Origin: a virus
IMG/VR virus record: IMGVR_UViG_3300038463_000730
Location: 302,259-366,258 of that record
DNA: 64,000 bases
Reading direction: 5' to 3' (one strand)
Shown here: positions 1 through 64,000 of the stretch, piece by piece
Numbering within the stretch: position 1 is the stretch's first letter
Layout of the letters: each line of letters opens with the position of its first letter
Notes under the pieces: generated by a model
What the model saw: only the letters and a program-made list of their open reading frames with translations
What the model was told of the DNA's origin: nothing
Database searches by the model: none
Translations under genes and position numbers: made by a program

Positions 1-180
1 TGCGCCGGGCCCATTGAATTGGTACAGGTTCAGATTCGTTGTAGTAAGTTCGGCACCCTCTTGATTATGAATACGTGGTATTACATTGACTTTGGCCGTT
101 TTATCGCAGATCGGACAAGTAATAGCAGGTCGTAAATCGTACAGGTTTCTTAACGTGTCACCCGGGCTCGGCACGTACAC
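1..180 (-). CDS. Small CxxC protein, C-terminus cut by window edge
   Basis: An open frame runs from a GTG at 180 off the left edge without a stop. A CPIC motif lies at residues 22-25, like the N-terminal CxxC motifs of many small proteins in this window, so it probably belongs to the same zinc-binding-like group. It starts 5 bases after the phosphoesterase stop on the same strand. The start is uncertain: a second GTG lies two codons downstream and no clear ribosome binding site is visible. Function unknown. Confidence 0.6.
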   Translation of the reverse strand, partial: MYVPSPGDTLRNLYDLRPAITCPICDKTAKVNVIPRIHNQEGAELTTTNLNLYQFNGPGA

Positions 181-184
181 TAAT

Positions 185-895
185 CTAGAATTTTTCGTCA
201 AACTCAATCTCTACAAGTCTTGATGTTGTGGCAGCCTGAGAGATAAGCATTGCTTCAGATGTCTCGGGATGAACCCAAGCAGTCAATCCCTGATTGCCAT
301 GAACATGTCCGCATAGATAGGCCTTCGGCATCCGGTAGATCTCATCATTGAACGCATCACGCATCGCAGTGATCCCGAGCGGAGTATTGTACTGGTTCTT
401 GTCGAGAATCCCGTAGATCGGTGCGTGAGCAACCAGGACATCGATCTCGCGCGCATTGATCATTCCGATCACCGGAGCAAGTTGGTTTCGCATATCTTGC
501 GGAGTCTTCTCGAAGTTCCAGCGCCCACCACACCATGGAATGAATGGGAACCCGTAGAACTGGAGACCGTGTGATACGTGCCTACGGTTGCAGATCGAGA
601 CCGCATTGATCCCCATCCGACGCATCGCATGGGTCGGATCAATGAAGTCATGATTACCAGGACAGAAGATGAACTCTTTGTTCCCGATCCACTTCTTCAG
701 ATGCTCCTCGTGATGATAAAGCCAGTTCTCTTGGTACTTGAGTTCCTCTTGGTAAGCTTCGGCCGAGTTCCTCGTTCCCTGTTTGTTTGGAAGAAAGTCA
801 CCCGAGTGAACAATCAAATCCGCTGTCTCGTATCCATCGCAAAATGGATAGAGAATTGAATGATTGTCACTGACATGTAACAGGCGCAGGAGCAT
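185..895 (-). CDS. Calcineurin-like metallophosphoesterase
   Basis: The 236-residue protein carries the metallophosphoesterase blocks in order: DNH at residues 10-12, GDF at 32-34, GNHD at 80-83, a histidine in VAHAP and the terminal GHVHG. These residues bind two metal ions in the family, which includes cyclic-nucleotide, nucleic-acid and phosphoprotein phosphatases. Length matches a single catalytic domain. The start overlaps the end of the upstream HNH gene by 29 bases, so they are probably co-transcribed. The substrate cannot be told. A second, distinct phosphoesterase lies at 38700-39497. Confidence 0.88.
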   Translation of the reverse strand: MLLRLLHVSDNHSILYPFCDGYETADLIVHSGDFLPNKQGTRNSAEAYQEELKYQENWLYHHEEHLKKWIGNKEFIFCPGNHDFIDPTHAMRRMGINAVSICNRRHVSHGLQFYGFPFIPWCGGRWNFEKTPQDMRNQLAPVIGMINAREIDVLVAHAPIYGILDKNQYNTPLGITAMRDAFNDEIYRMPKAYLCGHVHGNQGLTAWVHPETSEAMLISQAATTSRLVEIEFDEKF

Positions 896-1346
896 ATTTC
901 CTTAGATATTCTGTGGCTTTTGTAAGTATAACTATGTTTTCTTTTAAGAAACCGATTCCTTGATTACAAGGTTTACACAACAGGCCTCGGACATTACCAC
1001 TGATATGGTCATGATCTACATGAGGCCTTTTCATTGTGACGTTGCAAATCGCACAACGACCATTTTGCAATATCATCATTTGATGATATTCTAGTAACGT
1101 TATCCCGTATTTCTTCTGTAAGGCCCAATTTTTCCGATAATCTTTCCGCTCTTGTCGTGCGTTTGCGTTTTTACGATTTTCTACAATATGGCGCTGTCTG
1201 CACCTTAATTTTGCACGCTCTTTATTGCCTGGTTGGTAGTAGTAATGTTTACTATAGTGTTTAGCGCAAAGTCCTATGGTTCTTTGTGTCCCGGTACAAC
1301 CATCAATTTTACACTGCATGAGTGAGAATATATCATGCGAATACAC
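867..1346 (-). CDS. HNH / endonuclease VII-like nuclease
   Basis: The 159-residue protein has a basic N-terminal half and a C-terminal endonuclease VII-type core: CAIC, then the HVDHDH catalytic segment, then the CKPCN zinc ligands and a helix. This pattern matches the phage recombination endonuclease VII / HNH superfamily, which cuts DNA and often acts as a free-standing homing endonuclease. A better start may be the internal Met at residue 10 (position 1319). It is one of eight HNH-type genes in the window. Confidence 0.85.
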   Translation of the reverse strand: MYSHDIFSLMQCKIDGCTGTQRTIGLCAKHYSKHYYYQPGNKERAKLRCRQRHIVENRKNANARQERKDYRKNWALQKKYGITLLEYHQMMILQNGRCAICNVTMKRPHVDHDHISGNVRGLLCKPCNQGIGFLKENIVILTKATEYLRKYAPAPVTCQ

Positions 1347-1350
1347 TCAT

Positions 1351-1944
1351 TCAGATTATAGGTGCTTTTCGAAGGGAGACCTTAACCCTCGGACTGGAGA
1401 TCCATTTATCCGCCTCGACATCCTGATAGATTCGAGGAAGACTTTCGAAAATCTTTGTAGCTCCGTCATCCCAGCCGAGTAACTCGTCGAAATTCAAATC
1501 CGTAGTAATTCGCAGCGATAGATTACGAGTGTAATAAAACGCCCGCTTACCAATGAAAATGTCAATACCGTATTTTCGTAACTCTTCCGGAATTGATCCG
1601 ACTTTATGATTAGCCAAATGCAATCCGAAATACGGATGGAAAATGAAATCGGCTACTTCGACTTGGAAATTACTCGTCACGACACACGGCGTGAATACGC
1701 AATAATATCCATCCGGGATTCGGCTGGTCTCATCGACAATCTCTTGATCGCCGTAATCGTTGAGAAGGTTGAACTCCAGGCCTTCGTAACGAAGCTTGGA
1801 CGTCCCGTAGTGGTCCAGGATGCCTACGATGTGAAACGGTCGTCTACTGACGAACCTGCGCGTATCTAGGTACCGTTTTGGCTGAGCCCAGAAGCGGCGC
1901 GGTATCTTTTGGAACTTATCGTAGATGATCGGGATCAGAGACAC
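1351..1944 (-). CDS. Hypothetical protein
   Basis: A 197-residue soluble protein with mixed strands and helices and no motif I recognise. It sits 4 bases upstream of the HNH gene and 21 bases after a small membrane protein, in a continuous minus-strand run. Coding is supported by the packing. Function unknown. Confidence 0.7.
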   Translation of the reverse strand: MSLIPIIYDKFQKIPRRFWAQPKRYLDTRRFVSRRPFHIVGILDHYGTSKLRYEGLEFNLLNDYGDQEIVDETSRIPDGYYCVFTPCVVTSNFQVEVADFIFHPYFGLHLANHKVGSIPEELRKYGIDIFIGKRAFYYTRNLSLRITTDLNFDELLGWDDGATKIFESLPRIYQDVEADKWISSPRVKVSLRKAPII

Positions 1945-1965
1945 ATAAGAATATCAGATTCTTAC

Positions 1966-2271
1966 CTACTGGTCAAGCGAGTTACCAACTATCTTCGTTG
2001 TCAGATCCTTTACCATTTGCACGAATCCAGCCCCGACCAATGCCCAGAAGACCATGTGACGCAAATTGATCGGCGTCTCGACCAGGAGCAAATAACAAAG
2101 CCAGCCAGCGTGAAATCCCATGCACAAGCTGCACTGGAACAGCCGAAGGAAGAACGCCGAGATCCAAATCCACGGAGCCTTCTGCGGCAGGTAGGAGATC
2201 CAATTCCGAACGATGCTGTACTGCATCAGCATCGCTAGCCCAAATATCGCAAGAAGAAAGTATAAGTTCAT
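1966..2271 (-). CDS. Small membrane protein
   Basis: A 101-residue protein with about three hydrophobic segments (residues 1-20, 33-62, 76-92) consistent with an inner-membrane protein. It overlaps the upstream gene by 4 bases (ATGA-type). A competing 73-residue frame in the same interval looks like a shadow. Function unknown. Confidence 0.7.
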   Translation of the reverse strand: MNLYFLLAIFGLAMLMQYSIVRNWISYLPQKAPWIWISAFFLRLFQCSLCMGFHAGWLCYLLLVETPINLRHMVFWALVGAGFVQMVKDLTTKIVGNSLDQ

Positions 2272-2504
2272 CGTAACGCGACCCCTTTTAAGTATCTCGT
2301 AATGTATGTCTTAACATGTACCGGTATCTCCCGATAAGAGTCTCCCCAATCGATCGGGTCGTTCTGATACTTAGAGGCTACCCAAAAGCTACCTTTGTGC
2401 TTTATATAGATAGCAGTTGCGGTTCCTCGATCAGTTTCTCGATGAGCTGGATAACAAGCAACTACATATTGATCTCCCAACTTACCAATTTTGAAGTCAA
2501 TCAA
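2268..2504 (-). CDS. Hypothetical small protein
   Basis: A 78-residue protein overlapping its neighbours by 4 bases on both sides, the typical layout of translationally coupled genes here. It looks beta-rich at the N-terminus. No known domain recognised. Confidence 0.68.
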   Translation of the reverse strand: MIDFKIGKLGDQYVVACYPAHRETDRGTATAIYIKHKGSFWVASKYQNDPIDWGDSYREIPVHVKTYITRYLKGVALR

Positions 2505-2863
2505 TTTTTCATCCTTTGACTTGCAGCAAGAGCCATTTCATAAGTCGAACCAATTCGAGCATAGAGATCCCCCGGTGCGAAACCAGGACAGGCAAGACCT
2601 GTAGAATGAAACTCTTCAGCTTTCTCATGGCACCGGTAACATAGAGAGATTCCGTTCTCCAGGACATACCCACCGTTTGGTAAGTCGTGACGATCCGTGA
2701 TGTGATGAACATCAAGATGATCCTCGGTCTTGCTCGACGCCGGATTGTTCTTGGCACCGCACATGACACAACGATGCCGGTCCCGTTTGAGACAGACATC
2801 GTTGAAGTGCTGACGAATCGCTTGTTTCGCTTTGCTCATTACCTTATCGGCGGGACGCCCCAA
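2501..2863 (-). CDS. HNH endonuclease
   Basis: A compact 120-residue HNH protein: CVMCG, then a DVHHI catalytic segment, a conserved asparagine (NGISLC) and the CYRCH ligand pair. The spacing matches the HNH zinc-bound beta-beta-alpha nuclease fold. Its start overlaps the upstream gene by 25 bases. It probably acts as a mobile or DNA-processing nuclease. Confidence 0.85.
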   Translation of the reverse strand: MGRPADKVMSKAKQAIRQHFNDVCLKRDRHRCVMCGAKNNPASSKTEDHLDVHHITDRHDLPNGGYVLENGISLCYRCHEKAEEFHSTGLACPGFAPGDLYARIGSTYEMALAASQRMKN

Positions 2864-3339
2864 ACGAGGCCCGTCGCTCCTAGTGACTTCATATCCTGCC
2901 AGTACGTGCCTTCACCCTCGACGCCGCCCAGGACATTCTTCGTGCGCTCTTCCGTCTCACCTCGACGCCGGAACTCCTCGACCGCCTTCGTGTAGGCCAA
3001 GGCATGTGCCGGTAGTCTACTACTATACTTGAAGGTCATTGTCAAGAAGCCACGGATAAGCGAAGTAGTAAGCCTGGTCCAATCCAGTTTGTCATAGATG
3101 CGCGTCATGATGTCGAACCGATCTCCGAACTGGAAATAGGCATCGAAGACCAAGTCTAGAGCACTAGATCGTTTGTCCGACTCACATAGTTCGTACACCC
3201 GAGCCAAGAACGGATCGATCTCGAATGCCATGTCCACATGACGTTTCGAACAAGCTGGACAAACCTGAGCTGTCTCGGAAGGAACCCACTTTACTTGGCA
3301 TTCGCAAATGAGTCTAAAATATTGATCAGCGCTTTCCAT
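2839..3339 (-). CDS. Zinc-binding-like hypothetical protein
   Basis: A 166-residue protein with a CEC...CPAC pattern near the N-terminus that could form a zinc ribbon, followed by a largely helical region. It is packed between a small Cys-rich protein and an HNH nuclease. Function not recognised. Confidence 0.68.
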   Translation of the reverse strand: MESADQYFRLICECQVKWVPSETAQVCPACSKRHVDMAFEIDPFLARVYELCESDKRSSALDLVFDAYFQFGDRFDIMTRIYDKLDWTRLTTSLIRGFLTMTFKYSSRLPAHALAYTKAVEEFRRRGETEERTKNVLGGVEGEGTYWQDMKSLGATGLVWGVPPIR

Positions 3340-3668
3340 TACTCGTCCTTTTTCTTCTTCTCTTGAGCAAAGTGTATCTTCAGAGCATCATCACGAGTGA
3401 TGTTGAAGTGTGTCAGTAGGGCGCCGAGTAAACTCTCTGACGGAGCATCTTCTTCTCGGCAGAACAAACACGTCACCGTATCGTCGTACTCGACTTCGTC
3501 CTGGTCACAATCATCGTCGTCATCGTTCTCTTCCAGGTCGTCACTGCCATCTTTTCTTTCACCACACTCGCTAGAACAGAACGTTGCCCCACATTCGCAA
3601 CGAAAGAAGTCTCCAGCATCACAGAACGTTTCATTACAGTTCTCACAAGAAAGGAAATCGACGCTCAT
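3339..3668 (-). CDS. Cys-rich acidic protein, tandem paralogue 1
   Basis: The 109-residue protein has two N-terminal zinc-finger-like units (CENC, CECG, CSSEC), an acidic stretch near the middle, then TCLFCR followed by a short helix. The layout is shared with the upstream neighbour, including the TCLFCR-x-ED block and an LL-rich C-terminal helix, so the two arose by tandem duplication. They may be protein- or nucleic-acid-binding adaptors; that is inference. Confidence 0.75.
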   Translation of the reverse strand: MSVDFLSCENCNETFCDAGDFFRCECGATFCSSECGERKDGSDDLEENDDDDDCDQDEVEYDDTVTCLFCREEDAPSESLLGALLTHFNITRDDALKIHFAQEKKKKDE

Positions 3669-3988
3669 TATTTTTGGTCCTTAAGGTAAAGTTTGACAGC
3701 CTTCTTCTTAGTTAACTTGTCTCGCTTCAATAGCCACTTCAACAATTCTACATCAGGACAATCTTCATTACGGCAGAATAAACAGGTAGACGATTCGCCT
3801 TCGCGATCCGTCTCCTCGATAATGCCACTGGTTGGCTCGGTCTCATCCGATTCGAAAGAGGATTCTTTGTTGCCGCATTCCTCGGAACAAAAATGGGCGC
3901 CACAATCACACCAAAACGAATAGTCGCTGTAGCTATCGAAACCGTTACCGCATTCGTTGTTTTGACATTCGTAATAGCTGTTCCCCAT
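3668..3988 (-). CDS. Cys-rich acidic protein, tandem paralogue 2
   Basis: A 106-residue paralogue of the downstream gene: CQNNEC, CDCG, CSEEC, an acidic linker, TCLFCR and a lysine-rich C-terminal helix. Start and stop codons of adjacent genes overlap by one base. Function unknown. Confidence 0.75.
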   Translation of the reverse strand: MGNSYYECQNNECGNGFDSYSDYSFWCDCGAHFCSEECGNKESSFESDETEPTSGIIEETDREGESSTCLFCRNEDCPDVELLKWLLKRDKLTKKKAVKLYLKDQK

Positions 3989-4590
3989 TATTGTTCCTTG
4001 AATACGCGAATAGTCTTTACCTTTCTAAGTAAGCTCTCCCTAGTCGGTGTCGTCATGTTGGAGAAGTAGGTAATTGGATACTTTTCGATAATGCTTTTCC
4101 CTGGATACTCGGCTAATTTCGAAACACTAACCTCGTTCACAGCATGACGAACCCATATATCGTACTGCGAATATCCATCGAGTAACTTGAACGTTTCGTT
4201 CGTTACCGATATTTGCTCGACTCGATTCTTCATGTGATTCAACGTGATATCGTAATTGAACGAATACTCGTTGAACTTCGCCGGTTCTCCGTCTTTGAAG
4301 TTGACCGGGGTACGGCAAATGGCGTTCAGCGCTCCGAGTTCATCACGTGGCCTGGTCAAATTACGGAAAGAAGGTCGGTCCGACTCATCTCGATTGAATG
4401 TTCGAGTATACGAGTTGTACGTTACCCAGTTCCGTTCGACATCGACGTTCATGAAGATATCACTAGTACGTTGACTGTACTTTATGAACGCTCGACCGTT
4501 GACAACCTGGAAACCATAGTTCATCGGTCGTTGACATAGCGGACAGAGTCTTCGGAGCTGCATCATCTCTTTCAGCGATGCAAACTTCAT
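3988..4590 (-). CDS. CPLC-motif phage protein
   Basis: A 200-residue protein with CPLCQRPM near residue 17, a long beta-rich middle and a C-terminal basic helix ending in VKTIRVFKEQ. This arrangement (N-terminal CxxC, beta-rich middle, C-terminal amphipathic helix) recurs in many genes of this window, such as 14019-14768, 22256-22852, 28803-29330 and the 41-42.7 kb array. It probably belongs to one expanded phage family of unknown function. Confidence 0.72.
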   Translation of the reverse strand: MKFASLKEMMQLRRLCPLCQRPMNYGFQVVNGRAFIKYSQRTSDIFMNVDVERNWVTYNSYTRTFNRDESDRPSFRNLTRPRDELGALNAICRTPVNFKDGEPAKFNEYSFNYDITLNHMKNRVEQISVTNETFKLLDGYSQYDIWVRHAVNEVSVSKLAEYPGKSIIEKYPITYFSNMTTPTRESLLRKVKTIRVFKEQ

Positions 4591-5027
4591 TTTCCCTCAG
4601 CGATCATTTTTACTTCGCTCAATGATTCAGACGAATCCGCATACTTGTTGCAGAAGTCAAGAACCATCGGGATTGGGTAACCAAGACATACTCCGAAAAC
4701 AAAGAAGTACCGCGCTCGGTCACCCGGAACCTCACGACCGAAGTTGACGAAGTTGGATCGGGCTAGCTCGGCGATGTCCTGGTTGCGAGCCTGAAAGATG
4801 TAACGATCAACGACTTCGTCGTTCTTAATAATGTTTATTGTTCGCAATCGGTACTTACGTACCTGCTTCGTAACGCTGCGATCAGGATAGTGAGAGGCGA
4901 CCGGTTTTGCGTTCGTTGCAACGGCCTCAATCGACTTCGTAGCTGGCCAAGTACACGTATAGATTCGAGGCTGCCAAGCTAATGCTTTCTCGAATACGGA
5001 ATTCCATTCTGGTGGTAAATCAAGCAC
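4587..5027 (-). CDS. Hypothetical protein, start revised to internal GTG
   Basis: The open frame continues upstream to 5288 but that part lies inside the transglycosylase-like gene and its terminator, so it is unlikely to be translated. The first plausible start after the terminator is a GTG at 5027, giving about 146 residues beginning V-L-D-L-P-P-E-W. No motif is recognised. It overlaps the next gene by 4 bases. The start is uncertain. Confidence 0.6.
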   Translation of the reverse strand: MLDLPPEWNSVFEKALAWQPRIYTCTWPATKSIEAVATNAKPVASHYPDRSVTKQVRKYRLRTINIIKNDEVVDRYIFQARNQDIAELARSNFVNFGREVPGDRARYFFVFGVCLGYPIPMVLDFCNKYADSSESLSEVKMIAEGK

Positions 5028-5045
5028 ATAGTGGCATATATCAAC

Positions 5046-5073
5046 GAAAAAGGCCGGGTCCGAAGACCCAGCC
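5046..5073 (-). terminator. Rho-independent terminator with UUCG loop
   Basis: Read on the minus strand, a 9-bp stem closed by a c(UUCG)g tetraloop is followed by a run of five T. It lies 40 bases after the stop of the exported lysozyme-like gene and should end that transcript. Confidence 0.9.
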
Positions 5074-5112
5074 CTTATGCGGAACCTGGCAGAGTTGAAC
5101 TGCGCCGATTGG

Positions 5113-5796
5113 CTACGGTTGGCCCAGCAATGTTTTGGGATGCATTGCCTCAGGTTCCGATAGATCGATGAACGTGTTGAACAGGAGCTTGTAAGCAATC
5201 TTCTCGCGCGCCATTGCCTCCTCTCCGCCTCGATCACACGAGCCGCTCGTATACTGGTCCAAGTCGCCGCAGCGCATCTGGGAGTCACGTACGAGCATCA
5301 GCGCGAGCTTGGTCTGCATGACCGGGTCTTCGAGGAAGCGCTCGCGATCCTCTTTCTTGATCCATTCGAGCGAGATCTGGTAAGCGCCGATGGCTTTTGC
5401 CGGGTCGGATGGTTTCGATTTGGCTTTCAGATCGAAATGCGATTCGTGGTACGAAATCGATACGAGCTTTGCTGCCGCTTCCTTTGGAAGAGGGTCGTCG
5501 TTGACTACCAGAGCAATCGCATCGGCAAGTGATTGATTCGCTTTTTTCTTATCGAGCGTTTTCATCCACGCATAGACAAGAGCGGGAGAAATCTGAGGAG
5601 TTGGAACAAGCACGATCTTTTGGATCGGCTGGACTTCCACCTGAATCTCTGGCATTGCTCCGGGCTCGGCGACGTGTGCGAGCATCGTTACGTGGGGAAT
5701 ATCGGAGTTTGCGACCTCGCCCTGGCCCAAGAGAGCCGTAACGCACACCGCAACCCCAATCATTACGAGTCTGAGTCTTACCATCCTTCGCTCCAT
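5113..5796 (-). CDS. Exported lytic-transglycosylase-like protein
   Basis: A 227-residue protein with a positively charged N-terminus and a hydrophobic signal sequence (residues 5-24). The C-terminal half carries the lysozyme-like signature of SLT transglycosylases: SYHESHF with a candidate catalytic Glu at residue 118, then AIGAYQIS. A later Cys pair may form a disulfide. It probably cleaves peptidoglycan in the periplasm during lysis or entry. It has its own promoter-like site and terminator, so it is a single-gene unit. Substrate specificity is not proven. Confidence 0.75.
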   Translation of the reverse strand: MERRMVRLRLVMIGVAVCVTALLGQGEVANSDIPHVTMLAHVAEPGAMPEIQVEVQPIQKIVLVPTPQISPALVYAWMKTLDKKKANQSLADAIALVVNDDPLPKEAAAKLVSISYHESHFDLKAKSKPSDPAKAIGAYQISLEWIKKEDRERFLEDPVMQTKLALMLVRDSQMRCGDLDQYTSGSCDRGGEEAMAREKIAYKLLFNTFIDLSEPEAMHPKTLLGQP

Positions 5797-5867
5797 TGGT
5801 TCGATACTGAGTAAGCCGTAAGCGCAAGACGGTCGTTCCGGGCAACCTCCATGAAATGGATCGTTCC

Positions 5868-5896
5868 ATCTAGAAGGAAAATGGCCTTGCTGTCAA
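5868..5896 (-). promoter_or_regulatory. Sigma70-like promoter of the exported lysozyme-like gene
   Basis: On the minus strand TTGACA (5891-5896) is followed after 17 bases by CTAGAT (5868-5873). It lies 72 bases upstream of the start at 5796. The -35 box is perfect and the -10 box is moderate. Confidence 0.55.
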
Positions 5897-5916
5897 GCAG
5901 AACAAACGTTTTCTGA

Positions 5917-7020
5917 TTACGACTCCATCAACTGATACTTTTGGAAATTCTTTTGACCGAGGCAATGACTCAGCTTTTTCGCCAAATCGTTGAATCTTTT
6001 ATTATCACGGACCTTTTTGTACAGCGTGGCAATTACGCGCTGTTTCTCTCTGTCCGTTAGTTTCTCGGTTCCGTTGAACATATCGATGAAATTACGGTCA
6101 TCGAGATTGAACGGAACTTCTTTCATCGCGTTGAATTGCGTATAGAACTCGTCACGCAGAATATTGCGCGTGAGTGGATGGAAATCCCAAAGCCGCATCA
6201 ATGTATATTTGTCAGCGTTGGATCGCCTTGCAACGATACGCCTTTTGTTCGCGTCGCAGTATCGCTGGGCAATCGTTTCAATTTCTTCCGGCGAGAACAG
6301 TTTCTTGAATTTGTTTCCGTAGAAACTCTGCTCTCCTTCTCTCGTGTGCCTTGAACGCGAGTCGCAAACAGCCAACGTATCCATAATGAACTCATCGAAG
6401 AGCTGCTCCCACTTCTCTTTTGGACAGGCTTCTTTCGATCGTTCAATGAGACGGTTGAAGTAATGCCTGAAATACATGTCAGGCATGTAATAGAGTAGCG
6501 TCTCGGCCAATCTAGTTCGATAACCATCCTTATCGCGCGGATGAAGAAGGATCAAATCAATAAATGACTTGTTCTCTTCTGCAATCACGCTGTCTATCAC
6601 CGCCTGGAGCAATGACTCATCCCAAGCATTCAAGTCAGGTGCCCAATCAGGTACATAGTGACCAGGGCCAGGCTCTTTTTTGTAATAGAAACCACCAATG
6701 TCCATTAGAAAACGAATTTGATTACATGCTTTAAACTGATAGTTCTCCAGAATATGAGTAAAGATTGAGTTGAGTAGCTCAGGAGCGCCGAGATGAAACA
6801 TACGAATCAGATGCAGGTAGCCGTTGGTATAGTCCGTTCCACCCCGATCATCTTCACGTGGCCAAGCAACGTGAAGCGTTCTCATACGCTCGCGCGCTTT
6901 CATGCGCTCTGTCCAGTCATCAGCCATGTAATCATCATGGGTGTCTCGATATTCGACGTCCTTGTCTAACAGACGGTCGAAGATCACCATGAACGCAGCA
7001 CGAAAAGCTTCGGTATCCAT
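5917..7020 (-). CDS. Hypothetical 367-residue protein
   Basis: A long, mostly helical, highly charged soluble protein with no recognised domain. It is separated by 7 bases from the upstream gene, indicating co-transcription. Coding is certain from length and packing; function is unknown. Confidence 0.8.
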   Translation of the reverse strand: MDTEAFRAAFMVIFDRLLDKDVEYRDTHDDYMADDWTERMKARERMRTLHVAWPREDDRGGTDYTNGYLHLIRMFHLGAPELLNSIFTHILENYQFKACNQIRFLMDIGGFYYKKEPGPGHYVPDWAPDLNAWDESLLQAVIDSVIAEENKSFIDLILLHPRDKDGYRTRLAETLLYYMPDMYFRHYFNRLIERSKEACPKEKWEQLFDEFIMDTLAVCDSRSRHTREGEQSFYGNKFKKLFSPEEIETIAQRYCDANKRRIVARRSNADKYTLMRLWDFHPLTRNILRDEFYTQFNAMKEVPFNLDDRNFIDMFNGTEKLTDREKQRVIATLYKKVRDNKRFNDLAKKLSHCLGQKNFQKYQLMES

Positions 7021-7027
7021 AACTAAG

Positions 7028-7615
7028 TTACGGGTTCCTTCGATACCCTGCTATGCTTGCGAAATCAGCCGGGGTATGCGCCATGTAGTCATGATAGAAA
7101 GCATCGAGTTTCTCATTCGGCTTGATTAGTTTCAGCCAGGGTAGGAAATCATGGATCACGCTGGCATCGACCTTCACCGGCTTATCATCCTCGCCGTGTA
7201 TCTTCGCTCCCAAATGCTCAGCCAGAGCATTGCGCATGTAGTCTTTGGCCCAGTGCGACCATGGATTCATGCTGCCCTTGAACGAAATTCGCTTCCCATC
7301 CGAGATGACGCGGAACCCGAAGATATAATCCGGGTCACCCGAGCCGATGACCCACTGCACATTCGGGTCGTTAGGAACTCGATGCGGCGCCTGGCCTTCC
7401 TCGGTTGACTTCTCCATTTTGTAGACGCGCTGCGTGATTCGTAAGATGGCTCTTGAGTTGCCGCTTGCATCGACGCCACCGCCGCTGAACCGATCATTCA
7501 GCACGTGACTGATGTGCTTCTCGATCAATGTCGAGTCTACCTTGCTCGGCACGACGATGTAGTCATGCGACTTCGGAATCTCTGGAGTTGGAACGGTGCG
7601 GATGTCGGTACTCAT
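7028..7615 (-). CDS. Hypothetical protein
   Basis: A 195-residue soluble protein with no recognised motif. It is followed 7 bases later by the 367-residue gene. Function unknown. Confidence 0.75.
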   Translation of the reverse strand: MSTDIRTVPTPEIPKSHDYIVVPSKVDSTLIEKHISHVLNDRFSGGGVDASGNSRAILRITQRVYKMEKSTEEGQAPHRVPNDPNVQWVIGSGDPDYIFGFRVISDGKRISFKGSMNPWSHWAKDYMRNALAEHLGAKIHGEDDKPVKVDASVIHDFLPWLKLIKPNEKLDAFYHDYMAHTPADFASIAGYRRNP

Positions 7616-7657
7616 GTTGCTATGGTAACCCTCCGTGCGCTACGGTGCAAACTTGTG

Positions 7658-8284
7658 TTACAGAAAGGTCTTTATGCCGCCTTCCATGTTCCGAGCTGCA
7701 TCAGGTAACGTTCGCAGATCCTTCAAGTAGTACTGCCTGGCTGCCTGTTTCTGTTTCCCCTTGAACAAGTAGCGAAGAAAGTTTAGGTAGTTCTTGAACT
7801 TGATATCGTGCGGGATACACCGGGACGTTGTGTTGTGATCGACCAACCGAAGATTGAGATGTTCAATCGTCTCGTTTCTAATGAGACATTGAATATAGTA
7901 GGCCCAATATGTATCTGGAGTTGGTAGCATAACGGTCTCTTTCAGAAACGTAATCTTGAATCGATGATCAACAACGGCTGCCGAACGAATCTCCCTGCGT
8001 AACAGGAAAATGTGCGACCCTTGTAATTCAGTAGCTTCAAGAAATCCGGCATACTTCCCATAGTAAGCTGGATACTGATGCTCCGGCCAATACTTCGGGT
8101 CTGCCGTTACGTACGTTCCATTGCTCAACTCAACCATCTTGACCGGATTGACTAGATCAAGAATGAACTTTTTGGCTTCTGATGCCTTTCGTTCAGTCTG
8201 TCCGGCCCTTAGATCACTTGGGTCGTCACAATAGATGATTGAACAGTTGACCATTGTTAAACCAATTGTTAAACCAAAAGCCAC
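7658..8284 (-). CDS. Hypothetical protein
   Basis: A 208-residue protein, beta-rich in the first half and basic in the C-terminal part. Its start follows a strong terminator hairpin by 8 bases, so it may depend on read-through or on a promoter overlapping that hairpin. No domain recognised. Confidence 0.72.
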   Translation of the reverse strand: MAFGLTIGLTMVNCSIIYCDDPSDLRAGQTERKASEAKKFILDLVNPVKMVELSNGTYVTADPKYWPEHQYPAYYGKYAGFLEATELQGSHIFLLRREIRSAAVVDHRFKITFLKETVMLPTPDTYWAYYIQCLIRNETIEHLNLRLVDHNTTSRCIPHDIKFKNYLNFLRYLFKGKQKQAARQYYLKDLRTLPDAARNMEGGIKTFL

Positions 8285-8307
8285 GCGATCAGGACCGCGT
8301 GGCTTTT
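8276..8307 (-). terminator. Strong, possibly bidirectional terminator
   Basis: A 12-bp perfect inverted repeat with an 8-base loop, bounded by A-runs and T-runs, lies after the stop of the Ala/Pro-rich gene. It fits a rho-independent terminator on the minus strand and its symmetry would also work on the plus strand. Confidence 0.88.
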
Positions 8308-8337
8308 AATGCCACATTAGGTGGCGGGGGTTTGAGT

Positions 8338-8991
8338 TCAGGCTTGCGCCGGAGCGCCTTGTTCGAGTGAAGGCGGAGGAGCCGGAGTTGTCGCGCCAGC
8401 TTCGGCAGTCGTTCCGGTTGCTCCGTTCGCTGCATCTGCCTCCCCTTCCTTCTTCTTCTTCTTGCGAGGCCCGGTGGGTTTTGTACGAATGACTTGCTTG
8501 CAATGCTGGCATCGCTCACGGTCATCCGGTTTCTTCGCCGTAACGGCCCGGCCTCCCTTGTAAATGCCGCCGAAACGGCCCTTCTCTATCGTAATCCCTG
8601 GCCATGTCTTCGTGAGAAGACTGATGACCGGAGTAACGATTGATCCAACCAAACCGGTCTGGTCAAAAACCTTTTTGGATAGATCCTTCAAGGTGATCTT
8701 CTCACCTTCCTTCATGCCGTTCAGATGCGTCTCGACGATCGACGCAACCTGATTCATCACGTCCGTTCCATGCGCTCCTGCTGTTGCAGTTGCGGTAGGA
8801 ACGGCGGCTATCGGAGCCGGTGCCAAAGCCGGTACTGAGCCCGGAATCGGTGCGGCGAGGACCGGAGCAGGCGCCGGAGGCGCCGCAGCAACGGGCGGAG
8901 GCAACGCCAGGGGCTCCGGCGTTGTTGCAGCGGGAACCGTTTGCTCAGGTTTTGAGCTTTTCGGCTTTTTCGATTGTTTCTTCGGCGCCAT
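8338..8991 (-). CDS. Winged-helix-like protein with Ala/Pro-rich arm and zinc knuckle
   Basis: The 217-residue protein begins with a lysine-rich tip and a long Ala/Pro-rich low-complexity arm (about residues 15-80). A helical segment with IxLKDLSKKVFDQTG follows and ends in RFGGIYKG, like the wing of a winged helix; then comes CQHCKQVIR, a basic KKKKK patch and another Ala/Pro-rich tail. It is a paralogue of the upstream gene, which shares the GRxGGIxKG and CKQVIR blocks. A nucleic-acid-binding, histone-like role is inferred. GC-rich codon use suggests high expression. Confidence 0.75.
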   Translation of the reverse strand: MAPKKQSKKPKSSKPEQTVPAATTPEPLALPPPVAAAPPAPAPVLAAPIPGSVPALAPAPIAAVPTATATAGAHGTDVMNQVASIVETHLNGMKEGEKITLKDLSKKVFDQTGLVGSIVTPVISLLTKTWPGITIEKGRFGGIYKGGRAVTAKKPDDRERCQHCKQVIRTKPTGPRKKKKKEGEADAANGATGTTAEAGATTPAPPPSLEQGAPAQA

Positions 8992-9050
8992 AACTCAGTC
9001 TCCTTTGGAACTCAGGCGTAAGACTTTACGGTTTCAGCGGAACGAGCGAA

Positions 9051-9572
9051 TCAGGCCTCTTCCTCGTCCTCATCGTCGTGGTCATCGAGGGACTCATCCT
9101 CATTCTCAGCGAGAAAGTTCTCCAACTCGTCTTCGACGTCGGAATTGCTGTCCTTCTCGTTGACCTCGACCTCCTCCGCAGTCGTGGCATGAACCGTCTC
9201 GGATTCGGACGGTGTCGTTGTCGTGCGCTTTGCTCTTATCACCTGTTTACAACTAGCACAACGCGGCCGAGTGTCTTCGGCTTTTTTCGTTACGACCACT
9301 CCTTTGATAATCCCTCCTTTGCGTCCGCGCAAGACAGTGACACCGGAATACTGCTTCACCGCGAGATTGACGAGAGGTTTTACCACCTCCGCCTTCAATC
9401 CCAGGCTTTCGGAAACCTTCTCAATGAGGGACTTTTGCGTGACACGCTCTTTGTCCGCCATTCCGTTGAAGATTTCGAAAGTTTTGTCCATGACGCGCTG
9501 CAAGGCCTGAAGATTGTCGCTCTGCATCACAGTGGCGACAGCCGGAATCGTTGACGGAGTAGTCGAGTTCAT
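9051..9572 (-). CDS. Winged-helix-like zinc protein, acidic tail
   Basis: A paralogue of the downstream gene: a helical domain with VTQKSLIEKVSESLGL, a GRKGGIIKG wing, CASCKQVIRAKR, and a strongly acidic C-terminal tail instead of Ala/Pro repeats. The ATG at 9572 is preferred over 9581 because an AAAGGA ribosome site lies at proper spacing. A large hairpin lies just upstream. DNA- or RNA-binding is inferred from the basic zinc knuckle; the acidic tail resembles chromatin-type proteins. Confidence 0.72.
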   Translation of the reverse strand: MNSTTPSTIPAVATVMQSDNLQALQRVMDKTFEIFNGMADKERVTQKSLIEKVSESLGLKAEVVKPLVNLAVKQYSGVTVLRGRKGGIIKGVVVTKKAEDTRPRCASCKQVIRAKRTTTTPSESETVHATTAEEVEVNEKDSNSDVEDELENFLAENEDESLDDHDDEDEEEA

Positions 9573-9589
9573 TTTAATCATCCTTTGAG

Positions 9590-9644
9590 TCTAAAAGAAA
9601 ACGTTCGAACAATTCACGCTAATCCTGTGGATTGTTCGAACGTT
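9590..9644 (-). terminator. Long-stem hairpin with T-rich tail
   Basis: A perfect 14-bp inverted repeat (9600-9613 and 9631-9644) with a 17-base loop is followed on the minus strand by TTTCTTTT. It lies between the VWA gene and the 9051-9572 gene, so it acts either as a terminator or as an attenuator or processing site. Confidence 0.78.
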
Positions 9645-9691
9645 TCAATGTTTCTGAGTTTCCGAAAACTTACGTATCTGAAAAGAAACCG

Positions 9692-11347
9692 TTACTCGTT
9701 GCGAAGATCGTAGACTTTTCCGAAAGGCGGCTTGAAGTTGTGGCTTGCCGTTAGGATCCAGTAAACCGGAACTTTCGGCTTGGTGCGGGAGTAATCCATG
9801 TCACCAAGGTAGCCATCGGTGATCATGATGATGAAGTCACACGGCCCAAGCTCCTTCTCATACTCATCGAAGAAGTGTTGGAACGATGTCCCGCCGCGAC
9901 CAACAACTTTGACTTTGCTAATCTCTTCCCTGTTCGCCTTCTTGATTTGAACAGTCTCATCCCAATAGATTGTGCAATCTGCCGGGGTGATCGTTCCTTC
10001 ACCGCGCTCGTCAATGGCCTGAAGCTGCGAAAGTCCCCATGCCATATCTTCCTGACTCATCGAGCCAGACGTATCGAGACAAACACGGAACCGAGCAAAG
10101 AAGTCCTTACGCTTCGGAACCATCAACCCAGCAAACATTTGCCGAGTGCGGAACCGGTTGTAATCGTTCCGACCATGACCCTGACGAGCCTTCTGGAGCT
10201 TGGAACGGATGACATCTTGCCACCGAAGTTTCGGAGCTAAGAGCTGCCCGATCTCATCTTCCATCCCGCCCGGAATCTTGCCCGCCATGCGCCGAGACAA
10301 CTCGGCTGCATCCGCAAGACGCTTCGCTAGTTCATCCTGGGAAGCATCGGCATCCATGTGATCGTCAACCAACGATCCGTACGGACCTTCGCTGTTTCCA
10401 TGATCGCAGCTATGTCCGCCACCCTGACCCTGGCCTTGACCTTGCCCATCCTGATCACCGTCACCATCTCCGTCGCCATCTCCGTCACCGTGGTCATGAC
10501 CTTGGCCTTGACCGGGTTGCTGGCCTCCCTGACCCTGTCCGTTCTCATCTTCCTCTTCGCCCTGACCTTTGCCTTTGCCCTTCTGTTTCTGACCCTTCTG
10601 GTCTCCAGGCTGTTGGCCTCCGGCTTGCTGACCCTTCTGCTTGCCTTTCTGAGGCTTCTGCTGGCCAGGGACAGGCTTGCCACACTTGGGGCACTTCTGA
10701 ATCTGCTGGTAGAGGAACTCGTAGATTGCTTCCGGGCGACGCATATCATCCGGAATGTTCGGATCAGCGAAGAATACTTTCTTCTTCTCATCCGCTTTCG
10801 ACATCGGCGTTTTGCCGGAAAGAACATCGGCATACTTCTTCAGTTCGATGAAATCGCCAAGATGATCCTTGAATAGCTTCGTCGGTTCGAAGCCGCGCGC
10901 CTTCAAGTCCGCCATGATGTTGTAGTTCACGATGTAGTCCACCGCGATATTCCACAACCAAGGATGACGCCCGCCTCGACGCTGAGGGTGCATGTAGATC
11001 GCGTGAAATGCTTCGTGCGCAACGACGAAACGCAAACCCTGGCGAGACAAACTATTGATGAACTCAGCATTCCAATAGTAACGCTTGCCATCCGTTGCTG
11101 CGGTCGTGATCGGGCGGTCACCACCCGGTCCTGTACCGGGACCACCAGCAGCGCCCTTCATGTCCCCGCAGAGAACTTGCTCGATCGGAAAGAAGAGCTG
11201 GAAGATGAACGGATCGCCACCCAAACCCGAACCAGGAGACTTGTTATCGTAGCTCAGCGATAGCTCGGTACAAACGGCAGACAACTTGTCTTCTGCCATC
11301 GTCTTTGCTTTCGGATCAACTTCGCCGTATACCTTTGTGAATTTCAT
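9692..11347 (-). CDS. Metallopeptidase-like / VWA-like protein
   Basis: The 551-residue protein has an N-terminal putative metallopeptidase domain with HEAFH at residues 111-115, a central Gly/Gln/Asp-rich low-complexity linker (about 225-320) and a C-terminal VWA-like domain with a MIDAS motif DTSGSMS near residue 430. This matches the DUF2201-type architecture. The neighbour is a MoxR-like ATPase, the usual partner of VWA proteins in chaperone or metal-insertion complexes. A good AGGAA ribosome site precedes the start. The target in the phage cycle is unknown. Confidence 0.85.
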   Translation of the reverse strand: MKFTKVYGEVDPKAKTMAEDKLSAVCTELSLSYDNKSPGSGLGGDPFIFQLFFPIEQVLCGDMKGAAGGPGTGPGGDRPITTAATDGKRYYWNAEFINSLSRQGLRFVVAHEAFHAIYMHPQRRGGRHPWLWNIAVDYIVNYNIMADLKARGFEPTKLFKDHLGDFIELKKYADVLSGKTPMSKADEKKKVFFADPNIPDDMRRPEAIYEFLYQQIQKCPKCGKPVPGQQKPQKGKQKGQQAGGQQPGDQKGQKQKGKGKGQGEEEDENGQGQGGQQPGQGQGHDHGDGDGDGDGDGDQDGQGQGQGQGGGHSCDHGNSEGPYGSLVDDHMDADASQDELAKRLADAAELSRRMAGKIPGGMEDEIGQLLAPKLRWQDVIRSKLQKARQGHGRNDYNRFRTRQMFAGLMVPKRKDFFARFRVCLDTSGSMSQEDMAWGLSQLQAIDERGEGTITPADCTIYWDETVQIKKANREEISKVKVVGRGGTSFQHFFDEYEKELGPCDFIIMITDGYLGDMDYSRTKPKVPVYWILTASHNFKPPFGKVYDLRNE

Positions 11348-11386
11348 AGTTCCTCAATGTCTAAGCTATATATCGATAAGAAGAAG

Positions 11387-11432
11387 AATGGTGGAGCCGC
11401 TGCCCAGGCCGAGCCCCCACGGCTCCACCATT
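11387..11432 (-). terminator. 13-bp inverted repeat with T-rich tail between the ATPase and VWA genes
   Basis: A perfect 13-bp stem with a 20-base loop is followed on the minus strand by TTCTTCTTCTT. It lies in the 100-base gap of an otherwise coupled pair, so it probably works as a partial terminator lowering VWA expression. Confidence 0.72.
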
Positions 11433-11446
11433 CTCACCAGACACCA

Positions 11447-12574
11447 TCACGCGATGCGGTCGTTGATCTTGTCGAGCAACTTGCTCCACCCCGGCTCCTC
11501 ATCGAGCCCGTGGAGGATGAGGCGATCCAAGTTGATCTGGGAACGCGCGGCGATCAGCGCGATTTCCGATTCGATGTTCAGAAGGAACTTCGCGATCATT
11601 CCGGCGACCTCGGGATACGTTCCCTCCTTGCAGTCGTCGATCTTGGCAGCGAGACGAGCGCAAGTGATCATGGCGCACACGATCTGCTTCGTGCGTTCCA
11701 TTTTGTCGAAGTCCTTCACGGGCTGTCCCTTGAAGATCTTCTCGACCACCGGCAAGAGAACCTGATAGTGATCGTAGTAATGCTGGAACTGCATACCGAT
11801 CTGCTTACCGATGCAGCCCGAAACTTTCGTCACGAGAACATTAACCGGCCAGTTCTTGTCTTCGCCAACTCGCAGAAGTTTGCTGGCGTTGTGCCAGCCG
11901 CGGGGGCTGGCCGAGGCATAAGCGTCGCCCTCATCCACGTCACCGAAGAGATGCTCCGGGTGATCGTTGATGTATGCCGTAACGGACGGGTGAATCTCAC
12001 GACTACGCCCGGCCCACTCCAACCACTGACGGTGATCGGACTCGATCAGATACTTCTCGGCGCGGTCTAGCAAGGGAAGGGAGGGACGTGACCCACCCTC
12101 CGCAGCCAAGTTCCCCGTCATGATGCATGACTTGAGGTTCTTCAGCGCACGACCGTTGCAGCTACGAAACTGCGTGATCTCCAGGAGAGGCGCCCAGAGT
12201 GACGGATCCGCCTTGTCAACCTCGTCGAGGAGAAGCGTGACCTTCCGATTGCCATCGATCAGCTTCTTGTAGAAGAAGGGCATGATGAATTCGAGGAACC
12301 GACGATCTGCATTCGGGTCACGAGCCGAAAGCATGTCGGGATACCCACCAAGATCGACGCGCTCCAAAACAGAGAGGTTTAGGTAAACCTCTTCCGTGTC
12401 CGAAGCCGCAATCGATTGCTTCGCAATGTGCGTCTTACCAATCCCTCGACGTCCAAACAGAGCGGCATTGCCCTCTCCCTGAATCGTACAAATGAGATTC
12501 TCTTCCAACTCCCGGGGATTCAACTTCTTGAGGTTGAAGTCCGAGATTGCCGCAGCTGTTTCCTTCTTTGCCAT
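11447..12574 (-). CDS. MoxR-type AAA+ ATPase
   Basis: A 375-residue AAA+ protein with Walker A GRRGIGKT (residues 41-48), Walker B LLLDEVDKAD near residue 114, and a C-terminal helical lid. MoxR ATPases pair with VWA proteins, and the next gene encodes one. ATP hydrolysis would remodel a target or insert a cofactor together with the VWA partner. It is the first large gene after the promoter at 12.7 kb; a GGGAAAGG ribosome site precedes ATG. Confidence 0.87.
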   Translation of the reverse strand: MAKKETAAAISDFNLKKLNPRELEENLICTIQGEGNAALFGRRGIGKTHIAKQSIAASDTEEVYLNLSVLERVDLGGYPDMLSARDPNADRRFLEFIMPFFYKKLIDGNRKVTLLLDEVDKADPSLWAPLLEITQFRSCNGRALKNLKSCIMTGNLAAEGGSRPSLPLLDRAEKYLIESDHRQWLEWAGRSREIHPSVTAYINDHPEHLFGDVDEGDAYASASPRGWHNASKLLRVGEDKNWPVNVLVTKVSGCIGKQIGMQFQHYYDHYQVLLPVVEKIFKGQPVKDFDKMERTKQIVCAMITCARLAAKIDDCKEGTYPEVAGMIAKFLLNIESEIALIAARSQINLDRLILHGLDEEPGWSKLLDKINDRIA

Positions 12575-12675
12575 AATCTAATCCTTTCCCAAGCTTAATT
12601 CAGAGAGTGTGTCGCGGAACATCGTGTCGTCTTCTGGAAAGGGTCGATCGGTTAGATGCGTGTATCCCAATGTCC

Positions 12676-12704
12676 AGAGTAACAACGTCAGTATCAAAAG
12701 TCAA
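12676..12704 (-). promoter_or_regulatory. Sigma70-like promoter of the ATPase/VWA unit
   Basis: On the minus strand TTGACT (12699-12704), a 17-base spacer and TACTCT (12676-12681). It lies about 100 bases upstream of the ATPase start in a gene-free gap that shows no other strong feature. Confidence 0.6.
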
Positions 12705-12765
12705 GCCCTAGAGGGCTGAATGTTTGTTTAGTGTTTAATTTAGTTGTCGGAGTTACAGTGACACT

Positions 12766-12936
12766 TTAATACGGAGGTCGTAAAGGCTTGTCGATTATCC
12801 CGGCTTGCCTGCGAAGCTCCATCCACCCCTCGCCGGTATCGCTGTACTTCTCGATACGAGCTGCCTTAGCTACCAATCGCCAGTCAGAGGTAGCGAACAA
12901 CTTAATACTCGTCGTCTCTGTATTTACGTTGTTCAT
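12766..12936 (-). CDS. Small protein, 56 residues
   Basis: A complete frame from ATG at 12936 to TAA has protein-like composition (an amphipathic segment with LVAKAARIEK, then GEGWMELRRQAG). It fills most of an otherwise empty 420-base gap. An overlapping 31-codon frame ending inside it could also be translated. No homologue is recognised. Confidence 0.5.
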   Translation of the reverse strand: MNNVNTETTSIKLFATSDWRLVAKAARIEKYSDTGEGWMELRRQAGIIDKPLRPPY

Positions 12937-13019
12937 CTGTTGAACCGGCTCGCTCTGTTCGTCTATCTTTCATCGGCCCGCCTTGTTTTTTATGCATGGC
13001 CGCATGATGAAACGGGTCT

Positions 13020-13352
13020 CTATGTAACGGGAGTTTCTTTTTGCCCTTTTTCTTCTTTCGTTTCTTTGTCATTGAAAAAAGACCTAAAGCGATTACGAAT
13101 CCCGTGTGGGAAAAGAGTTTGCCAGATAGTTATCTCGAACTCCCAATACTTCTCATCTTCGAGACGATTATCATTCTCCAATAAAGGAGCGAGAACTATT
13201 CCGACTAATGCCAATCCGACTGCTAACCAAAAGAACTGGTTAGCCAACTCATTCCGTCCAGTAATCAGAAGATACCCGGCGCTGATGAATGTAGTTATGA
13301 TGAGCGCTACGTACTTAAAGACCTTGTCTGGTTTCGGAATGCGAACAATCAT
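13020..13352 (-). CDS. Small membrane protein
   Basis: A 110-residue protein with two hydrophobic helices (residues 13-31 and 38-58) and a charged C-terminal tail. It shares one base with the upstream gene. Function unknown. Confidence 0.72.
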   Translation of the reverse strand: MIVRIPKPDKVFKYVALIITTFISAGYLLITGRNELANQFFWLAVGLALVGIVLAPLLENDNRLEDEKYWEFEITIWQTLFPHGIRNRFRSFFNDKETKEEKGQKETPVT

Positions 13353-13582
13353 CAGGAGGTGCCGATTCGTTGTAGAAGTTTGTTAGTCCGGATTATGTCC
13401 AGTCCACGGTTTACTGATTCGTCGATGATGTCGTACGCATCCTTCAGGTCTTGAAGGTGCTCGTTGATCGGATGCCCAGCTGCAAGCTCTCGCTCGCAGT
13501 CCTCCGTAATCTCTACGATTGAGATACAGAGTTTGGCCATGAGAGCTGCTGACTGTCGGAGCTGCCGCATTTGGCTACCCAT
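13352..13582 (-). CDS. Small helical protein
   Basis: A 76-residue, almost wholly helical protein without recognised motif. Coupled to the downstream membrane protein by a one-base overlap, suggesting a shared job. Confidence 0.65.
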   Translation of the reverse strand: MGSQMRQLRQSAALMAKLCISIVEITEDCERELAAGHPINEHLQDLKDAYDIIDESVNRGLDIIRTNKLLQRIGTS

Positions 13583-13682
13583 CGCTACACCGTCCTTTCA
13601 GCTTCCCGTCTCGTCGTCACAGAGGATTGTTTCGGTTCTTTCATGACGCTCGACACTAGAAAGACATGAATGCCTTGAGCGA

Positions 13683-14015
13683 TCAGACTGATATTGAAAG
13701 CACTACGACGTTGTACTCAGAGTTCATCGAAGGCAGTTCAACTTCGTAATCGCGTAGACAATGAACCCACTCTGAAGGAACAGACTTCGGCGCCCACTCG
13801 TAATCCTGTTTGATAGCCGCTTTGATCCACCAAAGTTTGTCATAGAGATCATCTCCATCTTGATCGACTAGAGATGCAGCGGCTTTGCCGTAGTATGCTC
13901 GCCCAGCAATTACGTATAGTTGATTACTGCGTTTAGTTCCGAACTTTTCAGAATCGATAGCAAAATATCGGTTCTTCCCATGTTCGATCCAAATCAAAAG
14001 AGTACCCGGCACCAT
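13683..14015 (-). CDS. Hypothetical protein
   Basis: A 110-residue beta-rich protein starting 3 bases after the upstream CPRC-family gene. No recognised motif. Confidence 0.68.
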   Translation of the reverse strand: MVPGTLLIWIEHGKNRYFAIDSEKFGTKRSNQLYVIAGRAYYGKAAASLVDQDGDDLYDKLWWIKAAIKQDYEWAPKSVPSEWVHCLRDYEVELPSMNSEYNVVVLSISV

Positions 14016-14018
14016 GAC

Positions 14019-14768
14019 TCATCCCTTCAGGGCATGAAGAACGTTGAGCCGTTTGGCGAGCTTTACCGGATCTGTGAAATCGAATTTCATATACGCCTCA
14101 TCATCCGGTTCACGGAGAATGATTCCGCCGCGCTGTGAATCGAGGACATCGATCTTGTCAGCCTTCACGATCTGAAAGAAGACGTGACGCCGATTCTTTG
14201 TCCATTTCGAAGCGTAGTCGTGAATGGCGTAGACTTCGTCAGGCTTCTTGCCTGTCGGAACGTAATAGAACTCGTCCCACGATTCTCCAGCCGCCCACGT
14301 CTCCCCGTCATCGTCTATCGCTAGCAAAGAGATTCGCTTGTAGTGACCATCGCAAACTTGGACGTGATAGAACTCCTCCGACAATTTGTTGATGATTCGA
14401 TAGATATGGATCAATCCGGCACCGCTCGCGGCAGCCCAATGATCTTCTTTATCAACGAACTCCTGTTCGATCGGGAATCGTTCCACGAGCGAATTCTCGT
14501 CGGGATTGGTTCGCACTTTCAATTCGCCGGACTTCCGATCGAACGAATAAGTTCCGGTAATCTCGACATCATTGACGGTGAACGAACGAGTGATGACCAA
14601 CTTTTTCTTGTCCAACTTGAAGTCATTCGTTTTGACTTTGAAGTCGAACTCTTGAATGTCGGTGTATTTGCCGGTGGCAAAGTATCGAGTTAGAGGTTTC
14701 TTACACCGAGGGCAATTATCCTCGAAGGTAAGCTGGTCATTCAACGATTCGTAAATCACCCTGCTCAT
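14019..14768 (-). CDS. CxxC-family phage protein, long member
   Basis: The 249-residue protein has CPRCKKPL near residue 19, a long beta-rich domain and a C-terminal helix KLAKRLNVLHALKG. It fits the recurrent family described at 3988-4590. Its length suggests two beta-domain repeats. Function unknown. Confidence 0.72.
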   Translation of the reverse strand: MSRVIYESLNDQLTFEDNCPRCKKPLTRYFATGKYTDIQEFDFKVKTNDFKLDKKKLVITRSFTVNDVEITGTYSFDRKSGELKVRTNPDENSLVERFPIEQEFVDKEDHWAAASGAGLIHIYRIINKLSEEFYHVQVCDGHYKRISLLAIDDDGETWAAGESWDEFYYVPTGKKPDEVYAIHDYASKWTKNRRHVFFQIVKADKIDVLDSQRGGIILREPDDEAYMKFDFTDPVKLAKRLNVLHALKG

Positions 14769-14780
14769 CGTTACTCTCCG

Positions 14781-15041
14781 TCAATTGAACTTGTCGTAAA
14801 AGTGGATATAACCCCAGATCGGATCATTCTCTGAGATATTCTTCTCGATGAGCTTTTCCCGAAGCTTTGATCTCGCATCCACGTGGATATGCCCGTCATT
14901 CAAGATGGCGCCCAAGAGAAAAGCGACTTCCATCCCGAGTTCGGACCAGTTCTCCGCGTGATCATGAAACCACCGATACCAATGCTGCATCAACTTTATC
15001 TTCGCATTGGGTTCGAGTTTTTTGCTCACCATTGTATTCAT
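14781..15041 (-). CDS. Hypothetical small helical protein
   Basis: An 86-residue helical protein with several Trp and His residues (YRWFHDHAENW). It follows a terminator directly upstream and precedes the CxxC protein by 12 bases. Function unknown. Confidence 0.65.
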   Translation of the reverse strand: MNTMVSKKLEPNAKIKLMQHWYRWFHDHAENWSELGMEVAFLLGAILNDGHIHVDARSKLREKLIEKNISENDPIWGYIHFYDKFN

Positions 15042-15060
15042 CGAACTACAACTCCCCGCT

Positions 15061-15101
15061 TCAAAATCAAAAGGCCGAGTCGTTTGAACGATCCCGGCCT
15101 T
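15061..15101 (-). terminator. Rho-independent terminator
   Basis: On the minus strand a 7-bp GC-rich stem with an inner CGTT/ACGA stem is followed by TTGATTTTGA, just after the stop of the 162-residue gene. A second 6-bp hairpin lies immediately before it (15108-15125). Confidence 0.8.
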
Positions 15102-15126
15102 CTCGATGCTCAGCTTTCACTGAGCT

Positions 15127-15615
15127 TTACTTCTCGGGTTGAGTGCCCGGCTTTTCCGCCTGCTCCTGCCGAAGGCCAACCTTATAGGCCTTTTTCTCGA
15201 TTGCGCGGCGAGCCCAGTTCGGAACAACCGAATGTTCCTCTCCAGTGAATTTGCCGGAGCGGTCGCGCAGTTTGACGATCGTGTTCGAGCCCTCGCGAAG
15301 AACGTCTTCGAGAAGGGACATGGATTCCTCGATCGTCACGAATGTTCGGGCATTGTCCTGACTAGACAATGATCCGGTCACCCGCTTCGTGCGATCCTTC
15401 TCGAAACGATTCTTGGCCATGTTTCGAGCCAAATCCTTTACGAATTTGTCTTTTGGAGAACAAAAGGCCAGACCCGCTTGATAGCTGATCTTTCCGTTTT
15501 GCTTCTGCCATTCGAGATACACGCAGGCGTATCCCGTACCTTCGTTGGTTTCGAGCTGAAGGTAACGAAAGTTCTGGCCTGCGTTCCTTGGTTGCTTAGT
15601 CGTTGTGGCTGTCAT
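15127..15615 (-). CDS. Hypothetical protein
   Basis: A 162-residue protein with a beta-rich N-terminal half and a basic helical C-terminus. Moderately GC-rich codons and a following terminator suggest sizeable expression. No domain recognised. Confidence 0.72.
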   Translation of the reverse strand: MTATTTKQPRNAGQNFRYLQLETNEGTGYACVYLEWQKQNGKISYQAGLAFCSPKDKFVKDLARNMAKNRFEKDRTKRVTGSLSSQDNARTFVTIEESMSLLEDVLREGSNTIVKLRDRSGKFTGEEHSVVPNWARRAIEKKAYKVGLRQEQAEKPGTQPEK

Positions 15616-15680
15616 TGGTGTCTCCTGGAGACTTCTGTCTCTCTGCTAGTTCGTGTCGTCATCCGGATCGACATGATCGT

Positions 15681-15998
15681 CTACGGGTCCACACGGATAA
15701 CTTTTCCGTATATTCCATTCGACGAAGTCCATCCATTCACATGGTTCTTGTTGTTGCTGATTTGAAACTGCTGCTTGGGAAACTTGTTCTTTATCGCCGT
15801 GATTAGGTGAACGAAACATTTTCCGTTCACCTTACACAAAACGATGTCGCCAACGCATAGCGTTTGAATATCTGCGATCGGAGCAACCGTTACGAGTTGA
15901 CCTGACTCAATCCGACCTTGCATCGAATTACCGTGAGGCCTGAACGAAACTGTTTTCCCTTCTCTCAGATTCGCTATGTGTTGCGTTGCCCAATTCAT
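15681..15998 (-). CDS. LexA/S24-fold peptidase-like protein, catalytic Lys apparently missing
   Basis: The 105-residue protein matches the S24/S26 peptidase core: PHGNSMQGRI with the nucleophile Ser at residue 25, then GDIVLCKVNGK and a final GKVIRV strand. No N-terminal DNA-binding domain is present. In the family a Lys in a V-K-R-L block completes the Ser-Lys dyad; here the matching position reads V-H-L (His64). It could be an inactive mimic of a LexA/CI C-terminal domain, or the lysine may be displaced. Confidence 0.65.
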   Translation of the reverse strand: MNWATQHIANLREGKTVSFRPHGNSMQGRIESGQLVTVAPIADIQTLCVGDIVLCKVNGKCFVHLITAIKNKFPKQQFQISNNKNHVNGWTSSNGIYGKVIRVDP

Positions 15999-16005
15999 TC
16001 GTTGC

Positions 16006-16452
16006 TCAGTCGTCGGTTGTTCCGAGAAGCGCCTTGCCAGCCGCCGCCGCTCGCGCGGCCAACATCTGCCCGAGCATCTTCGGCCTCGTGATCATGGCCC
16101 TGGCAGCCTTAATCACGGTCGGGCTCGGCGTCGGAGCTATCCCGCGGCGCGAATCGGGATACTGATCGTCGATGTCGGACTGGGACAGATGATTCGGGTA
16201 GTAAAGCAGAGAGTTATCCATCGTCCCATCCTGGAGCCGAACCTGGATGCTCGTGCGGCCATAGTTCGTCAGAGCGCCCGACTGGTACGCCGAACGAACC
16301 ACGCTCCGAACATCACTATGGCGGCAGGGAAACGGTGGACGTGACGCGGAACCGCTCTTCACGGCGTTGCTGACGTCGAGCGCGGTGAAAAGCTCTTGCT
16401 TTCCGATGAGTTCACTCATGGTGTCGTGGACGACTGTTTCGAACTGGTTCAT
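16006..16452 (-). CDS. Hypothetical protein
   Basis: A 148-residue protein; the first 70 residues are helical with a possible winged-helix pattern, and the C-terminal 40 residues are Ala-rich and helical. It starts 7 bases before the S24-like gene and is probably co-transcribed with it. DNA binding is only a guess. Confidence 0.68.
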   Translation of the reverse strand: MNQFETVVHDTMSELIGKQELFTALDVSNAVKSGSASRPPFPCRHSDVRSVVRSAYQSGALTNYGRTSIQVRLQDGTMDNSLLYYPNHLSQSDIDDQYPDSRRGIAPTPSPTVIKAARAMITRPKMLGQMLAARAAAAGKALLGTTDD

Positions 16453-16488
16453 TTTCTCTCTCCGGTAGAAGTAGCCCAGCTATGAAGC

Positions 16489-16614
16489 TTAGGCTGTCTC
16501 AGCGTAGAAAGCAATAGCCTCGTGACGGAAAAACAAATGGCTTCCGTCGCGAGGAAAAAGAATTCGATTGACCGGACCTACGAAAAGCACGTTGGCATGA
16601 TTCTTGCTATCCAA
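16489..16614 (-). CDS. Small protein with probable TTG start
   Basis: A 41-codon frame from TTG at 16614 to TAA has strongly protein-like content (LFVGPVNRILFPRDGSHLFF) and overlaps the upstream stop by 8 bases. It fills the gap between two genes. No ATG is available in frame. Homology unknown. Confidence 0.5.
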   Translation of the reverse strand: MDSKNHANVLFVGPVNRILFPRDGSHLFFRHEAIAFYAETA

Positions 16615-17005
16615 CAAACGTTTTGGCTTTGAAGAGACGCTCACATTCCGAACGAATGGTTGGCGGAACTAACTGCTCATCCAAGATGTAACGACCAGCA
16701 CCGGCATTATCGAGAGTATCTTCGTATAGCTCAGCATCTCTGTATTTGATCTTGCCATCTTTGAAAGAAACGTACCATGTCGGTAAATCTTTTCCATCAA
16801 TTTCGCTGAATGATTTCAGCGTGACATGCAATGTCTCGGCATCGATCAAATCTACTCGGTAGAACTCATGGTCGAAAGTATGCTTCGCGGCTCCTCGTGT
16901 TCTAACAGGTTTCATCGAGCTTTGACCAAAGAAGGACGACGCACTACGTGATGCCTTCTTCGCTACTCTGGTCTTCCTCCAAATCAAAGCTTGATGATGT
17001 CGCAT
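16607..17005 (-). CDS. Basic hypothetical protein
   Basis: The open frame extends to 17068, but the ATG at 17005 directly after the upstream stop is preferred, giving 132 residues. The N-terminus is basic and Ser-rich; the rest is mixed alpha/beta. No recognised domain. Confidence 0.65.
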   Translation of the reverse strand: MRHHQALIWRKTRVAKKASRSASSFFGQSSMKPVRTRGAAKHTFDHEFYRVDLIDAETLHVTLKSFSEIDGKDLPTWYVSFKDGKIKYRDAELYEDTLDNAGAGRYILDEQLVPPTIRSECERLFKAKTFVG

Positions 17006-17007
17006 TT

Positions 17008-17436
17008 TTACTGCTGCCCCTGAATGTAAGCGGAGTTTGTTGTCGTGAACTGCTGTTTCCACTGCCACTCGTCCTGAACATACATCGCATATTCAGCGGA
17101 TGTGATTTCGATCTCAGGCTCGGTGTGCATCTTCAACATACCGATCGCGCGCTCATAATCCTTCGTCTGGTTCATCGGCTGAGTAAGATGAATGTAATGC
17201 TCGACATGCTTACCTTGCTTGGCAGCTGACAGCATCTTCTCCAATGTATCGACCATCGCCTTGCGATAACCGACGCACGCCTTCTCGAAGGTTTCGATAT
17301 GCGTCTTGCAGTTCTCTTCGAGCTTCGCCAACAGAACGTCAACCTTAACTTTTACCATTCTCATGCTAATATCCTCTTCGTCGTAAGACAATCCATTTAG
17401 AAAATCTGGAATTTCAAACTGATTTGTGAAATTCAT
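17008..17436 (-). CDS. Helical hypothetical protein
   Basis: A 142-residue protein, strongly helical with coiled-coil character between residues 30 and 80. It overlaps the upstream gene by 4 bases. Function unknown. Confidence 0.7.
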   Translation of the reverse strand: MNFTNQFEIPDFLNGLSYDEEDISMRMVKVKVDVLLAKLEENCKTHIETFEKACVGYRKAMVDTLEKMLSAAKQGKHVEHYIHLTQPMNQTKDYERAIGMLKMHTEPEIEITSAEYAMYVQDEWQWKQQFTTTNSAYIQGQQ

Positions 17437-17768
17437 ACCATGATCTCAAACTTGCTAGCACTGATAATTCGTATACTGTAACAGTTTCCGTGCTTATGAA
17501 ACGTCCACTCGCCCCTAATATATCCCATCTTTATTGTTTGGGACTTGACCATTCGAAAGAAGTCCCCGCGTGACATTGGATACTTTCTCTTTGTAGAGAC
17601 AGAAGTGAAGATGACGTAATCTTGTTTCGCCTGGGTACAACGCAACGTGTCTTCGAACTTAAAGTTCTCTTTGAACGAGTACCCTGTTGCTGAAGTACGT
17701 GCTCGTCTCGGAACACTGCCCGAAAGATCGAACGGAATCATTACAATTGGTTTAGTCTTTTTCGTCAA
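17433..17768 (-). CDS. Tandem paralogue A of a small beta-rich family
   Basis: A 111-residue protein sharing MIPFD-SG-VPRRA, ENFKFEDTLR, a YPM block and GYIRG-WTF with the upstream neighbour. The two arose by tandem duplication. The fold looks beta-rich. Function unknown. Confidence 0.75.
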   Translation of the reverse strand: MTKKTKPIVMIPFDLSGSVPRRARTSATGYSFKENFKFEDTLRCTQAKQDYVIFTSVSTKRKYPMSRGDFFRMVKSQTIKMGYIRGEWTFHKHGNCYSIRIISASKFEIMV

Positions 17769-17770
17769 CT

Positions 17771-18139
17771 CTATTCCATAACTTCGAGTTTACTCGCGCT
17801 GATGATCTTGATCCCGTAACAATTAGCCCGCTTCACGAATGTCCACGTGCCTCGAATGTAGCCCATGTTCATCTTTTGTTTCAAAAGAAGGGCGTCGAAG
17901 TTTAACATCGACATCGGGTACCGAGCTTTAGTAGTCCTGGAGATGAACTCGACATAACACGAGCCACGTGTTATCTGGTAACTGTTGTACCGAAGGGTAT
18001 CCTCGAATTTGAAGTTTTCCTTCATCGTATAGCCATGAGGCGGATTGCCTTGGTAACTATACGCTCGTCTCGGAACATTTCCAGAGGCATCGAACGGAAT
18101 CATAAGAGGAGGCTTCGGCGCAGCAGGTTTTCTCGGCAT
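17771..18139 (-). CDS. Tandem paralogue B of a small beta-rich family
   Basis: A paralogue of the downstream gene with the same conserved blocks and the shared ending IISAS-E-M-. The frame is open to 18241, but the ATG at 18139 (MPRKPAAPKPP) avoids overlap with the upstream gene; a Pro/Ala-rich arm precedes the shared domain. Confidence 0.72.
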   Translation of the reverse strand: MPRKPAAPKPPLMIPFDASGNVPRRAYSYQGNPPHGYTMKENFKFEDTLRYNSYQITRGSCYVEFISRTTKARYPMSMLNFDALLLKQKMNMGYIRGTWTFVKRANCYGIKIISASKLEVME

Positions 18140-18174
18140 ATTAACCGAATCGTTCGCCCGTTCCGATCTCGACT

Positions 18175-18462
18175 CTAGAGGAACGCCTTGAATTTGCCGC
18201 ACATTATCATGGGTCGGTGCTCGGCCTGGTAGACGTCCCAAGTAGATAGATTGATTGACTTTTGATCAATAAAGCAGGAAACGAAATTGAAATTGATCGT
18301 CAAACGCATCGGCATTTTGCAACGGGCGCATTCAACTTCCCATGTATGATAGATCTCCGGCGCTGCCGATGGATCTGGATACCGATGACCAAACTTTTTC
18401 CGAGCCATCGCAATGGCTTCGTAGATTGGAATTTCTTTCATTTCATCAAGAGCGTGTTTCAT
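18175..18462 (-). CDS. CxxC-motif small protein
   Basis: The start is placed at 18462, where ATGA overlaps the upstream stop, giving 95 residues. It has CARCKMPM in the middle followed by beta strands. It may be a divergent member of the CxxC family. Function unknown. Confidence 0.62.
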   Translation of the reverse strand: MKHALDEMKEIPIYEAIAMARKKFGHRYPDPSAAPEIYHTWEVECARCKMPMRLTINFNFVSCFIDQKSINLSTWDVYQAEHRPMIMCGKFKAFL

Positions 18463-18686
18463 GCTCGACCCGGTCCCGTATGGAGCATCCGACAGCCGTA
18501 AGCAAATGTCGCCATGCAGATGAGAAGACCGAGCGCATTGGTTAAGCCAATCGATATCAATATCATTATGAAGCAATACAGTGGACCGAATGTCAGAGCG
18601 GCTATTATCGCGAGATAACCTCCGACCAGCATAGCCTCGGACAAATCTGACAAACGCTTAAAACGAAACGACACCTTGAGAGGCAT
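18459..18686 (-). CDS. Small membrane protein
   Basis: A 75-residue protein with two adjacent hydrophobic helices (about residues 18-36 and 38-62). Coupled to the downstream gene through an ATGA overlap. Function unknown. Confidence 0.65.
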   Translation of the reverse strand: MPLKVSFRFKRLSDLSEAMLVGGYLAIIAALTFGPLYCFIMILISIGLTNALGLLICMATFAYGCRMLHTGPGRA

Positions 18687-18728
18687 CTACCTCCCAAAGT
18701 GTCGTTGAACCGGAACTCGACTAGAGGA

Positions 18729-20234
18729 CTATCGGGCGCCCGTCGAGAATTCCAGGATGTACTTAATCCGGTGCTGTTGCGACGGACCGGTCGCGTTGTA
18801 GACGATCAATTCGTCGTTGAGCAAAGCCTGACCCATCTTCGCCCAAACCGAATGGTCTCCTTTTAGATCACCCTTCCGAATGAACGTGGCATTGTGAACG
18901 ATGCGCTGATTCCCGAACGCACAATCGGCGAGGAACAAAAACGCCTTGTCTGCCTGCCCAGCTGCCCAATACGAGCCCCGGACGTCAGTGTAATTGATGC
19001 TCTTCGTCGAGTGCGCGGCCCAGTAGATACCGTCACCGAACATCGAACCAGCATGCGGAACTCCAGAAGGCCGGATCAATAGTCCCTTCGTCGTGATCCC
19101 GACCATGTTGGCTCGCCGCGTTCCGTGCCAAACCGGGATGACGTTGGCTCGCTCGTACGCCTTCTGCAATTCCTTCGGAACGTCGGGACGTTCCGGAACA
19201 TGTCGCTTGAGAATGTCGGGAAGCTGTTGCTTGCCGCATTCCTTGGCAATCTGCTCGACGTTCGCCAAGAAGTGAGCTTCTTCCTTCTTTCGATTCACCG
19301 TGAACGCTCGGTGAAGCTGAAGTTTACCAAGTCCCGAGTGATTCCCAGCGCGCGTCTCCAGGAGCATGCGCTGGAGCCATTTGTACGTCAGGGTGGTAGG
19401 ATCGATGTACTCCAGGTCCGCGTTCAATGTCTCGTACTGAGCATCGACCGGAGACTTCGTTGACATGACCTTCTCGGCATTCTTCGCATCTGCAAAGATG
19501 TCGAGAATGTCGAACCCCTTGTCGATCTTCGCATCATCATCGAACCGAAGTAGATCCGCATCGAGGCGCCCATACCCAAAGTTATGCGGGATGTTCGCGT
19601 AGTACTTCGACGTGATCCGATTCAACTCGCTCTCGTCGGGCTTGGATTGGTGAACAATCTTCCGGGCTTCATCGAGAAGGTCACGACCCTTGGCAAGCTG
19701 CGCAACGGAGAGCTGCCCGAGCGGACACTTCTTGGTATCGAGATTGAGTTCGATGAACTGCGCCGTGGCTCCGAACCATGTTCCGACGAGAGACCGGACT
19801 TCTGCGTGAAGCTTGCTCGGTTCACCCTTGGTTTCGACGGTGTAACCGTTCTTCTTGAGCTGCTCTTCGGTCACGAGCTGTTTCGTAACGATGGCCTTGC
19901 CTACTTCGCTTCCCAGGTCGGACTTGACCAGCTCGACCTCTTCGTAACCCTTCTTCGTCTTCTCTTTGATGATTTGGGCAATCACGGCGTTCGCGTGTGC
20001 CTCATTATCGCAGGGACGATACTCTCGGGCCGGATTGTGAGCACCGACGCGCCCATACTGGGTATACACACGAACTTTCTTCCCACCCGATGCGGACTGA
20101 AGCTCGATGTTGTAATACTTGTTATTGTTTTCGACGATGTCGGTGAAATTCAGGGTTTTCCTGACCGTAACATCGAAGCTAGCCGGAAACGAGGGTTCGG
20201 TACCGGCTTTGCATACTTTGACTTTGTCAACCAT
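18729..20234 (-). CDS. Poly(ADP-ribose) polymerase with WGR, regulatory and catalytic domains
   Basis: The 501-residue protein has the complete DNA-dependent PARP layout. A WGR-like domain spans about residues 35-105 (QYGRVG replaces WGRVG), a helical regulatory domain about 138-235 (KCPLGQLS, IPHNFG), and the ART catalytic domain about 265-501. The H-Y-E triad is intact: H370 in VWHGTR, Y404 in GIYWAA and E475 in NDELIVY. It should transfer ADP-ribose from NAD and, with Glu present, could build chains. WGR domains sense nucleic-acid ends. The nearby DNA ligase, deoxyribosyltransferase-like gene and glycohydrolase support an NAD-linked function. The phage target is unknown. An AGGAG site precedes ATG. 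Confidence 0.92.
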   Translation of the reverse strand: MVDKVKVCKAGTEPSFPASFDVTVRKTLNFTDIVENNNKYYNIELQSASGGKKVRVYTQYGRVGAHNPAREYRPCDNEAHANAVIAQIIKEKTKKGYEEVELVKSDLGSEVGKAIVTKQLVTEEQLKKNGYTVETKGEPSKLHAEVRSLVGTWFGATAQFIELNLDTKKCPLGQLSVAQLAKGRDLLDEARKIVHQSKPDESELNRITSKYYANIPHNFGYGRLDADLLRFDDDAKIDKGFDILDIFADAKNAEKVMSTKSPVDAQYETLNADLEYIDPTTLTYKWLQRMLLETRAGNHSGLGKLQLHRAFTVNRKKEEAHFLANVEQIAKECGKQQLPDILKRHVPERPDVPKELQKAYERANVIPVWHGTRRANMVGITTKGLLIRPSGVPHAGSMFGDGIYWAAHSTKSINYTDVRGSYWAAGQADKAFLFLADCAFGNQRIVHNATFIRKGDLKGDHSVWAKMGQALLNDELIVYNATGPSQQHRIKYILEFSTGAR

Positions 20235-20259
20235 GATTCACTCCTCGGCGTAGGAGTAT

Positions 20260-20288
20260 AGCTTACACATCTATAGCTGAGATGTCAA
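20260..20288 (-). promoter_or_regulatory. Possible promoter of the PARP gene
   Basis: On the minus strand TTGACA (20283-20288), a 17-base spacer and TAAGCT (20260-20265), overlapping a direct repeat of AGCTATA. The -10 box is weak; TATACT lies slightly further downstream. It sits 26 bases before the PARP start. Confidence 0.45.
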
Positions 20289-20770
20289 GCGCTTTTATTC
20301 AGAAAACTAAGTGTCTCCCAACACGTGCCAAGAAGGTTATCAGATGTCGGAACCTTGTTCTTTTGGCAGCAATACTGCATATACCAGACATGCTCAGCAT
20401 CGCCCGGAGCACCGAAGATCATTCGCCCAGAGTATAGATACATTCCGAACTCTATGTTCGTAGTCAACCCTGGCATGTTCTGCATGTTCCGAGGAACCCA
20501 GAACATTACTGCGTCACATTCCTGTAGGTAGGCTTGTTCCCAATCAATCTGACAATTGCGATGTTTCCAGATTCCATTCTGAGGTTCTGGAACGATCAGT
20601 GTTCCGTCGAACCCAATCGACTCGAAGATTTGGATTGCTTCCGGTCTCCAACTTTTTACTTCGGCTGACCGTGGAGTCGGTCCGGCCAAGAAAATATGCC
20701 GATCTGAAGTCAGATCATCTGAGTCTTCAGGTATCTTCGAATCTTTGTCTGAGTAGATTACTTTAATCAT
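20285..20770 (-). CDS. Nucleoside 2-deoxyribosyltransferase-like protein
   Basis: The 161-residue protein matches the nucleoside 2-deoxyribosyltransferase-like family: IFLAGPTPR near residue 26, SWRPEAI, VPEPQNG, QIDWEQ, DAVMFWVPR, GLTTNIEFGMY and GAPGDAEH. These residues form the nucleoside-binding pocket of a Rossmann-like fold that breaks or swaps N-glycosidic bonds. It ends 50 bases before the PARP start. In this context it might act on NAD- or ADP-ribose-derived nucleosides, but base exchange on deoxynucleosides is equally possible. Confidence 0.82.
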   Translation of the reverse strand: MIKVIYSDKDSKIPEDSDDLTSDRHIFLAGPTPRSAEVKSWRPEAIQIFESIGFDGTLIVPEPQNGIWKHRNCQIDWEQAYLQECDAVMFWVPRNMQNMPGLTTNIEFGMYLYSGRMIFGAPGDAEHVWYMQYCCQKNKVPTSDNLLGTCWETLSFLNKSA

Positions 20771-21036
20771 GGTTTATCGAACTTAAAGCGAAAGTAAATA
20801 GAAGTCTGATCATCACCCCAACCCAACGGTCCTGGTAAACCGGATCCAGGAGCACCACATACCATTTCGTTACGACTGAATCGGTAACAACAGAAGTTAG
20901 CGCAACATTGAAACCGGACAGAAGGATCACACCGTGATATCGGTACAAATACGTTCTGGCTCATGACCACTGCTTTGTATTGACTCGGTGAACAAGTCAG
21001 ACAAAACAGGGCGAAGAAAATAGCAATCCATCTCAC
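20767..21036 (-). CDS. Small Cys-rich probable lipoprotein
   Basis: The 89-residue protein starts with a signal sequence ending in FCLTCS, a fair lipobox, followed by a segment with many cysteines (CDPSVRFQCCANFCC). Export and lipid anchoring are inferred. It overlaps the deoxyribosyltransferase-like gene by 4 bases. A shorter alternative frame inside is a shadow. Confidence 0.62.
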   Translation of the reverse strand: MRWIAIFFALFCLTCSPSQYKAVVMSQNVFVPISRCDPSVRFQCCANFCCYRFSRNEMVCGAPGSGLPGPLGWGDDQTSIYFRFKFDKP

Positions 21037-21066
21037 ATAGAAATGTGAGAATATTGCTTAACCAGT

Positions 21067-22212
21067 TTACTTCGTAACGAGCTTCAGATACTTCTTGAAA
21101 TCATCGTCTAGTTCGAACTTAGTACCGTACGGTATCATCAATGCTAGCTTACAGTCACCACTAAGCTGTGACATGGTATCATGGTCTTGTTCCGATATCT
21201 CCGCGCCAGTCGGATCTTCGTATTTGTAGTATCCGCGTCCGCCGCTCTTACGGGCCAAGGATGAAACCAACTGAGCCTTCTTCTTCGAAGCCATCGATGT
21301 GATAATCTTCGGTGGGATTATATCCGTTGTGCCGAGCTTCTTGATTAAGGTATGTGTCGTTGACACATCGCAATAGTATCCGTTCTTGATACCTTCCTTG
21401 ATGTTCGTCTCAAAGTCTTTCGAACCGAAGCCTCCCCAAGTATCTAGCCACAGCATTGCTTTCGGTATAGGTTTGTAGCTGAACGTATCTACAAAACCAT
21501 AGCTGCCATAGCTATGACCTCTAGGGTCTTTCGTCTTGGAGGTATGAGTAAAGGTAGCCGTGCTGACCCAACCGCAGAATACTTTCTGCTTACCAGTCTT
21601 CCCCTCGAAGACATCTCCAACCTGAAATGTCGAAGCATCAAGCTTCTTGGAATTGTTCGCGGCTACAGCCGCCAACAAACCCTTGTGCAATTCCGAACCA
21701 ACCCGAATGAGTTTCATCTGCGAGCCAACTCGTCCGAAGATGAACTTACCATTCAGAATGCCACCCGGGCTAATACCCTCTTTGATCATGGCATCGAGCA
21801 TAACGTCTTCCCGCATGTCGAAGTAATACTTCTCAGCGGTCTTGACCTTGTAAGCCCGACCACCATTGCCACGGTGTTCGAGAGCAACTACCTGGATACC
21901 GGTCATGGGCTCATTCTTTCGAGCATCCTGAACAACCGGGTCAGACTTCTTCAGGTACTTCTTAGTCTCCGGGTCATACCATTGCCGATGTTGCTCGGCC
22001 CACTGAATGGCAGTCTTTAGTGTCTTCTTGTTCCCAGATTCGATTGGGAACGCCGGGATGATCATCTCCCGTCTCTCATCAATCTTGACGGTTTCACCGT
22101 CGTCATCAACTTCATCTTGATCGAGACTTTCGCCCTCCCATTGCCGGTAGACGGGCTGCTCGACGCTAGATACGATTGTGATCTCTTCGGGTATTGTTCC
22201 AATAACTCTCAT
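21067..22212 (-). CDS. Hypothetical 381-residue protein of the NAD cluster
   Basis: A soluble protein with an acidic N-terminal region and a central alpha/beta region (GGFGSKDFE, GRVGSQM). The GRVG element recalls WGR domains, but I cannot confirm one. It lies between the DNA-ligase side and the PARP side of the cluster. Function unknown. Confidence 0.72.
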   Translation of the reverse strand: MRVIGTIPEEITIVSSVEQPVYRQWEGESLDQDEVDDDGETVKIDERREMIIPAFPIESGNKKTLKTAIQWAEQHRQWYDPETKKYLKKSDPVVQDARKNEPMTGIQVVALEHRGNGGRAYKVKTAEKYYFDMREDVMLDAMIKEGISPGGILNGKFIFGRVGSQMKLIRVGSELHKGLLAAVAANNSKKLDASTFQVGDVFEGKTGKQKVFCGWVSTATFTHTSKTKDPRGHSYGSYGFVDTFSYKPIPKAMLWLDTWGGFGSKDFETNIKEGIKNGYYCDVSTTHTLIKKLGTTDIIPPKIITSMASKKKAQLVSSLARKSGGRGYYKYEDPTGAEISEQDHDTMSQLSGDCKLALMIPYGTKFELDDDFKKYLKLVTK

Positions 22213-22255
22213 AACGAGAGCTGATGTTCAGCGCCGAACGACTCGACAAACGAAC

Positions 22256-22852
22256 CTACTTGAGGTTCATCAGTCGATCGATTTTTTGGATCAAATCGTC
22301 CCGAGTAGTAAACTGGAGGACGTTCGGTTTCGGATGAATCTTGCCGGAATGATCCGTATCCGAAATATCGGTACGCATCGTTACCCAATCGAGATGGACC
22401 CGGTACAATCTATTCTTCTCTTTGAAGCGAATATCCTCGCCGGTTAAAAGAAGTTCCCTGTACTTCATGGAGTACAGGTTGTACTGGTAACTATACTCTA
22501 TGGCATGGTAGTGCCGTATGTTTTGGCAAACAACATGTTCGTTACGAACGACCCAGTGTTCTTTCTCCCGGCCACGAATACGAAGACCATTGTTCACCAA
22601 GCTCAGTGTCATATTGAGCTTCGATTCCACCGGAACGACCATACTGATTTTGCGAAGACGGTTACCAACCCGAGGCTGATCAACTCCCAAGGCGGGTGTT
22701 CCGAACACCGCGCCTTTCTTCTTTTTCGGTTCGATGTTGGCTTTTTTATCCCACTCAAAATCACCCTTGTTGCCCTTGGAGAACTTCTTCTCACAATAAA
22801 TGCAACAGCCATCCCGACTATTGAGCATCGCTCCTAACGTTGTGAACTGCAT
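22256..22852 (-). CDS. CxxC-family phage protein
   Basis: A 198-residue protein with CIYCEKKF near residue 18, a basic beta-rich middle and a C-terminal helix LIQKIDRLMNLK. It is another member of the recurrent CxxC/C-terminal-helix family. Function unknown. Confidence 0.7.
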   Translation of the reverse strand: MQFTTLGAMLNSRDGCCIYCEKKFSKGNKGDFEWDKKANIEPKKKKGAVFGTPALGVDQPRVGNRLRKISMVVPVESKLNMTLSLVNNGLRIRGREKEHWVVRNEHVVCQNIRHYHAIEYSYQYNLYSMKYRELLLTGEDIRFKEKNRLYRVHLDWVTMRTDISDTDHSGKIHPKPNVLQFTTRDDLIQKIDRLMNLK

Positions 22853-22879
22853 GACGACTCCCCATGTACGCCGTTACCG

Positions 22880-24757
22880 TTACCCAGCCATCTTCACGAA
22901 AGCATCTTCCGAAATGAGCTTCACATTGAACTTACGAGCCGCTTGCGCCTTCGAGCTGGTGCTGGCCGGGTCGTCGATTACAAGGTAGTCCAGAGACTTC
23001 CCTACGCTCTTCAACTGCCCACCCTTCGACTCGACCAACGTTTCCAACTCGGCGCGCTTACGCTTCATCGCTCCGGTGAAGCAGAAGGTTTTACCGGTCA
23101 GTGTCCCGAAGATCTTTGCCTTGATCTTTACGCCGTTCTTCTGGAGATCCTGGATCAATCCGGCGTTGCTTACCAGCCCGTCAAACAACGAACTAGCCTT
23201 CTCCGGCCCGAACCCTGGAACGTTCTTCAACTCGTTCTCCGTGATCTTCATGATCTTGGGGAGAGAGTCGTACCCCGCATCCATGACCATTCTGATCATA
23301 CTCGCGCCAATCATCGGAATGTTTAGACCACCAAGGAAGTTATCGAGCGTGACCTCGCTGTTGGCCCACAATGAGTCGTAAAGGTTCTGCGCCGATTTCT
23401 CGCCCATGCGGTCCAGCGCAGCCAACTCCTTCACAGTGAGCGTATATAGGTCAGCAATCGTCTTGACCTTCTTTGTCTCGTAGAGCTTCTCGACAACCGA
23501 GGTTCCCCATTCGAGAATATTGTGCTGAGCAATCCACGAATAAATGCGCCCCTTGACTTGGGCCGGGCAACCAACGACGTTTGTGCAGATGAGGAAGTCA
23601 CCTTCGAACTTCGTATCACCCTTGCACTCCGGGCACTTCCTTGGATACTTCCTGATCGAACCGGTTGTCGTGATGCACTCGTAGACGCGAGGAATAACAT
23701 CGTTCGAACGCCCGACCAGGATCTCGGCGCCAATGTCGATCGCAAGCTGACGAACGTACTTGTAATTGTAAAGGCTAGCCCGAGTTACCTTCGCACCAGT
23801 CAACGTGACTTCATCGAAGATGCACACCGGAGTAATGTTACCCGTGTTCCCTACTGAGTCCTCAACATCCCGACAGAACGTCCGGGCCTTCTCGGACTCG
23901 AACTTGTACGCCGTGGCACCGTGCGGCTTCAGGTCTTTGTCGCCCATAGCGATCTGTTCATGCATGTTGTTGACACGCACGACCAATCCATCGATGTCGT
24001 AGTCCAACCCGTCACGAGTACTGGCTTGGTAACGGTTCCAAATCTTGTTGATCTCTTCGACCGTATCGACGACGCCCCAATTCGGAACCTGCGCGCCGAT
24101 CTTCTCCAACCACTCAAACTGGTCTTTCTCTGTTTTGAAATCGACCGTTCCGAGAGACTGGTAGAGAAGGATATCGATATGCTCGACGTCTTTCCCATCG
24201 AGCCGCTTCGCCACACCACCAGCGCCGTTCCGAAGGTTCGACATGTCCTTGAAGTGCTTCGCATGGTTCGATCGGAACATGATGATCTCACCACGCAAGC
24301 TTCCGGTGAAGGTAGCCGGAACCTTCGTCGGGAGACCATGCATCTTGCGCACGTTGACCGTGATATCCTCACCGGTCTTCCCGTCGCCTCTCGTGATACC
24401 TTGTACGAGCTTGCCCTTGTCGTAGATCATCTCGATCGAGATGCCATCGAGCTTCTCTGTCCAGAAGAGCTTACCCTTGGCTGAGGATGGAAGATTCTTG
24501 ACCCACTGAGTCATCTCGTCCGGCGTCTGAACCTTCTCCAAGCTCCCCATCGGGATCTCGTGTCGAGCCTTCTTCCAAGCGGAGTTGACCGGGGCACCGG
24601 TCATCGTAAGGGAGGGATGGTTCGGATCCTCGGCTCGCATCTCAGCGCAAAGCGTGTCGAATGCTGCATCCGACATGATCGGCTTGCTTGTGTTGTAGTA
24701 CGCAAGCCGTGCCGCAATGATCCGATCGCCCAGCTTCTTGATGTCTACCTTGTTCAT
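22880..24757 (-). CDS. ligA: NAD-dependent DNA ligase
   Basis: The 625-residue protein is a full-length LigA. Domain order: Ia (NAD-binding Tyr pair near residues 20-21), adenylation domain with nucleophile K102 in EKLDG, OB fold, Cys4 zinc finger (CPEC...CTN...CPA), helix-hairpin-helix region and a C-terminal BRCT domain. It seals 3'-OH/5'-phosphate nicks using NAD and releases NMN, which links it to NAD economy. An AAGGAA ribosome site precedes ATG. Slightly shorter than typical bacterial LigA, without loss of a domain. Confidence 0.95.
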   Translation of the reverse strand: MNKVDIKKLGDRIIAARLAYYNTSKPIMSDAAFDTLCAEMRAEDPNHPSLTMTGAPVNSAWKKARHEIPMGSLEKVQTPDEMTQWVKNLPSSAKGKLFWTEKLDGISIEMIYDKGKLVQGITRGDGKTGEDITVNVRKMHGLPTKVPATFTGSLRGEIIMFRSNHAKHFKDMSNLRNGAGGVAKRLDGKDVEHIDILLYQSLGTVDFKTEKDQFEWLEKIGAQVPNWGVVDTVEEINKIWNRYQASTRDGLDYDIDGLVVRVNNMHEQIAMGDKDLKPHGATAYKFESEKARTFCRDVEDSVGNTGNITPVCIFDEVTLTGAKVTRASLYNYKYVRQLAIDIGAEILVGRSNDVIPRVYECITTTGSIRKYPRKCPECKGDTKFEGDFLICTNVVGCPAQVKGRIYSWIAQHNILEWGTSVVEKLYETKKVKTIADLYTLTVKELAALDRMGEKSAQNLYDSLWANSEVTLDNFLGGLNIPMIGASMIRMVMDAGYDSLPKIMKITENELKNVPGFGPEKASSLFDGLVSNAGLIQDLQKNGVKIKAKIFGTLTGKTFCFTGAMKRKRAELETLVESKGGQLKSVGKSLDYLVIDDPASTSSKAQAARKFNVKLISEDAFVKMAG

Positions 24758-24808
24758 AGTTCCTTACCTTAGCTCCGGTGCCCCACTTAGTCAACGTACC
24801 GTTTCGTA

Positions 24809-25732
24809 TTACTGTTTCGGGCCTTCACATAGTAGCCGGTCAAGCTTGCAAAGATTGTCATACTCCTCGACAACCTTCTTATACTCCTCCGGGATACCGT
24901 CGAGACCGAAGTAGATTCCAGCCAACCCGCCCGCCATTGCAGCGATCGTATCGGCATCGCCGCCACCCTTCACGGCGTTGACGACTATGTTTCGGTATCC
25001 ATAGTGGCGGCTGACGCAATAGAATGCCGCCGCGACACTTTCGACAACATATCCAGACGTACCGATTACTTCCATTGCAATGGTCGGAGCAATGTCTTTC
25101 TCGGCCAACCTGCTCGCAACCAGGAGATGTTGTTTGGTAGCTGAGTCGGGAAGATGTTCGACGACCTTCTTAATCAGATCCTTCGGCGTTGCTTCGGACC
25201 GAGCAAGCAATGCTGCCCCGACAGCAACCGCTACGCCGCCCAGAATGCACTCCTCGACTTGGTGTGTAATCGATGCATCGATTCGGATGTTGGCCTTGAC
25301 CTGATCCAAGTCCCGACGAAAGTAGACTCCCATCGGGCAAGCTCGCATTGCCGTACCGTTTCCTCCAACCGGGATGCCAGTCGGGCCAAGGTGAACGCCG
25401 CTCTTATCGAACGGGACGCCTCTCTCCAGACTTTGCATGGCGGTTCGGGTTGTCCCACCCATTCCGCGGGCGCCGGTCTGGTACCATTCGAGGTAAGCCC
25501 GAGCCATGTCGGGACCATCGAACCCGTTCGAGCGAAGCAAACTCTTGGTCATTGCCAAGCTCATTTGCGTATCGTCGGTGAACTGACCCGGTTCGAGCTT
25601 GTGATATGTCCCTTGAAGGAAATTCCCATCCCAATCTTTGAACATCGGGTTCTGAGGAGCTTTCATTTCGAAAGGCATTCCCAAACTGTCACCGATTGCT
25701 GTTCCGACCAAACACGCACATTCGTTATTCAT
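24809..25732 (-). CDS. ADP-ribosylglycohydrolase (ARH/DraG family)
   Basis: A 307-residue all-helical protein with the family signatures: GTAIGDSLGMPFE near residues 10-22, FTDDTQM at 51-57 and GGGDADTIAAMAGG in the C-terminal part, whose Asp residues bind two Mg ions. The family removes ADP-ribose from proteins (DraG, ARH1) or hydrolyses poly(ADP-ribose) (ARH3). Together with the PARP 5 kb away it forms a writer-eraser pair inside one phage. Which linkage it cleaves is not clear from sequence. Confidence 0.92.
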   Translation of the reverse strand: MNNECACLVGTAIGDSLGMPFEMKAPQNPMFKDWDGNFLQGTYHKLEPGQFTDDTQMSLAMTKSLLRSNGFDGPDMARAYLEWYQTGARGMGGTTRTAMQSLERGVPFDKSGVHLGPTGIPVGGNGTAMRACPMGVYFRRDLDQVKANIRIDASITHQVEECILGGVAVAVGAALLARSEATPKDLIKKVVEHLPDSATKQHLLVASRLAEKDIAPTIAMEVIGTSGYVVESVAAAFYCVSRHYGYRNIVVNAVKGGGDADTIAAMAGGLAGIYFGLDGIPEEYKKVVEEYDNLCKLDRLLCEGPKQ

Positions 25733-25749
25733 CTGATCTCCTTAAAGTA

Positions 25750-25783
25750 AATCGCGCACCCTAAAGCTGCGGGATGCGCGATG
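25750..25783 (-). terminator. Hairpin after the 108-residue gene
   Basis: An 8-bp GC-rich stem extended by a 3-bp inner stem is followed on the minus strand by TTTACTTT. It separates the glycohydrolase gene from the upstream gene. The U-tract is weak. Confidence 0.6.
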
Positions 25784-25808
25784 AACGGCTATCGACACTT
25801 ATTCAGTG

Positions 25809-26132
25809 TCACGAATCCAACTGTTTCCTCCCGAACGTTCGTTCCCAACTGTCGAGGTAGGCCCGACTGTTGACGAGTGCCGGTTTCCCACCGGACAAGT
25901 CGATCTTGCTTGCCTCCGTCACGATTGAAATCGGTGAGTTGGCAATGTGCTCGGCATGCATGAGCATCGCATGGCTCGGAAGCTTCGCCAAAGTCTCCAT
26001 CGACACAGGAGTCATGACTCCATCGTGTGCTCTGCCTTCTGAATCCACCACCTTGCAAAGGTGTTCTTTTTCGCTGATACGTGGTCCGTGGATGATCAAT
26101 TCCGGCTCCGGAATTTTGGGTCGTTCGGTCAT
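25809..26132 (-). CDS. Hypothetical small protein
   Basis: About 107 residues from the ATG at 26132 (MTERPK); an in-frame ATG at 26150 is an alternative. Mixed alpha/beta, no recognised motif. Confidence 0.65.
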   Translation of the reverse strand: MTERPKIPEPELIIHGPRISEKEHLCKVVDSEGRAHDGVMTPVSMETLAKLPSHAMLMHAEHIANSPISIVTEASKIDLSGGKPALVNSRAYLDSWERTFGRKQLDS

Positions 26133-26188
26133 GGCGACCTCCTTGACCAAAAGATATGCGACTTTCTTTCAAAGGTCAAGAGCGAAAT

Positions 26189-26749
26189 TCACGTTACAGA
26201 TCCAGCACTTACGTTGCCTTGATCGATCGGATCCTCAACCTCAAGTAGTTCTCTTTCCAAGTCTGGCGTGATTACTTTTTTGAATCCCTGCAAATTCGCC
26301 AAAGTCTTGACGCCGCAGAGTGTGGCGCTCTTCGCCATTTTTTCCGAGGCCAAAAGATACTCCGAACGTTCCAAAAGTTCATTCCAAGCCTGGACCAAAT
26401 TCATCAGCGCTTCAATCGGAGCGACAACGTTCGGACGACGTTGAAAACGCCATTTCCAGCGGTGGCGTGAATCTCCAACTGATTTGATGAAATGAGGCCG
26501 AATCAAAAGTTTGTTCGCGCTCAAACGCTGTTCGATTGAACCGATCGAGTTCCAAGCTTTTTGCCTTTCGGCAAAAGTCTGAAAGCAATAGATTATACTC
26601 TCTACCTCAAAGTCCCAGAAGTCAATCTGAGCTAGGAAAATCAATTTCTTTTCGTCACCGCTGATATTCTTCTGGCCTTTCGCGAAGAAATTCAAAGCTT
26701 GGGTTAGACTTGCGGCCCGCTCGATCAAGTATACAGACGCTCGTTCCAT
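26189..26749 (-). CDS. Helical hypothetical protein
   Basis: A 186-residue, almost entirely helical protein with a basic middle (HRWKWRFQRR). No recognised motif. It stands alone between small gaps. Confidence 0.68.
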   Translation of the reverse strand: MERASVYLIERAASLTQALNFFAKGQKNISGDEKKLIFLAQIDFWDFEVESIIYCFQTFAERQKAWNSIGSIEQRLSANKLLIRPHFIKSVGDSRHRWKWRFQRRPNVVAPIEALMNLVQAWNELLERSEYLLASEKMAKSATLCGVKTLANLQGFKKVITPDLERELLEVEDPIDQGNVSAGSVT

Positions 26750-26783
26750 AATATGGAATGCGTTCTAGATTCAAGAACTCGAC

Positions 26784-27212
26784 TTACCGTTTCGCAGCTT
26801 GTTTAGCCATCGTCTCAAAGATATCGATAGCAGCGCTGAGTTTCCGGCTGTAGTAGTATTCGCTCATCGCTTTTTTGCATTCATCACAGCGACAACGATA
26901 TTTCTTGTACATCCAAATCGTTCCATGTTCAGGTTTTGGAACGCCCCAATCCCAGCTTTCTTTCGTTTTCTTGAGGTGACACTCAGGGCAAAGAAGCTGG
27001 CATTTCTTCACCTCGTTGAGAAGAACATCTTCTTTTGTATCAATCGAGTGTGCAATGTCCAGCTCTTTCTCGTGCTTGTTGATATGATCGAACTGCAAAT
27101 CTTTCGTCGAGCCACACTCGACGCACTTGCCGCCTAGCAACGCAACATATTTGGCCCGGCGTTCCTCACGTCGTTTCCTGCGAGCTACTGGGTCGAATGC
27201 TTCCTTCTCCAT
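26784..27212 (-). CDS. HNH endonuclease
   Basis: The 142-residue protein has an N-terminal basic helix, CVECGS, the LQFDHI catalytic segment, LLCPECH, and a second Cys pair CRCDEC near the C-terminus. It matches small phage HNH nucleases with an added zinc knuckle. Probably a free-standing homing endonuclease. Confidence 0.84.
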   Translation of the reverse strand: MEKEAFDPVARRKRREERRAKYVALLGGKCVECGSTKDLQFDHINKHEKELDIAHSIDTKEDVLLNEVKKCQLLCPECHLKKTKESWDWGVPKPEHGTIWMYKKYRCRCDECKKAMSEYYYSRKLSAAIDIFETMAKQAAKR

Positions 27213-27235
27213 ACCCAGATGCGAGAAAAACCATA

Positions 27236-28045
27236 TTAAGATTTTACTACATGGTAAAACAGTAAACGAACCTTCGAGAAGTTCTGGTCTAGCCGTTTCA
27301 AACCGTTGATATACGCAACGAATTCAGGCATGTATTCGGAATCTGATCTTGCCCACCGTCTAAACGCCCAATAATCGAAACCGATATCTCGGCTGTCCGA
27401 TTTCATCGTATCAAACCTTTTTGACATAGCATCGGAAGATAGTGCTCGAACAAACTGCTCCATTTGATTTTCAGTTAGAACCAGGAATGATCCGGTACCC
27501 ATCGGTTTGTCAAGTGCAAACGTTGGATAGATTTTCTTCGTATCCATCAAGATACATTGGTTGAGCGAAACGTATCCTTCAAACTTGTGTCGTTTAAATG
27601 TCCAGTCATGCTGGAGCAACTCTAGCAAACTGAACCACGATATTCGCCCAGAGCGACTATGATACCGCGCCACCCGTTTGAACTCGTCAGAAGCGTTCTT
27701 CGGAACTCCACGGGTAGTCTTCTTACCAAAATGAACTCCATCCGTTGCAACGGACTTAAGCCGCGAGAACAATAGATTAGAAGTATAGAAACTGAGATTC
27801 AGTTTGCATTCTTCAACTAGTTCCCACGGATCGGTCTTTCTCGGGCCACGACGACGTTCAACCATAAGCTTAAGCTCCGGTTGCATTCCTTGAAATCCTC
27901 CGGACATATCAACTTTCCCTTTGCGATAAGAGCTTAAAAAGAAATCTCCCGACGACTCTGCGTAACTCAAACTATCCTCCAATGCATTTGGCAAGACATA
28001 TTTGAATAGCCACCTCGGTCCATCGAGAGTATTCTTCGCCACCAT
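27236..28045 (-). CDS. Hypothetical 269-residue protein
   Basis: A soluble, basic, mostly helical protein without recognised motif. It precedes the HNH gene by 23 bases. Confidence 0.72.
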   Translation of the reverse strand: MVAKNTLDGPRWLFKYVLPNALEDSLSYAESSGDFFLSSYRKGKVDMSGGFQGMQPELKLMVERRRGPRKTDPWELVEECKLNLSFYTSNLLFSRLKSVATDGVHFGKKTTRGVPKNASDEFKRVARYHSRSGRISWFSLLELLQHDWTFKRHKFEGYVSLNQCILMDTKKIYPTFALDKPMGTGSFLVLTENQMEQFVRALSSDAMSKRFDTMKSDSRDIGFDYWAFRRWARSDSEYMPEFVAYINGLKRLDQNFSKVRLLFYHVVKS

Positions 28046-28075
28046 TTCAGGCAGCGATCGAATGAAGTCCCGTTG

Positions 28076-28684
28076 TTAAACGAGCTTCACTGATACTGAA
28101 GCTTTGACTTCGAGCTGCGGAATACGAACGTGATTCGTAATCTTGTGTTTCTTCGCTTCTTCCGCGGTCAAATACCAGTCTGCTCGACCGAGCCCGTGAA
28201 CGATATCAGTAATGTAACCTTTCGCCAATCCACAGTTTGTTTCCATCATCTCGTAGATCAACGTATTCAAACGGTCAGCCTCTTTCACGTCCTGCTTCAT
28301 TTCCTTCACCTTACCGAAGGAGAACGATGACACATCGTGAATCATCAGAGTCGCATGAGGAGCCATATACCGACGTCCCTCCGCGCCACACGTAAACAGG
28401 ACCGCTCCGCACGACATACCCTTGCCAAGACAGATTGTCGAGACCGGAACAGGTGATGTACGGATCGTGTCAACCATTGACATAAGCGAGTAAACGGCTC
28501 CTCCGTAGGAATCGATCAGGATCGGAATAATTGGTTGTCCAACATCAACCGCTTTCTGAAAAGCTTCCTTGAAATCCTTCGCAGATTGTTCATCGAATTT
28601 ATTAACCGTAATTACGTACGGCATGTGGATCAAATCTGTAGCATTACGATTCTTGAAGTATTTGGAGATCTTTGTTTTAATCAT
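28076..28684 (-). CDS. ClpP-like serine protease
   Basis: The 202-residue protein has the ClpP/crotonase fold with a full catalytic triad in order: S91 in GKGMSCGAVLF, H116 in LMIHDVS and D169 in RADWYLTAEEA. Phages use ClpP-like proteases as prohead proteases or to alter host proteolysis. No head genes lie nearby, so a soluble Clp-type role or a replacement of host ClpP is as likely. The upstream region is divergent with a plus-strand CxxC gene. Confidence 0.86.
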   Translation of the reverse strand: MIKTKISKYFKNRNATDLIHMPYVITVNKFDEQSAKDFKEAFQKAVDVGQPIIPILIDSYGGAVYSLMSMVDTIRTSPVPVSTICLGKGMSCGAVLFTCGAEGRRYMAPHATLMIHDVSSFSFGKVKEMKQDVKEADRLNTLIYEMMETNCGLAKGYITDIVHGLGRADWYLTAEEAKKHKITNHVRIPQLEVKASVSVKLV

Positions 28685-28802
28685 CTAAGCGCTCTCGTGG
28701 TTGTAATGTTGATAGCCCGTTGGCAGCCCACCCATCTATATCAGATCATTACAACACTTCGATCGTGTCGTCATATCAAGCAATAATAAGTCATTTTTCT
28801 AT

Positions 28803-29330
28803 ATGACCTCTGCTCCAAAATCATTTCGAGATCTGTTGCCAAAACCAATAGGAATTCCGATACGCGCTAAATCGCATCCATCTCCACCTCCAATGGTGCA
28901 GGCACCGCCCGGCTATTATGAACAGAAGGCGATCCAAACTAAAGAGATGCTTCGCCTTGTTAATTCCCATCGTTGCCCATTATGCGGTGCGCAGCTCGAC
29001 GGAGGAGTCTACTCCACGGTTGCCGATGTATTCTGTCGCGCCAATCCTGATGAATACTCTGCGAAGTACAAGCGCGGTACTTCGGTACCGGTCTCATCGG
29101 TACAACGAATTTACTACACCGAAACTCTATATGAAGTGGATAGTACGCATCTGTATGAAGATACATATCGAAACCTCATCTATACGGTCAACATGACAGT
29201 CAACGCCAGAGAAAGAATGAAAACGAAGAAGAAGATCGTTGACCTGGAGTGCGCTCGAATTGTCTTGAGCAACAAACTCGACGAACCGAATCTACTCCGG
29301 AAGATCAAAGCCTACAGGCTATTCGGTTAG
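28803..29330 (+). CDS. CxxC-family phage protein on the plus strand
   Basis: The 175-residue protein has a Pro-rich N-terminus, CPLCGAQL near residue 58, a beta-rich part and the C-terminal helix LLRKIKAYRLFG. It is a family member transcribed opposite to its relatives, divergently from the ClpP-like gene across a 118-base gap. Function unknown. Confidence 0.72.
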   Translation: MTSAPKSFRDLLPKPIGIPIRAKSHPSPPPMVQAPPGYYEQKAIQTKEMLRLVNSHRCPLCGAQLDGGVYSTVADVFCRANPDEYSAKYKRGTSVPVSSVQRIYYTETLYEVDSTHLYEDTYRNLIYTVNMTVNARERMKTKKKIVDLECARIVLSNKLDEPNLLRKIKAYRLFG

Positions 29331-29345
29331 TGCCCATTTTACAGC

Positions 29346-29789
29346 TCAGGTCGAATGCTTGAAATATTCAAATCCGCATGCAAAAACTATTTTCAACATA
29401 TCAATAAAACTTAGTGACATGTTTTCTCTGGCATACTCTTTGGCTCGTGCTTGCCGTTCTTCAAACCATGTAAGAAACCTTTCCATTTCTTGACGACCTT
29501 CTTCGATATTCTCTCCGACATATCGGAGTCGGTCCCATGAAGCGTATTTTTCGAGACAAAGTTTCGGCTCGTCTGATTCGTAGAAGTCTTTCAACACCAT
29601 TTCGAGCCAACGACCAGGCGCAGGAAAGTCAAGCCACGGATAAGGTAGACCCCAATCTTTATGACCTTCGCATGAAGCCTCAGTGGTAAAATGTAGCTCG
29701 TTAAAACGAACCACAATATCACGAATGTTCTCATCGATCGGCAGCCCTAAACCATCCGCCACCTTGTGAACGTTATCACGAGTAATCAT
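29346..29789 (-). CDS. Hypothetical protein
   Basis: A 147-residue helical protein with no recognised motif, convergent with the plus-strand CxxC gene and coupled to the upstream membrane-protein gene by a 4-base overlap. Confidence 0.7.
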   Translation of the reverse strand: MITRDNVHKVADGLGLPIDENIRDIVVRFNELHFTTEASCEGHKDWGLPYPWLDFPAPGRWLEMVLKDFYESDEPKLCLEKYASWDRLRYVGENIEEGRQEMERFLTWFEERQARAKEYARENMSLSFIDMLKIVFACGFEYFKHST

Positions 29790-30010
29790 ACTGGCTCTCT
29801 TTGGCTAAGCAGCTTCTTGTACCGATTGTGCATCCCGTAAATTCCGTAGTACCAAACCAATCCTCCGATAAGAAAGAGCGGGCGCATCGAAGGAATGTTC
29901 GGATGGAGAAACATGATTGCCATCTGTCCTCCGAATGCAACAAACAGATACCAGAGATCATGCGCGATGAACGTAACGAACAAGTTTGTAATCTGTTTAT
30001 TCAGTTTCAT
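29786..30010 (-). CDS. Small membrane protein
   Basis: A 74-residue protein with two hydrophobic helices (about residues 10-36 and 42-60) and a basic C-terminus. Coupled to the downstream gene by overlap. Confidence 0.67.
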   Translation of the reverse strand: MKLNKQITNLFVTFIAHDLWYLFVAFGGQMAIMFLHPNIPSMRPLFLIGGLVWYYGIYGMHNRYKKLLSQREPV

Positions 30011-30012
30011 TT

Positions 30013-30339
30013 CTACACCATAATGATAAGACGTTCTGGAATGAATGAGAAGCCAATATGAATTAAGATTGAGTCAGCCATTCTCATAGCACGGGTTCCT
30101 CGTTTTTCGTGTCCAGCGGCACCAGGATAAATGATCTCCCAGGTCCACGCAGCGCCTCCATATTTTCTTCTGACCTCGGCTACTAACTTTCCATCTCTAG
30201 TTTTTCTTTGGAAGACCGAAGAAAAGTTTTCTTTATAGTGAAAGCCAGGTGTCCACGGAAGTAACAGCCCTTCTAGACTATGACGTCCTAATTGAATACG
30301 ATCGGCACTTATTTTGTTCACTTGCCATACCACGCCCAA
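30013..30339 (-). CDS. Hypothetical small protein
   Basis: A 108-residue basic protein, beta-rich; no recognised motif. Overlaps the upstream gene by 22 bases. Confidence 0.65.
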   Translation of the reverse strand: MGVVWQVNKISADRIQLGRHSLEGLLLPWTPGFHYKENFSSVFQRKTRDGKLVAEVRRKYGGAAWTWEIIYPGAAGHEKRGTRAMRMADSILIHIGFSFIPERLIIMV

Positions 30340-30713
30340 ATCGGTTGGACCGCCAAGATTCCGTAATGGGAACCGGCGACGTGGCCCCAGTCCTCATTGT
30401 AGATATGGAAGCCTTTACCGTCGCTACCGTCGTGGTCTATGTAATCCGTGTATCGTTCTTTAGGCTGCTCCTGGAGCCAACCCCAGGCCATATCGGAGCA
30501 CTCCTTCCAAGCCATCTTGAATGGCAGGGCTAGCGCAGGTTTAGTAGACCCGCGGTCCATCAAATTATCTTCATGCCATAGTAGAACAAAACCTTTTACG
30601 ATATGATCGTAGTAATGAGTAGCCCGACGAGTTGCACTTTCGAACATCAACTCGAAAGATAAGTCGAAATCTTTTCTACCGTGACTCTTGATTGATATGA
30701 CTCGATTGTCCAT
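30318..30713 (-). CDS. Hypothetical protein
   Basis: A 131-residue soluble protein rich in Trp and His in its C-terminal half. No recognised motif. Confidence 0.67.
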   Translation of the reverse strand: MDNRVISIKSHGRKDFDLSFELMFESATRRATHYYDHIVKGFVLLWHEDNLMDRGSTKPALALPFKMAWKECSDMAWGWLQEQPKERYTDYIDHDGSDGKGFHIYNEDWGHVAGSHYGILAVQPIWAWYGK

Positions 30714-30981
30714 TTGCTTCTTTCAAAAGTTTAAGCTTGTCGAGCTTTAAGTAAATCGTAGTTGTTTGACTATAGCCGCAGATATCATAGTCAGGATGTT
30801 CCATCGTATCGATTGTTTCGATCACAATGTCTTTGACTAGTTCGGCAGACTCTCTTTCGATTAGACCGGCGTCAAGCAAAACGCCCGCGACGCAACTTCC
30901 GCGTTCTTCAACGCGGCGATGAAGACGGATATGTTTATCGATGAGCTTCTGAGTTTCGTTCCAAGTTAAGGGATTTTCCAT
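30676..30981 (-). CDS. Hypothetical helical protein
   Basis: The frame is open to 31155, but upstream codons overlap the Nudix gene; the ATG at 30981 (MENPLTWNETQK) is the sensible start, giving 101 residues. Mostly helical, no recognised motif. Confidence 0.62.
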   Translation of the reverse strand: MENPLTWNETQKLIDKHIRLHRRVEERGSCVAGVLLDAGLIERESAELVKDIVIETIDTMEHPDYDICGYSQTTTIYLKLDKLKLLKEANGQSSHINQESR

Positions 30982-31699
30982 TAGTATCCTTGAGGGTTGG
31001 CCCTCGGTTGTGCAAATGAGCAAAGAGCGCAAGATTATATTCTCCAAAAGAACCTTGAGTAAGAACGGAAGGTCGAACCCATGCCACGCAGCCTTCCTCG
31101 TCTGAGTGGATCTCGCCGGAATATCGTCCGGTGTAAGCCGTGCAAATGAATTCATGTTCCGTGCGAACGAAGATTTCCTCGGTCGGAATGAAATCCAGCC
31201 CGGTTTCTTCTTTCACTTCACGAACGATCGCCTGTTCCGGGGTTTCGCCCGGGTCTACTTTCCCACCAGGCAACCCGAAGTCGTTCCGGTTATTCTTCCG
31301 CGAAACCGCCAGGAACAACCCGTCAGGGCTGTTAATCACCGCTGTAACGGCTCGACGAAGCTTCGGAGCATCACATGTCGGGCAAGGCAAATCCTCGTGG
31401 AGATGGTTCGTGCAATAGTCACAACCTGAACGTGCCCGAGCTTCGTCTTCCAATTCGAGACGATACATCGTCTCTTCGGAGATGACCTCGTGATTGAACT
31501 TGTACTTTCGGTACGACTCGATAAATGTTTTCCAGAAGGCTTGTTGCGCTTCATTCAGCGCAGCAATTCGGCATCGAATCATTCGCCATGCGGCTTCTGA
31601 CCCGTTACAGCCTTCAATTACGTGAAAGCGGAATTCTTCGAACAATCCTCTGAGTTGGCCCATCCCTTCGGATGTAGGGCCGGGATCGGCACTCGACAA
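30935..31699 (-). CDS. Nudix hydrolase with N-terminal extension
   Basis: The 254-residue frame starts with a helical N-terminal region, then CDYC and CPTCD (a possible zinc ribbon), then the Nudix domain with the full box from GGKVDPGETPEQA to REVKEETGLD. Nudix enzymes hydrolyse nucleoside diphosphates linked to X, such as ADP-ribose, NADH, caps or damaged dNTPs. The furthest start is TTG at 31699; an ATG at 31663 is an alternative. One of three Nudix genes here. Confidence 0.86.
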   Translation of the reverse strand: MSSADPGPTSEGMGQLRGLFEEFRFHVIEGCNGSEAAWRMIRCRIAALNEAQQAFWKTFIESYRKYKFNHEVISEETMYRLELEDEARARSGCDYCTNHLHEDLPCPTCDAPKLRRAVTAVINSPDGLFLAVSRKNNRNDFGLPGGKVDPGETPEQAIVREVKEETGLDFIPTEEIFVRTEHEFICTAYTGRYSGEIHSDEEGCVAWVRPSVLTQGSFGEYNLALFAHLHNRGPTLKDTNGKSLNLERNSEAHR

Positions 31700-31721
31700 A
31701 ACTCAAAACGTTAAACGACAA

Positions 31722-31750
31722 AAGGCCCGGGAGCTTAGCTCCCGAGCCTT
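31722..31750 (-). terminator. Strong rho-independent terminator
   Basis: On the minus strand a 13-bp stem with a UAA loop, containing one G-U pair, is followed by TTTTGTCGTTT. It ends the histone-like gene upstream of the Nudix gene. Confidence 0.9.
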
Positions 31751-31770
31751 CTGCCGCCGTGGGCCGCTGA

Positions 31771-32277
31771 TCACTTCGCAGTGAACTGGCCGCGCCCCGT
31801 CTTCGTGAACAGCTCGCCGTTCTTCGAGAGACAGGTGAAGATGCTCATGTAGGCGTTCTTCGAATTGGTCTTCCAATCCGTCTTCGCCCTCAGGAGCGCC
31901 TCGGCCTCCTTCGCGTTGACCGGCGACCCGTGCCCCTTGAGAACCTCCGTGAGGTACTCGGCGAGCGGCTTCGAGTTCACCGCACGCGGACCACGCGAAC
32001 CCGTGCCGCCACCCGACTTGCGCCGCTTGGCCAGCGTGCCGGTCAGATCGGCGAGCCGCTTCGCGAGCCCGTCACGGGTCTCGTCGAGCTTCTCGATCTG
32101 CGTCTTGATGCTCGTGACCTCCTGCTCACGTCGCGCCTCGACCTGGGCCTGGAGGCTGTCGAACGACATTGCCGCGATGGCCTTGTCGATCTGCACAACC
32201 GGCTTCGGCGGGGGCGTGGGCTTCGCAGCCGGAGCCGGAGTCACAGTCGCCGCAACCTTGTTCTTCTTGCTTGCCAT
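31771..32277 (-). CDS. Histone-like protein with C-terminal winged helix
   Basis: The ATG at 32277 is chosen because the -10 box of a promoter lies where the longer frame would begin. The 168-residue protein has a Lys/Ala/Pro-rich arm, a coiled coil (about residues 40-85), a Gly/Arg-rich hinge, and a domain from LAEYLTEVL to TKTGRGQFTAK that resembles a HARE-type winged helix. It probably binds DNA. Own promoter, own terminator and GC-rich codons point to strong expression. Confidence 0.75.
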   Translation of the reverse strand: MASKKNKVAATVTPAPAAKPTPPPKPVVQIDKAIAAMSFDSLQAQVEARREQEVTSIKTQIEKLDETRDGLAKRLADLTGTLAKRRKSGGGTGSRGPRAVNSKPLAEYLTEVLKGHGSPVNAKEAEALLRAKTDWKTNSKNAYMSIFTCLSKNGELFTKTGRGQFTAK

Positions 32278-32371
32278 GATGTTACCCTCTTCTCTTCTTG
32301 GTCCGGTTTTCTTTCCGGTTGCCGCCCTCCCGTGGTCACCGTGACCAAGTTGAGCGCGTCTCGTAAGCAAC

Positions 32372-32399
32372 ATCATAAGCCGGTCTACTAAGACGTCAA
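32372..32399 (-). promoter_or_regulatory. Sigma70-like promoter of the histone-like gene
   Basis: On the minus strand TTGACG (32394-32399), a 16-base spacer and TATGAT (32372-32377). The roughly 90-base leader downstream contains a small hairpin with a GGTCA/TGACC stem. Confidence 0.68.
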
Positions 32400-32517
32400 C
32401 ATACTTTCCTCACTACTATTCTCTTTTCTATTTCGATGCGGTTCTCACGGTTCGGGAGATTCAGAAAAGTAGATCTTAGCTAAGCCGGTTTTATCAGTGA
32501 TTACGCGGCTCTACGAG

Positions 32518-32658
32518 CTATTCCCGTCCGTAACCCTCTGCACTGCAAGAGGCGCAATAGCAGAAGCCGAACGTTGGCAACCACGACCAAACAGGGCCCA
32601 GATCCTCAAGGAGGCGGCGCGCGAACCAGTAGATGTGGCCCAGCCTAACGCGGTGCAT
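32518..32658 (-). CDS. Small protein, 46 residues
   Basis: The ATG at 32658 overlaps the upstream stop as TGATG, typical of translational coupling. The product has an amphipathic start, WFARRLLEDLGP, and a Cys-rich end (CYCASC). The remaining bases to 32400 show no further gene. Function unknown. Confidence 0.6.
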   Translation of the reverse strand: MHRVRLGHIYWFARRLLEDLGPVWSWLPTFGFCYCASCSAEGYGRE

Positions 32659-33020
32659 CAGTCACTCTGCTCGTGAAGCTCGCCCGTGTCATCCCAGCGA
32701 AAGCCCAGCGCACCGTGGTATCCTCCAGTATGAGGAGCCATGACGCACTTCAACTCGGTCGAATGGCGGCTTCCAAAGTGGTAGCGCAGCGACTTTTCGA
32801 CCGAACTCTCTCGGGCAACCACGAGAACATGGCCACATATCACACTCGACTGTCCAGTAAGGAGAGCTTCGGCATGTTTGGCGCGCTCTCTCCAATACTC
32901 AGCATCAGCGCAAAACTGGCGAGCGGATTCGTGCCAACCACCACCCATGATTGGTACTAATAGACGTTTCAAAAAGCTACTGAGTTTCATTGAACGAAAG
33001 TCGAGAAGTGTCAGTCGCAT
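32658..33020 (-). CDS. Hypothetical protein
   Basis: A 120-residue protein; an internal ATG at 32990 would give a cleaner start. Helical N-terminal part, beta-rich C-terminal part. No recognised motif. Confidence 0.63.
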   Translation of the reverse strand: MRLTLLDFRSMKLSSFLKRLLVPIMGGGWHESARQFCADAEYWRERAKHAEALLTGQSSVICGHVLVVARESSVEKSLRYHFGSRHSTELKCVMAPHTGGYHGALGFRWDDTGELHEQSD

Positions 33021-33220
33021 GGCTCAAGTTCTATCGTTTCGAGCACTTTCATCTTCGACTCGGAAATGAAATAACGAACGATACGGTCCGGATCTTGCTT
33101 CTTAAGCACGTAAACCGGAAACCGGACGCCATCGGTCAAATCTCTGACCAATATCAGCGCTCGGCATCCGGCTTCCCGTGCATGCGCAATCCAGTCTTCT
33201 CGCTCGATGTCCTTATCCAC
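33011..33220 (-). CDS. Small hypothetical protein, GTG start
   Basis: A 69-residue protein beginning with GTG inside the end of the upstream membrane-protein gene. Mixed alpha/beta with a strand LILVRDL. Function unknown. Confidence 0.6.
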   Translation of the reverse strand: MDKDIEREDWIAHAREAGCRALILVRDLTDGVRFPVYVLKKQDPDRIVRYFISESKMKVLETIELEPCD

Positions 33221-33359
33221 TAAGCGCCGTTATCAGTCCCAGAATAATACCTGTCGTCATCATTCCGAAACAAAGAATTCGGTTATTCTTTTCCTGGCTG
33301 TAAATTCCAAGTAATAGAAAAGCGAAACAACTCAAGCCAAGATAGAGGTAATCAACCAT
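33213..33359 (-). CDS. Small two-helix membrane protein
   Basis: A 48-residue frame starting in a TAATG overlap with the upstream stop. It has two hydrophobic helices (residues 4-20 and 28-47) around a polar loop (SQEKNNR). The overlap at both ends supports real coding. Confidence 0.62.
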   Translation of the reverse strand: MVDYLYLGLSCFAFLLLGIYSQEKNNRILCFGMMTTGIILGLITALSG

Positions 33360-33622
33360 TAATCTTGTCCTTCATCCCACAATTTTGTGGCAGGGAAAAA
33401 GGCGCCTACCTTCGTAACGCATTCACAGACCTCGATATTCTCCGGGATTTTCGAGACCTTGTCGTATTTCATTCTGAGATGGTTCTTCAACGCGCCTTTT
33501 GAAGACCAAGTCTTTCCGTTTGACGACCAACGGGGGTAAGTACCTCCACCACTAAAGAGGCCTGTCTTTGCGTCACGCAGTTTGTAGACGATTACGATTT
33601 CCGGTTGAATTGCTTTTGCCAT
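33359..33622 (-). CDS. Small hypothetical protein
   Basis: An 87-residue protein with a basic middle and a CECV segment near the end. Overlaps neighbours at both ends. Function unknown. Confidence 0.63.
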   Translation of the reverse strand: MAKAIQPEIVIVYKLRDAKTGLFSGGGTYPRWSSNGKTWSSKGALKNHLRMKYDKVSKIPENIEVCECVTKVGAFFPATKLWDEGQD

Positions 33623-33867
33623 TTCGGATCTTTCTGTGGATCATAATCTGCCCGATACATTTCCGGGTGCTTCATCCGGCTCGGCAGATTTGTGATTATC
33701 TTCAAAGGAAGGATGTAAAGATAAGCGTATGTTTTCCAAGAAGCGGCGTTTCCATGATTGTATTCAGATTTGTAGAAAACGACGCAGCCAATAGCCCAGA
33801 AAAGTGTCCACAAAGAAAGCACCGACCCAAAGACAACTAAAAAGGCGTGCATTAAAGTCCCAGCCAT
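33592..33867 (-). CDS. Small membrane protein
   Basis: A 91-residue protein with one long or two short hydrophobic helices (residues 5-32) and a basic cytoplasmic-like tail. Function unknown. Confidence 0.63.
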   Translation of the reverse strand: MAGTLMHAFLVVFGSVLSLWTLFWAIGCVVFYKSEYNHGNAASWKTYAYLYILPLKIITNLPSRMKHPEMYRADYDPQKDPKWQKQFNRKS

Positions 33868-34106
33868 ACTTTCTGTTCAAAAGCAAACTCGTAAACTTCT
33901 TCGAGTAAGTTCTGTAAATCGCCCGGAGACTTAACCTCTGAACGAAAACGCTTCGGAAACGGACTAGTACGAAAGACGCTGGAGTCTTCCAACTTTTCCG
34001 CAACCATCTCTCGAACCTTCGGTAGACTTTTCTTCAGTTCTTTTTCGTTCATCTTTTGAATGGATGAAACGAGAATCCGCATGTCTAGGCGGGATTTCCA
34101 GAACAT
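33852..34106 (-). CDS. Small helical protein
   Basis: An 84-residue, basic, mostly helical protein. A start at the internal ATG near residue 9 is possible. No recognised motif. Confidence 0.62.
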   Translation of the reverse strand: MFWKSRLDMRILVSSIQKMNEKELKKSLPKVREMVAEKLEDSSVFRTSPFPKRFRSEVKSPGDLQNLLEEVYEFAFEQKVWLGL

Positions 34107-34113
34107 AGTTCCC

Positions 34114-34593
34114 TTATGACTTCACGTTCGGGACGGACGTCGGATCCGTTCCGGTCGGAGCCGGAACAGGGACGATGACGGGCTTGGGCTCGATCGCCTT
34201 CTCCAGCCGCTTGAACCAAGCCTCGGCGCGCTTGGCCTCGTACGAGTCGATCATGCTGGCAGCCCAACCGAATGTGTAGCGATACATCGTATCGCAGAAC
34301 TTGTAGATGAATCCGTTCTTCATGAACGGGCTCAGAAGAACCGGCTCTTCGGCCTTCAACGGCTTCGCTGTATCTTTCACGATGTCAACCTCCGTCGTAT
34401 TGTTTGCAGGCATGTAACGAGTGATTATCGCTTGCTCTTCTGTCGAAGCAGGTTGTCCAGATAGATCCCAGGTGCCATCCCGATTCTGGTCAGCCAGAAC
34501 CACCAAGCCGCCATCGTAGCGGATAACAACGCGCCCCGGCTTCGTTGTGTAGAGAACTTCATACGCCATGCCACCAATCGTAACTGTGTTCAT
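34114..34593 (-). CDS. Hypothetical protein
   Basis: A 159-residue protein with a beta-rich N-terminus and a Pro/Val-rich end. It has a good AAAGGAAG ribosome site and follows a frameshifted coiled-coil gene by 12 bases. Confidence 0.7.
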   Translation of the reverse strand: MNTVTIGGMAYEVLYTTKPGRVVIRYDGGLVVLADQNRDGTWDLSGQPASTEEQAIITRYMPANNTTEVDIVKDTAKPLKAEEPVLLSPFMKNGFIYKFCDTMYRYTFGWAASMIDSYEAKRAEAWFKRLEKAIEPKPVIVPVPAPTGTDPTSVPNVKS

Positions 34594-34605
34594 CTTACTC
34601 TTCCT

Positions 34606-34856
34606 TTACGTGCCGGTTAAATCTTTGACTGCTGAGACAAGTGCAAACTGCTTCTTAAGCCTATCAAGCTCTGATTCTAGTTCCTGAATGCGCAACGCTT
34701 TATGTGACGCGATCTCGACCGTCAAACGCAACGTATCGATTGCGGTTTGCTTCTCTTCTGGAGAAGGGCTGCCTGAAGCACGTCCAGGGCTTCTCGTGCC
34801 GCGGAGACGTGTATGGTCATTTTACCCGTATCTCGACGCTCTGATTTCGTGTCCAT
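34606..34856 (-). pseudogene. Coiled-coil protein gene with an apparent frameshift
   Basis: From ATG at 34856 the frame reads MDTKSERRDTGK and continues as a helical peptide to about 34770, then meets a stop. The -1 frame takes over at about 34760 with PEEKQTAIDTLRL and an uninterrupted heptad-like coiled coil to TAA at 34606. Neither half has its own complete gene signals, so one base was probably lost, or a -1 shift occurs during translation. No classical slippery heptamer is visible at the junction. Confidence 0.6.
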
Positions 34857-34929
34857 ATTAGATATGTGTCCCTAATCGGTGGGACAGTTTGCTGAAGGTC
34901 GATCTCGACAGATCACAACATTGAAACGT

Positions 34930-35394
34930 TCATTTGCCCTTCGGTTTGTTTTTGCTTCCCTTCGGGCGACCACGCCGTTTCGTTACGACTGGTTGAAGAT
35001 TTTTCTCCACCTTCTCACCACTGTTAGGTGCCACATTATTTTCCGGTATAGATACGTCAGCATTCTTTTCCACTGGCATCTTGCCATCAGGATTCAGGAG
35101 CCGATTCAGAAAGGCTACGACTTGCTCGTGACCTCCACGTTCGGCAAACTTATAGAGTGGGCCGAATTCATGCGGAACTTTTTCACGCAGCTCGACGAAA
35201 ACTTGCTCTTTCAGAGCAGGCTCGCTAGCGCCGATCTTTTCGACCGCTCCGATCAAATCGTAGCGAACGGCACCGGGATCATCCCAGCTGACGCTACGTC
35301 CCTCGTTATCTCTGGCGAACCAATTCGTAGTGAAAGACTTAGGATCTTTGATCAGATCATAGACTTTCGAAATGAATTCGTGTGTGTTTTTCAT
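34930..35394 (-). CDS. AT-hook-tailed protein
   Basis: The 154-residue protein has a helical N-terminal domain and ends with a basic tail KRRGRPKGSKNKPKGK, a textbook AT-hook that inserts the R-G-R-P core into the minor groove of AT-rich DNA. A DNA-associated role is likely. A 6-bp hairpin without U-run follows the stop at about 34870. Confidence 0.75.
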   Translation of the reverse strand: MKNTHEFISKVYDLIKDPKSFTTNWFARDNEGRSVSWDDPGAVRYDLIGAVEKIGASEPALKEQVFVELREKVPHEFGPLYKFAERGGHEQVVAFLNRLLNPDGKMPVEKNADVSIPENNVAPNSGEKVEKNLQPVVTKRRGRPKGSKNKPKGK

Positions 35395-35493
35395 GTTCCT
35401 AAATTAGTGGTGGTTACGGTCAGGAAGATCCAATCTTGGGTCTTTCCGTGTGCTCAACCTCGGTACCAAAGGAAGTGCTGGGTCAATTTTTAG

Positions 35494-35619
35494 CTAACGA
35501 CAGGATAGCCATTTGCCGCCGAAGATTCCTGTTTCGCCGCAACTTTTGCGACTAAAGAACCACCGCCCTCCTTCACAGTAATCCTGCACAGCTCTCGACA
35601 ACCGAAAGCCTCGAAACAT
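35494..35619 (-). CDS. Small Cys/Trp-containing protein, 41 residues
   Basis: A short frame beginning 7 bases after the upstream stop, rich in Arg, Gly and aromatic residues (GGRWFFSRKSCGETGIFGG). Its position in the gene chain supports coding, but no ribosome site is evident. Confidence 0.42.
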   Translation of the reverse strand: MFRGFRLSRAVQDYCEGGRWFFSRKSCGETGIFGGKWLSCR

Positions 35620-35626
35620 TTGCGAC

Positions 35627-36175
35627 CTAGTAAAAAGTATGCAGCCGATCGAGACGTTTGCAAAGTTGAATCAAATCGATCAGCTCATCGAATGTGAAAT
35701 CTTTCACGACGTTCTGTTCAAACCTTCGTGCCCACTTCTTCATGTTGAATCGTGAGTCGTCCGGAACATTCAACCAAACCTGAGAGTAATAGTTCTTCTC
35801 CGGGATAAACTCAACAATGTTAAGGCTCATTGTCTTGTAGGTCGTGATATCACCAAGAACATACTTGTCAAGCAACGGTCTCGTTTCAACAACGATAACA
35901 AATGGTCCGATAATGATGTCCTCGAACAGATGCGAGGTGCGCATGTTCACACCTAGACTGGCAAGCGCCATAATAATCGAATCACGATTGCTGTTCGTGA
36001 TGTTCGGAACTAGTTTGGTGCGGTAGCTGTCCGGATCATAATCACCGTCATCATACCAGCCTTCGAAGCCCCAATCTTCGTCATAAGAAGACGAATCATA
36101 GCAAGAAGACGGATCACCCCAGAAAGGAATGCACTCCCTCGACACACCAAAGTTTTCAGCCTTCTTGTTCCGCAT
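35627..36175 (-). CDS. Hypothetical protein with acidic/aromatic N-terminal part
   Basis: A 182-residue protein with a Tyr/Ser/Asp-rich stretch at residues 20-50, followed by an alpha/beta region. No recognised motif. Confidence 0.7.
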   Translation of the reverse strand: MRNKKAENFGVSRECIPFWGDPSSCYDSSSYDEDWGFEGWYDDGDYDPDSYRTKLVPNITNSNRDSIIMALASLGVNMRTSHLFEDIIIGPFVIVVETRPLLDKYVLGDITTYKTMSLNIVEFIPEKNYYSQVWLNVPDDSRFNMKKWARRFEQNVVKDFTFDELIDLIQLCKRLDRLHTFY

Positions 36176-36210
36176 GACAAAGTCCGATTTGTATATACGT
36201 AATTATTCAA

Positions 36211-36579
36211 CTACCAAACTTCGATGTCTATGACTCCGTACTCAAGGATCTCTGTGATACACCGGTTCGCTTCGCCTATATGGTACGGAGCATTGAACCC
36301 TTCTTGAGTCGTAAGGCAGCTATATAACGCCTTGTACAGGTTACCAATAGCCATGTAGTAGTAATCTATGGTAGTTTGATATTGAGCGTTTTGAACGTTT
36401 CGATCGAGGTCGTGACCAACTTTCCATAGAGCATCTACATTGTTTTGCTTCCCGGCAAACGCTGCACTACGAAGAAAACGTTCCAAAGTCTTCGAGTCGA
36501 TCAACTCACAATGTCGAGGCACCGGCAACGCCTGCCAGCGCTTGAACGCTCGACGGATCGACTCTAGGTGAGTTAACAT
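36211..36579 (-). CDS. Helical hypothetical protein
   Basis: The start is placed at ATG 36579, because the longer frame begins inside a terminator stem. The 122-residue product is helical and has no recognised motif. Confidence 0.65.
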   Translation of the reverse strand: MLTHLESIRRAFKRWQALPVPRHCELIDSKTLERFLRSAAFAGKQNNVDALWKVGHDLDRNVQNAQYQTTIDYYYMAIGNLYKALYSCLTTQEGFNAPYHIGEANRCITEILEYGVIDIEVW

Positions 36580-36581
36580 GA

Positions 36582-36608
36582 TAAAACCCATCAAATAGAA
36601 TTGATGGG
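36582..36608 (-). terminator. Rho-independent terminator after the HNH gene
   Basis: On the minus strand an 8-bp stem with a 6-base loop is followed by TTTT. It lies 8 bases after the HNH stop and just before the next start. Confidence 0.82.
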
Positions 36609-36616
36609 CCTATCGT

Positions 36617-37141
36617 CTATTTTATGCGCCCCGTCCAGTCACCAAAGGCACCAGCAAGCCTAGCTTGACGCATTCCAGGGGCAACCTTCAACCAAGCATC
36701 ATATGGCATATCACGCCTGATATAATTACATCTAATGCATGCAGGAACAACATTGTCTTTAGTGTGTCCCCGGTTATTATCCACTCTGTCAAGAGTCATT
36801 CGTAAGGATGTTTCACCGCAGTATTCACAGCCTTGGCTAATTTTATCTGCGACCCAATCTTTGGTCAAATCAAAAACGTGACCATGTTTTTGATCGGCTT
36901 TTCTAGAATCAGTCATTATCCAACGCGCAACATCTATGTTGTTTTTGCGCATCAATTTAACTTTTTGCTGATATTTCTTATGCCTGTGTTTGTATCCTTC
37001 TGGATTTCGCAAACCTCTTTCGGTCCGTTTAATGCTCTCACATTTTACACAACGGCTTCGCAGTTTGGAATCACTTCCAGCGCGAAATGGAAACGGCGTC
37101 TCATCAGAATTCTTCCCACATGATGAGCATATTTTCGACAT
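36617..37141 (-). CDS. HNH endonuclease next to tRNA-Gly
   Basis: The 174-residue protein has an N-terminal zinc finger (CSSCGKN...CVKCES), a basic linker, then CEYCGE, the TLDRVDN catalytic segment and CIRCNYIRRD, matching phage HNH homing endonucleases. Its start lies only 5 bases after the 3' end of tRNA-Gly, so it is transcribed with the tRNA. Confidence 0.86.
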   Translation of the reverse strand: MSKICSSCGKNSDETPFPFRAGSDSKLRSRCVKCESIKRTERGLRNPEGYKHRHKKYQQKVKLMRKNNIDVARWIMTDSRKADQKHGHVFDLTKDWVADKISQGCEYCGETSLRMTLDRVDNNRGHTKDNVVPACIRCNYIRRDMPYDAWLKVAPGMRQARLAGAFGDWTGRIK

Positions 37142-37145
37142 TCAG

Positions 37146-37218
37146 AGCGAACAGCCGGGCTCGAACCGGCGACAGTCTGATTGGAAATCAGACACTCTAC
37201 CAACTGAGTTATGTTCGC
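37146..37218 (-). tRNA. tRNA-Gly (anticodon UCC)
   Basis: A 7-bp acceptor stem (GCGAACA/TGTTCGC), intact D, anticodon and T arms, and loop TTTCCAA give anticodon UCC. The discriminator is U, as usual for tRNA-Gly. CCA is not encoded. Confidence 0.93.
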
Positions 37219-37297
37219 GTACTATGAGCTGTATCGTTTTTCATTGCTACCGCTCCTGACCACATTACATTCATTCGTTATCCTATAGTTTACTCTG

Positions 37298-37373
37298 CTC
37301 CGGATCCAGGACTTGAACCTGGAAAAGACCCTGATTCAGAATCAGGCGGGTCTGCCAATTCCCCCAATCCGGA
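37298..37373 (-). tRNA. tRNA-Gln (anticodon CUG)
   Basis: A 7-bp acceptor (TCCGGAT/ATCCGGA), anticodon loop TTCTGAA giving CUG, a T arm with TTCAAGT, and discriminator G. The variable loop is slightly long at 7 bases. Confidence 0.88.
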
Positions 37374-37406
37374 ATGTGGTTAGTATATATCGTGATTTGC
37401 CCATGT

Positions 37407-37643
37407 TTAGCGCATGACTAAAGCCTTAGTTATTCTGGCGAATAAGTTGGCCATTTGCGGCAGCACGTGAATCGGAATATCGATCGGTGATCCTAGCGAT
37501 GTCCAAGTGTGAGGCACGAAACTCACATCACGCCAAATCTTCACCCAATTGTCTTCTATCGAAAAACATAGCCGGAAAACAGAACTTGTTTTTGATTCTA
37601 CATATTCAAGATAATAAGTCATTGGCACCAAGTAATCAACCAC
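37407..37643 (-). CDS. Small hypothetical protein
   Basis: A 78-residue beta-rich protein in the tRNA region, downstream of a structured RNA segment. No recognised motif. Confidence 0.62.
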   Translation of the reverse strand: MVDYLVPMTYYLEYVESKTSSVFRLCFSIEDNWVKIWRDVSFVPHTWTSLGSPIDIPIHVLPQMANLFARITKALVMR

Positions 37644-37649
37644 CTGCCC

Positions 37650-37783
37650 TGTAGGCTGGCGTCACATAGGGCTTGCGCCCGCTCCACTATCAGAAACGAT
37701 AAAAACGATAGCTTCATTGCTTAGGTCGATTAGCTTGGCCTGACAGGCGCTTTCGCACCTGTAGCGACTAAGCGCCGCTACAC
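37650..37783 (-). ncRNA. Candidate compact structured RNA with pseudoknot
   Basis: This gap has no frame of note. On the minus strand it forms a GTAGCG/CGCTAC hairpin whose loop contains GCTTAG, an 8-bp hairpin capped by GAAA with one G-U pair, a CTATC/GATAG hairpin and a 4-bp GGGC(GCAA)GCCC hairpin. A CTAAGC segment downstream pairs perfectly with the first loop (possible pseudoknot), and TGTAG near the 5' end can pair with CTACA near the 3' end. I cannot assign it to a known class. Confidence 0.6.
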
Positions 37784-37786
37784 CGT

Positions 37787-38191
37787 TCAACTTCGTTGCC
37801 GCTGACCCGGAATAGCATTCCCGAACTTCTTCTGAAGTCGGAGATACTCTTCCATTTCAAAGTCCTCTTCCTCTTGTCTTTTTTTCTGCTCTTCTATCGC
37901 TTGCTTCTCTTTGTGTTTCCGTATCTTTGCTTCGGACCACGGTTTGATTCCCGTGACCTCTAGCTGACTGTATGGATCATCTCCGTACCCGCTCTGCTCG
38001 ACAAGTTCAACAGTTACACTCTCAAGTCCCTTGACGAAATCCTCCATCTCCTTCAGCTGCCCGGTCAATCCAGACCTATACGCTTCCCAAGTAATCGGGT
38101 TGCAAGGACTAACGACGATCAAGTCAAACGTTTGTTTACAGCGATCGAAATACTCTGGAGCTTTCTGGAATGGTTTCTTCATAGCATGCAT
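37787..38191 (-). CDS. Helical/coiled-coil hypothetical protein
   Basis: A 134-residue protein; the C-terminal half is a charged coiled coil rich in Lys, Gln and Glu (about residues 90-125). It precedes the structured RNA segment by a few bases. Confidence 0.68.
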   Translation of the reverse strand: MHAMKKPFQKAPEYFDRCKQTFDLIVVSPCNPITWEAYRSGLTGQLKEMEDFVKGLESVTVELVEQSGYGDDPYSQLEVTGIKPWSEAKIRKHKEKQAIEEQKKRQEEEDFEMEEYLRLQKKFGNAIPGQRQRS

Positions 38192-38448
38192 TTTAGTTTT
38201 AACAGCTCGTTCAATTTGCGAACCGCCACTGCTTTATATCGGAACAAATGGAAGTTTTTAATATCACCATCTGACAAATAGAAAACGAGCGGTTTACCTA
38301 CGGCGTGCAAATGGCGAGTTTGTCGCGGACAACCGAAATGAATAGTCTTTGTCTTTATCTGACAAAGTTGAAACTGAAGCGAAGTCGAATGATTGATAAA
38401 CTCTGTTGGCTTCAGGATCGCAAAACGATACCAACTAAGGTTGCGCAT
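38179..38448 (-). CDS. Hypothetical protein
   Basis: The start is set at ATG 38448 overlapping the upstream stop; 89 residues, beta-rich with a helical end. The longer frame overlaps the upstream membrane-protein gene and is not favoured. Confidence 0.6.
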   Translation of the reverse strand: MRNLSWYRFAILKPTEFINHSTSLQFQLCQIKTKTIHFGCPRQTRHLHAVGKPLVFYLSDGDIKNFHLFRYKAVAVRKLNELLKLKCML

Positions 38449-38689
38449 CGACCCATGCTGTACCGGTAGCCGGAGGCGCAGGTTGGGGGCCAGCATCCCC
38501 AGGTGTTGCATCTCCTGACGTTGCATCGACAACGCTTACTGTTGCGTCATCTGGTCCGGCTTCATGTGAAATATGAAGGACCGGCGTATTTGGTTGCTGG
38601 GAAATACCCCAGAAACCAATCGACATGGCTCCGATCACGATCACTGCAATCAGACCCTTAAGTCCCTTAGAAGAATTCGATGTAGTCAT
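38435..38689 (-). CDS. Membrane-anchored Ala/Pro/Asp-rich protein
   Basis: An 84-residue protein with one hydrophobic helix (residues 11-30) and a long low-complexity periplasm-like tail rich in Ala, Pro and Asp. Probably a single-pass inner-membrane protein, perhaps lysis-related; that is speculation. Confidence 0.65.
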   Translation of the reverse strand: MTTSNSSKGLKGLIAVIVIGAMSIGFWGISQQPNTPVLHISHEAGPDDATVSVVDATSGDATPGDAGPQPAPPATGTAWVDAQP

Positions 38690-38699
38690 TTTATCTTTC

Positions 38700-39497
38700 T
38701 CAAATGATAAGTGGTGCGTTCTTATTTCCGACGCCGTGAACTCCGACCCTGCACTCTATGTTCGCTGCAACTTTGATATTTGCTGAAGCATGAGTGTGAC
38801 CGCTCAGCACGATCAAGTTACTTCTAACGTATCTCGACATCGTCTCTTCAATCATTTTTCCTAGTCCGATATTTGCGTTGTACGGTAGGAAGTAATGTTT
38901 GAAGAATGATTGCCGGTCTACCTCGGTAGACCATGGCGGAACGTGTGTTACGAGGTAAACCGTTTTGTACCGTTCCAAAGCGTTGATAAGTTTTCCTTCC
39001 AGTTGTATGACAGATTGTTCAGCCAGACTGCGGAACCGATCAATACATCGTGAAAAGGGCCACGTGCGAAGATCGTCGATAGCCATCCAATCCCCTGTGA
39101 GCACTGTAACATTCGGGTTCCCAATCGCGACATCATACCATCCGTCTGCGCCGATCAGACACGTATCATCCGTTATCTGTATTTGCTCATGATCCGTAAG
39201 CCAGCTAATGTGAGGATTTGCGTTACAAACTTCTCGTACGGTAGACTGCATCGTATCAAACGAATTGAACCAAGCATCATGATTGCCGCATACAATGTAA
39301 ACCGGACAAAGTACATTATTAGCTAGATAGGTCAGATCGTTCAGAAGGTTCGAACCACTACTGATATCACCAGAAATTATGACTCCGGACGGAGCTTCTT
39401 TATGAATATGTTTGACTAAACGTTTCTTCGACCACGGCACATAGTTAAGATGTGTATCAGTGAACCAGAGAAGACGCTTAGCAAAGTTCAAGTTCAT
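38700..39497 (-). CDS. Calcineurin-like metallophosphoesterase
   Basis: The 265-residue protein has TDTH near residue 15, SGDIS, CGNHDAWF, THVPPW and the terminal SGHTHA, the five metal-binding blocks of the family. The spacing differs from the 185-895 enzyme, so they are not recent duplicates. It overlaps the upstream Nudix gene by 4 bases, suggesting a shared nucleotide-metabolism role. Confidence 0.88.
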   Translation of the reverse strand: MNLNFAKRLLWFTDTHLNYVPWSKKRLVKHIHKEAPSGVIISGDISSGSNLLNDLTYLANNVLCPVYIVCGNHDAWFNSFDTMQSTVREVCNANPHISWLTDHEQIQITDDTCLIGADGWYDVAIGNPNVTVLTGDWMAIDDLRTWPFSRCIDRFRSLAEQSVIQLEGKLINALERYKTVYLVTHVPPWSTEVDRQSFFKHYFLPYNANIGLGKMIEETMSRYVRSNLIVLSGHTHASANIKVAANIECRVGVHGVGNKNAPLII

Positions 39498-39994
39498 ACT
39501 TGAATAGATACAAGATTCTGCTTAGAAAGCCCGTGAATTTTGTCAAACAAATCTATGACGTTCCTCGGAACATGGACGTCCTGGGCTAACTTCAAGGCTT
39601 CGGCGTAAGTAACCCACTGGTGAGCATTGAACGATCCGTCTGTTTTCACGTCCCTCGAATCAGTCGTCGCCAAGAAACAGAAATTCATATGGACGCCTTT
39701 TATCCCGGTTTCGTGCTCTTCGTAACCTAGAAAGCCATCCGGCGTGCCCCGCGGCTCGAAAGCAATTTTCACGAACTCGCATTCCAAGCCGGTTTCCTCC
39801 ATGACCTCTCGGCGACCGGCTTGCTGAGGCGTCTCACCATTCTCTAGTTCACCACCAACCGGAAGCCACAACCGAAGCTTCTTATGGTCAACTAAGAGGA
39901 ATTTTCCGTCATTGTAAAGCATGACGGTTGACGAGAAAGCTCGTCGTTTGTTCTGGATAGCGTTGAAAAAGAAAGGTTCATGGCTCATGATCAA
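39494..39994 (-). CDS. Nudix hydrolase
   Basis: A 166-residue single-domain Nudix protein with an intact box, GGELENGETPQQA through REVMEETGLE, and a GYEEHE segment after it. It probably hydrolyses a nucleoside diphosphate derivative. Coupled to a metallophosphoesterase by a 4-base overlap. Confidence 0.88.
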   Translation of the reverse strand: MIMSHEPFFFNAIQNKRRAFSSTVMLYNDGKFLLVDHKKLRLWLPVGGELENGETPQQAGRREVMEETGLECEFVKIAFEPRGTPDGFLGYEEHETGIKGVHMNFCFLATTDSRDVKTDGSFNAHQWVTYAEALKLAQDVHVPRNVIDLFDKIHGLSKQNLVSIQV

Positions 39995-40188
39995 CCTTGC
40001 TTTCCGACAACATTCCCGTCGTCGTCTAGGATTTCGACCTTGCCGTTCGGTCCCTTCCGCATTTTCGAGGCTTTCATAACCGTTTCCATTACTGGAACCT
40101 CCGTAACATACTGCACACCATTGTAATCGATGTATGTTGTACGAACGAATCCTTCGACCAAATCTATTCTAACGACGTCAAGATGCAT
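39991..40188 (-). CDS. Small beta-rich protein
   Basis: A 65-residue protein that overlaps the Nudix gene by 4 bases. No recognised motif. Confidence 0.63.
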   Translation of the reverse strand: MHLDVVRIDLVEGFVRTTYIDYNGVQYVTEVPVMETVMKASKMRKGPNGKVEILDDDGNVVGKQG

Positions 40189-40246
40189 CGGTTTATCTCC
40201 TGCGGAGGCAAGAAGATTCCGAATGAATCGGTCGTCATCCGATCCA

Positions 40247-40702
40247 TTAATTCAACAGCGCCTCTATATTATCCATGTATGAATAATAACCAAGTTGCTT
40301 TGCAGTCTTTTTACGATGACAATTTGCGCACAGCACTTGGCATTTCTTCAATTCTTTCTGAATCGACAGCCATGTATGACAATATATTACGTCACTAATG
40401 TTGTACTTTTTGTTTCGCAAATGATCAAGCTCTAAAACTACTGGATTAGTCTCGCCGCACTTACAAGGATGATCACTTAAAAAGTTCCAAAGCAGTTTCA
40501 TATTTTTGACTCGCAAAACCTTGCGGTACTGACGAGCTTTTAATTTATATTGCTCGCGTTTCTTCTGATAACAATCACTTTGTTTCAAGTGCTGGCACGA
40601 TTTGCAATCGGTCCTATACTTCTTACGAAGCTTGTCCTTCGTATTAAATTCCTGTTCTAGTTCTTTATCTAGTTTGCAATTAGAACATTTACGTAATGGC
40701 AT
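40247..40702 (-). CDS. HNH endonuclease downstream of tRNA-Pro
   Basis: The 151-residue protein has an N-terminal zinc finger (CSNCKLDK...CKSCQ), a basic linker, CKCGE, the LELDHLR catalytic segment and CANCHRKKTAKQLG. It is a clear paralogue of the HNH at 45985-46440. It starts 49 bases after the 3' end of tRNA-Pro(CGG) on the same strand. Confidence 0.87.
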   Translation of the reverse strand: MPLRKCSNCKLDKELEQEFNTKDKLRKKYRTDCKSCQHLKQSDCYQKKREQYKLKARQYRKVLRVKNMKLLWNFLSDHPCKCGETNPVVLELDHLRNKKYNISDVIYCHTWLSIQKELKKCQVLCANCHRKKTAKQLGYYSYMDNIEALLN

Positions 40703-40751
40703 ACAATGAATATACCAAGCGCGTTCAAATCGAAACGTTAGTTTGAACCTG

Positions 40752-40827
40752 TCGGGAAAATGAGATTTGAACTCATATTATGTACGCATCCGAAGCGTCT
40801 GCCATGGCCAGGTTAGGCGATTTCCCG
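40752..40827 (-). tRNA. tRNA-Pro (anticodon CGG)
   Basis: Acceptor CGGGAAA/TTTCCCG, anticodon loop TTCGGAT giving CGG, T arm TTCAAAT, discriminator A. One pair at the base of the anticodon stem is a G/A mismatch. Confidence 0.85.
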
Positions 40828-40934
40828 AAAATCAAATGTCAAGGCGAACCAATTATCCCCGAGGGGGTGGGTTCGAGCCGATGCGGCCTGGCGTGCTTGA
40901 AATTGTCGGGATAAGGGAATTCATTTTGGCTTTG

Positions 40935-41008
40935 TCGGTGATAGAGGATTTGAACCTCTGGTCTTCTGCTCCCAAAGCAGACGCGATACCAGGCTTCGCT
41001 AATCACCG
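40935..41008 (-). tRNA. tRNA-Pro (anticodon UGG)
   Basis: Acceptor CGGTGAT/ATCACCG, anticodon loop TTTGGGA giving UGG, a good T arm, discriminator A. Together with the CGG species it covers the purine-ending proline codons. Confidence 0.93.
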
Positions 41009-41054
41009 GTAACAAAACCATATGTCAATATTCATATAACTCGTCAAGAATCGA

Positions 41055-41450
41055 TCAAGACATTACCCAAGCTTGGTCGATTCGCCGCAATCGAGCGAAC
41101 AAAACAATCTCGTCGAACATTTTGTACAATTTACCTTTGCAGTAAATATACGTCTTTCGATTCTGAATATCATGCTTCACGCCAATAAAACGAAGCGAAT
41201 ACTCGGCAGTCAACAACGCGCCCCATCGATCTGATTTCAATGAATGATGGGTTCGTCCCGTCGATTCACAGAAGTACATCAAACCATCAAGCATCCCGCC
41301 GCCAAACTTACCGTCACCTTTGCGATCACGTGGACCGGCTGACTTTACCGTCCTGTTATTGCAAACGGGACAAACTTTACCTGGTTCGTACCCAAGATGG
41401 ACTGGTTGTTTTTTCGGCTGAACAACTCTAATAGGAGGCCACGTTCTCAT
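41055..41450 (-). CDS. Tandem CxxC-family member 1
   Basis: A 131-residue protein with CPVC near residue 26, CEST, a beta-rich middle and a C-terminal helix ending RRIDQAWVM. It is the last of five head-to-tail paralogues (41055-42734) sharing an N-terminal CxxC pair and a terminal R-x-WVM motif. Confidence 0.75.
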   Translation of the reverse strand: MRTWPPIRVVQPKKQPVHLGYEPGKVCPVCNNRTVKSAGPRDRKGDGKFGGGMLDGLMYFCESTGRTHHSLKSDRWGALLTAEYSLRFIGVKHDIQNRKTYIYCKGKLYKMFDEIVLFARLRRIDQAWVMS

Positions 41451-41459
41451 ACATAAATG

Positions 41460-41801
41460 TCATTTCATTACCCAAATACGATCGAGTCTTCGAATCTCAT
41501 CGTAATACATGATACGCTCGAACACTTTAACTGGCTCGTGATAGTTTGTGTCCATCTCAGATTGCCCGTTGTCAAACACAGACGAGATCTTTTGACCATG
41601 AACGACGGTCACGGTAATGTGCTTCATGGCAAACTCTTCGAACAACGCTCCCAGCCTGTTGTCCGTATAATAATGTGATTCGACACGTCCTCCGGCAGGA
41701 CAGTACGCCGAAGTATCGTCGCCACGCACGATCAGACTTAGTTCGCAGATTGGACATATTCTAGGTAGCTTAGGTTGGAAAAGTTTCATCCCATTACCCA
41801 A
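41460..41801 (-). CDS. Tandem CxxC-family member 2
   Basis: A 113-residue paralogue with CPICELSL and the terminal RRLDRIWVMK. A Cys plus HYY segment (AYCPAGGRVESHYY) follows the CxxC pair, as in other copies. Confidence 0.76.
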   Translation of the reverse strand: MGNGMKLFQPKLPRICPICELSLIVRGDDTSAYCPAGGRVESHYYTDNRLGALFEEFAMKHITVTVVHGQKISSVFDNGQSEMDTNYHEPVKVFERIMYYDEIRRLDRIWVMK

Positions 41802-42064
41802 TTACGATCCCATCGTAGGATCTCTTCGCCCGATACGATGCGTTTAATTGTTTTCAGTTTATGATTCTCTTTAACGGAATAAAACTTTGTCTCACACTTC
41901 TGGCGATCAACAACCACACGAACGTTGGACAGAATGTATTCTTCGCTCCAGTTATTTTTGGAGTAGTGAGTGTTGGCATAGGTAAATCCTGAACAGTATT
42001 CTACGCCACTCCACTTTTTTAGTTTCCATCCACATATCTTACACAGATTGAATAGTTCGTGCAT
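41786..42064 (-). CDS. Tandem CxxC-family member 3
   Basis: A 92-residue paralogue with CKICGWKL, YCSGF...HYS and the terminal LRWDRNWVMG. It overlaps member 2 by 16 bases and shares one base with member 4. Confidence 0.76.
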   Translation of the reverse strand: MHELFNLCKICGWKLKKWSGVEYCSGFTYANTHYSKNNWSEEYILSNVRVVVDRQKCETKFYSVKENHKLKTIKRIVSGEEILRWDRNWVMG

Positions 42065-42390
42065 TATTGCATTACCCAGGCTCGCTCGAATCGAAGTATC
42101 TCATCGTACGTCAGACATCGTTTTATATCCTTCAATGTCTTTTGTGCATCCTCATCTATGAATTCTGTTCTACTGTCATCATGTGACACAAGTACGGTAA
42201 AGTTACTTCCTAACCGGTAGAACTCACCTAACAACCTTCCATTTTGCCACCACATATAGTAGTGAGCAGTAGTAGGCCCGGTATAGTTCGAACAGTACCG
42301 ACGAAGGTCTGTCGAGGCTTCTCTCGAACGAATAAGCTTAACTGTGCAAATCTTGCAGCGTTTCTGCATCTGGCTCATGCGAGGCTCCAC
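42064..42390 (-). CDS. Tandem CxxC-family member 4
   Basis: A 108-residue paralogue with CKICTVKL, YCSNYTG...HYY and the terminal LRFERAWVMQ. Starts within member 5. Confidence 0.76.
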   Translation of the reverse strand: MEPRMSQMQKRCKICTVKLIRSREASTDLRRYCSNYTGPTTAHYYMWWQNGRLLGEFYRLGSNFTVLVSHDDSRTEFIDEDAQKTLKDIKRCLTYDEILRFERAWVMQ

Positions 42391-42734
42391 GCATTGTCAA
42401 GACGACAGACCTCGTCACAAGTTAGAGCGTGAGTAAAAACCCGGAGCAATTCCTCTTTGCCACCATTAAGGTGGGAATAGATAGCTGTCCTGGTATTGTC
42501 GTCGTAGACGACCGCTCGAAAGTTTTTGAGTAGGTATTCCTCAACGACACAATCATCGTGAGAATCCCAGGTGAAAAAGTGGTAAAAACCGATTCTTTCG
42601 TCTGGACAGCGAAAGATTTGGTGAATCTGCGTGCCAAATAAAAGCCTCGTGTCTTCGACCAGGTCTTTCGAACAAATCGGGCATTTCAAACGTCCCATGA
42701 AAAGTGATGAAAGCTCCAGCGCAGAACTCGTCAA
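42375..42734 (-). CDS. Tandem CxxC-family member 5
   Basis: A 119-residue paralogue with CPICSKDL, RCPDERIGFYHFF and the terminal CRLDNAWSLA, the most diverged ending. First gene of the array, divergent from the RG-rich plus-strand gene. Confidence 0.75.
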   Translation of the reverse strand: MTSSALELSSLFMGRLKCPICSKDLVEDTRLLFGTQIHQIFRCPDERIGFYHFFTWDSHDDCVVEEYLLKNFRAVVYDDNTRTAIYSHLNGGKEELLRVFTHALTCDEVCRLDNAWSLA

Positions 42735-42768
42735 AACACCGAGAGATCATCGGTCCAGCTCGAAATCA

Positions 42769-42910
42769 GCCTTTTCCCACAGCCCTGTGGAGAAAAAAGT
42801 CTTTGACCAAAACAAAACGTAGGCGTAGGTTCCGGCCCCTTCGCAGCACCGATGTTGCGAAACCGCCGCGACTTTGCGGCACGGCTGAAAAGCCACTACG
42901 TCAGAGGAGA
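42769..42910 (+). promoter_or_regulatory. Promoter and structured leader of the RG-rich gene
   Basis: On the plus strand TTGACC (42803-42808), a 17-base spacer and TAGGTT (42826-42831). Just upstream lies a palindrome, CCACAG-CC-CTGTGG, that could be an operator. The leader can form three hairpins: CGCAGCA/TGTTGCG with a G-U pair, GCCGC/GCGGC, and GGCT(GAAA)AGCC next to the ribosome site. It may regulate translation or stability. Confidence 0.55.
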
Positions 42911-42918
42911 AGGTCACC

Positions 42919-43497
42919 ATGGATCAAGCCGTGAAGAAGCACGTCGAGTACGAGCGCACCATCGCCATGCTTCGCACCACCAAGAAGGCGGGCAAGCTGA
43001 TCTCGATGCAGACCGCATTGAAGATCACCGGCACCACCAACGAGCCGGATCACCTCTATCACGCGGTTCGCCGCTCGATGGAGGAGGACAAGGCGGCGAA
43101 TCGCCCGTTCATCGCGAGCTTCATCGTCGGGAACAACAACCAGCCCATTCCGCAATACTTCACAGTTGCGAAGGAGCTGGGTTACGACATCGGCAACACC
43201 AAGCAGTTCTGGCAGGAGCAGCTCCAGCAGCTCGGCGTCTCGAACGTCTCGAACATCATTCGGACGCTCAACTCGTCTGGCCGCAACCAGCCGCACCAGC
43301 AGCCGGGCCAGAACGGCAACGGCCACCGCCACGCCAACGACCCGTTCTCTTCGGAAACGAAGGGCTTCTACGGGAAGAACCTCACGTCGTCGGTGACGCC
43401 CGACAACTCCATCAGCCAGGACAACACCCGGACTCGTGGTCGTCGTGGCGGACGTGGGCGCTCGCGCTCGAACGGTCAGCAGCAGCCGGTCATCTGA
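42919..43497 (+). CDS. Highly expressed protein with RG-rich C-terminal tail
   Basis: The 192-residue protein has a helical N-terminal domain (about residues 1-110), a Gln/Asn/Gly/His-rich linker, and a basic RG tail (TRTRGRRGGRGRSRS) like RGG boxes that bind RNA. Codon use is markedly GC-rich compared with neighbours. It stands alone on the plus strand with its own promoter, structured leader and strong terminator. RNA binding is inferred; the family is not recognised. Confidence 0.78.
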   Translation: MDQAVKKHVEYERTIAMLRTTKKAGKLISMQTALKITGTTNEPDHLYHAVRRSMEEDKAANRPFIASFIVGNNNQPIPQYFTVAKELGYDIGNTKQFWQEQLQQLGVSNVSNIIRTLNSSGRNQPHQQPGQNGNGHRHANDPFSSETKGFYGKNLTSSVTPDNSISQDNTRTRGRRGGRGRSRSNGQQQPVI

Positions 43498-43556
43498 GCG
43501 ACGGGAAGGACTGACGCAGCCACGGACTTAGTCTAAGGCGCGAAGTTCGGCAATAG

Positions 43557-43592
43557 GCCTGGGAGCGTAAGCTCCTGGGCTTTTTGCTTTTA
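43557..43592 (+). terminator. Rho-independent terminator of the RG-rich gene
   Basis: A 10-bp stem with a GTAA loop and two G-U pairs is followed by TTTTTGCTTTT on the plus strand. Confidence 0.9.
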
Positions 43593-43596
43593 ACTC

Positions 43597-43920
43597 TCAG
43601 AGTAAGTTACGTAGCGACTTCCAATTACTACCAATGCGTCGAACATCTTCGACCTTCATTCGAAACTGGTAGGTCATGCCATAGTTCTCTTCGCCGAACA
43701 CGGTATAGAGTTTACCAAGTCGTACTCGAACATCAGGAAACACAAACACTTCATAGATAGTCGTCTGCTCGCCAGAGCTGGACACGTTATGGTACGACTC
43801 ATAGTCACCAGTCAAACATTGAAGCGCGACTACTCCGGTATTTGTTCCAACGGGAGGCTCGTTAAATACTTCCTTCAGTTTGGCATGGTGACAATTTGGA
43901 CACGGTATATCTTCACTCAT
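43597..43920 (-). CDS. CxxC-family protein, dispersed relative of the array
   Basis: A 107-residue protein with CPNCHHAKL, CLTGDYESYH and the ending VRRIGSNWKSL. It shares the pattern of the 41-42.7 kb array and lies just beyond the RG-rich gene, so that gene may have inserted into the array. Confidence 0.7.
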   Translation of the reverse strand: MSEDIPCPNCHHAKLKEVFNEPPVGTNTGVVALQCLTGDYESYHNVSSSGEQTTIYEVFVFPDVRVRLGKLYTVFGEENYGMTYQFRMKVEDVRRIGSNWKSLRNLL

Positions 43921-44321
43921 TGCATCAACCTAATCGCTCGGGCTCGGCTTGAGGTTTCGTACCAAGCCTTACTCCAATGCGAGTAAATTGGTCTAATGAT
44001 TGCCATGAACACTAGGAAGGCCAGTATAGCAAAAACTGCTACCATCATAGTTATCAACACGGATTGACCCCAAGTACTCCATTTCAGATCATATCTGAAT
44101 TGGAATGAGCGACTCGTGCAGATAGCTATGACGAGGGTCAGAAAGCTAAAGGCTCCGACTCCCGTCATTACAGCGGCAAGTATGCCAAGTACGGTCGCCA
44201 GCTCGCGTAATCCGGCCTTCGTAAACGAATCCCGGACTCCAAACCAGGCGGATACGAAGAAGTAGAGAACGGCGCGCTTTAGGTGAATGAGAAAACGCCA
44301 GCACTTGAACAACCGGGCCAT
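43917..44321 (-). CDS. Membrane protein
   Basis: The ATG at 44321 is chosen because the longer frame overlaps tRNA-Tyr. The 134-residue product has about three hydrophobic segments and a basic C-terminus. Function unknown. Confidence 0.68.
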   Translation of the reverse strand: MARLFKCWRFLIHLKRAVLYFFVSAWFGVRDSFTKAGLRELATVLGILAAVMTGVGAFSFLTLVIAICTSRSFQFRYDLKWSTWGQSVLITMMVAVFAILAFLVFMAIIRPIYSHWSKAWYETSSRARAIRLMQ

Positions 44322-44366
44322 AAGGCTTGAGGGTGTTCTGTACTGGCGTCTCGTCTTCTCGAATTG

Positions 44367-44452
44367 TGCCGAAGGTTGGACTCGAACCAACACAGACTTA
44401 TTGTTTGCGGGGCATTTACAGTGCCTTGTACTCGCCAGTGTACCGCCTCGGC
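44367..44452 (-). tRNA. tRNA-Tyr (anticodon GUA)
   Basis: A class II tRNA with long variable arm, acceptor GCCGAGG/CTTCGGC (one G-U), anticodon loop CTGTAAA giving GUA, discriminator A. Confidence 0.9.
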
Positions 44453-44578
44453 ATTACGTAACCTTGAATATATCGTACTGAGAAGTAATTGTCCGGCGTC
44501 TCCCTGCTTCTTGGAATTCTTGTGTTCTGAAAGCTTCATCCCCGGAGAATCGTTTGATTCCCGGGGACTCGACACAGG

Positions 44579-44667
44579 AGATACAGTCGGAATTGAACCG
44601 CAGATAGTTCCTATCTCCTACCTTAGCCCAAGGTTAATACTCAGGCACCAGTGAGAACGCTGTAGTC
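44579..44667 (-). tRNA. Degenerate class II tRNA-like gene, anticodon unclear
   Basis: A D arm (CTCA/TGAG with GG in the loop), a long variable arm (AGATA/TATCT) and a T-loop-like TTCAATT are visible. The acceptor pairs only with a bulged base (GA-TACAG/CTGTATC). The T stem has 3 pairs, and the anticodon stem ACCTT/AAGGT leaves a 5-base loop without U33. It is a decayed tRNA or a tRNA-like RNA with another job. Confidence 0.42.
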
Positions 44668-44685
44668 ATCAGCTTCAATAAACCC

Positions 44686-44761
44686 TGGCGTCCCCAGCGA
44701 GATTTGAACTCGCGTTAGCGACGTGAAAAGCCGCGGTCCTAGGCCTCTAGACGATGGGGAC
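44686..44761 (-). tRNA. tRNA-Glu (anticodon UUC)
   Basis: Closely matches bacterial tRNA-Glu: GTCCCC...GGGGAC acceptor, anticodon TTC, discriminator G and an encoded CCA end. Confidence 0.95.
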
Positions 44762-44923
44762 GAATGATTCGGTTTCGATCAAATCCGAAACCTTTTCTTG
44801 GAGTCTTCGACGAATGCTGGGCTTTATGTGCCAGCTTCCTTTCGTTGAACTTTTTGCGACCTTTCGGTCCAAATCCGGGTGACACACGAGACAGTCACCA
44901 TGCCCTGGGATTCGTTGACCCAT
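44747..44923 (-). CDS. Small basic protein
   Basis: The ATG at 44923 has a clear AGGAG site; the longer frame to 45082 is a shadow of the next gene. The 58-residue product contains CLVCH and a basic helical part. Its stop lies inside the 5' end of tRNA-Glu. Confidence 0.58.
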   Translation of the reverse strand: MGQRIPGHGDCLVCHPDLDRKVAKSSTKGSWHIKPSIRRRLQEKVSDLIETESFVPIV

Positions 44924-44936
44924 TTGAATCTCCTGG

Positions 44937-45173
44937 TTAGATGTCCATCGCGCATTCGTGTTTGCATTCACGACAGCAGTTGCATTGCCGATCGTTTCCG
45001 TTGATCTCAGAACTGAACGGGCACGAGTGTAGCACTGCTCCAGGTTCTCCGCACTTGCAATCGCCCAGATCATCGTCGTCAAGACAACGGACCTTCACGA
45101 GCGCCGGTAGCGTAAACTTCGGCGTCTTGGGTTTCGGTTTATTGAAACGTGTACATTTGGGGCGGAGACTCAT
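44937..45173 (-). CDS. Cys-rich small protein
   Basis: A 78-residue protein with a basic N-terminus and nine Cys in the C-terminal half (CKCG, CNCCREC), suggesting metal binding. Overlaps the upstream gene by 4 bases. Confidence 0.66.
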   Translation of the reverse strand: MSLRPKCTRFNKPKPKTPKFTLPALVKVRCLDDDDLGDCKCGEPGAVLHSCPFSSEINGNDRQCNCCRECKHECAMDI

Positions 45174-45406
45174 TTGAATACTCTGATTCGATTAAGTATT
45201 GGTAAGAACTGTGGAAAACTAATTTCGATTACAAGTCCCAACTTACGGAAATGGTTGGGAGACCACTTGATCTGGTGGCAGATGTAATCACGTACTGCTT
45301 TCGGATCATCTTTACGACTAAAAATTTCTTCATAGTAACCTTCATAAGTTAAGTCCAGACCTCCCATGGCTTTCAAGTTGGTCTCGAAGAACTCTTCCAA
45401 GTTCAT
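45170..45406 (-). CDS. Small hypothetical protein
   Basis: A 78-residue, mostly helical protein. No recognised motif. Confidence 0.64.
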   Translation of the reverse strand: MNLEEFFETNLKAMGGLDLTYEGYYEEIFSRKDDPKAVRDYICHQIKWSPNHFRKLGLVIEISFPQFLPILNRIRVFK

Positions 45407-45520
45407 TTCATTATTCTCGCGGCGCGATAAATCGGAAGATTGTAACAGAGCTGTAATATTTCGTCACTGTCCATGGATATGGACCACTTCCATTATTTCT
45501 CTTGATCGAAATATGCATTG

Positions 45521-45593
45521 CTCCGGGTGCAGGGATCGAACCTGCGACCTATCGGTTAACAGCCGATCGCTACTACCTCTGAGCTAACCCGGA
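45521..45593 (-). tRNA. tRNA-Asn (anticodon GUU)
   Basis: Acceptor TCCGGGT/ACCCGGA, anticodon loop CTGTTAA giving GUU, good D and T arms, discriminator G. Confidence 0.93.
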
Positions 45594-45808
45594 ATGAAAC
45601 TTTTACTAGACATGACCCAAGCCATTCCTGGAACATGCTGAATATGAACTCCGAAAAACTTAAGGATCAAACAAAACACGAAAAGCATTACCAATACATT
45701 AATTGCCCAACGAATCTTTTCATCGATCCATCCGCAAAACTTATTGAAGAAAGCTAACACGACACCAATTATCACGAGATAGAACAACAAACTCCAAATT
45801 GTAATCAT
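45584..45808 (-). CDS. Small membrane protein
   Basis: A 74-residue protein with two hydrophobic helices (about residues 3-24 and 34-52). Its stop overlaps the 5' end of tRNA-Asn by 10 bases. Function unknown. Confidence 0.6.
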   Translation of the reverse strand: MITIWSLLFYLVIIGVVLAFFNKFCGWIDEKIRWAINVLVMLFVFCLILKFFGVHIQHVPGMAWVMSSKSFIPG

Positions 45809-45830
45809 AATTTCTATATATCGTTACTAG

Positions 45831-45915
45831 CGGAATGTGAAGGATTCGAACCTCCGTGGGCTTTACGCCCGTCAGTTTAGCAAACTGATCCATTAAGCCA
45901 CTCTGGCAACATTCC
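45831..45915 (-). tRNA. tRNA-Ser (anticodon GCU)
   Basis: A class II tRNA with a GGGC/GCCC variable arm, acceptor GGAATGT/ACATTCC, loop TTGCTAA giving GCU, discriminator G. Confidence 0.93.
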
Positions 45916-45984
45916 ATGGCGGGCCTCTCCCCTTCCGACCGAAGCCGGTTTCCGTCAAGCCTATGTGGTCGGTTTCACCCTCCT

Positions 45985-46440
45985 TTATGCTGGAGACGCA
46001 AGATCTAAATCAAAAGCACTATACCATCCAAGTTGTTTCACTGTCTTCCTGCGATGACAATTCGCGCACCTGACTTCGCATTTAGCAATTTCAGTTTGGA
46101 TTCTTTCCAAAGAATGACCAATCATCATTCTGACTTCCATTATCTTTTCACCACGAACATGATCAAACTCTAACACTATCAAATCTTTTTCACCACAATC
46201 AACACACGGGTGTTCTCTAAGATAATCGAATACGAAAGTATAGTTGTTTTGCTTAGCTTTAGCTGTTGAGATTTTGGCTTTAGCTACGTAATATTTAACG
46301 TTATTTGAGTAATGATTTTTATTGTACGCTCTGTGGCATGGTTTGCATGTCCACTGGAAGCCATTTCCTTTTTTAGCGAAATTATCTGAGTTCAACTCTA
46401 GGTCCTTCTTGCAGGACCCACCGCATATTCTTGTTGGCAT
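45985..46440 (-). CDS. HNH endonuclease between tRNA-Arg and tRNA-Ser
   Basis: A 151-residue paralogue of the HNH at 40247-40702: an N-terminal zinc finger, CVDCGE, the VLEFDHVRGEK catalytic segment and CANCHRRKTVKQLG. It starts 34 bases after the encoded CCA of tRNA-Arg. A c(UUCG)g hairpin follows its stop near 45945. Confidence 0.87.
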   Translation of the reverse strand: MPTRICGGSCKKDLELNSDNFAKKGNGFQWTCKPCHRAYNKNHYSNNVKYYVAKAKISTAKAKQNNYTFVFDYLREHPCVDCGEKDLIVLEFDHVRGEKIMEVRMMIGHSLERIQTEIAKCEVRCANCHRRKTVKQLGWYSAFDLDLASPA

Positions 46441-46474
46441 GCCGAGCTATATATCGGCCGATCTGGATTCGAAC

Positions 46475-46554
46475 TGGTATGCCCGGCAGGATTCGAACCT
46501 GCGAAAACCTCTTCGTTCGTAGCGAAGCGCTCTGTCCAGCTGAGCTACGGGCAT
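46475..46554 (-). tRNA. tRNA-Arg (anticodon ACG)
   Basis: Acceptor ATGCCCG/CGGGCAT, anticodon loop CTACGAA giving ACG (A34 would need inosine editing), discriminator A and encoded CCA. Confidence 0.92.
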
Positions 46555-46596
46555 ATAACGTAACGTATTCAATTTTCAACGATCCATCTTAATCAG

Positions 46597-46669
46597 TAAC
46601 AGAGATAGGATTTGAACCTATGACTCGGGGTTATGAGCCCCGCAAGCTGCCAGACTGCTCCACTCTGCT
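46597..46669 (-). tRNA. tRNA-Met (anticodon CAU), initiator-like
   Basis: Loop CTCATAA gives CAU; the anticodon stem ends in consecutive G-C pairs (CGGGG/CCCCG) and the D arm resembles bacterial initiator tRNA. The first acceptor pair is A-U, not the C-A mismatch of bacterial initiators, so use in initiation is uncertain. Confidence 0.88.
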
Positions 46670-46678
46670 ATGTTTTCC

Positions 46679-46756
46679 TGGGGTGAGCGACGGGATTCGA
46701 ACCCGCGTATACTGGTGCCACAGACCAGCGCCTTTGGCCGCTTGGCTACGCCCACC
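46679..46756 (-). tRNA. tRNA-His (anticodon GUG)
   Basis: Loop CTGTGGC gives GUG. An extra G at -1 opposite discriminator C73, the tRNA-His identity element, is present, and CCA is encoded. Confidence 0.94.
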
Positions 46757-46974
46757 GTGATAAATCCTATTCCTGCATCGACTGTGATCCACTTATATTC
46801 TTCGGCATACTTATGTTAAGGTCGTTCTCCGGCTCTCATGCCGGTACTCTCATATGAGCTAAAACAGAAATTGAAAAATTTGGTTCTTGCATCCGTTAGA
46901 CTGTTAATTTACGGTTCCTTCCATTCTAGAAGAACATTGCTATATGCTAAAACAAAAACCGAAACTTTAGTCAG

Positions 46975-47045
46975 CGCAACCAACGAGATTCGAACTCGCG
47001 TAGGCTCCCGAGACAGGGGAGTGCCCTCCAGTGGACCATGATTGC
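46975..47045 (-). tRNA. tRNA-Asp (anticodon GUC)
   Basis: Acceptor GCAATCA/TGGTTGC (one G-U), loop CTGTCTC giving GUC, T arm TTCGAAT, discriminator G. The 218 bases upstream (46757-46974) hold only a small CCGGC/GCCGG hairpin and no gene. Confidence 0.9.
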
Positions 47046-47094
47046 ATCACCTCTTGCGGAGGTAAATTAGATATCTGTCTATGCCCCAATATCG

Positions 47095-47406
47095 TCAAAG
47101 AAAATTGGCGTAACGTACTAATTCTTTGACGTGCGGAATTACATTAGGACGCGCCAGTAAAGCTTTCACCGTTGTTGGTTCAAGACGCCACTGTCCCTCA
47201 ATACCATTGCAGCTGCAATGGCCACCATGGACCTCGAATAGCTCTTTAGTTATGTTCGAACGAACAAGAACAAATGCGCTACCGCTATAATCCTCATATG
47301 TATAACTGGCATACAATATCTCAAGGTCTTTGATCTCGTCTGCCGTGATCTCAAACTCGTGCAATAAATCTTCTACACTACTAAACAATCCATGAAAATA
47401 AGCCAT
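47095..47406 (-). CDS. Hypothetical protein
   Basis: A 103-residue protein, alpha/beta, with CSCNG in the middle. No recognised domain. Confidence 0.66.
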   Translation of the reverse strand: MAYFHGLFSSVEDLLHEFEITADEIKDLEILYASYTYEDYSGSAFVLVRSNITKELFEVHGGHCSCNGIEGQWRLEPTTVKALLARPNVIPHVKELVRYANFL

Positions 47407-47416
47407 CGTTCCCCCG

Positions 47417-47722
47417 TTACAATAATACGAATCTGTTTCGCAGCATCTTTGAGTAAGCTGCGGCCTCTTCCAAAGTATTGAAAATTGTTATGTCGTTCAA
47501 GTGTGGAAAAATAGTGCGAGAGATAAATGGCTCGGCCAGACGCCTCGGTATCTCTATCCCGTCAACTATATCTAGTTGAATAGACGGGTAATCAAATCCT
47601 TCAATCGATACTATTCCGTACGCTCCGTAGATATACATTTGACTTTTGTCAAACTTAAGAGCCCGCTCATTCGACCAAACTGCGAACTGCATATTTGCAT
47701 TAAACCAATCTGCGTATTCCAT
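47417..47722 (-). CDS. Hypothetical protein
   Basis: A 101-residue alpha/beta protein. The 100 bases upstream contain an 8-bp AACCCGGG hairpin and a GGGAC(GAAA)GTCCC hairpin, probably processing sites behind tRNA-Ala. Confidence 0.66.
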   Translation of the reverse strand: MEYADWFNANMQFAVWSNERALKFDKSQMYIYGAYGIVSIEGFDYPSIQLDIVDGIEIPRRLAEPFISRTIFPHLNDITIFNTLEEAAAYSKMLRNRFVLL

Positions 47723-47829
47723 ACGTCTTAAAGATCAAACCCGGGCAAATCCCGGGTTCACGTTGTACTAGGCGTGAAACGCCATCTTTCAATGACGCCA
47801 GCTAGTTATTTTGGGGACTTTCGTCCCGG

Positions 47830-47903
47830 TGGATACTGACGAGATTCGAACTCGCGACATCCTGCTTGCAAGGCAAGCGCTCTCCCAACTGAGCTACAGA
47901 CCC
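47830..47903 (-). tRNA. tRNA-Ala (anticodon UGC) with bulged acceptor stem
   Basis: Loop CTTGCAA gives UGC; D and T arms are normal. The acceptor pairs as GGGTCTG with CAG(T)ATCC, leaving one bulged T on the 3' strand. The third pair is G-U, the major tRNA-Ala identity element. Discriminator A. Confidence 0.83.
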
Positions 47904-47931
47904 AAACGGCATACTTCATTATGCCCATAAA

Positions 47932-48351
47932 TCATGTCATAGTCTTCAACTTGTCATATCGACAAAACTTCCTAAGATCACTTACATCGATTACGACCGA
48001 GTTGGAATGCAGTCTGTTGGCTATGCCAAGCTCGTTCAACTTGACACGCAACAGCGGTATAACGTGGGTCGTGAAGACATCCGTTGTAATGTCACAGTCT
48101 GAAGCATTGATAAAAATCATTGCATTCTTGATTTCCATCGCTTGCCTTAATAGCTTCGGAATATTGCTCAAAGAGCAATCGACGTAATGATCAAGTTCGA
48201 TCTTGGGAGGAGGCTGAGTTTTAATATCAGCTTCCTTGAATAATACGATCAGTCCTTTTTGTAACTCGGCCTTTTGCTTCGTAACCGCAGCTATCACGAC
48301 CGGATCAGTAGCTACAACAGCAACAGGCTTTTTCTTGGAAAACAATCCCAT
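47932..48351 (-). CDS. Hypothetical protein
   Basis: The start is placed at ATG 48351 (MGLFSKKK), giving 139 residues; an Ala/Val-rich N-terminal part and an alpha/beta part with VVIDVSDL near the end. No recognised motif. Confidence 0.66.
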   Translation of the reverse strand: MGLFSKKKPVAVVATDPVVIAAVTKQKAELQKGLIVLFKEADIKTQPPPKIELDHYVDCSLSNIPKLLRQAMEIKNAMIFINASDCDITTDVFTTHVIPLLRVKLNELGIANRLHSNSVVIDVSDLRKFCRYDKLKTMT

Positions 48352-48358
48352 GATCAGC

Positions 48359-48907
48359 CTAGCTTTGCAAGATACCCAGTTTAACAAGAAGCTCATCAAG
48401 TTGAACATTTTCAGTCCCGCACTCCACAGCTTTTACTTTGACGTCTTTCAGAAAGCGCGCCATATCCCCATCTAGCTCCCGAGCCTGCTCTTCAGTTTGG
48501 AAGCGACCAGCTGGATTATATTCCTTGGTGCGTTTGAGATTGACATGATGATGTACGTGACCATCCTGGCTGGCCTGATGGTAGTAGGCCACCGTAGCAG
48601 CACGAACACCTTCCGAGACAAACAAGGGACAATAGACCTGCGCATAGTAAGCTGATAACCAAATTGGTGAATCGGTTACGATCAGATCAACCTTGCCGTA
48701 CAACATGCTTTCCTTCCGGCTCTGTTTGCCGAGAAAATAAAGCTGATCGTAAGCATTGATATGTCGCTTCTCCCAAGCCCAGTCTTTCACGTATTCCCGA
48801 ACTAGTTCGGCGTTCTTTCCAGCTTTCTTCAAAGCATAGAAAAGATAGGCGGCACTCGTAGATTTACCAGTGCCGGGGCCTCCATGAAGGTTGATCACGG
48901 TCGTCAT
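48359..48907 (-). CDS. P-loop ATPase/kinase, AAA_28/NadR-like
   Basis: A 182-residue P-loop protein: Walker A GGPGTGKST near residue 9, LVREYVKDWAWE, and DLIVTDSPIW as the probable Walker B. The pattern resembles the small kinase-like P-loop family that includes the ribosylnicotinamide kinase domain of NadR. A nucleoside or nucleotide kinase role is plausible, and a link to NAD salvage is possible but unproven. Confidence 0.72.
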   Translation of the reverse strand: MTTVINLHGGPGTGKSTSAAYLFYALKKAGKNAELVREYVKDWAWEKRHINAYDQLYFLGKQSRKESMLYGKVDLIVTDSPIWLSAYYAQVYCPLFVSEGVRAATVAYYHQASQDGHVHHHVNLKRTKEYNPAGRFQTEEQARELDGDMARFLKDVKVKAVECGTENVQLDELLVKLGILQS

Positions 48908-49094
48908 ATTGAATTACCTTTGCATTGGGCCACCAACTGTTGGGGACGCCAACTTTCTCTTTTAAACACTTATCGGCGCCAAAACGATCGAGAAAGACTT
49001 TCGCTTTCTATGGAAAGTTCGTTACATTTTTTCCACGAGCCATGTAATACCGCGCACCATCTTTCGGTGCTCGCAGCTGAATTATCCATCCCAT
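48864..49094 (-). pseudogene. Small ORF interrupted by an in-frame amber codon
   Basis: From ATG at 49094 the frame reads MGWIIQLRAPKDG and on to TAG at 49008-49010 (codon 29), then continues in the same frame for 47 protein-like codons (KVFLDRFGADKCLKEKVGV, then WWPNA) to TAA at 48864. The second part has no start of its own. A nonsense mutation or amber read-through would explain it. TAG serves as a normal stop in other genes here. Confidence 0.5.
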
Positions 49095-49138
49095 GTTTCA
49101 TGGGGACCGAGTCGGAACTCGTATCGTCAAAGTAGTTG

Positions 49139-49210
49139 TGGCCGGAAACAGATTCGAACTGTTGACCCTCGGGTTTCAAGCGAGCGCTCTTCCACCTGAG
49201 CTATCCGGCC
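49139..49210 (-). tRNA. tRNA-Phe (anticodon GAA)
   Basis: Acceptor GGCCGGA/TCCGGCC, loop TTGAAAC giving GAA, normal D and T arms, discriminator A. One anticodon-stem pair next to the loop is C/C. Confidence 0.87.
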
Positions 49211-49249
49211 GTGGAATATTTATAAATGAATATGCCTAGAACTGGTTAG

Positions 49250-49339
49250 AGGAAGAGGCAGGATTTGAACCTGCGTCCATCGAAGATGGGATTATCCCTA
49301 ACGGGATAATGGCTTATGTCCAGGCTCGCCCACACTTCC
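49250..49339 (-). tRNA. Class II tRNA-like gene without a standard anticodon loop
   Basis: Acceptor GGAAGTG/CTCTTCC (one mismatch), a Ser-like D arm, a strong variable arm (CCATC/GATGG) and a perfect T arm are present. The anticodon arm is a 20-base palindrome (ATTATCCC-GTTA-GGGATAAT), which can only give a 4-, 6- or 8-base loop and has no U33. It looks like a tRNA-Ser/Leu derivative that cannot decode normally. Confidence 0.6.
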
Positions 49340-49346
49340 TACCAAA

Positions 49347-49886
49347 TCAACCCTGATCACGACCCCATGCAAATGCCATAAGATACTTTCGGAGCTGAAT
49401 CGTATGTGTCGGGAAGCACAACTCGACAGGTTCGTTTGTAACTATTAACTCGCTGACTTCTTCATTTGTGTGGAAGCATTCGAGTTCCTTCGCATCGACG
49501 ACGGGAGACGAGCAGAAGACAATCAGGTGGTTCTGATCATCGCTGAACGTTTCGACGTGCTGCATCTGAGCCGGATCGACCTCGATGCCGGTCTCCTCGA
49601 ATAGCTCGCGTGCCGCCCCTTGCTGCCACGTCTCGCCGGTCACGACGAAGCCACCCGGCAACGCAACCTCGCCGATATGCGGCGGGATCAGACGCCGTAC
49701 GAGCAGGACTCCGACTTTCTCTTGGGCTCGAACGATCGGAACCAGCACAACCGCTACCGGAAGTGGGTTTGACCAATGCATCTGTTTGCATTCCGGGTTT
49801 AAACAAACCCGAGGCCATGACATAGAAGAGTAAATTGTTCCACAAAAGTGGCAGTGAGAAAACCTTTTCATCGCATTGCTATCCAT
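49347..49886 (-). CDS. Zinc-ribbon Nudix hydrolase
   Basis: The 179-residue protein has a Cys4 zinc ribbon (C12, C15, C28, C33) followed by a Nudix domain with an intact box, GGFVVTGETWQQ through RELFEETGIE. This order resembles NADH-pyrophosphatase (NudC)-type enzymes, shortened. NADH, ADP-ribose or NAD-capped RNA are plausible substrates given the NAD genes nearby. Confidence 0.85.
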   Translation of the reverse strand: MDSNAMKRFSHCHFCGTIYSSMSWPRVCLNPECKQMHWSNPLPVAVVLVPIVRAQEKVGVLLVRRLIPPHIGEVALPGGFVVTGETWQQGAARELFEETGIEVDPAQMQHVETFSDDQNHLIVFCSSPVVDAKELECFHTNEEVSELIVTNEPVELCFPTHTIQLRKYLMAFAWGRDQG

Positions 49887-50230
49887 TTTGCACCAATCAT
49901 CTTGAAGCCATGATGAGCAAGGATTTGCTCAACTTCATATTGCCCTTGTTCAAAAGAAGAAACCCTAATACTGCAATGATTGATTGGGTAAACAGAGTAA
50001 ACCCAACTACAGTACGGGTTGAATGTAAGTTCCGTAACATTAGCTACCAGCGCACGCTTCACATCGTAAATCTCTTCTACGCAATTCTCGCCTAGATCGG
50101 CTTCTCCTTTTTCCCAGCCGAACAACTTCATTTCCCAATGCCAATATGGTTCATCAACTAGTTTGCCATAGTCGATAACCTCGAATTGCCTTCGAATTCT
50201 TTTCCTTGCTTTTTCTGCCTCTGAACTCAT
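49868..50230 (-). CDS. Hypothetical protein
   Basis: A 120-residue protein with a basic helical start and a beta-rich remainder. Overlaps the Nudix gene by 19 bases; divergent from the plus-strand 441-residue gene. Confidence 0.67.
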   Translation of the reverse strand: MSSEAEKARKRIRRQFEVIDYGKLVDEPYWHWEMKLFGWEKGEADLGENCVEEIYDVKRALVANVTELTFNPYCSWVYSVYPINHCSIRVSSFEQGQYEVEQILAHHGFKMIGAKWIAMR

Positions 50231-50275
50231 TGTTTGGGAATATTTTAGGATATAGAACGAGGAACCGGAAAAACA

Positions 50276-51601
50276 ATGACCAAGCTAAATCCACAGATAG
50301 ACGTATTTGAACGACTCGCCAAAGCAGCACAGTTACGCGCCGAGGGAGCCGGGCCATGGGATAAGAAACCAAATCCACGCCCTCCGATGCCAAATGCGCC
50401 GGATGCCCTCACCGGGAAGCTGCCTTCTCCAATTGTTCCTGAAAGAAAGAACACCCTTGAGGGAAAGCCGAAGCCAAAAGAATTGACCGAAAAAGAAAGA
50501 ATGGAAGGCCTACTTGGCAAACCGAACAAGAAGAAGGATGTCGCTGAGAAGCCAAAAGCGAAAGAGCATATTCCAAGTATTCAGCGGACTCCTGGTGGAC
50601 ACATTAAAGACCCGTCTGACAAAGACCTCGAAGTTCTAGAGCGTCAGCGACAAGATTATTTCTCGCGTCAGAAACAAAAGCCAGAGATGGATGCGGCTCA
50701 ACAGGCCGAGTCTGAGCGAATCAAGAACGAGTATGCTGAGTACATTAAGAAGAACGACCCACAGGGTTTCATTGCTTACATGAAGAGCCAGGATCCAAAC
50801 TACAATCCTGAACGCTATCTTAAGATGCTTCGCGAGAAGAAGAAGCAAGTTCGTGAAGAACAGGAAACAGCTCGTGAGCAAGGAAAGTTTAAACCAAACT
50901 ATGAGTCCGAAACTTTACCTGAAGCTCCGGAGCCAGGCGCCCCACGTCCTACCGAGCCAGGTTTGGGACGATTCAAAGATGACGTTGAAATGCTTGGTTG
51001 GTTCCACGATGACATCAAGGGCTTCTATACTATGGAAGAGTTCATGCACCTGGCCGGACTAATGGATCTTGGAACACCAGAAGAACTATCGAATCTTCGT
51101 TCCGTTCTGAAGAAGAAGAACAAGAAGCCAATGTCAGCTGCTCCAGAGGGAGAGAAGGTAATCAACGAAACAGAACCAGTACGTAAATTCGTTGACACGG
51201 GAGTTGAAGAGGAAGCTAAAGAATGGGCGGCGGATCCTAAAGCAGCCGAGATGGTCGATGAGTTCGTACAAGAACTTACTGACAATGAGCTGGATATCTA
51301 TGATCCAACTCAGTTCGCAAACTTGCTACAGAAGACTAAGATGACTGCTACCGAGCTAAAGAATATGCTTGCTGAGCAAGGCAAGTACCTTATGACCGGA
51401 GCTGAGGCAGGCGTCGGTAAGAAGCAGGTTATCGTTCCACAAGAAATCATCGACCGTGCCGCTCAGATGCTCGACATGGAGGATAGCTCCAAGCTAATGA
51501 GGTTCCTCGCTGATCTCCCGCAAGAGAATCAGCCACGCAGCGTCAACGAGCTCGTTGAGATGTTCCTAGACCAAACTGGTTTCTATAACGAAGAAGTCTA
51601 A
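50276..51601 (+). CDS. Large charged protein, possibly scaffold or virion-associated
   Basis: A 441-residue protein; the first 140 residues are Lys/Pro-rich and disordered-looking, the middle has a coiled coil (EKKKQVREEQETAREQ), the rest is helical and acidic. No signal sequence or enzyme motif. It is a rare plus-strand gene with AT-rich codon endings, convergent with the kinase-phosphatase. A structural or scaffolding role is only a guess. Confidence 0.75.
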   Translation: MTKLNPQIDVFERLAKAAQLRAEGAGPWDKKPNPRPPMPNAPDALTGKLPSPIVPERKNTLEGKPKPKELTEKERMEGLLGKPNKKKDVAEKPKAKEHIPSIQRTPGGHIKDPSDKDLEVLERQRQDYFSRQKQKPEMDAAQQAESERIKNEYAEYIKKNDPQGFIAYMKSQDPNYNPERYLKMLREKKKQVREEQETAREQGKFKPNYESETLPEAPEPGAPRPTEPGLGRFKDDVEMLGWFHDDIKGFYTMEEFMHLAGLMDLGTPEELSNLRSVLKKKNKKPMSAAPEGEKVINETEPVRKFVDTGVEEEAKEWAADPKAAEMVDEFVQELTDNELDIYDPTQFANLLQKTKMTATELKNMLAEQGKYLMTGAEAGVGKKQVIVPQEIIDRAAQMLDMEDSSKLMRFLADLPQENQPRSVNELVEMFLDQTGFYNEEV

Positions 51602-51602
51602 G

Positions 51603-52538
51603 TCACTTAAAAAACTCGGCCTGATCAACGTACGGCATTCCGACGCGCTTCGCGAAGGTTTGATCCGTCGTCTGGTCTCCGACATAGATGCACGCTTTGC
51701 GATCTAGTTTGTGTCGATGCATCAAATCGACAAAGTTTCCAACTTGCGGCTTCCGGCAATAGCAATTCGGAGGCGCAGCTTGGTGAGGACAAAACACAAC
51801 CTCGATATCCAATCCGAGGAGCTTGTTGGTATGTTGGAAGAGCGCCTGCGCTTTATCTGCTGTGAGATCGCCTTTGTGTACACCGGACTGGTTACTAACA
51901 CCGAGAAGCCGATACCCACGATCCTGGTAGTCCCGAAGAACACGTTTTACATTTGCCTTTAGCTGGATATGTTTCTCTTCGGTCGGGAACATGCCGTTCC
52001 CTCCGACACACTCACGAAGCGTACCGTCATAGTCAACGATCAGTGCTTTGTTCGTGAAGGTCGGATCATCCTGACGAACGAAGTCGCGCTCCGTTACTGA
52101 AGCGAATCCCTCGGCAACAGTAGGAGCTTGGAACTCTTTCTTGTGTTTGAAGAAGACAGCCGGAGGGAAGATACTTGGCTTCTTCGATTTCTGGATCTCG
52201 TACGGTGTTAAGAGCCTGCCTTCCGAAATCAACATACGGTTCAGGAAGTTGAACATCGAGTTCTCGATCGATGTCTTCATCACTACGCAATGAATCGGCG
52301 TACCATGCTTTTTCGCAAGATCGATGAATGGCGCCCGAGAAGCACTCGTAGGAAAAAGGTTGTCCAAAACAACCGACTTGTTATCGCCAAGTAAAGAATC
52401 AAACTTGGGAAGCAAGCCAGCGATTGTTCCACCTTCGGTATCTCGATTGAGAGTTGCAAATCCTTTCCGCGCATACTCTTTCGCCACCGTGCTTTTGGTT
52501 GAGGCCGGGAATCCACAGATAATGACCGCTTCGCTCAT
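51603..52538 (-). CDS. Polynucleotide kinase-3'-phosphatase (T4 Pnkp-like)
   Basis: The 311-residue protein has a kinase domain (P-loop-like GFPASTKST at residues 9-17, NRD, a basic helix region) followed by a HAD phosphatase domain (VDYDGTLRE, SNQSG, a CPH...CYCRKP zinc-type loop, YVGDQTTD). T4 Pnkp has the same order and heals RNA ends by 5' phosphorylation and 3' dephosphorylation, for example in cleaved tRNA. The P-loop shows Thr where the last Gly is normal, which may lower kinase activity. It lies directly downstream of the giant RNA on the same strand. Confidence 0.86.
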   Translation of the reverse strand: MSEAVIICGFPASTKSTVAKEYARKGFATLNRDTEGGTIAGLLPKFDSLLGDNKSVVLDNLFPTSASRAPFIDLAKKHGTPIHCVVMKTSIENSMFNFLNRMLISEGRLLTPYEIQKSKKPSIFPPAVFFKHKKEFQAPTVAEGFASVTERDFVRQDDPTFTNKALIVDYDGTLRECVGGNGMFPTEEKHIQLKANVKRVLRDYQDRGYRLLGVSNQSGVHKGDLTADKAQALFQHTNKLLGLDIEVVFCPHQAAPPNCYCRKPQVGNFVDLMHRHKLDRKACIYVGDQTTDQTFAKRVGMPYVDQAEFFK

Positions 52539-52618
52539 GACGAGCGGAGGACGTTGTTATCGCGAACTCGACACCGGAAACTGATCTACGTGTATGATAC
52601 ACGTATTAAACCAAAAGG

Positions 52619-54240
52619 AAACCCTGGTCACGCTAGAGCGTGCCAGGGTTCCGCGGCTTTCGCCGGAGCTGCGTAGGACCCGAGGTTCGACCCGAAGGTC
52701 AGTCCGAAGGGGTATCGCGCTTGCGCTGGCCGAGACATTGTCTCGAAGATCAGCGCTATGGTTGGAGGCCCGAGGGGTCAGGCCATGACCGTAAGATCCA
52801 GAACCCGTAGGTGGGATCGTTGGTCGGGACCGTTAAGTCCGCCGATTACTTTCGCGCCGTTCGGCAGCGTAGTGCGCACCCGGTGGGTGTGCTAGTAATC
52901 GGTTCGTTCCCTAGATTCCGGCGAAGCCGGAGATGTCGGGAAACTTTCACCTTAGTCCAGAGCGACCGGGATTGGTTGTCCAATCTCAATTCGATGAGAC
53001 TAAAGTTGGTGTCGCCTTGGTTTTGGAGAATTCAGCTATGCTGAGCTTTCCGTTACCTATGTCTACGGTTCAGGCTTATCAGGCGCGGACCGATTCGACA
53101 TCGAAGATGCGTTCGTTGATGGAAGCCTTTCGGCTCAGAGCAACGCTGTCGTCCTTTAGGGGACGGAGCAGACCAACCATTTCAGGCTGAACATCTTCTC
53201 TTGTTGCGTCACCATTCGGTCGTGTTGGAGTTACCAATTCACCTAGAACCTTCACCATCGGGACTAGTGTGAATATGTTGCTGACACTTTGCAGGCGTCG
53301 AGCGGGTAACGAATCGGACTCTCAACCTGTTTGATTGCCGAACCTCACGTGCTCATTCGGGCAATGCCCGGGAAGAACTTCGTGACTTTGACTCCGTGCG
53401 GACTGGATTGTCTGGCGTGTTGACTAGCGTTCGCGACGAATCGCGTGGCAGGGTCAAGACCCCAGATGGATTAGTTCCGCTGAACTCTCTGAGAAGTACT
53501 AGGTGTCCCGAAGGTCACCCTGACGCTCATTGAGCAGAGTCGTTAGCGACCTCGGTTAGCACGTAGTGCGCCTTGGTTGCCCGCTACCGTTTCCAGTAGC
53601 GCAGTTCAGAGCGAGTCTGAATCCTTCACGATCAATTGTGCATTCCTTTTTCTCTATCGTTCGACCTCGTAGATTGCGTTGGAAGCCCGAAGGCGTCCCG
53701 TGCATTGAAAAGGTTAGAGGCACAACTTCAGCTGGGACAAGTTGGTTTGCGCTAGAAGAACTTCCTGTTAGGGTAAGTTCCTACCGAGACCATTTCTGGT
53801 AACGATACATCTGTTTTACGTTCAACTCAGATACTTCAGCCGAAGCTGTATGTCCTGAGAAGGTACGGAATACATTTCTTAGTGCCGAAGCACTTGACTC
53901 AAGGTATCCGAGAATTGGCTTTTCGGGCCGCATCTCGTATCCATTTGCTCCTTTGTAGGGAGTGGCTATGGACAGCCGTGGCATTCACTTACGCGATTTG
54001 CCTTCACCGTGGCCAGAAACGTAGACCAGTTGCTTGCTTGTCGAGTCCTTGCTTCCTTTCGAAAGCCCAACTTGGAACGGAACACTTGCTGACCGAAGCC
54101 AGAATCCTTCTAGCCGTTTCTGCATCCACCCGCAAGGGCTTTTTGCTTACTCTGCATCGAAGAGCAACAACCTCTCGGCTGCTGCTGTTTCGCTCGGTGT
54201 TTCGTCCCTGCTGACAAGGAGGACACTACGCCGGTCCCTC
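52619..54240 (-). ncRNA. Candidate giant structured non-coding RNA (about 1.6 kb)
   Basis: No credible gene lies here on either strand, in a region where genes otherwise abut. The minus strand carries seven c(UUCG)g tetraloop motifs, most with clean stems (plus-strand positions 52692, 52704, 53508, 53687, 53840, 53885, 54093), two c(GAAA)g loops (about 52658 and 53128) and many perfect hairpins, such as 52731-52745, 53432-53445, 53582-53601 and 53605-53621. A longer-range stem joins 52842-52849 to 52895-52902. At the 3' end, 52620-52650 forms a 13-bp hairpin followed by TTTCCTTTTGGTTT, a likely terminator. Loop identity favours the minus strand. Size and phage/tRNA setting recall GOLLD and ROOL RNAs, but I cannot match it to either. 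Confidence 0.75.
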
Positions 54241-54315
54241 CGACCGAACAACAAAAAAGAACACGCCCGATCACTTTTTTCTGCGCTTGAGCTTAAGTCC
54301 TTTTCGGAAGCTCGT

Positions 54316-54681
54316 TCAAAGCAAAACTTTAAGCGAAACCTTCTTCCAATGGGCACAATAAAAGGTTCGGTGCGTTTCCAATGCTCCCCAATCCGAACTG
54401 GTCAGACGCATAAGCTGAACTTTCGGCCTGTAGGTCTTATGCGGGACGAGATCCCCGAAGAACTCATCCTCCTTCTCTGCGACTCGGCAAAAGCCCCACT
54501 CCAGGTCCCCACTTCCCATCGGGGCGCTCGGTTTCTGAGGCTGCCAGAAAGAGGAGCCCTGCGCGGTCAGCACGTAGCCATCCATGACACCGACCCCTCC
54601 TATAGAGGGAGGCACCGGGGCGGTAGGCTGATGCCGGTCCCAATGGATACAGCCAGCGCAACTTTTAGCATTCGAACTCAT
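54316..54681 (-). CDS. CxxCxxW protein, paralogue 1
   Basis: The start is set at ATG 54681 (ATGA overlap with the upstream stop), giving 121 residues. It begins with CAGCIHWD and later has WGFCR and FYCAHW; the upstream gene has the same pattern. Probably zinc-binding. Function unknown. Confidence 0.67.
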   Translation of the reverse strand: MSSNAKSCAGCIHWDRHQPTAPVPPSIGGVGVMDGYVLTAQGSSFWQPQKPSAPMGSGDLEWGFCRVAEKEDEFFGDLVPHKTYRPKVQLMRLTSSDWGALETHRTFYCAHWKKVSLKVLL

Positions 54682-54923
54682 CGCATAACCGCCAGCCTTC
54701 GGTTTTTGAATTGAACGCAACCGAATTCAGCGTGAGTGGATAAGATCGCGTCTTCCAACCCTTGTAGGTTGTAACACCAGGCATTTGTCGTTGCATCGGT
54801 AGCGTCACCAACTACCGATTTGGTTTTTTCACAAGCACCCCATTCATTATCAATGTTTATCTTTTGGTCCTGACTCCAATACAAACAATCTTTGCATTTT
54901 TCCGGCCATCCGTTTCTTTTCAT
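54678..54923 (-). CDS. CxxCxxW protein, paralogue 2
   Basis: An 81-residue protein with CKDCLYWS, WGACEK and FGCVQF, sharing the C..C..W...WG.C pattern with the downstream gene. Function unknown. Confidence 0.67.
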   Translation of the reverse strand: MKRNGWPEKCKDCLYWSQDQKINIDNEWGACEKTKSVVGDATDATTNAWCYNLQGLEDAILSTHAEFGCVQFKNRRLAVMR

Positions 54924-54926
54924 AGA

Positions 54927-55355
54927 TCAACCCATCAGAACAATAGCTTTGCTAATGCTCTCCAAGCGCTTTAGAAAGAAAACCGTATCAGTTGGATTGA
55001 AAAGTTTGTTGAAACGTACCGGACTATACTTCCGAACAATCCCGCCCTTGTTCTTGGCGGAGATCTGGATGTATTTCTTTTCGCGACCGCCTGACCAATC
55101 GTATTCTCTACTGAGATAGATGTAGAGAGCGTGAATATCTAGACGCTCTTTCGCCAAACGGTAGTAGGTACGCCGAGCGTATTTGTACCTTCTCGAACGA
55201 CTCTCGTAGTGGTGGTCCGCGTCTTTACAAACAAAGTGATGAATCCGCTGGTTATACGTTCCTGAAAATTCACATTGTTTCTTGCAGAAAGGACACGTGC
55301 TGCACTGTTTTTGCATCTCTTCAAGAGAGGAAAACTTATCAGATGTCTCGAACAT
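54927..55355 (-). CDS. CxxC-family phage protein
   Basis: A 142-residue protein with CSTCPFCKKQC, CKDADHHYESR, a basic middle and a C-terminal helix KRLESISKAIVLMG. It fits the recurrent CxxC family; the HHYESR element matches the HYY elements of the tandem array. Confidence 0.7.
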   Translation of the reverse strand: MFETSDKFSSLEEMQKQCSTCPFCKKQCEFSGTYNQRIHHFVCKDADHHYESRSRRYKYARRTYYRLAKERLDIHALYIYLSREYDWSGGREKKYIQISAKNKGGIVRKYSPVRFNKLFNPTDTVFFLKRLESISKAIVLMG

Positions 55356-55403
55356 ATCGAGTTCTGAGTGATCCGGATCCTGTATCGTCTAGGTAAAAAC
55401 GGA

Positions 55404-55727
55404 CTAGTTTTGGCCCTTAGCTTGGGTCGAAGCTTGGCTCAGGGCTCCATAATCAACCTCAATCATCTCGACCACGTCCAGCTTCCGAAGAAAATCAACC
55501 TGTTCGTCAATCTTAGATTGGTCAAGCATCAATACAACGAAAGGTAATGGTGAATCATTCTTCACATGGACCATTTCTTTGGCTTTCAATTTGACCTCCA
55601 ATTGTTTTAGAATGAGGGCCTTACTCTTTTCTCTTAGCTTAAGGATGGCAATGTTCTGAATCTCCTTCTTTTCCTTGGGTGCCGGGTCATAATCTTCGAC
55701 TTTTAGATGGATGATATATTGCTTCAT
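55404..55727 (-). CDS. Hypothetical alpha/beta protein
   Basis: About 107 residues from ATG 55727 (55739 is an alternative); two charged helices between strands. Divergent from the LamG-like gene. No recognised motif. Confidence 0.66.
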   Translation of the reverse strand: MKQYIIHLKVEDYDPAPKEKKEIQNIAILKLREKSKALILKQLEVKLKAKEMVHVKNDSPLPFVVLMLDQSKIDEQVDFLRKLDVVEMIEVDYGALSQASTQAKGQN

Positions 55728-55755
55728 TTTAATATGCATAAGCCATTATATGTTT

Positions 55756-56484
55756 ATGAATCTTCCTTATTCCACACAAAATGTTGTTACCTGGATTGAT
55801 CCGGGTCAGAAGTTTGTCACGTACAATTACACCGCTGCACCGAATATTGCCTCTATATCGAATCGGATTGGCTTTCAGTCGGTAGCGCAGGCTGTTTCGG
55901 CTAACCAGCCAACCTACGCGCAGACTTCAGCGATGAACAATCATCACACGATGAACTTTGTTCCAACACAGTATCTAGTTGGCTCGATCGCTGGTACTAG
56001 TTTGCTCAGTGGAACAAACTCAATCTCTGTTACTTTCGTTGCTTCTGCGACGACTAACATTGCAAACAACATGGTCTCGCTCTATAGCGCGGCTCAAGAT
56101 GGTTACTTCTTCGAAGTCAAGCAGGCTGCTTCGACAGGTATCACGGTAACACGCACTGATAGCTCCGGTGTTACTGATACGGTGACTCACACTGGCGTCT
56201 TCGCAGCTGCTACAGCTGCGGTTATCACGGCTTCGTGGGATACATCGTTCATTACACTCCGTGTAAACGGCACTCAGGTTGCCCAGTCCGCAACGACTGG
56301 TGGAGCGATCACTCTCGACACACTTTGCATCGGTGCTGGCCCTGCCGGTACCGGAACAGGCTTTACCGGTGCCATCGGCGACGTCATTGTATGCTCGGGT
56401 GATGCCGGAGCTGCAACGATGGAGAACTATCTCTCCCTCAAGTTCAACGCGCCTCCTGGCGGACCAGTAGCGGGTTACCCATAA
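55756..56484 (+). CDS. LamG/concanavalin-like jelly-roll protein, probable virion or adhesin component
   Basis: The ATG at 55756 or 55750 is preferred over 55711, which overlaps the divergent gene. The roughly 242-residue product is beta-rich with many Thr, Ala and Gly, ending in the jelly-roll pattern SWDTSFITLRVNGTQV, ...IGAGPAGTG, ...GAIGDVIVCSGDAG and ENYLSLKF. Such domains occur in phage tail fibres and decoration proteins and bind sugars. Own terminator follows. The role on the particle is inferred. Confidence 0.75.
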   Translation: MNLPYSTQNVVTWIDPGQKFVTYNYTAAPNIASISNRIGFQSVAQAVSANQPTYAQTSAMNNHHTMNFVPTQYLVGSIAGTSLLSGTNSISVTFVASATTNIANNMVSLYSAAQDGYFFEVKQAASTGITVTRTDSSGVTDTVTHTGVFAAATAAVITASWDTSFITLRVNGTQVAQSATTGGAITLDTLCIGAGPAGTGTGFTGAIGDVIVCSGDAGAATMENYLSLKFNAPPGGPVAGYP

Positions 56485-56517
56485 TTAGCTCGGTGCCGCG
56501 CTAACGCTGATAAAACA

Positions 56518-56550
56518 AACGGTCGCAATTCAACATTGCGACCGTTTTTC
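56518..56550 (+). terminator. Bidirectional rho-independent terminator
   Basis: A perfect 12-bp stem (AACGGTCGCAAT) with a 5-base loop, followed by TTTTC on the plus strand and A-rich on the other side. It separates the convergent LamG-like and 56556-56876 genes. Confidence 0.9.
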
Positions 56551-56555
56551 GTTGT

Positions 56556-56876
56556 TTACAGCAGTATTTCTAGTCTTTTTGGGACTACTAAGCCGCCATA
56601 CTCAGATATTTTGGCATCACAAAACGATTTTGTTTCATCAAGTGTATCGAATTCAGGCTCGTACAGATTGATAATGCGCCATTTATCGTTTAGACCTTGG
56701 CAAATCATATGAGAGACAAAGTCTCCTGGCGGAATGGTATTGATATACCCGACTTCAAATCTGTAATGAATGGGATGGTTAACTAATAACCCAATTCGCC
56801 ACGGCATAAACTTTCTGCCACATGTACGGGCGAAGTATTGTGCTTCGCTTGGGCGATGATCCGGGCGCCCGTTCAC
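56556..56876 (-). CDS. Hypothetical protein
   Basis: A 106-residue alpha/beta protein coupled by a 4-base overlap to the upstream gene. No recognised motif. Confidence 0.66.
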   Translation of the reverse strand: MNGRPDHRPSEAQYFARTCGRKFMPWRIGLLVNHPIHYRFEVGYINTIPPGDFVSHMICQGLNDKWRIINLYEPEFDTLDETKSFCDAKISEYGGLVVPKRLEILL

Positions 56877-57358
56877 TTCTTTTTCGCCTTTAGCTTTTCG
56901 GCTTTCTCTTTCAATCGCTCCATTTCACGATTGGTTTGCTCGATCTGACGCTGTCTTTCTGCTTCCTGACCTTCATTCCAAATAGCTAGATCCGATTCAT
57001 ACTCTTCCTGGATCTCTTTCGCGCTCATCTTGTGAACGTGAATGACCTCAAGACAAAGGTAATCTTCAGAAAACGAAGCAGTAAAGAATACTTTCTTCGG
57101 GTCAAGCCCTTCTTTCGCAACCCGCTCGTTAATTTCGATCAACGAGATTGACATTCGACTAGAACCAGAAGTTTCTTCCTCATCGTTCTGTTCATCGTCG
57201 TCATAGCATTCATCTTCAGCGTTACCATACCCAGGCCAGTGATTTACTCTCTGACTAGTAGTGGCGACCGCTTCAATTCTGGATCGTTTTGCGCCAGGCT
57301 TCGGCTTCTTTGGCTCATTGTAGAAGTGACGTTCACGCAGGAGTGGTAACTTACTCAT
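56873..57358 (-). CDS. Acidic/coiled-coil hypothetical protein
   Basis: A 161-residue protein with a basic start, an acidic stretch near residue 55 and a C-terminal coiled coil ending in a Lys-rich tip. Function unknown. Confidence 0.68.
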   Translation of the reverse strand: MSKLPLLRERHFYNEPKKPKPGAKRSRIEAVATTSQRVNHWPGYGNAEDECYDDDEQNDEEETSGSSRMSISLIEINERVAKEGLDPKKVFFTASFSEDYLCLEVIHVHKMSAKEIQEEYESDLAIWNEGQEAERQRQIEQTNREMERLKEKAEKLKAKKK

Positions 57359-57371
57359 ATTTCCCTATTGA

Positions 57372-57399
57372 TGGTTGGCCGAAGTGGATTCGAACCACC
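57372..57399 (-). tRNA. 3' part of a disrupted tRNA (T arm, acceptor, CCA)
   Basis: Contains the T arm GGTGG-TTCGAAT-CCACT, the acceptor strand TCGGCCA, discriminator A and encoded CCA. Its acceptor pairs fully (six Watson-Crick pairs and one G-U) with TGGCCGG of the 5' part at 58418, about 1 kb upstream. The anticodon arm is missing on this side. Confidence 0.72.
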
Positions 57400-57879
57400 T
57401 CACACAAATGACCTCATTTTAGACAACCGAAAAAACGACTGAATGATATCACGAAACAGATACCAATCTATTTTCGGTCGATACCCACCAACTTTATTGG
57501 ACCACGGAAATATACTCAGCCTATGATCTTGAGTCGGATCAATCTGTTTCTCGGTCTTTGAGTCTGAAAACTTGATGGTGAACTCACTTACATTCAAAAG
57601 ATTTGTTACGACACTTGGCGTAGAATACTCTACATTTCCACCGCTAGTTCCAACAATAGTGGTGACATCTATATCTAGACTGTTGAAACGGATAACGTTG
57701 TAAAACGAAGTAGGCGTACCACACGACCATTCGCCTAACGGGAATCTTCCAACAAACCTCTTGCGGAACAAGAATATACTATTATCGAAACGAATATGCA
57801 ACCCTTTGTTACGTTTACTCTGAATACGAGCATCTCGGATTGAACGAGATAGTTTTTTCTTAATGATTCTTGCTTTCAT
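57400..57879 (-). CDS. Hypothetical protein inside the split tRNA
   Basis: A 159-residue basic, beta-rich protein with no recognised motif. Its TGA stop directly abuts the T stem of the disrupted tRNA. It starts 3 bases after the 3' end of tRNA-Ile. Confidence 0.67.
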   Translation of the reverse strand: MKARIIKKKLSRSIRDARIQSKRNKGLHIRFDNSIFLFRKRFVGRFPLGEWSCGTPTSFYNVIRFNSLDIDVTTIVGTSGGNVEYSTPSVVTNLLNVSEFTIKFSDSKTEKQIDPTQDHRLSIFPWSNKVGGYRPKIDWYLFRDIIQSFFRLSKMRSFV

Positions 57880-57881
57880 TG

Positions 57882-57956
57882 TGTGACGTGGTGGATTTGA
57901 ACCACCGACCTTCTCTTTATCAGAGAGACTATCTTACCGGACTGATATAACGTCAC
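57882..57956 (-). tRNA. tRNA-Ile (anticodon GAU)
   Basis: Acceptor GTGACGT/ACGTCAC, loop CTGATAA giving GAU, intact arms, discriminator A. It lies inside the segment separating the two parts of the disrupted tRNA and overlaps the 3' end of the HNH gene by 23 bases. Confidence 0.92.
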
Positions 57957-58374
57957 GTTTACCGGGCCAAGTCTTACGATTCTTGGCGCCGAAGTTTGGT
58001 GTCTGAGTATGACAGTTAGGACATAGCAATCGTAGATTGGTTCGTTCCTGATTCATATTGTCACCATCTATATGGTCAACCTGTAATGTTAACGATTTCC
58101 CGTTCCACATTGGAAGCTGACCACACTCTTCACATCTGTTTCCTCGTTCTGTAGCTAAGTATTCTCGAATACGCCATGATTTCTTGCGGCCTTTGACGAA
58201 GATTTCATCCGGTGTCTCGGCTCGACGTCCTTTATTCCAGGCTGAACGTTCACCAGTATAGAACTTGTAGTTAGGATCGAAGTTCTTTCCTGCTCCATGC
58301 ATCCGCCAGAAATGTGACTTAAGACCATTGGTGGCATCACATAGTTTACCGCAATCTGGACAGCTTACCTTCAC
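57934..58374 (-). CDS. HNH endonuclease in the split tRNA locus
   Basis: A 146-residue protein starting at GTG 58374, with an N-terminal zinc finger (CPDCGK...HFWRMHG), CEECGQ, the LQVDHIDGDN catalytic segment and CPNCHTQT. It matches phage homing HNH endonucleases. Its start lies just after the 5' part of the tRNA, as expected for an insertion. Confidence 0.86.
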   Translation of the reverse strand: MKVSCPDCGKLCDATNGLKSHFWRMHGAGKNFDPNYKFYTGERSAWNKGRRAETPDEIFVKGRKKSWRIREYLATERGNRCEECGQLPMWNGKSLTLQVDHIDGDNMNQERTNLRLLCPNCHTQTPNFGAKNRKTWPGKRDVISVR

Positions 58375-58379
58375 GCATT

Positions 58380-58418
58380 AGATATATCAAGCGCTCTAAC
58401 CAACTGAGCTACCGGCCA
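58380..58418 (-). tRNA. 5' part of a disrupted tRNA (acceptor, D arm, start of anticodon arm)
   Basis: Reads TGGCCGG, TA, GCTC...GAGC with TTGG in the D loop, then G and CTTGA, the expected anticodon stem. The matching TCAAG strand is absent downstream; the rest of the tRNA is found at 57372-57399. Identity cannot be assigned because the anticodon is lost or interrupted. Confidence 0.72.
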
Positions 58419-58428
58419 TCATATTTCA

Positions 58429-58698
58429 TTATGCCATACAACTGCAACGATCGTAACGATCACATATATCCTTTGCATCGTTAATATTGTCGAACAAAAA
58501 CATATCAGCTTGATCTGCTATCCGATACGGATCAGTAAGCTTTAGATTTTTCAGGATCGTATGAGTCGTGTGATTGATGATCACATGCGCCTCAAAGCTT
58601 CCTGCCACCATTTGGACCATGTAAACATGGCGTTTCGACTCACCATAGATCTTATCATCACCGTAACATCCGACAGGTTCCCACCGTAATCGACTCAT
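58429..58698 (-). CDS. Small hypothetical protein
   Basis: An 89-residue alpha/beta protein ending in CDRYDRCSC. Coupled to the upstream gene by a 4-base overlap. Confidence 0.65.
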   Translation of the reverse strand: MSRLRWEPVGCYGDDKIYGESKRHVYMVQMVAGSFEAHVIINHTTHTILKNLKLTDPYRIADQADMFLFDNINDAKDICDRYDRCSCMA

Positions 58699-59009
58699 TT
58701 CATCACCACCAGGCTTTTATTAGTCTCTCGAACGTAGTGATCTATTGCGATAGCTTTAGCTTCTTCTACAGTTTTGCAATCGCGACGTATACTAAAGCTC
58801 GTATTCGATCCTCGTGAGTCTTTTTCCTTGGATGAAGCGAACAACGCAAAGCTCGGAGGCTCGAAATCCTTCGTATTGTTCATAATGATATACATCCAAT
58901 CATCCTTCATGATGAAGGCTTCGACACCAAGTCGGTAACCAAGCAAAGCATCATTGTTCATGAATGAAGACCAGACCCAATCCTGCCTGGCAACGATGTC
59001 ATTACTCAC
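58695..59009 (-). CDS. Hypothetical protein
   Basis: A 104-residue alpha/beta protein. It resembles the downstream gene in general layout (beta strands then a helix near the end), so they may be distant duplicates. Overlaps the nucleotidyltransferase gene by 4 bases. Confidence 0.65.
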   Translation of the reverse strand: MSNDIVARQDWVWSSFMNNDALLGYRLGVEAFIMKDDWMYIIMNNTKDFEPPSFALFASSKEKDSRGSNTSFSIRRDCKTVEEAKAIAIDHYVRETNKSLVVMK

Positions 59010-59635
59010 TTTGGTGCCAGCTTTCGGAACCGGGTCATCTGTTCGTTGTAGTAAGCCTGGTAACGAACCTTGTACGGATCCCAGGTGTCCGTCTTATCGT
59101 GCTCGATGTCGCGCCATATCGCATTTGAGGAGGCGTAATTGACTATCTTACCATGCTCGGCGATCTGAATACCGAAATCAATGATGCGCAGACAGTGAAA
59201 CAGCGATTTCTTGGCAGTGTAGACGTTCCGATCTTGCACAACCTCGAACTTCTTCTTCGCTTTCACCCAAGAGTTGGAGGCTTTTGCGGAGAAGTTCTCG
59301 CGTAGAAGCTTCTTATCCAGTTTGAACCTATAGCTTTCTTTATTCGCAAGTACAATATGACTTGGAAGAAAAATAGACTCCAGGGCCGAGACTTGGTGAT
59401 CATTAACCGCCGAAGCGAAGGTCTCCCTCTCGTAGAGCGATATATTGAGGTTTTCAGTACCAGCTCTCTGAAGGTTCGCTTGTGGGTCACCATTTGTAAC
59501 TACTATAAAATCATAATCAGATGAATATGATTGAGTCCCGTAGACCATGCTCCCGTAAGGAAAAATATTAAGAACATCACTATCCTGTAGACCCAGCGTT
59601 TGCAATACCAGTTCTTTGGTGACGTTCGTATACAT
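59006..59635 (-). CDS. Nucleotidyltransferase (pol-beta superfamily)
   Basis: A 209-residue protein with the nucleotidyltransferase signature GSMVYGT...SDYDFIVV (G-S then D-x-D) near residues 28-45, followed by a helical domain. Such phage proteins may add nucleotides to RNA, proteins or small molecules; a CCA-adding role is unlikely from its size. It overlaps the upstream HNH by 56 bases, suggesting the HNH inserted next to it. Confidence 0.8.
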   Translation of the reverse strand: MYTNVTKELVLQTLGLQDSDVLNIFPYGSMVYGTQSYSSDYDFIVVTNGDPQANLQRAGTENLNISLYERETFASAVNDHQVSALESIFLPSHIVLANKESYRFKLDKKLLRENFSAKASNSWVKAKKKFEVVQDRNVYTAKKSLFHCLRIIDFGIQIAEHGKIVNYASSNAIWRDIEHDKTDTWDPYKVRYQAYYNEQMTRFRKLAPK

Positions 59636-60176
59636 TCCTAATCCATTCCATGAATTCGCTGTAAGTTCGTTTTCGTTTGGCGTAATTACAATTAATACAG
59701 CATGTAACGATGTTGTCTGGACTATGGTTTTTCGAATTGTCTACTCGGTCCAAACCATTGTATTTGAATGTTGCGTCTTTTGCCCATTCTCCAGTGTACG
59801 ATTTTGACTTATGCAACTTTGCAACGTTTGCTGGTTCGACCCCGCAATAGTGACACTGTTGCTGTGACAGTTCCAAAAACAATACAAACGGACAACCATC
59901 TCGATACGCCTGTCGCCAGACCTGTGCAGCAGTAGCAATCCGTGGACTTGGATGCTTGCGAGCAAATGGGATAATGTATTTAGCGTTTTCTTTCCCAACC
60001 TCTACTCTTTTACACCCGCAGCTATCACTGTAACTTGATATTAAGTTTGTTTCATAAACCACTTTTTCAGTGCCACAGTCACATCGACATTTCCATGTGT
60101 TATGTTTCTTATTCTTCTTGCCTGCAAACTCAAGAACTGTCCAACGCCCATATTCTTTATTCCGTAAATCCTTCAC
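59580..60176 (-). CDS. HNH endonuclease with N-terminal zinc domain
   Basis: The 198-residue protein has an N-terminal zinc-binding repeat (CRCDCG...CGCKR) seen in phage HNH/AP2-like homing enzymes, then CHYCGV, the GLDRVDN catalytic segment and CINCNYAKR. A free-standing homing endonuclease is likely. It shares the DRVDN core with the HNH at 36617-37141. Confidence 0.87.
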   Translation of the reverse strand: MKDLRNKEYGRWTVLEFAGKKNKKHNTWKCRCDCGTEKVVYETNLISSYSDSCGCKRVEVGKENAKYIIPFARKHPSPRIATAAQVWRQAYRDGCPFVLFLELSQQQCHYCGVEPANVAKLHKSKSYTGEWAKDATFKYNGLDRVDNSKNHSPDNIVTCCINCNYAKRKRTYSEFMEWIRNVYERHQRTGIANAGSTG

Positions 60177-60230
60177 GTAGCCTCCTGTGATTACGAGTAT
60201 ACGGAATTATGTATCAATTAAACTTGAGCC

Positions 60231-60710
60231 TCACAGGAAGGCAACAACCTTCTTGCAAACGTTCTCGTTATCAACCGGCTTCTTCAAGAAAGCATCGACG
60301 CGATGGCGAGGCGCGTTCTTCTCGGACTCTTTATCGACTCCGAACCAGTAGAAAACATCGTAGTAGATCGTTTTCAACGTATCGAAATCGATCGTAATCT
60401 CCAAATTGACATCCGTCTTGCAGTTACGGCACTGCCCGAACGTCTTCCACACGTTCGTCTGCCACGTAATGGCATGGCCATGACGCTTTACATGCCGCTG
60501 GAGGCTTGCGAACGTCTCTTTACGATGCCGCATCCACCGTGCCAGGAAGAATCCGTACAACGGCATCCCGATACAGAGGATCACGGCAATGAAGAACGGA
60601 TATTCCAACGCATTTGGGCTATCTGAATAGTCTTTGCGGTGAAAAGAATAGACTCCCGAGAGTCCAACGACAGCGCCAACAGCAATTAATGCGATCGGAA
60701 TGATTCCCAT
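60231..60710 (-). CDS. Membrane protein with cytoplasmic Cys motif
   Basis: A 159-residue protein with two hydrophobic helices (about residues 3-21 and 36-58), a basic loop, CRNC and a C-terminal soluble part. Function unknown. Confidence 0.7.
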   Translation of the reverse strand: MGIIPIALIAVGAVVGLSGVYSFHRKDYSDSPNALEYPFFIAVILCIGMPLYGFFLARWMRHRKETFASLQRHVKRHGHAITWQTNVWKTFGQCRNCKTDVNLEITIDFDTLKTIYYDVFYWFGVDKESEKNAPRHRVDAFLKKPVDNENVCKKVVAFL

Positions 60711-60733
60711 GTTACTTACTCACCATGTTTAGG

Positions 60734-60967
60734 TTATTTCATGTTCCAGAGTTTAGGATCTAGATTCTTTTTGATCGTCAGGTATACTTTTTCGAGGCAT
60801 GAACGGCAGTAATAGGCTGTCACGGAGCCACCGGCACCGTAAACACTGACTGCGGCGCATGTCGTGCCCTTGATGATTCGACCTTTATCGTTAACGAACT
60901 CAGAAGGTGTCCCACAGCCACCTCGACAAAAGGCTTTTCCTGACGCTTTTTGTAGCTCGATATTCAT
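60734..60967 (-). CDS. Small zinc-binding-like protein
   Basis: A 77-residue protein with CRGGC near residue 14 and CRSC near residue 56, a likely four-Cys zinc site. Function unknown. Confidence 0.66.
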   Translation of the reverse strand: MNIELQKASGKAFCRGGCGTPSEFVNDKGRIIKGTTCAAVSVYGAGGSVTAYYCRSCLEKVYLTIKKNLDPKLWNMK

Positions 60968-61015
60968 TTTACCTCGGACTGTATATATCCATACCGACCG
61001 ATATATACCGGGTCG

Positions 61016-61417
61016 ATGAGAAAAGAATTCGATGACATGTTGTGTCGTACATTTCCCAATTTATACCGTGACCGGAATGGTCCTTCGAGCCATACCTGCA
61101 TGTGCTGGGGTTTTCCAGGCGACGGTTGGTTCCTATTACTATGGAATTTGTCAGCCAAACTAGAGGAAATGATTACAGACATGCCAGAAGACACGAAGAC
61201 TAAATGCTGTGCTTCGCAAGTGAAAGAGAAATTCGGTACATTACGGTTCTACATGTCTTGCGAGACAGATGAAATGAGCGAATTAATTGATCGGGCTGAG
61301 GAGCTGAGTGCTAAAATCTGCGAAACCTGTGGAGCACCGGGTGAATTACGCAATGACGGTTGGCTCCGAACGATGTGCGATGATTGTCACCGTCTGAAAA
61401 CTGATCGAATGGCGTAA
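61016..61417 (+). CDS. Hypothetical protein with C-terminal zinc finger
   Basis: A 133-residue plus-strand protein: a helical/aromatic N-terminal part (MCWGFPGDGWFLLLW), KEKFGTLRFY, and a zinc finger CETCG...CDDCH. This combination is familiar from uncharacterised phage proteins. The opposite-strand frame is a shadow. Confidence 0.75.
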   Translation: MRKEFDDMLCRTFPNLYRDRNGPSSHTCMCWGFPGDGWFLLLWNLSAKLEEMITDMPEDTKTKCCASQVKEKFGTLRFYMSCETDEMSELIDRAEELSAKICETCGAPGELRNDGWLRTMCDDCHRLKTDRMA

Positions 61418-61533
61418 ACCGGAATCATTAAGGCTGTCTTCAGTCCTACGTTCTTAATGAACGCACGGTACTTGTAATACGTAACGCCAACCGCGACCAC
61501 TGCCAAGCTTCCAAACATCAATAGCGCTCTCAT
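61387..61533 (-). CDS. Small membrane protein, 48 residues
   Basis: A frame from ATG 61533 with one hydrophobic helix (residues 3-19) and a basic tail (YKYRAFIKN, then RSVFRR). It overlaps the end of the convergent plus-strand gene by 31 bases. Confidence 0.5.
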   Translation of the reverse strand: MRALLMFGSLAVVAVGVTYYKYRAFIKNVGLKTALMIPVYAIRSVFRR

Positions 61534-61537
61534 TGAT

Positions 61538-61747
61538 TTACTCCAGGTTCCTTAGTTTGGTGTCACGAATCAAAAACAGAATAAGATAGTCTTTACGAGT
61601 ATCCGTTTGTAATATCTCCCATCCTTTTGAGAGGAACTCGTTTACCTGTGTTTCTATTTCGAGAGTTTCTTGATCAAATACATACTTGAAACCTTCAAGT
61701 GATAGATCAGGATGGAAAGCTACCTTTAGAATTTTGAACTGTTTCAT
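61538..61747 (-). CDS. Tandem paralogue of a small protein, copy 2
   Basis: The start at 61747 overlaps the upstream stop (ATGA). The 69 residues share SKGW, then T-x-x-K and the ending RDTKLRNLE with the upstream gene's RDVKLRLLE. Function unknown. Confidence 0.68.
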   Translation of the reverse strand: MKQFKILKVAFHPDLSLEGFKYVFDQETLEIETQVNEFLSKGWEILQTDTRKDYLILFLIRDTKLRNLE

Positions 61748-61932
61748 TCTAACAGACGCAGCTTTACGTCTCGCATGAACATCAGCAGCACTTTGTACTT
61801 CGTGAAATGCGTTTTTCTCAGGGTCCAACCCTTAGATAACATCGCATTGATCGCGTTCTGAAGCTCTTCAGTCTGATAGTTATACTGCGATTCAGAATTG
61901 TAATCTACAGTAAATATCTTGCACTCTTTCAT
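61744..61932 (-). CDS. Tandem paralogue of a small protein, copy 1
   Basis: A 62-residue protein of the same family as the next gene, with AMLSKGWTLRKT and RDVKLRLLE. Function unknown. Confidence 0.68.
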   Translation of the reverse strand: MKECKIFTVDYNSESQYNYQTEELQNAINAMLSKGWTLRKTHFTKYKVLLMFMRDVKLRLLE

Positions 61933-61966
61933 TCCATGACCGCAACGAAGGCGATAGCGTACTCTT

Positions 61967-62260
61967 TCACTTTCTTCCTAATGCACAACCGGTATGCGGC
62001 ATACACTCCAATCCATAGATTGTTTGGCCTACCGCTAGATCACATTTGTCATAGCGATAGTTCCACTCTTGACAATGAATAGCGGTTGGTTCGAGCTTCA
62101 TTTGGTTGGCCCATGTTTTCGCCGCATCTTCCGCCCAACCTGGATTTACCGGCGTCCCACGCGCAAAAGCGAAAACAAGTGCCACGAAAGCTATCATGAT
62201 AAAAAAGATAGCCGTAGCCATCAAAAGAATGAATCTACCTCTATCACGTTCAAGCAGCAT
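61967..62260 (-). CDS. Small membrane-anchored protein
   Basis: A 97-residue protein with a hydrophobic segment at residues 10-34 followed by a soluble part with four Cys, perhaps paired in the periplasm. Overlaps the NAMPT stop by 11 bases. Confidence 0.65.
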   Translation of the reverse strand: MLLERDRGRFILLMATAIFFIMIAFVALVFAFARGTPVNPGWAEDAAKTWANQMKLEPTAIHCQEWNYRYDKCDLAVGQTIYGLECMPHTGCALGRK

Positions 62261-63722
62261 TTGCTCTCGCCCTCACATCCTCGAACGTATCGTTGATGAA
62301 GATCTCGCCATCTTCATACACCGTGATCATTACAGAGTCCGGGTGAACACCCTGGCCTTCAGCGAGCTTGATCGTTGTCAAACGACCATTAACTCGGATC
62401 AAATCGAGACGACCACGCTTGCTCGACTTGTTTGTGTCGGTCTTCGGACGCTTATACACATCAACCTCTTTTCCATTCACCGTAATCGAGCTGCACTTCA
62501 TCGCGAAAGACAACGTGTCCCGGTTAACTTGCTGAAGCAACGCGCCGCCCATGCCAAAGGCCACGTTCTCCGCAGCCCAGCCATGATTGAATAGATTCTC
62601 CAGAATCGCATTGATGCTCTTCCGATTGATTCCGTCGCCCTGGATAACCCGGACGCTAGGATGAAGTACCTTGAAACCCTTAGCGTTGACCGTGAAGCCG
62701 TATGCGTCACCGAGCCATTCGACGCAGTTCAATACTACGTCGGGTGGATTACCAGAATCGGGGCGCACGACCAATCTTGCGCCGGAGGCCAAAACTTCTG
62801 CTTTTAGTGTCGTTCCCCAATGCTGCTTGACAGCAACCTCCAAATCATAACTGTCCGACACACAAGCCACCAAAGTACCGGGTTTGGCAAATACGCGAAG
62901 GATATTACGATACGCCTCGACTTCATTTTCTTCGCCCCACGATGTAATGCTGGAGTGCTCCGATGCCGGAATTGAGAATCCGGCCATTCCGGCGTGATAA
63001 CAAAGGTTAGCCATCGCCACGCCAATGCAGGTATCCGAGCCCATGAAATTGACGAGGTGAGCCGCAGCGCCGATGCTGACCGTCTCCTTGCTCGAACCGC
63101 CACGCGAACCGAAGTCGTGTAGCCGGAACAATAGCTCGGTTGCCGGATCACCACCGGTATCGATCAACCAACGACGAATATCCTGCTTGATGTAGTAAGA
63201 ATTCGTGCAGACCGTAATCGGATACCAAACTCGCAGAAGCATGGTTTCGAGGAACGAGACACACCAAAATGTGCTCGGCCCACCGGTTGACTCGACGCTC
63301 ATCAGCATCTCATGAAGCGGAACGATCGTGCCTTCCGGAACTGCACGGATACGAAGCGGCCAGCGACCCTTGTATTTAGTCGCAATCTCCATGAACCCGT
63401 CATAGTTGAACGGTTCACCGTGTTCGGCATAGAAAGCCCTGGCTTGCTCGACCATCTCAACGGTGATCTTGATCGCAAGATACTTCGGCAGGATGTATTG
63501 CAGCGCGCCGAAGAAAACCAAGTTATGCATGTCCGCTTCTTGCGCAAGTCTGGCTTCGATGTAGCTAAACATCGAACTTGTTCCAGGTGGATATTGCAAG
63601 TAGTGGCTGACCTTATAGCTGTCAGCATCAATTAACGGGTTATCAAGAATCGACCAGCTCAGTACATTGTACTGGTCTATGAATAGGTTTTGTAGCGTTT
63701 TCATTTTACTCTCCGTGTCCAA
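62250..63722 (-). CDS. Nicotinamide phosphoribosyltransferase (NAMPT)
   Basis: The 490-residue protein is almost the length of human NAMPT and keeps its landmarks: DADSYKVSHY near the N-terminus, HDFGSRG (Tyr replaced by Ser in the GYRG loop), AHLVNFMGSDT, ASEHSSITSWG with the active-site His, RPDSGNPPD, VIQGDGINRKS and VAFGMGGALLQ. It makes NMN from nicotinamide and PRPP, the key step of NAD salvage. Phages use it to rebuild host NAD pools. No NMN adenylyltransferase was recognised in this window. The preferred start is the ATG at about 63704 with a ribosome site upstream (MKTLQNLF). Confidence 0.93.
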   Translation of the reverse strand: MDTESKMKTLQNLFIDQYNVLSWSILDNPLIDADSYKVSHYLQYPPGTSSMFSYIEARLAQEADMHNLVFFGALQYILPKYLAIKITVEMVEQARAFYAEHGEPFNYDGFMEIATKYKGRWPLRIRAVPEGTIVPLHEMLMSVESTGGPSTFWCVSFLETMLLRVWYPITVCTNSYYIKQDIRRWLIDTGGDPATELLFRLHDFGSRGGSSKETVSIGAAAHLVNFMGSDTCIGVAMANLCYHAGMAGFSIPASEHSSITSWGEENEVEAYRNILRVFAKPGTLVACVSDSYDLEVAVKQHWGTTLKAEVLASGARLVVRPDSGNPPDVVLNCVEWLGDAYGFTVNAKGFKVLHPSVRVIQGDGINRKSINAILENLFNHGWAAENVAFGMGGALLQQVNRDTLSFAMKCSSITVNGKEVDVYKRPKTDTNKSSKRGRLDLIRVNGRLTTIKLAEGQGVHPDSVMITVYEDGEIFINDTFEDVRARANAA

Positions 63723-63731
63723 TCATGCCTC

Positions 63732-64000
63732 TCACCGAGGACTTTGTGTTACAATATGATGAATAGAAGCTATTCCAAGAGGTTTTCCTGAGCGACCAAC
63801 TAACCCAATCGACTTAGCTTCAGATACTATCTTCCTGATAGTCATCTTAGTTGCACGCATTGAGCACAATTGATTAATGATTGCTTGTTCTTTCTCATCA
63901 AGCACAAGGGTCTTGCCATCTGCCCCAACGCGCATCCCAAAAGGGGGAGTGCCAATCACTTCGCCTTTAAGTCTCTTTTTGGTCAATCCCGCATTGATTA
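63732..64000 (-). CDS. Serine-recombinase-like domain, probably cut by window edge
   Basis: The visible 84 residues match the recombinase domain of large serine recombinases: GTPPFGMRVGADGK, then EKEQAIINQL, TIRKIVSEAKSIGL and RSGKPLG. The catalytic resolvase domain is not seen. A TTG at 63986 could be the start, but the frame stays open to the window edge, so more may lie outside. It may be a remnant or a short DNA-binding protein. Confidence 0.65.
   Translation of the reverse strand, partial: INAGLTKKRLKGEVIGTPPFGMRVGADGKTLVLDEKEQAIINQLCSMRATKMTIRKIVSEAKSIGLVGRSGKPLGIASIHHIVTQSPR

Follow-up and report, generated by a model that had tools for sequence, protein, structure and literature searches.

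The minus strand of a ~1.6-kb interval in a jumbo-phage genome (IMG/VR record G000; 434,688 bp) very probably encodes a structured non-coding RNA. The interval spans positions 52619-54240 of the 64,000-nt stretch of DNA analyzed here (hereafter, the window; bases 302259-366258 of the record) and contains no credible gene. The RNA is well supported because its thermodynamics, strand-specific tetraloop hairpins, missing coding signal, and 3′ terminator-like hairpin all favor it. By analogy, a stand-alone giant RNA of ~1.6 kb that works in the manner of GOLLD and ROOL is the best explanation of the locus and, in our judgment, a fairly probable one. To our knowledge, only a few classes of giant structured RNA have been described in bacteria and phages, two of which are RNA-only cages.

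A gene-free interval among tRNA genes

As an earlier note on this DNA had stated, genes abut across most of the window. The window's 15 tRNA genes are all encoded on the minus strand, and the candidate RNA is flanked by them on both sides (tRNA-Phe at 49138; tRNA-Ile at 57881). On the same strand, the interval lies between a PNKP-like gene and a 134-aa ORF (54316-54720), which is followed by further small proteins without assigned identity. The GC content of the interval is slightly higher than that of its flanks. The two principal features are:

52606-54216, minus: candidate giant structured non-coding RNA (~1.6 kb), its ends provisionally placed by a promoter-like element (5′) and a terminator-like hairpin (3′)
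51603-52538, minus: PNKP-like (polynucleotide kinase 3′-phosphatase-like) protein, 311 aa, the next gene downstream; Pfam PF13671 (AAA_33) and PF08645 (PNK3P)

A codon model trained on the phage's own long ORFs scored the ORFs of the interval near or below zero, far under the phage's genes, in agreement with the earlier reading that no credible gene is present. The best of them (53079-53258, minus, 59 aa) reached a sum of +4.7 and possesses no clear RBS; PNKP scored +38.9 and the next gene +91.5. Pfam gave no match for the two largest ORFs of the plus strand (53882-54214 and 54034-54714).

Tetraloop hairpins occur on one strand

Tetraloop hairpins, here meaning UUCG or GNRA loops with a closing stem of 4 bp or more, number 13 on the minus strand of the interval: 5 with UUCG loops (0.12 expected from dinucleotide shuffles) and 8 with GNRA loops (1.02 expected). 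The plus strand has no hairpin of either kind. The 13 hairpins are distributed from 52661 to 54176, i.e., across the whole interval. Because they sit on the minus strand alone, the minus strand is that of the RNA, as previously deduced from loop identity. The seven c(UUCG)g motifs reported for this strand were recovered (CTTCGG occurs seven times on the minus strand and never on the plus), whereas the two c(GAAA)g motifs proved to be an undercount, with CGAAAG found four times on the minus strand and once on the plus.

Among 95,300 window/strand positions in six jumbo-phage genomes, taken outside the locus, the maximum was 9 hairpins per 1.6 kb vs. 13 at the locus. Measured against these six genomes, the tetraloop asymmetry ranks as the strongest single item of evidence. 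Clusters of 8-9 hairpins in three relatives (G009, G025, and G047) lay mostly within ORFs and were set aside as background. When the same test was applied to five GOLLD RNAs of related phages, the RNA strand showed an excess and the opposite strand 0-1 hairpins. Two of the excesses were clear (8 vs. 1.1 and 6 vs. 0.9), and the remaining three were weak (3, 2, and 2). Counting tetraloop hairpins by strand is a simple route to finding further giant RNAs. In another phage, an ORF-free stretch (L091:17107-18023) contains seven minus-strand tetraloop hairpins (10 hairpins in the gap) together with TTATCCACA-like repeats; these repeats resemble DnaA boxes, and the stretch may be an origin-type region.

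Folding and structural domains

The minus strand of 52619-54220 has a minimum free energy of -597 kcal/mol, vs. -525 ± 13 (best, -567) for 24 dinucleotide shuffles. Helices of 5 bp or more with p ≥ 0.9, termed confident here, number 37, compared to 14 ± 5.7 in shuffles (maximum, 27) and 19 on the plus strand. Fold energy alone is not decisive, since the global fold of one coding stretch, taken as a control from elsewhere in the window, had a z of -7.1 (10 shuffles). Resolved by region, z on the minus strand is about -4.2 at 52501-53000 and about -0.9 to -2.7 over 53001-54250; the folding excess over the 5′ two thirds of the candidate RNA is modest. Six domains were tested against 200 shuffles. 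Four of these (100-142 nt) beat every shuffle, with z from -3.0 to -5.8, and two were no better than shuffles (53637-53784, z -0.5; 54051-54190, z -1.3). From 5′ to 3′, the predicted elements are:

54163-54186, minus: GAGA (GNRA)-capped 10-bp hairpin near the 5′ end; p 0.99
53343-53482, minus: long irregular arm tipped by the UUCG hairpin CGCGAUUCGUCGCG, plus an adjacent hairpin; z -3.0, 0/200 shuffles
53101-53200, minus: multi-branched domain of 100 nt, closed by an 8-bp stem, GAAGAUGU/GCAUCUUC, with one arm capped by GAAA; z -3.2, 0/200 shuffles fold as well
52765-52904, minus: 3′ domain in which CCGAUUACU/AGUAAUCGG closes a three-way junction, accompanied by three hairpins; z -5.8, 0/200 shuffles; p 0.99
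52619-52760, minus: terminal domain at the 3′ end, containing UUCG and GAAA hairpins; z -4.8, 0/200 shuffles

The longer-range stem that had been proposed at 52842-52849/52895-52902 was borne out as a 9-bp helix (52842-52850/52894-52902; pairing probability, 0.99). Long-range pairing shifts with the choice of 5′ end, and our claim is therefore limited to local helices.

Putative ends of the RNA

The following elements would mark the two ends:

52606-52652, minus: terminator-like hairpin AACCCUGG(CACGC..GCGUG)ACCAGGGUU, then UUCCUUUUGG; -26.5 kcal/mol over 56 nt
54223-54252, minus: promoter-like TTGTTC-N17-TAGTGT, a tentative 5′ boundary, read by eye and weak

A terminator-like hairpin of 13 bp had been described at the 3′ end. 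The hairpin is indeed present (52651-52619; p 0.95-1.0) and is followed by TTTCCTTTTGG, but its length is 14 bp (9 + 5). A near-perfect palindrome, ACGTGTATCATACACGT, occurs at window positions 52577-52605, between this hairpin and PNKP, and may represent an operator or another hairpin.

At the 5′ end, the promoter-like element (54252-54223) was not called by a consensus promoter scan. A 58-bp segment at this position, covering part of the element, aligns at 81% (E 4e-3) with a promoter-like site of Streptomyces phage BRock, where the sequence reads TTGACA-N17-TAGTGT. Two pattern scans of IMG/VR for a site of this type found BRock and no other contig. As an RNA homolog the BRock match was rejected; because the BRock sequence downstream of the site looks dissimilar, the match is read as promoter-like or due to chance. 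Given these two ends, positions 52606-54216 of the minus strand would be transcribed into one untranslated RNA of ~1.6 kb with an intrinsic terminator at its 3′ end.

Alternatively, the interval might contain several smaller structured RNAs in tandem (e.g., a compact 3′ RNA at ~52606-53010 and at least one more upstream), either transcribed individually or processed from a common precursor. Consistent with this, the 3′ 400 nt fold much better than the remainder, the + strand base-composition skew shifts near 53000, and the long-range pairs are ill-determined. However, the tetraloop hairpins are spread over the interval from end to end, and a terminator scan of the minus strand found none inside it. 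We consider a tandem arrangement unlikely, although it deserves to be kept in mind, and favor a single RNA.

The neighboring PNKP gene

PNKP is encoded on the same strand as the candidate RNA and starts ~70-80 nt past the terminator-like hairpin. The description of the RNA as lying upstream of PNKP is correct as to position, but the hairpin intervenes and the pairing of the RNA with PNKP is not conserved, as neither a sequence-similar region nor a comparable ORF-free gap was found upstream of the PNKP genes in 40 related loci. Were the interval a long, structured leader of PNKP or a region regulating that gene in cis, the shared strand and the short distance would be accounted for. We regard this as improbable in view of the strong terminator-like hairpin that precedes the gene and the 40 related loci without such a region; moreover, we know of no leader that approaches ~1.6 kb in size. 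PNKP does not lead to homologs of the RNA, because it sits elsewhere in relatives, and synteny based on the gene was rejected as a path to them. A scan of genome contigs with PNKP returned distant Amphritea matches only.

Elsewhere in the genome, two genes have an RNA_ligase domain (PF09414) over the cut-off (G000:286856-287338 and 399232-399720). Judging from domain content, these genes and PNKP could constitute an RNA-repair set, PF09414 being a domain that also matches other ligases. The candidate RNA might instead act as a decoy or sponge, titrating anticodon nucleases of the host or RNA-based defence alongside repair enzymes of the phage (PNKP and ligases). Such a role would fit the adjoining PNKP, the two ligase-domain genes (subject to the breadth of that domain), and the tRNA set. 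It is nonetheless a doubtful explanation with little probability in our estimate, as the candidate RNA contains no tRNA-like unit and PNKP is conserved among relatives in which no such RNA was found.

Searches for homologs and known families

No relative of the candidate RNA was found by blastn against phage and plasmid collections or 53 related records, by nhmmer against five large related genomes, or by covariance models of three domains (R1-R3) against 44 related records and the phage's own genome; each of these models was built from a single sequence and has limited sensitivity to distant relatives. On the basis of these three kinds of search, the candidate RNA is an orphan. Related loci for neighboring genes were readily found in IMG/VR, with 40 for PNKP (35-61% identity), 34 for NAMPT, and 63 for terminase; the terminase is 100% identical in one 40.8-kb fragment (IMGVR_UViG_3300034065_000050). 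One relative, G004, possesses tRNA genes and several of the window's genes in a different arrangement and has no comparable RNA. A 16-base pattern match in contig L292 had no further similarity and was attributed to chance.

At gathering scores, Rfam 15 covariance models matched nothing but tRNAs, and at E ≤ 10 they added only sub-threshold chance matches (E 0.38-6.6), with no rRNA, intron, ribozyme, or riboswitch. The locus was thus negative for GOLLD and ROOL even at relaxed thresholds, as the earlier note had suspected. The GOLLD model (RF02032; conserved 3′ region; gathering score, 150) had no match in the window or region at E ≤ 10, nor in the phage's own genome. It exceeded the cut-off in 5 of 40 records comprising relatives and the phage's own genome (155-188 bits), which serve as a positive control, and in none of a further 21 records. 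The five GOLLD RNAs, each in a jumbo-phage record, are:

G045:336908-337433
G042:179787-180277
G044:122694-123117
G030:267988-268453
G027:8388-8852

An nhmmer profile built from these five did not match the candidate RNA. tRNA genes are nearby at four of the five loci, and in two of the five ARAGORN called a tRNA within the GOLLD RNA itself. The ROOL model (RF03087) had no match in the phage's own genome or 39 relatives, in a search that had no positive control. A decayed coding sequence, mobile element, or assembly artefact, as the want of homologs and a GC content somewhat above the flanks might suggest, is very improbable, since strand-specific tetraloop excess and helices are not expected in decayed sequence and the interval matched no Rfam family, introns and rRNA included.

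A second structured stretch in the same phage

The phage's genome contains a further feature of this kind:

G000:22691-23825 (L140:2691-3825; outside the window), minus: second large structured stretch without a good ORF, recognized by its fold and internal repeats

Its minus strand folds at -444 kcal/mol vs. -375 ± 9 for shuffles and -325 for the plus strand, and forms 19 confident helices vs. 9 ± 4 in shuffles. It contains three diverged copies of one module in which hairpin pairs co-vary (CGGU/ACCG, UGGC/GCCA, and CGGC/GCCG). The stretch has no Rfam match, no homolog in the phage collection or related records, and no clear sequence in common with the candidate RNA at 52606-54216. Because the phage appears to carry more than one such RNA, the giant-RNA reading of the window locus gains in plausibility.

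The same genome also contains, at L155:6456-6120 on the minus strand (~G000:372378-372714; outside the window), two tRNA genes in which the 3′ half precedes the 5′ half with a short linker between them. With the halves re-ordered, ARAGORN called a tRNA-Leu(UAG) and, less clearly, a tRNA-Glu(UUC). From their sequence, both look circularly permuted, and their anticodons hinge on the assumed junction.

A possible role and comparison with known giant RNAs

If the locus is transcribed as a single giant RNA, its many tetraloop-capped helices may come together during infection in a compact tertiary particle, perhaps a homo-oligomer. Such a particle could serve the phage's tRNA/translation module; for instance, it might sequester or protect tRNAs or components of the ribosome. 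A bolder proposal, which we advance tentatively and would not bet on, is that the RNA represents a new ~1.6-kb class of giant phage RNA, larger than GOLLD, that forms an RNA-only tertiary or multimeric particle and replaces GOLLD in this lineage; taken with the second stretch, jumbo phages may harbor a pool of giant RNAs that diverge rapidly and escape Rfam. If true, this would add a third class to those of phages, one that exceeds GOLLD in length and has no detectable relatives, making it a clear target for cryo-EM or probing, and would imply that homology-based catalogues miss giant RNAs.

OLE is likewise a large structured bacterial non-coding RNA and forms oligomers (PMC12286853). It differs in its length of ~600 nt and in being found mostly outside phages, in Gram-positive bacteria that are extremophiles or anaerobes (PMC12054373); the candidate RNA has no Rfam match. 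GOLLD and ROOL are RNA-only cages of 14 and 8 subunits, respectively, are often found near tRNA islands, and are both of unknown function (PMC12286853). ROOL resembles the candidate as a large, ornate phage or prophage RNA but is far shorter (model, 574 positions), and the candidate has no ROOL match. As for GOLLD, the earlier note took it to be the smaller RNA, and ~1.6 kb agrees with this, many GOLLD members being >800 nt and the solved one 833 nt (PMC12286853). The candidate RNA departs from GOLLD in size (~1.6 vs. ~0.8-1.1 kb), in having no embedded tRNA and no covariance-model or profile match, and in the prominence of its UUCG hairpins. GOLLD is nevertheless a large, ornate, GNRA-rich phage RNA near tRNA genes, and the candidate, too, lies near tRNA genes. 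Without claiming membership in either family, we draw the analogy with GOLLD and ROOL on setting, size, and ornateness.
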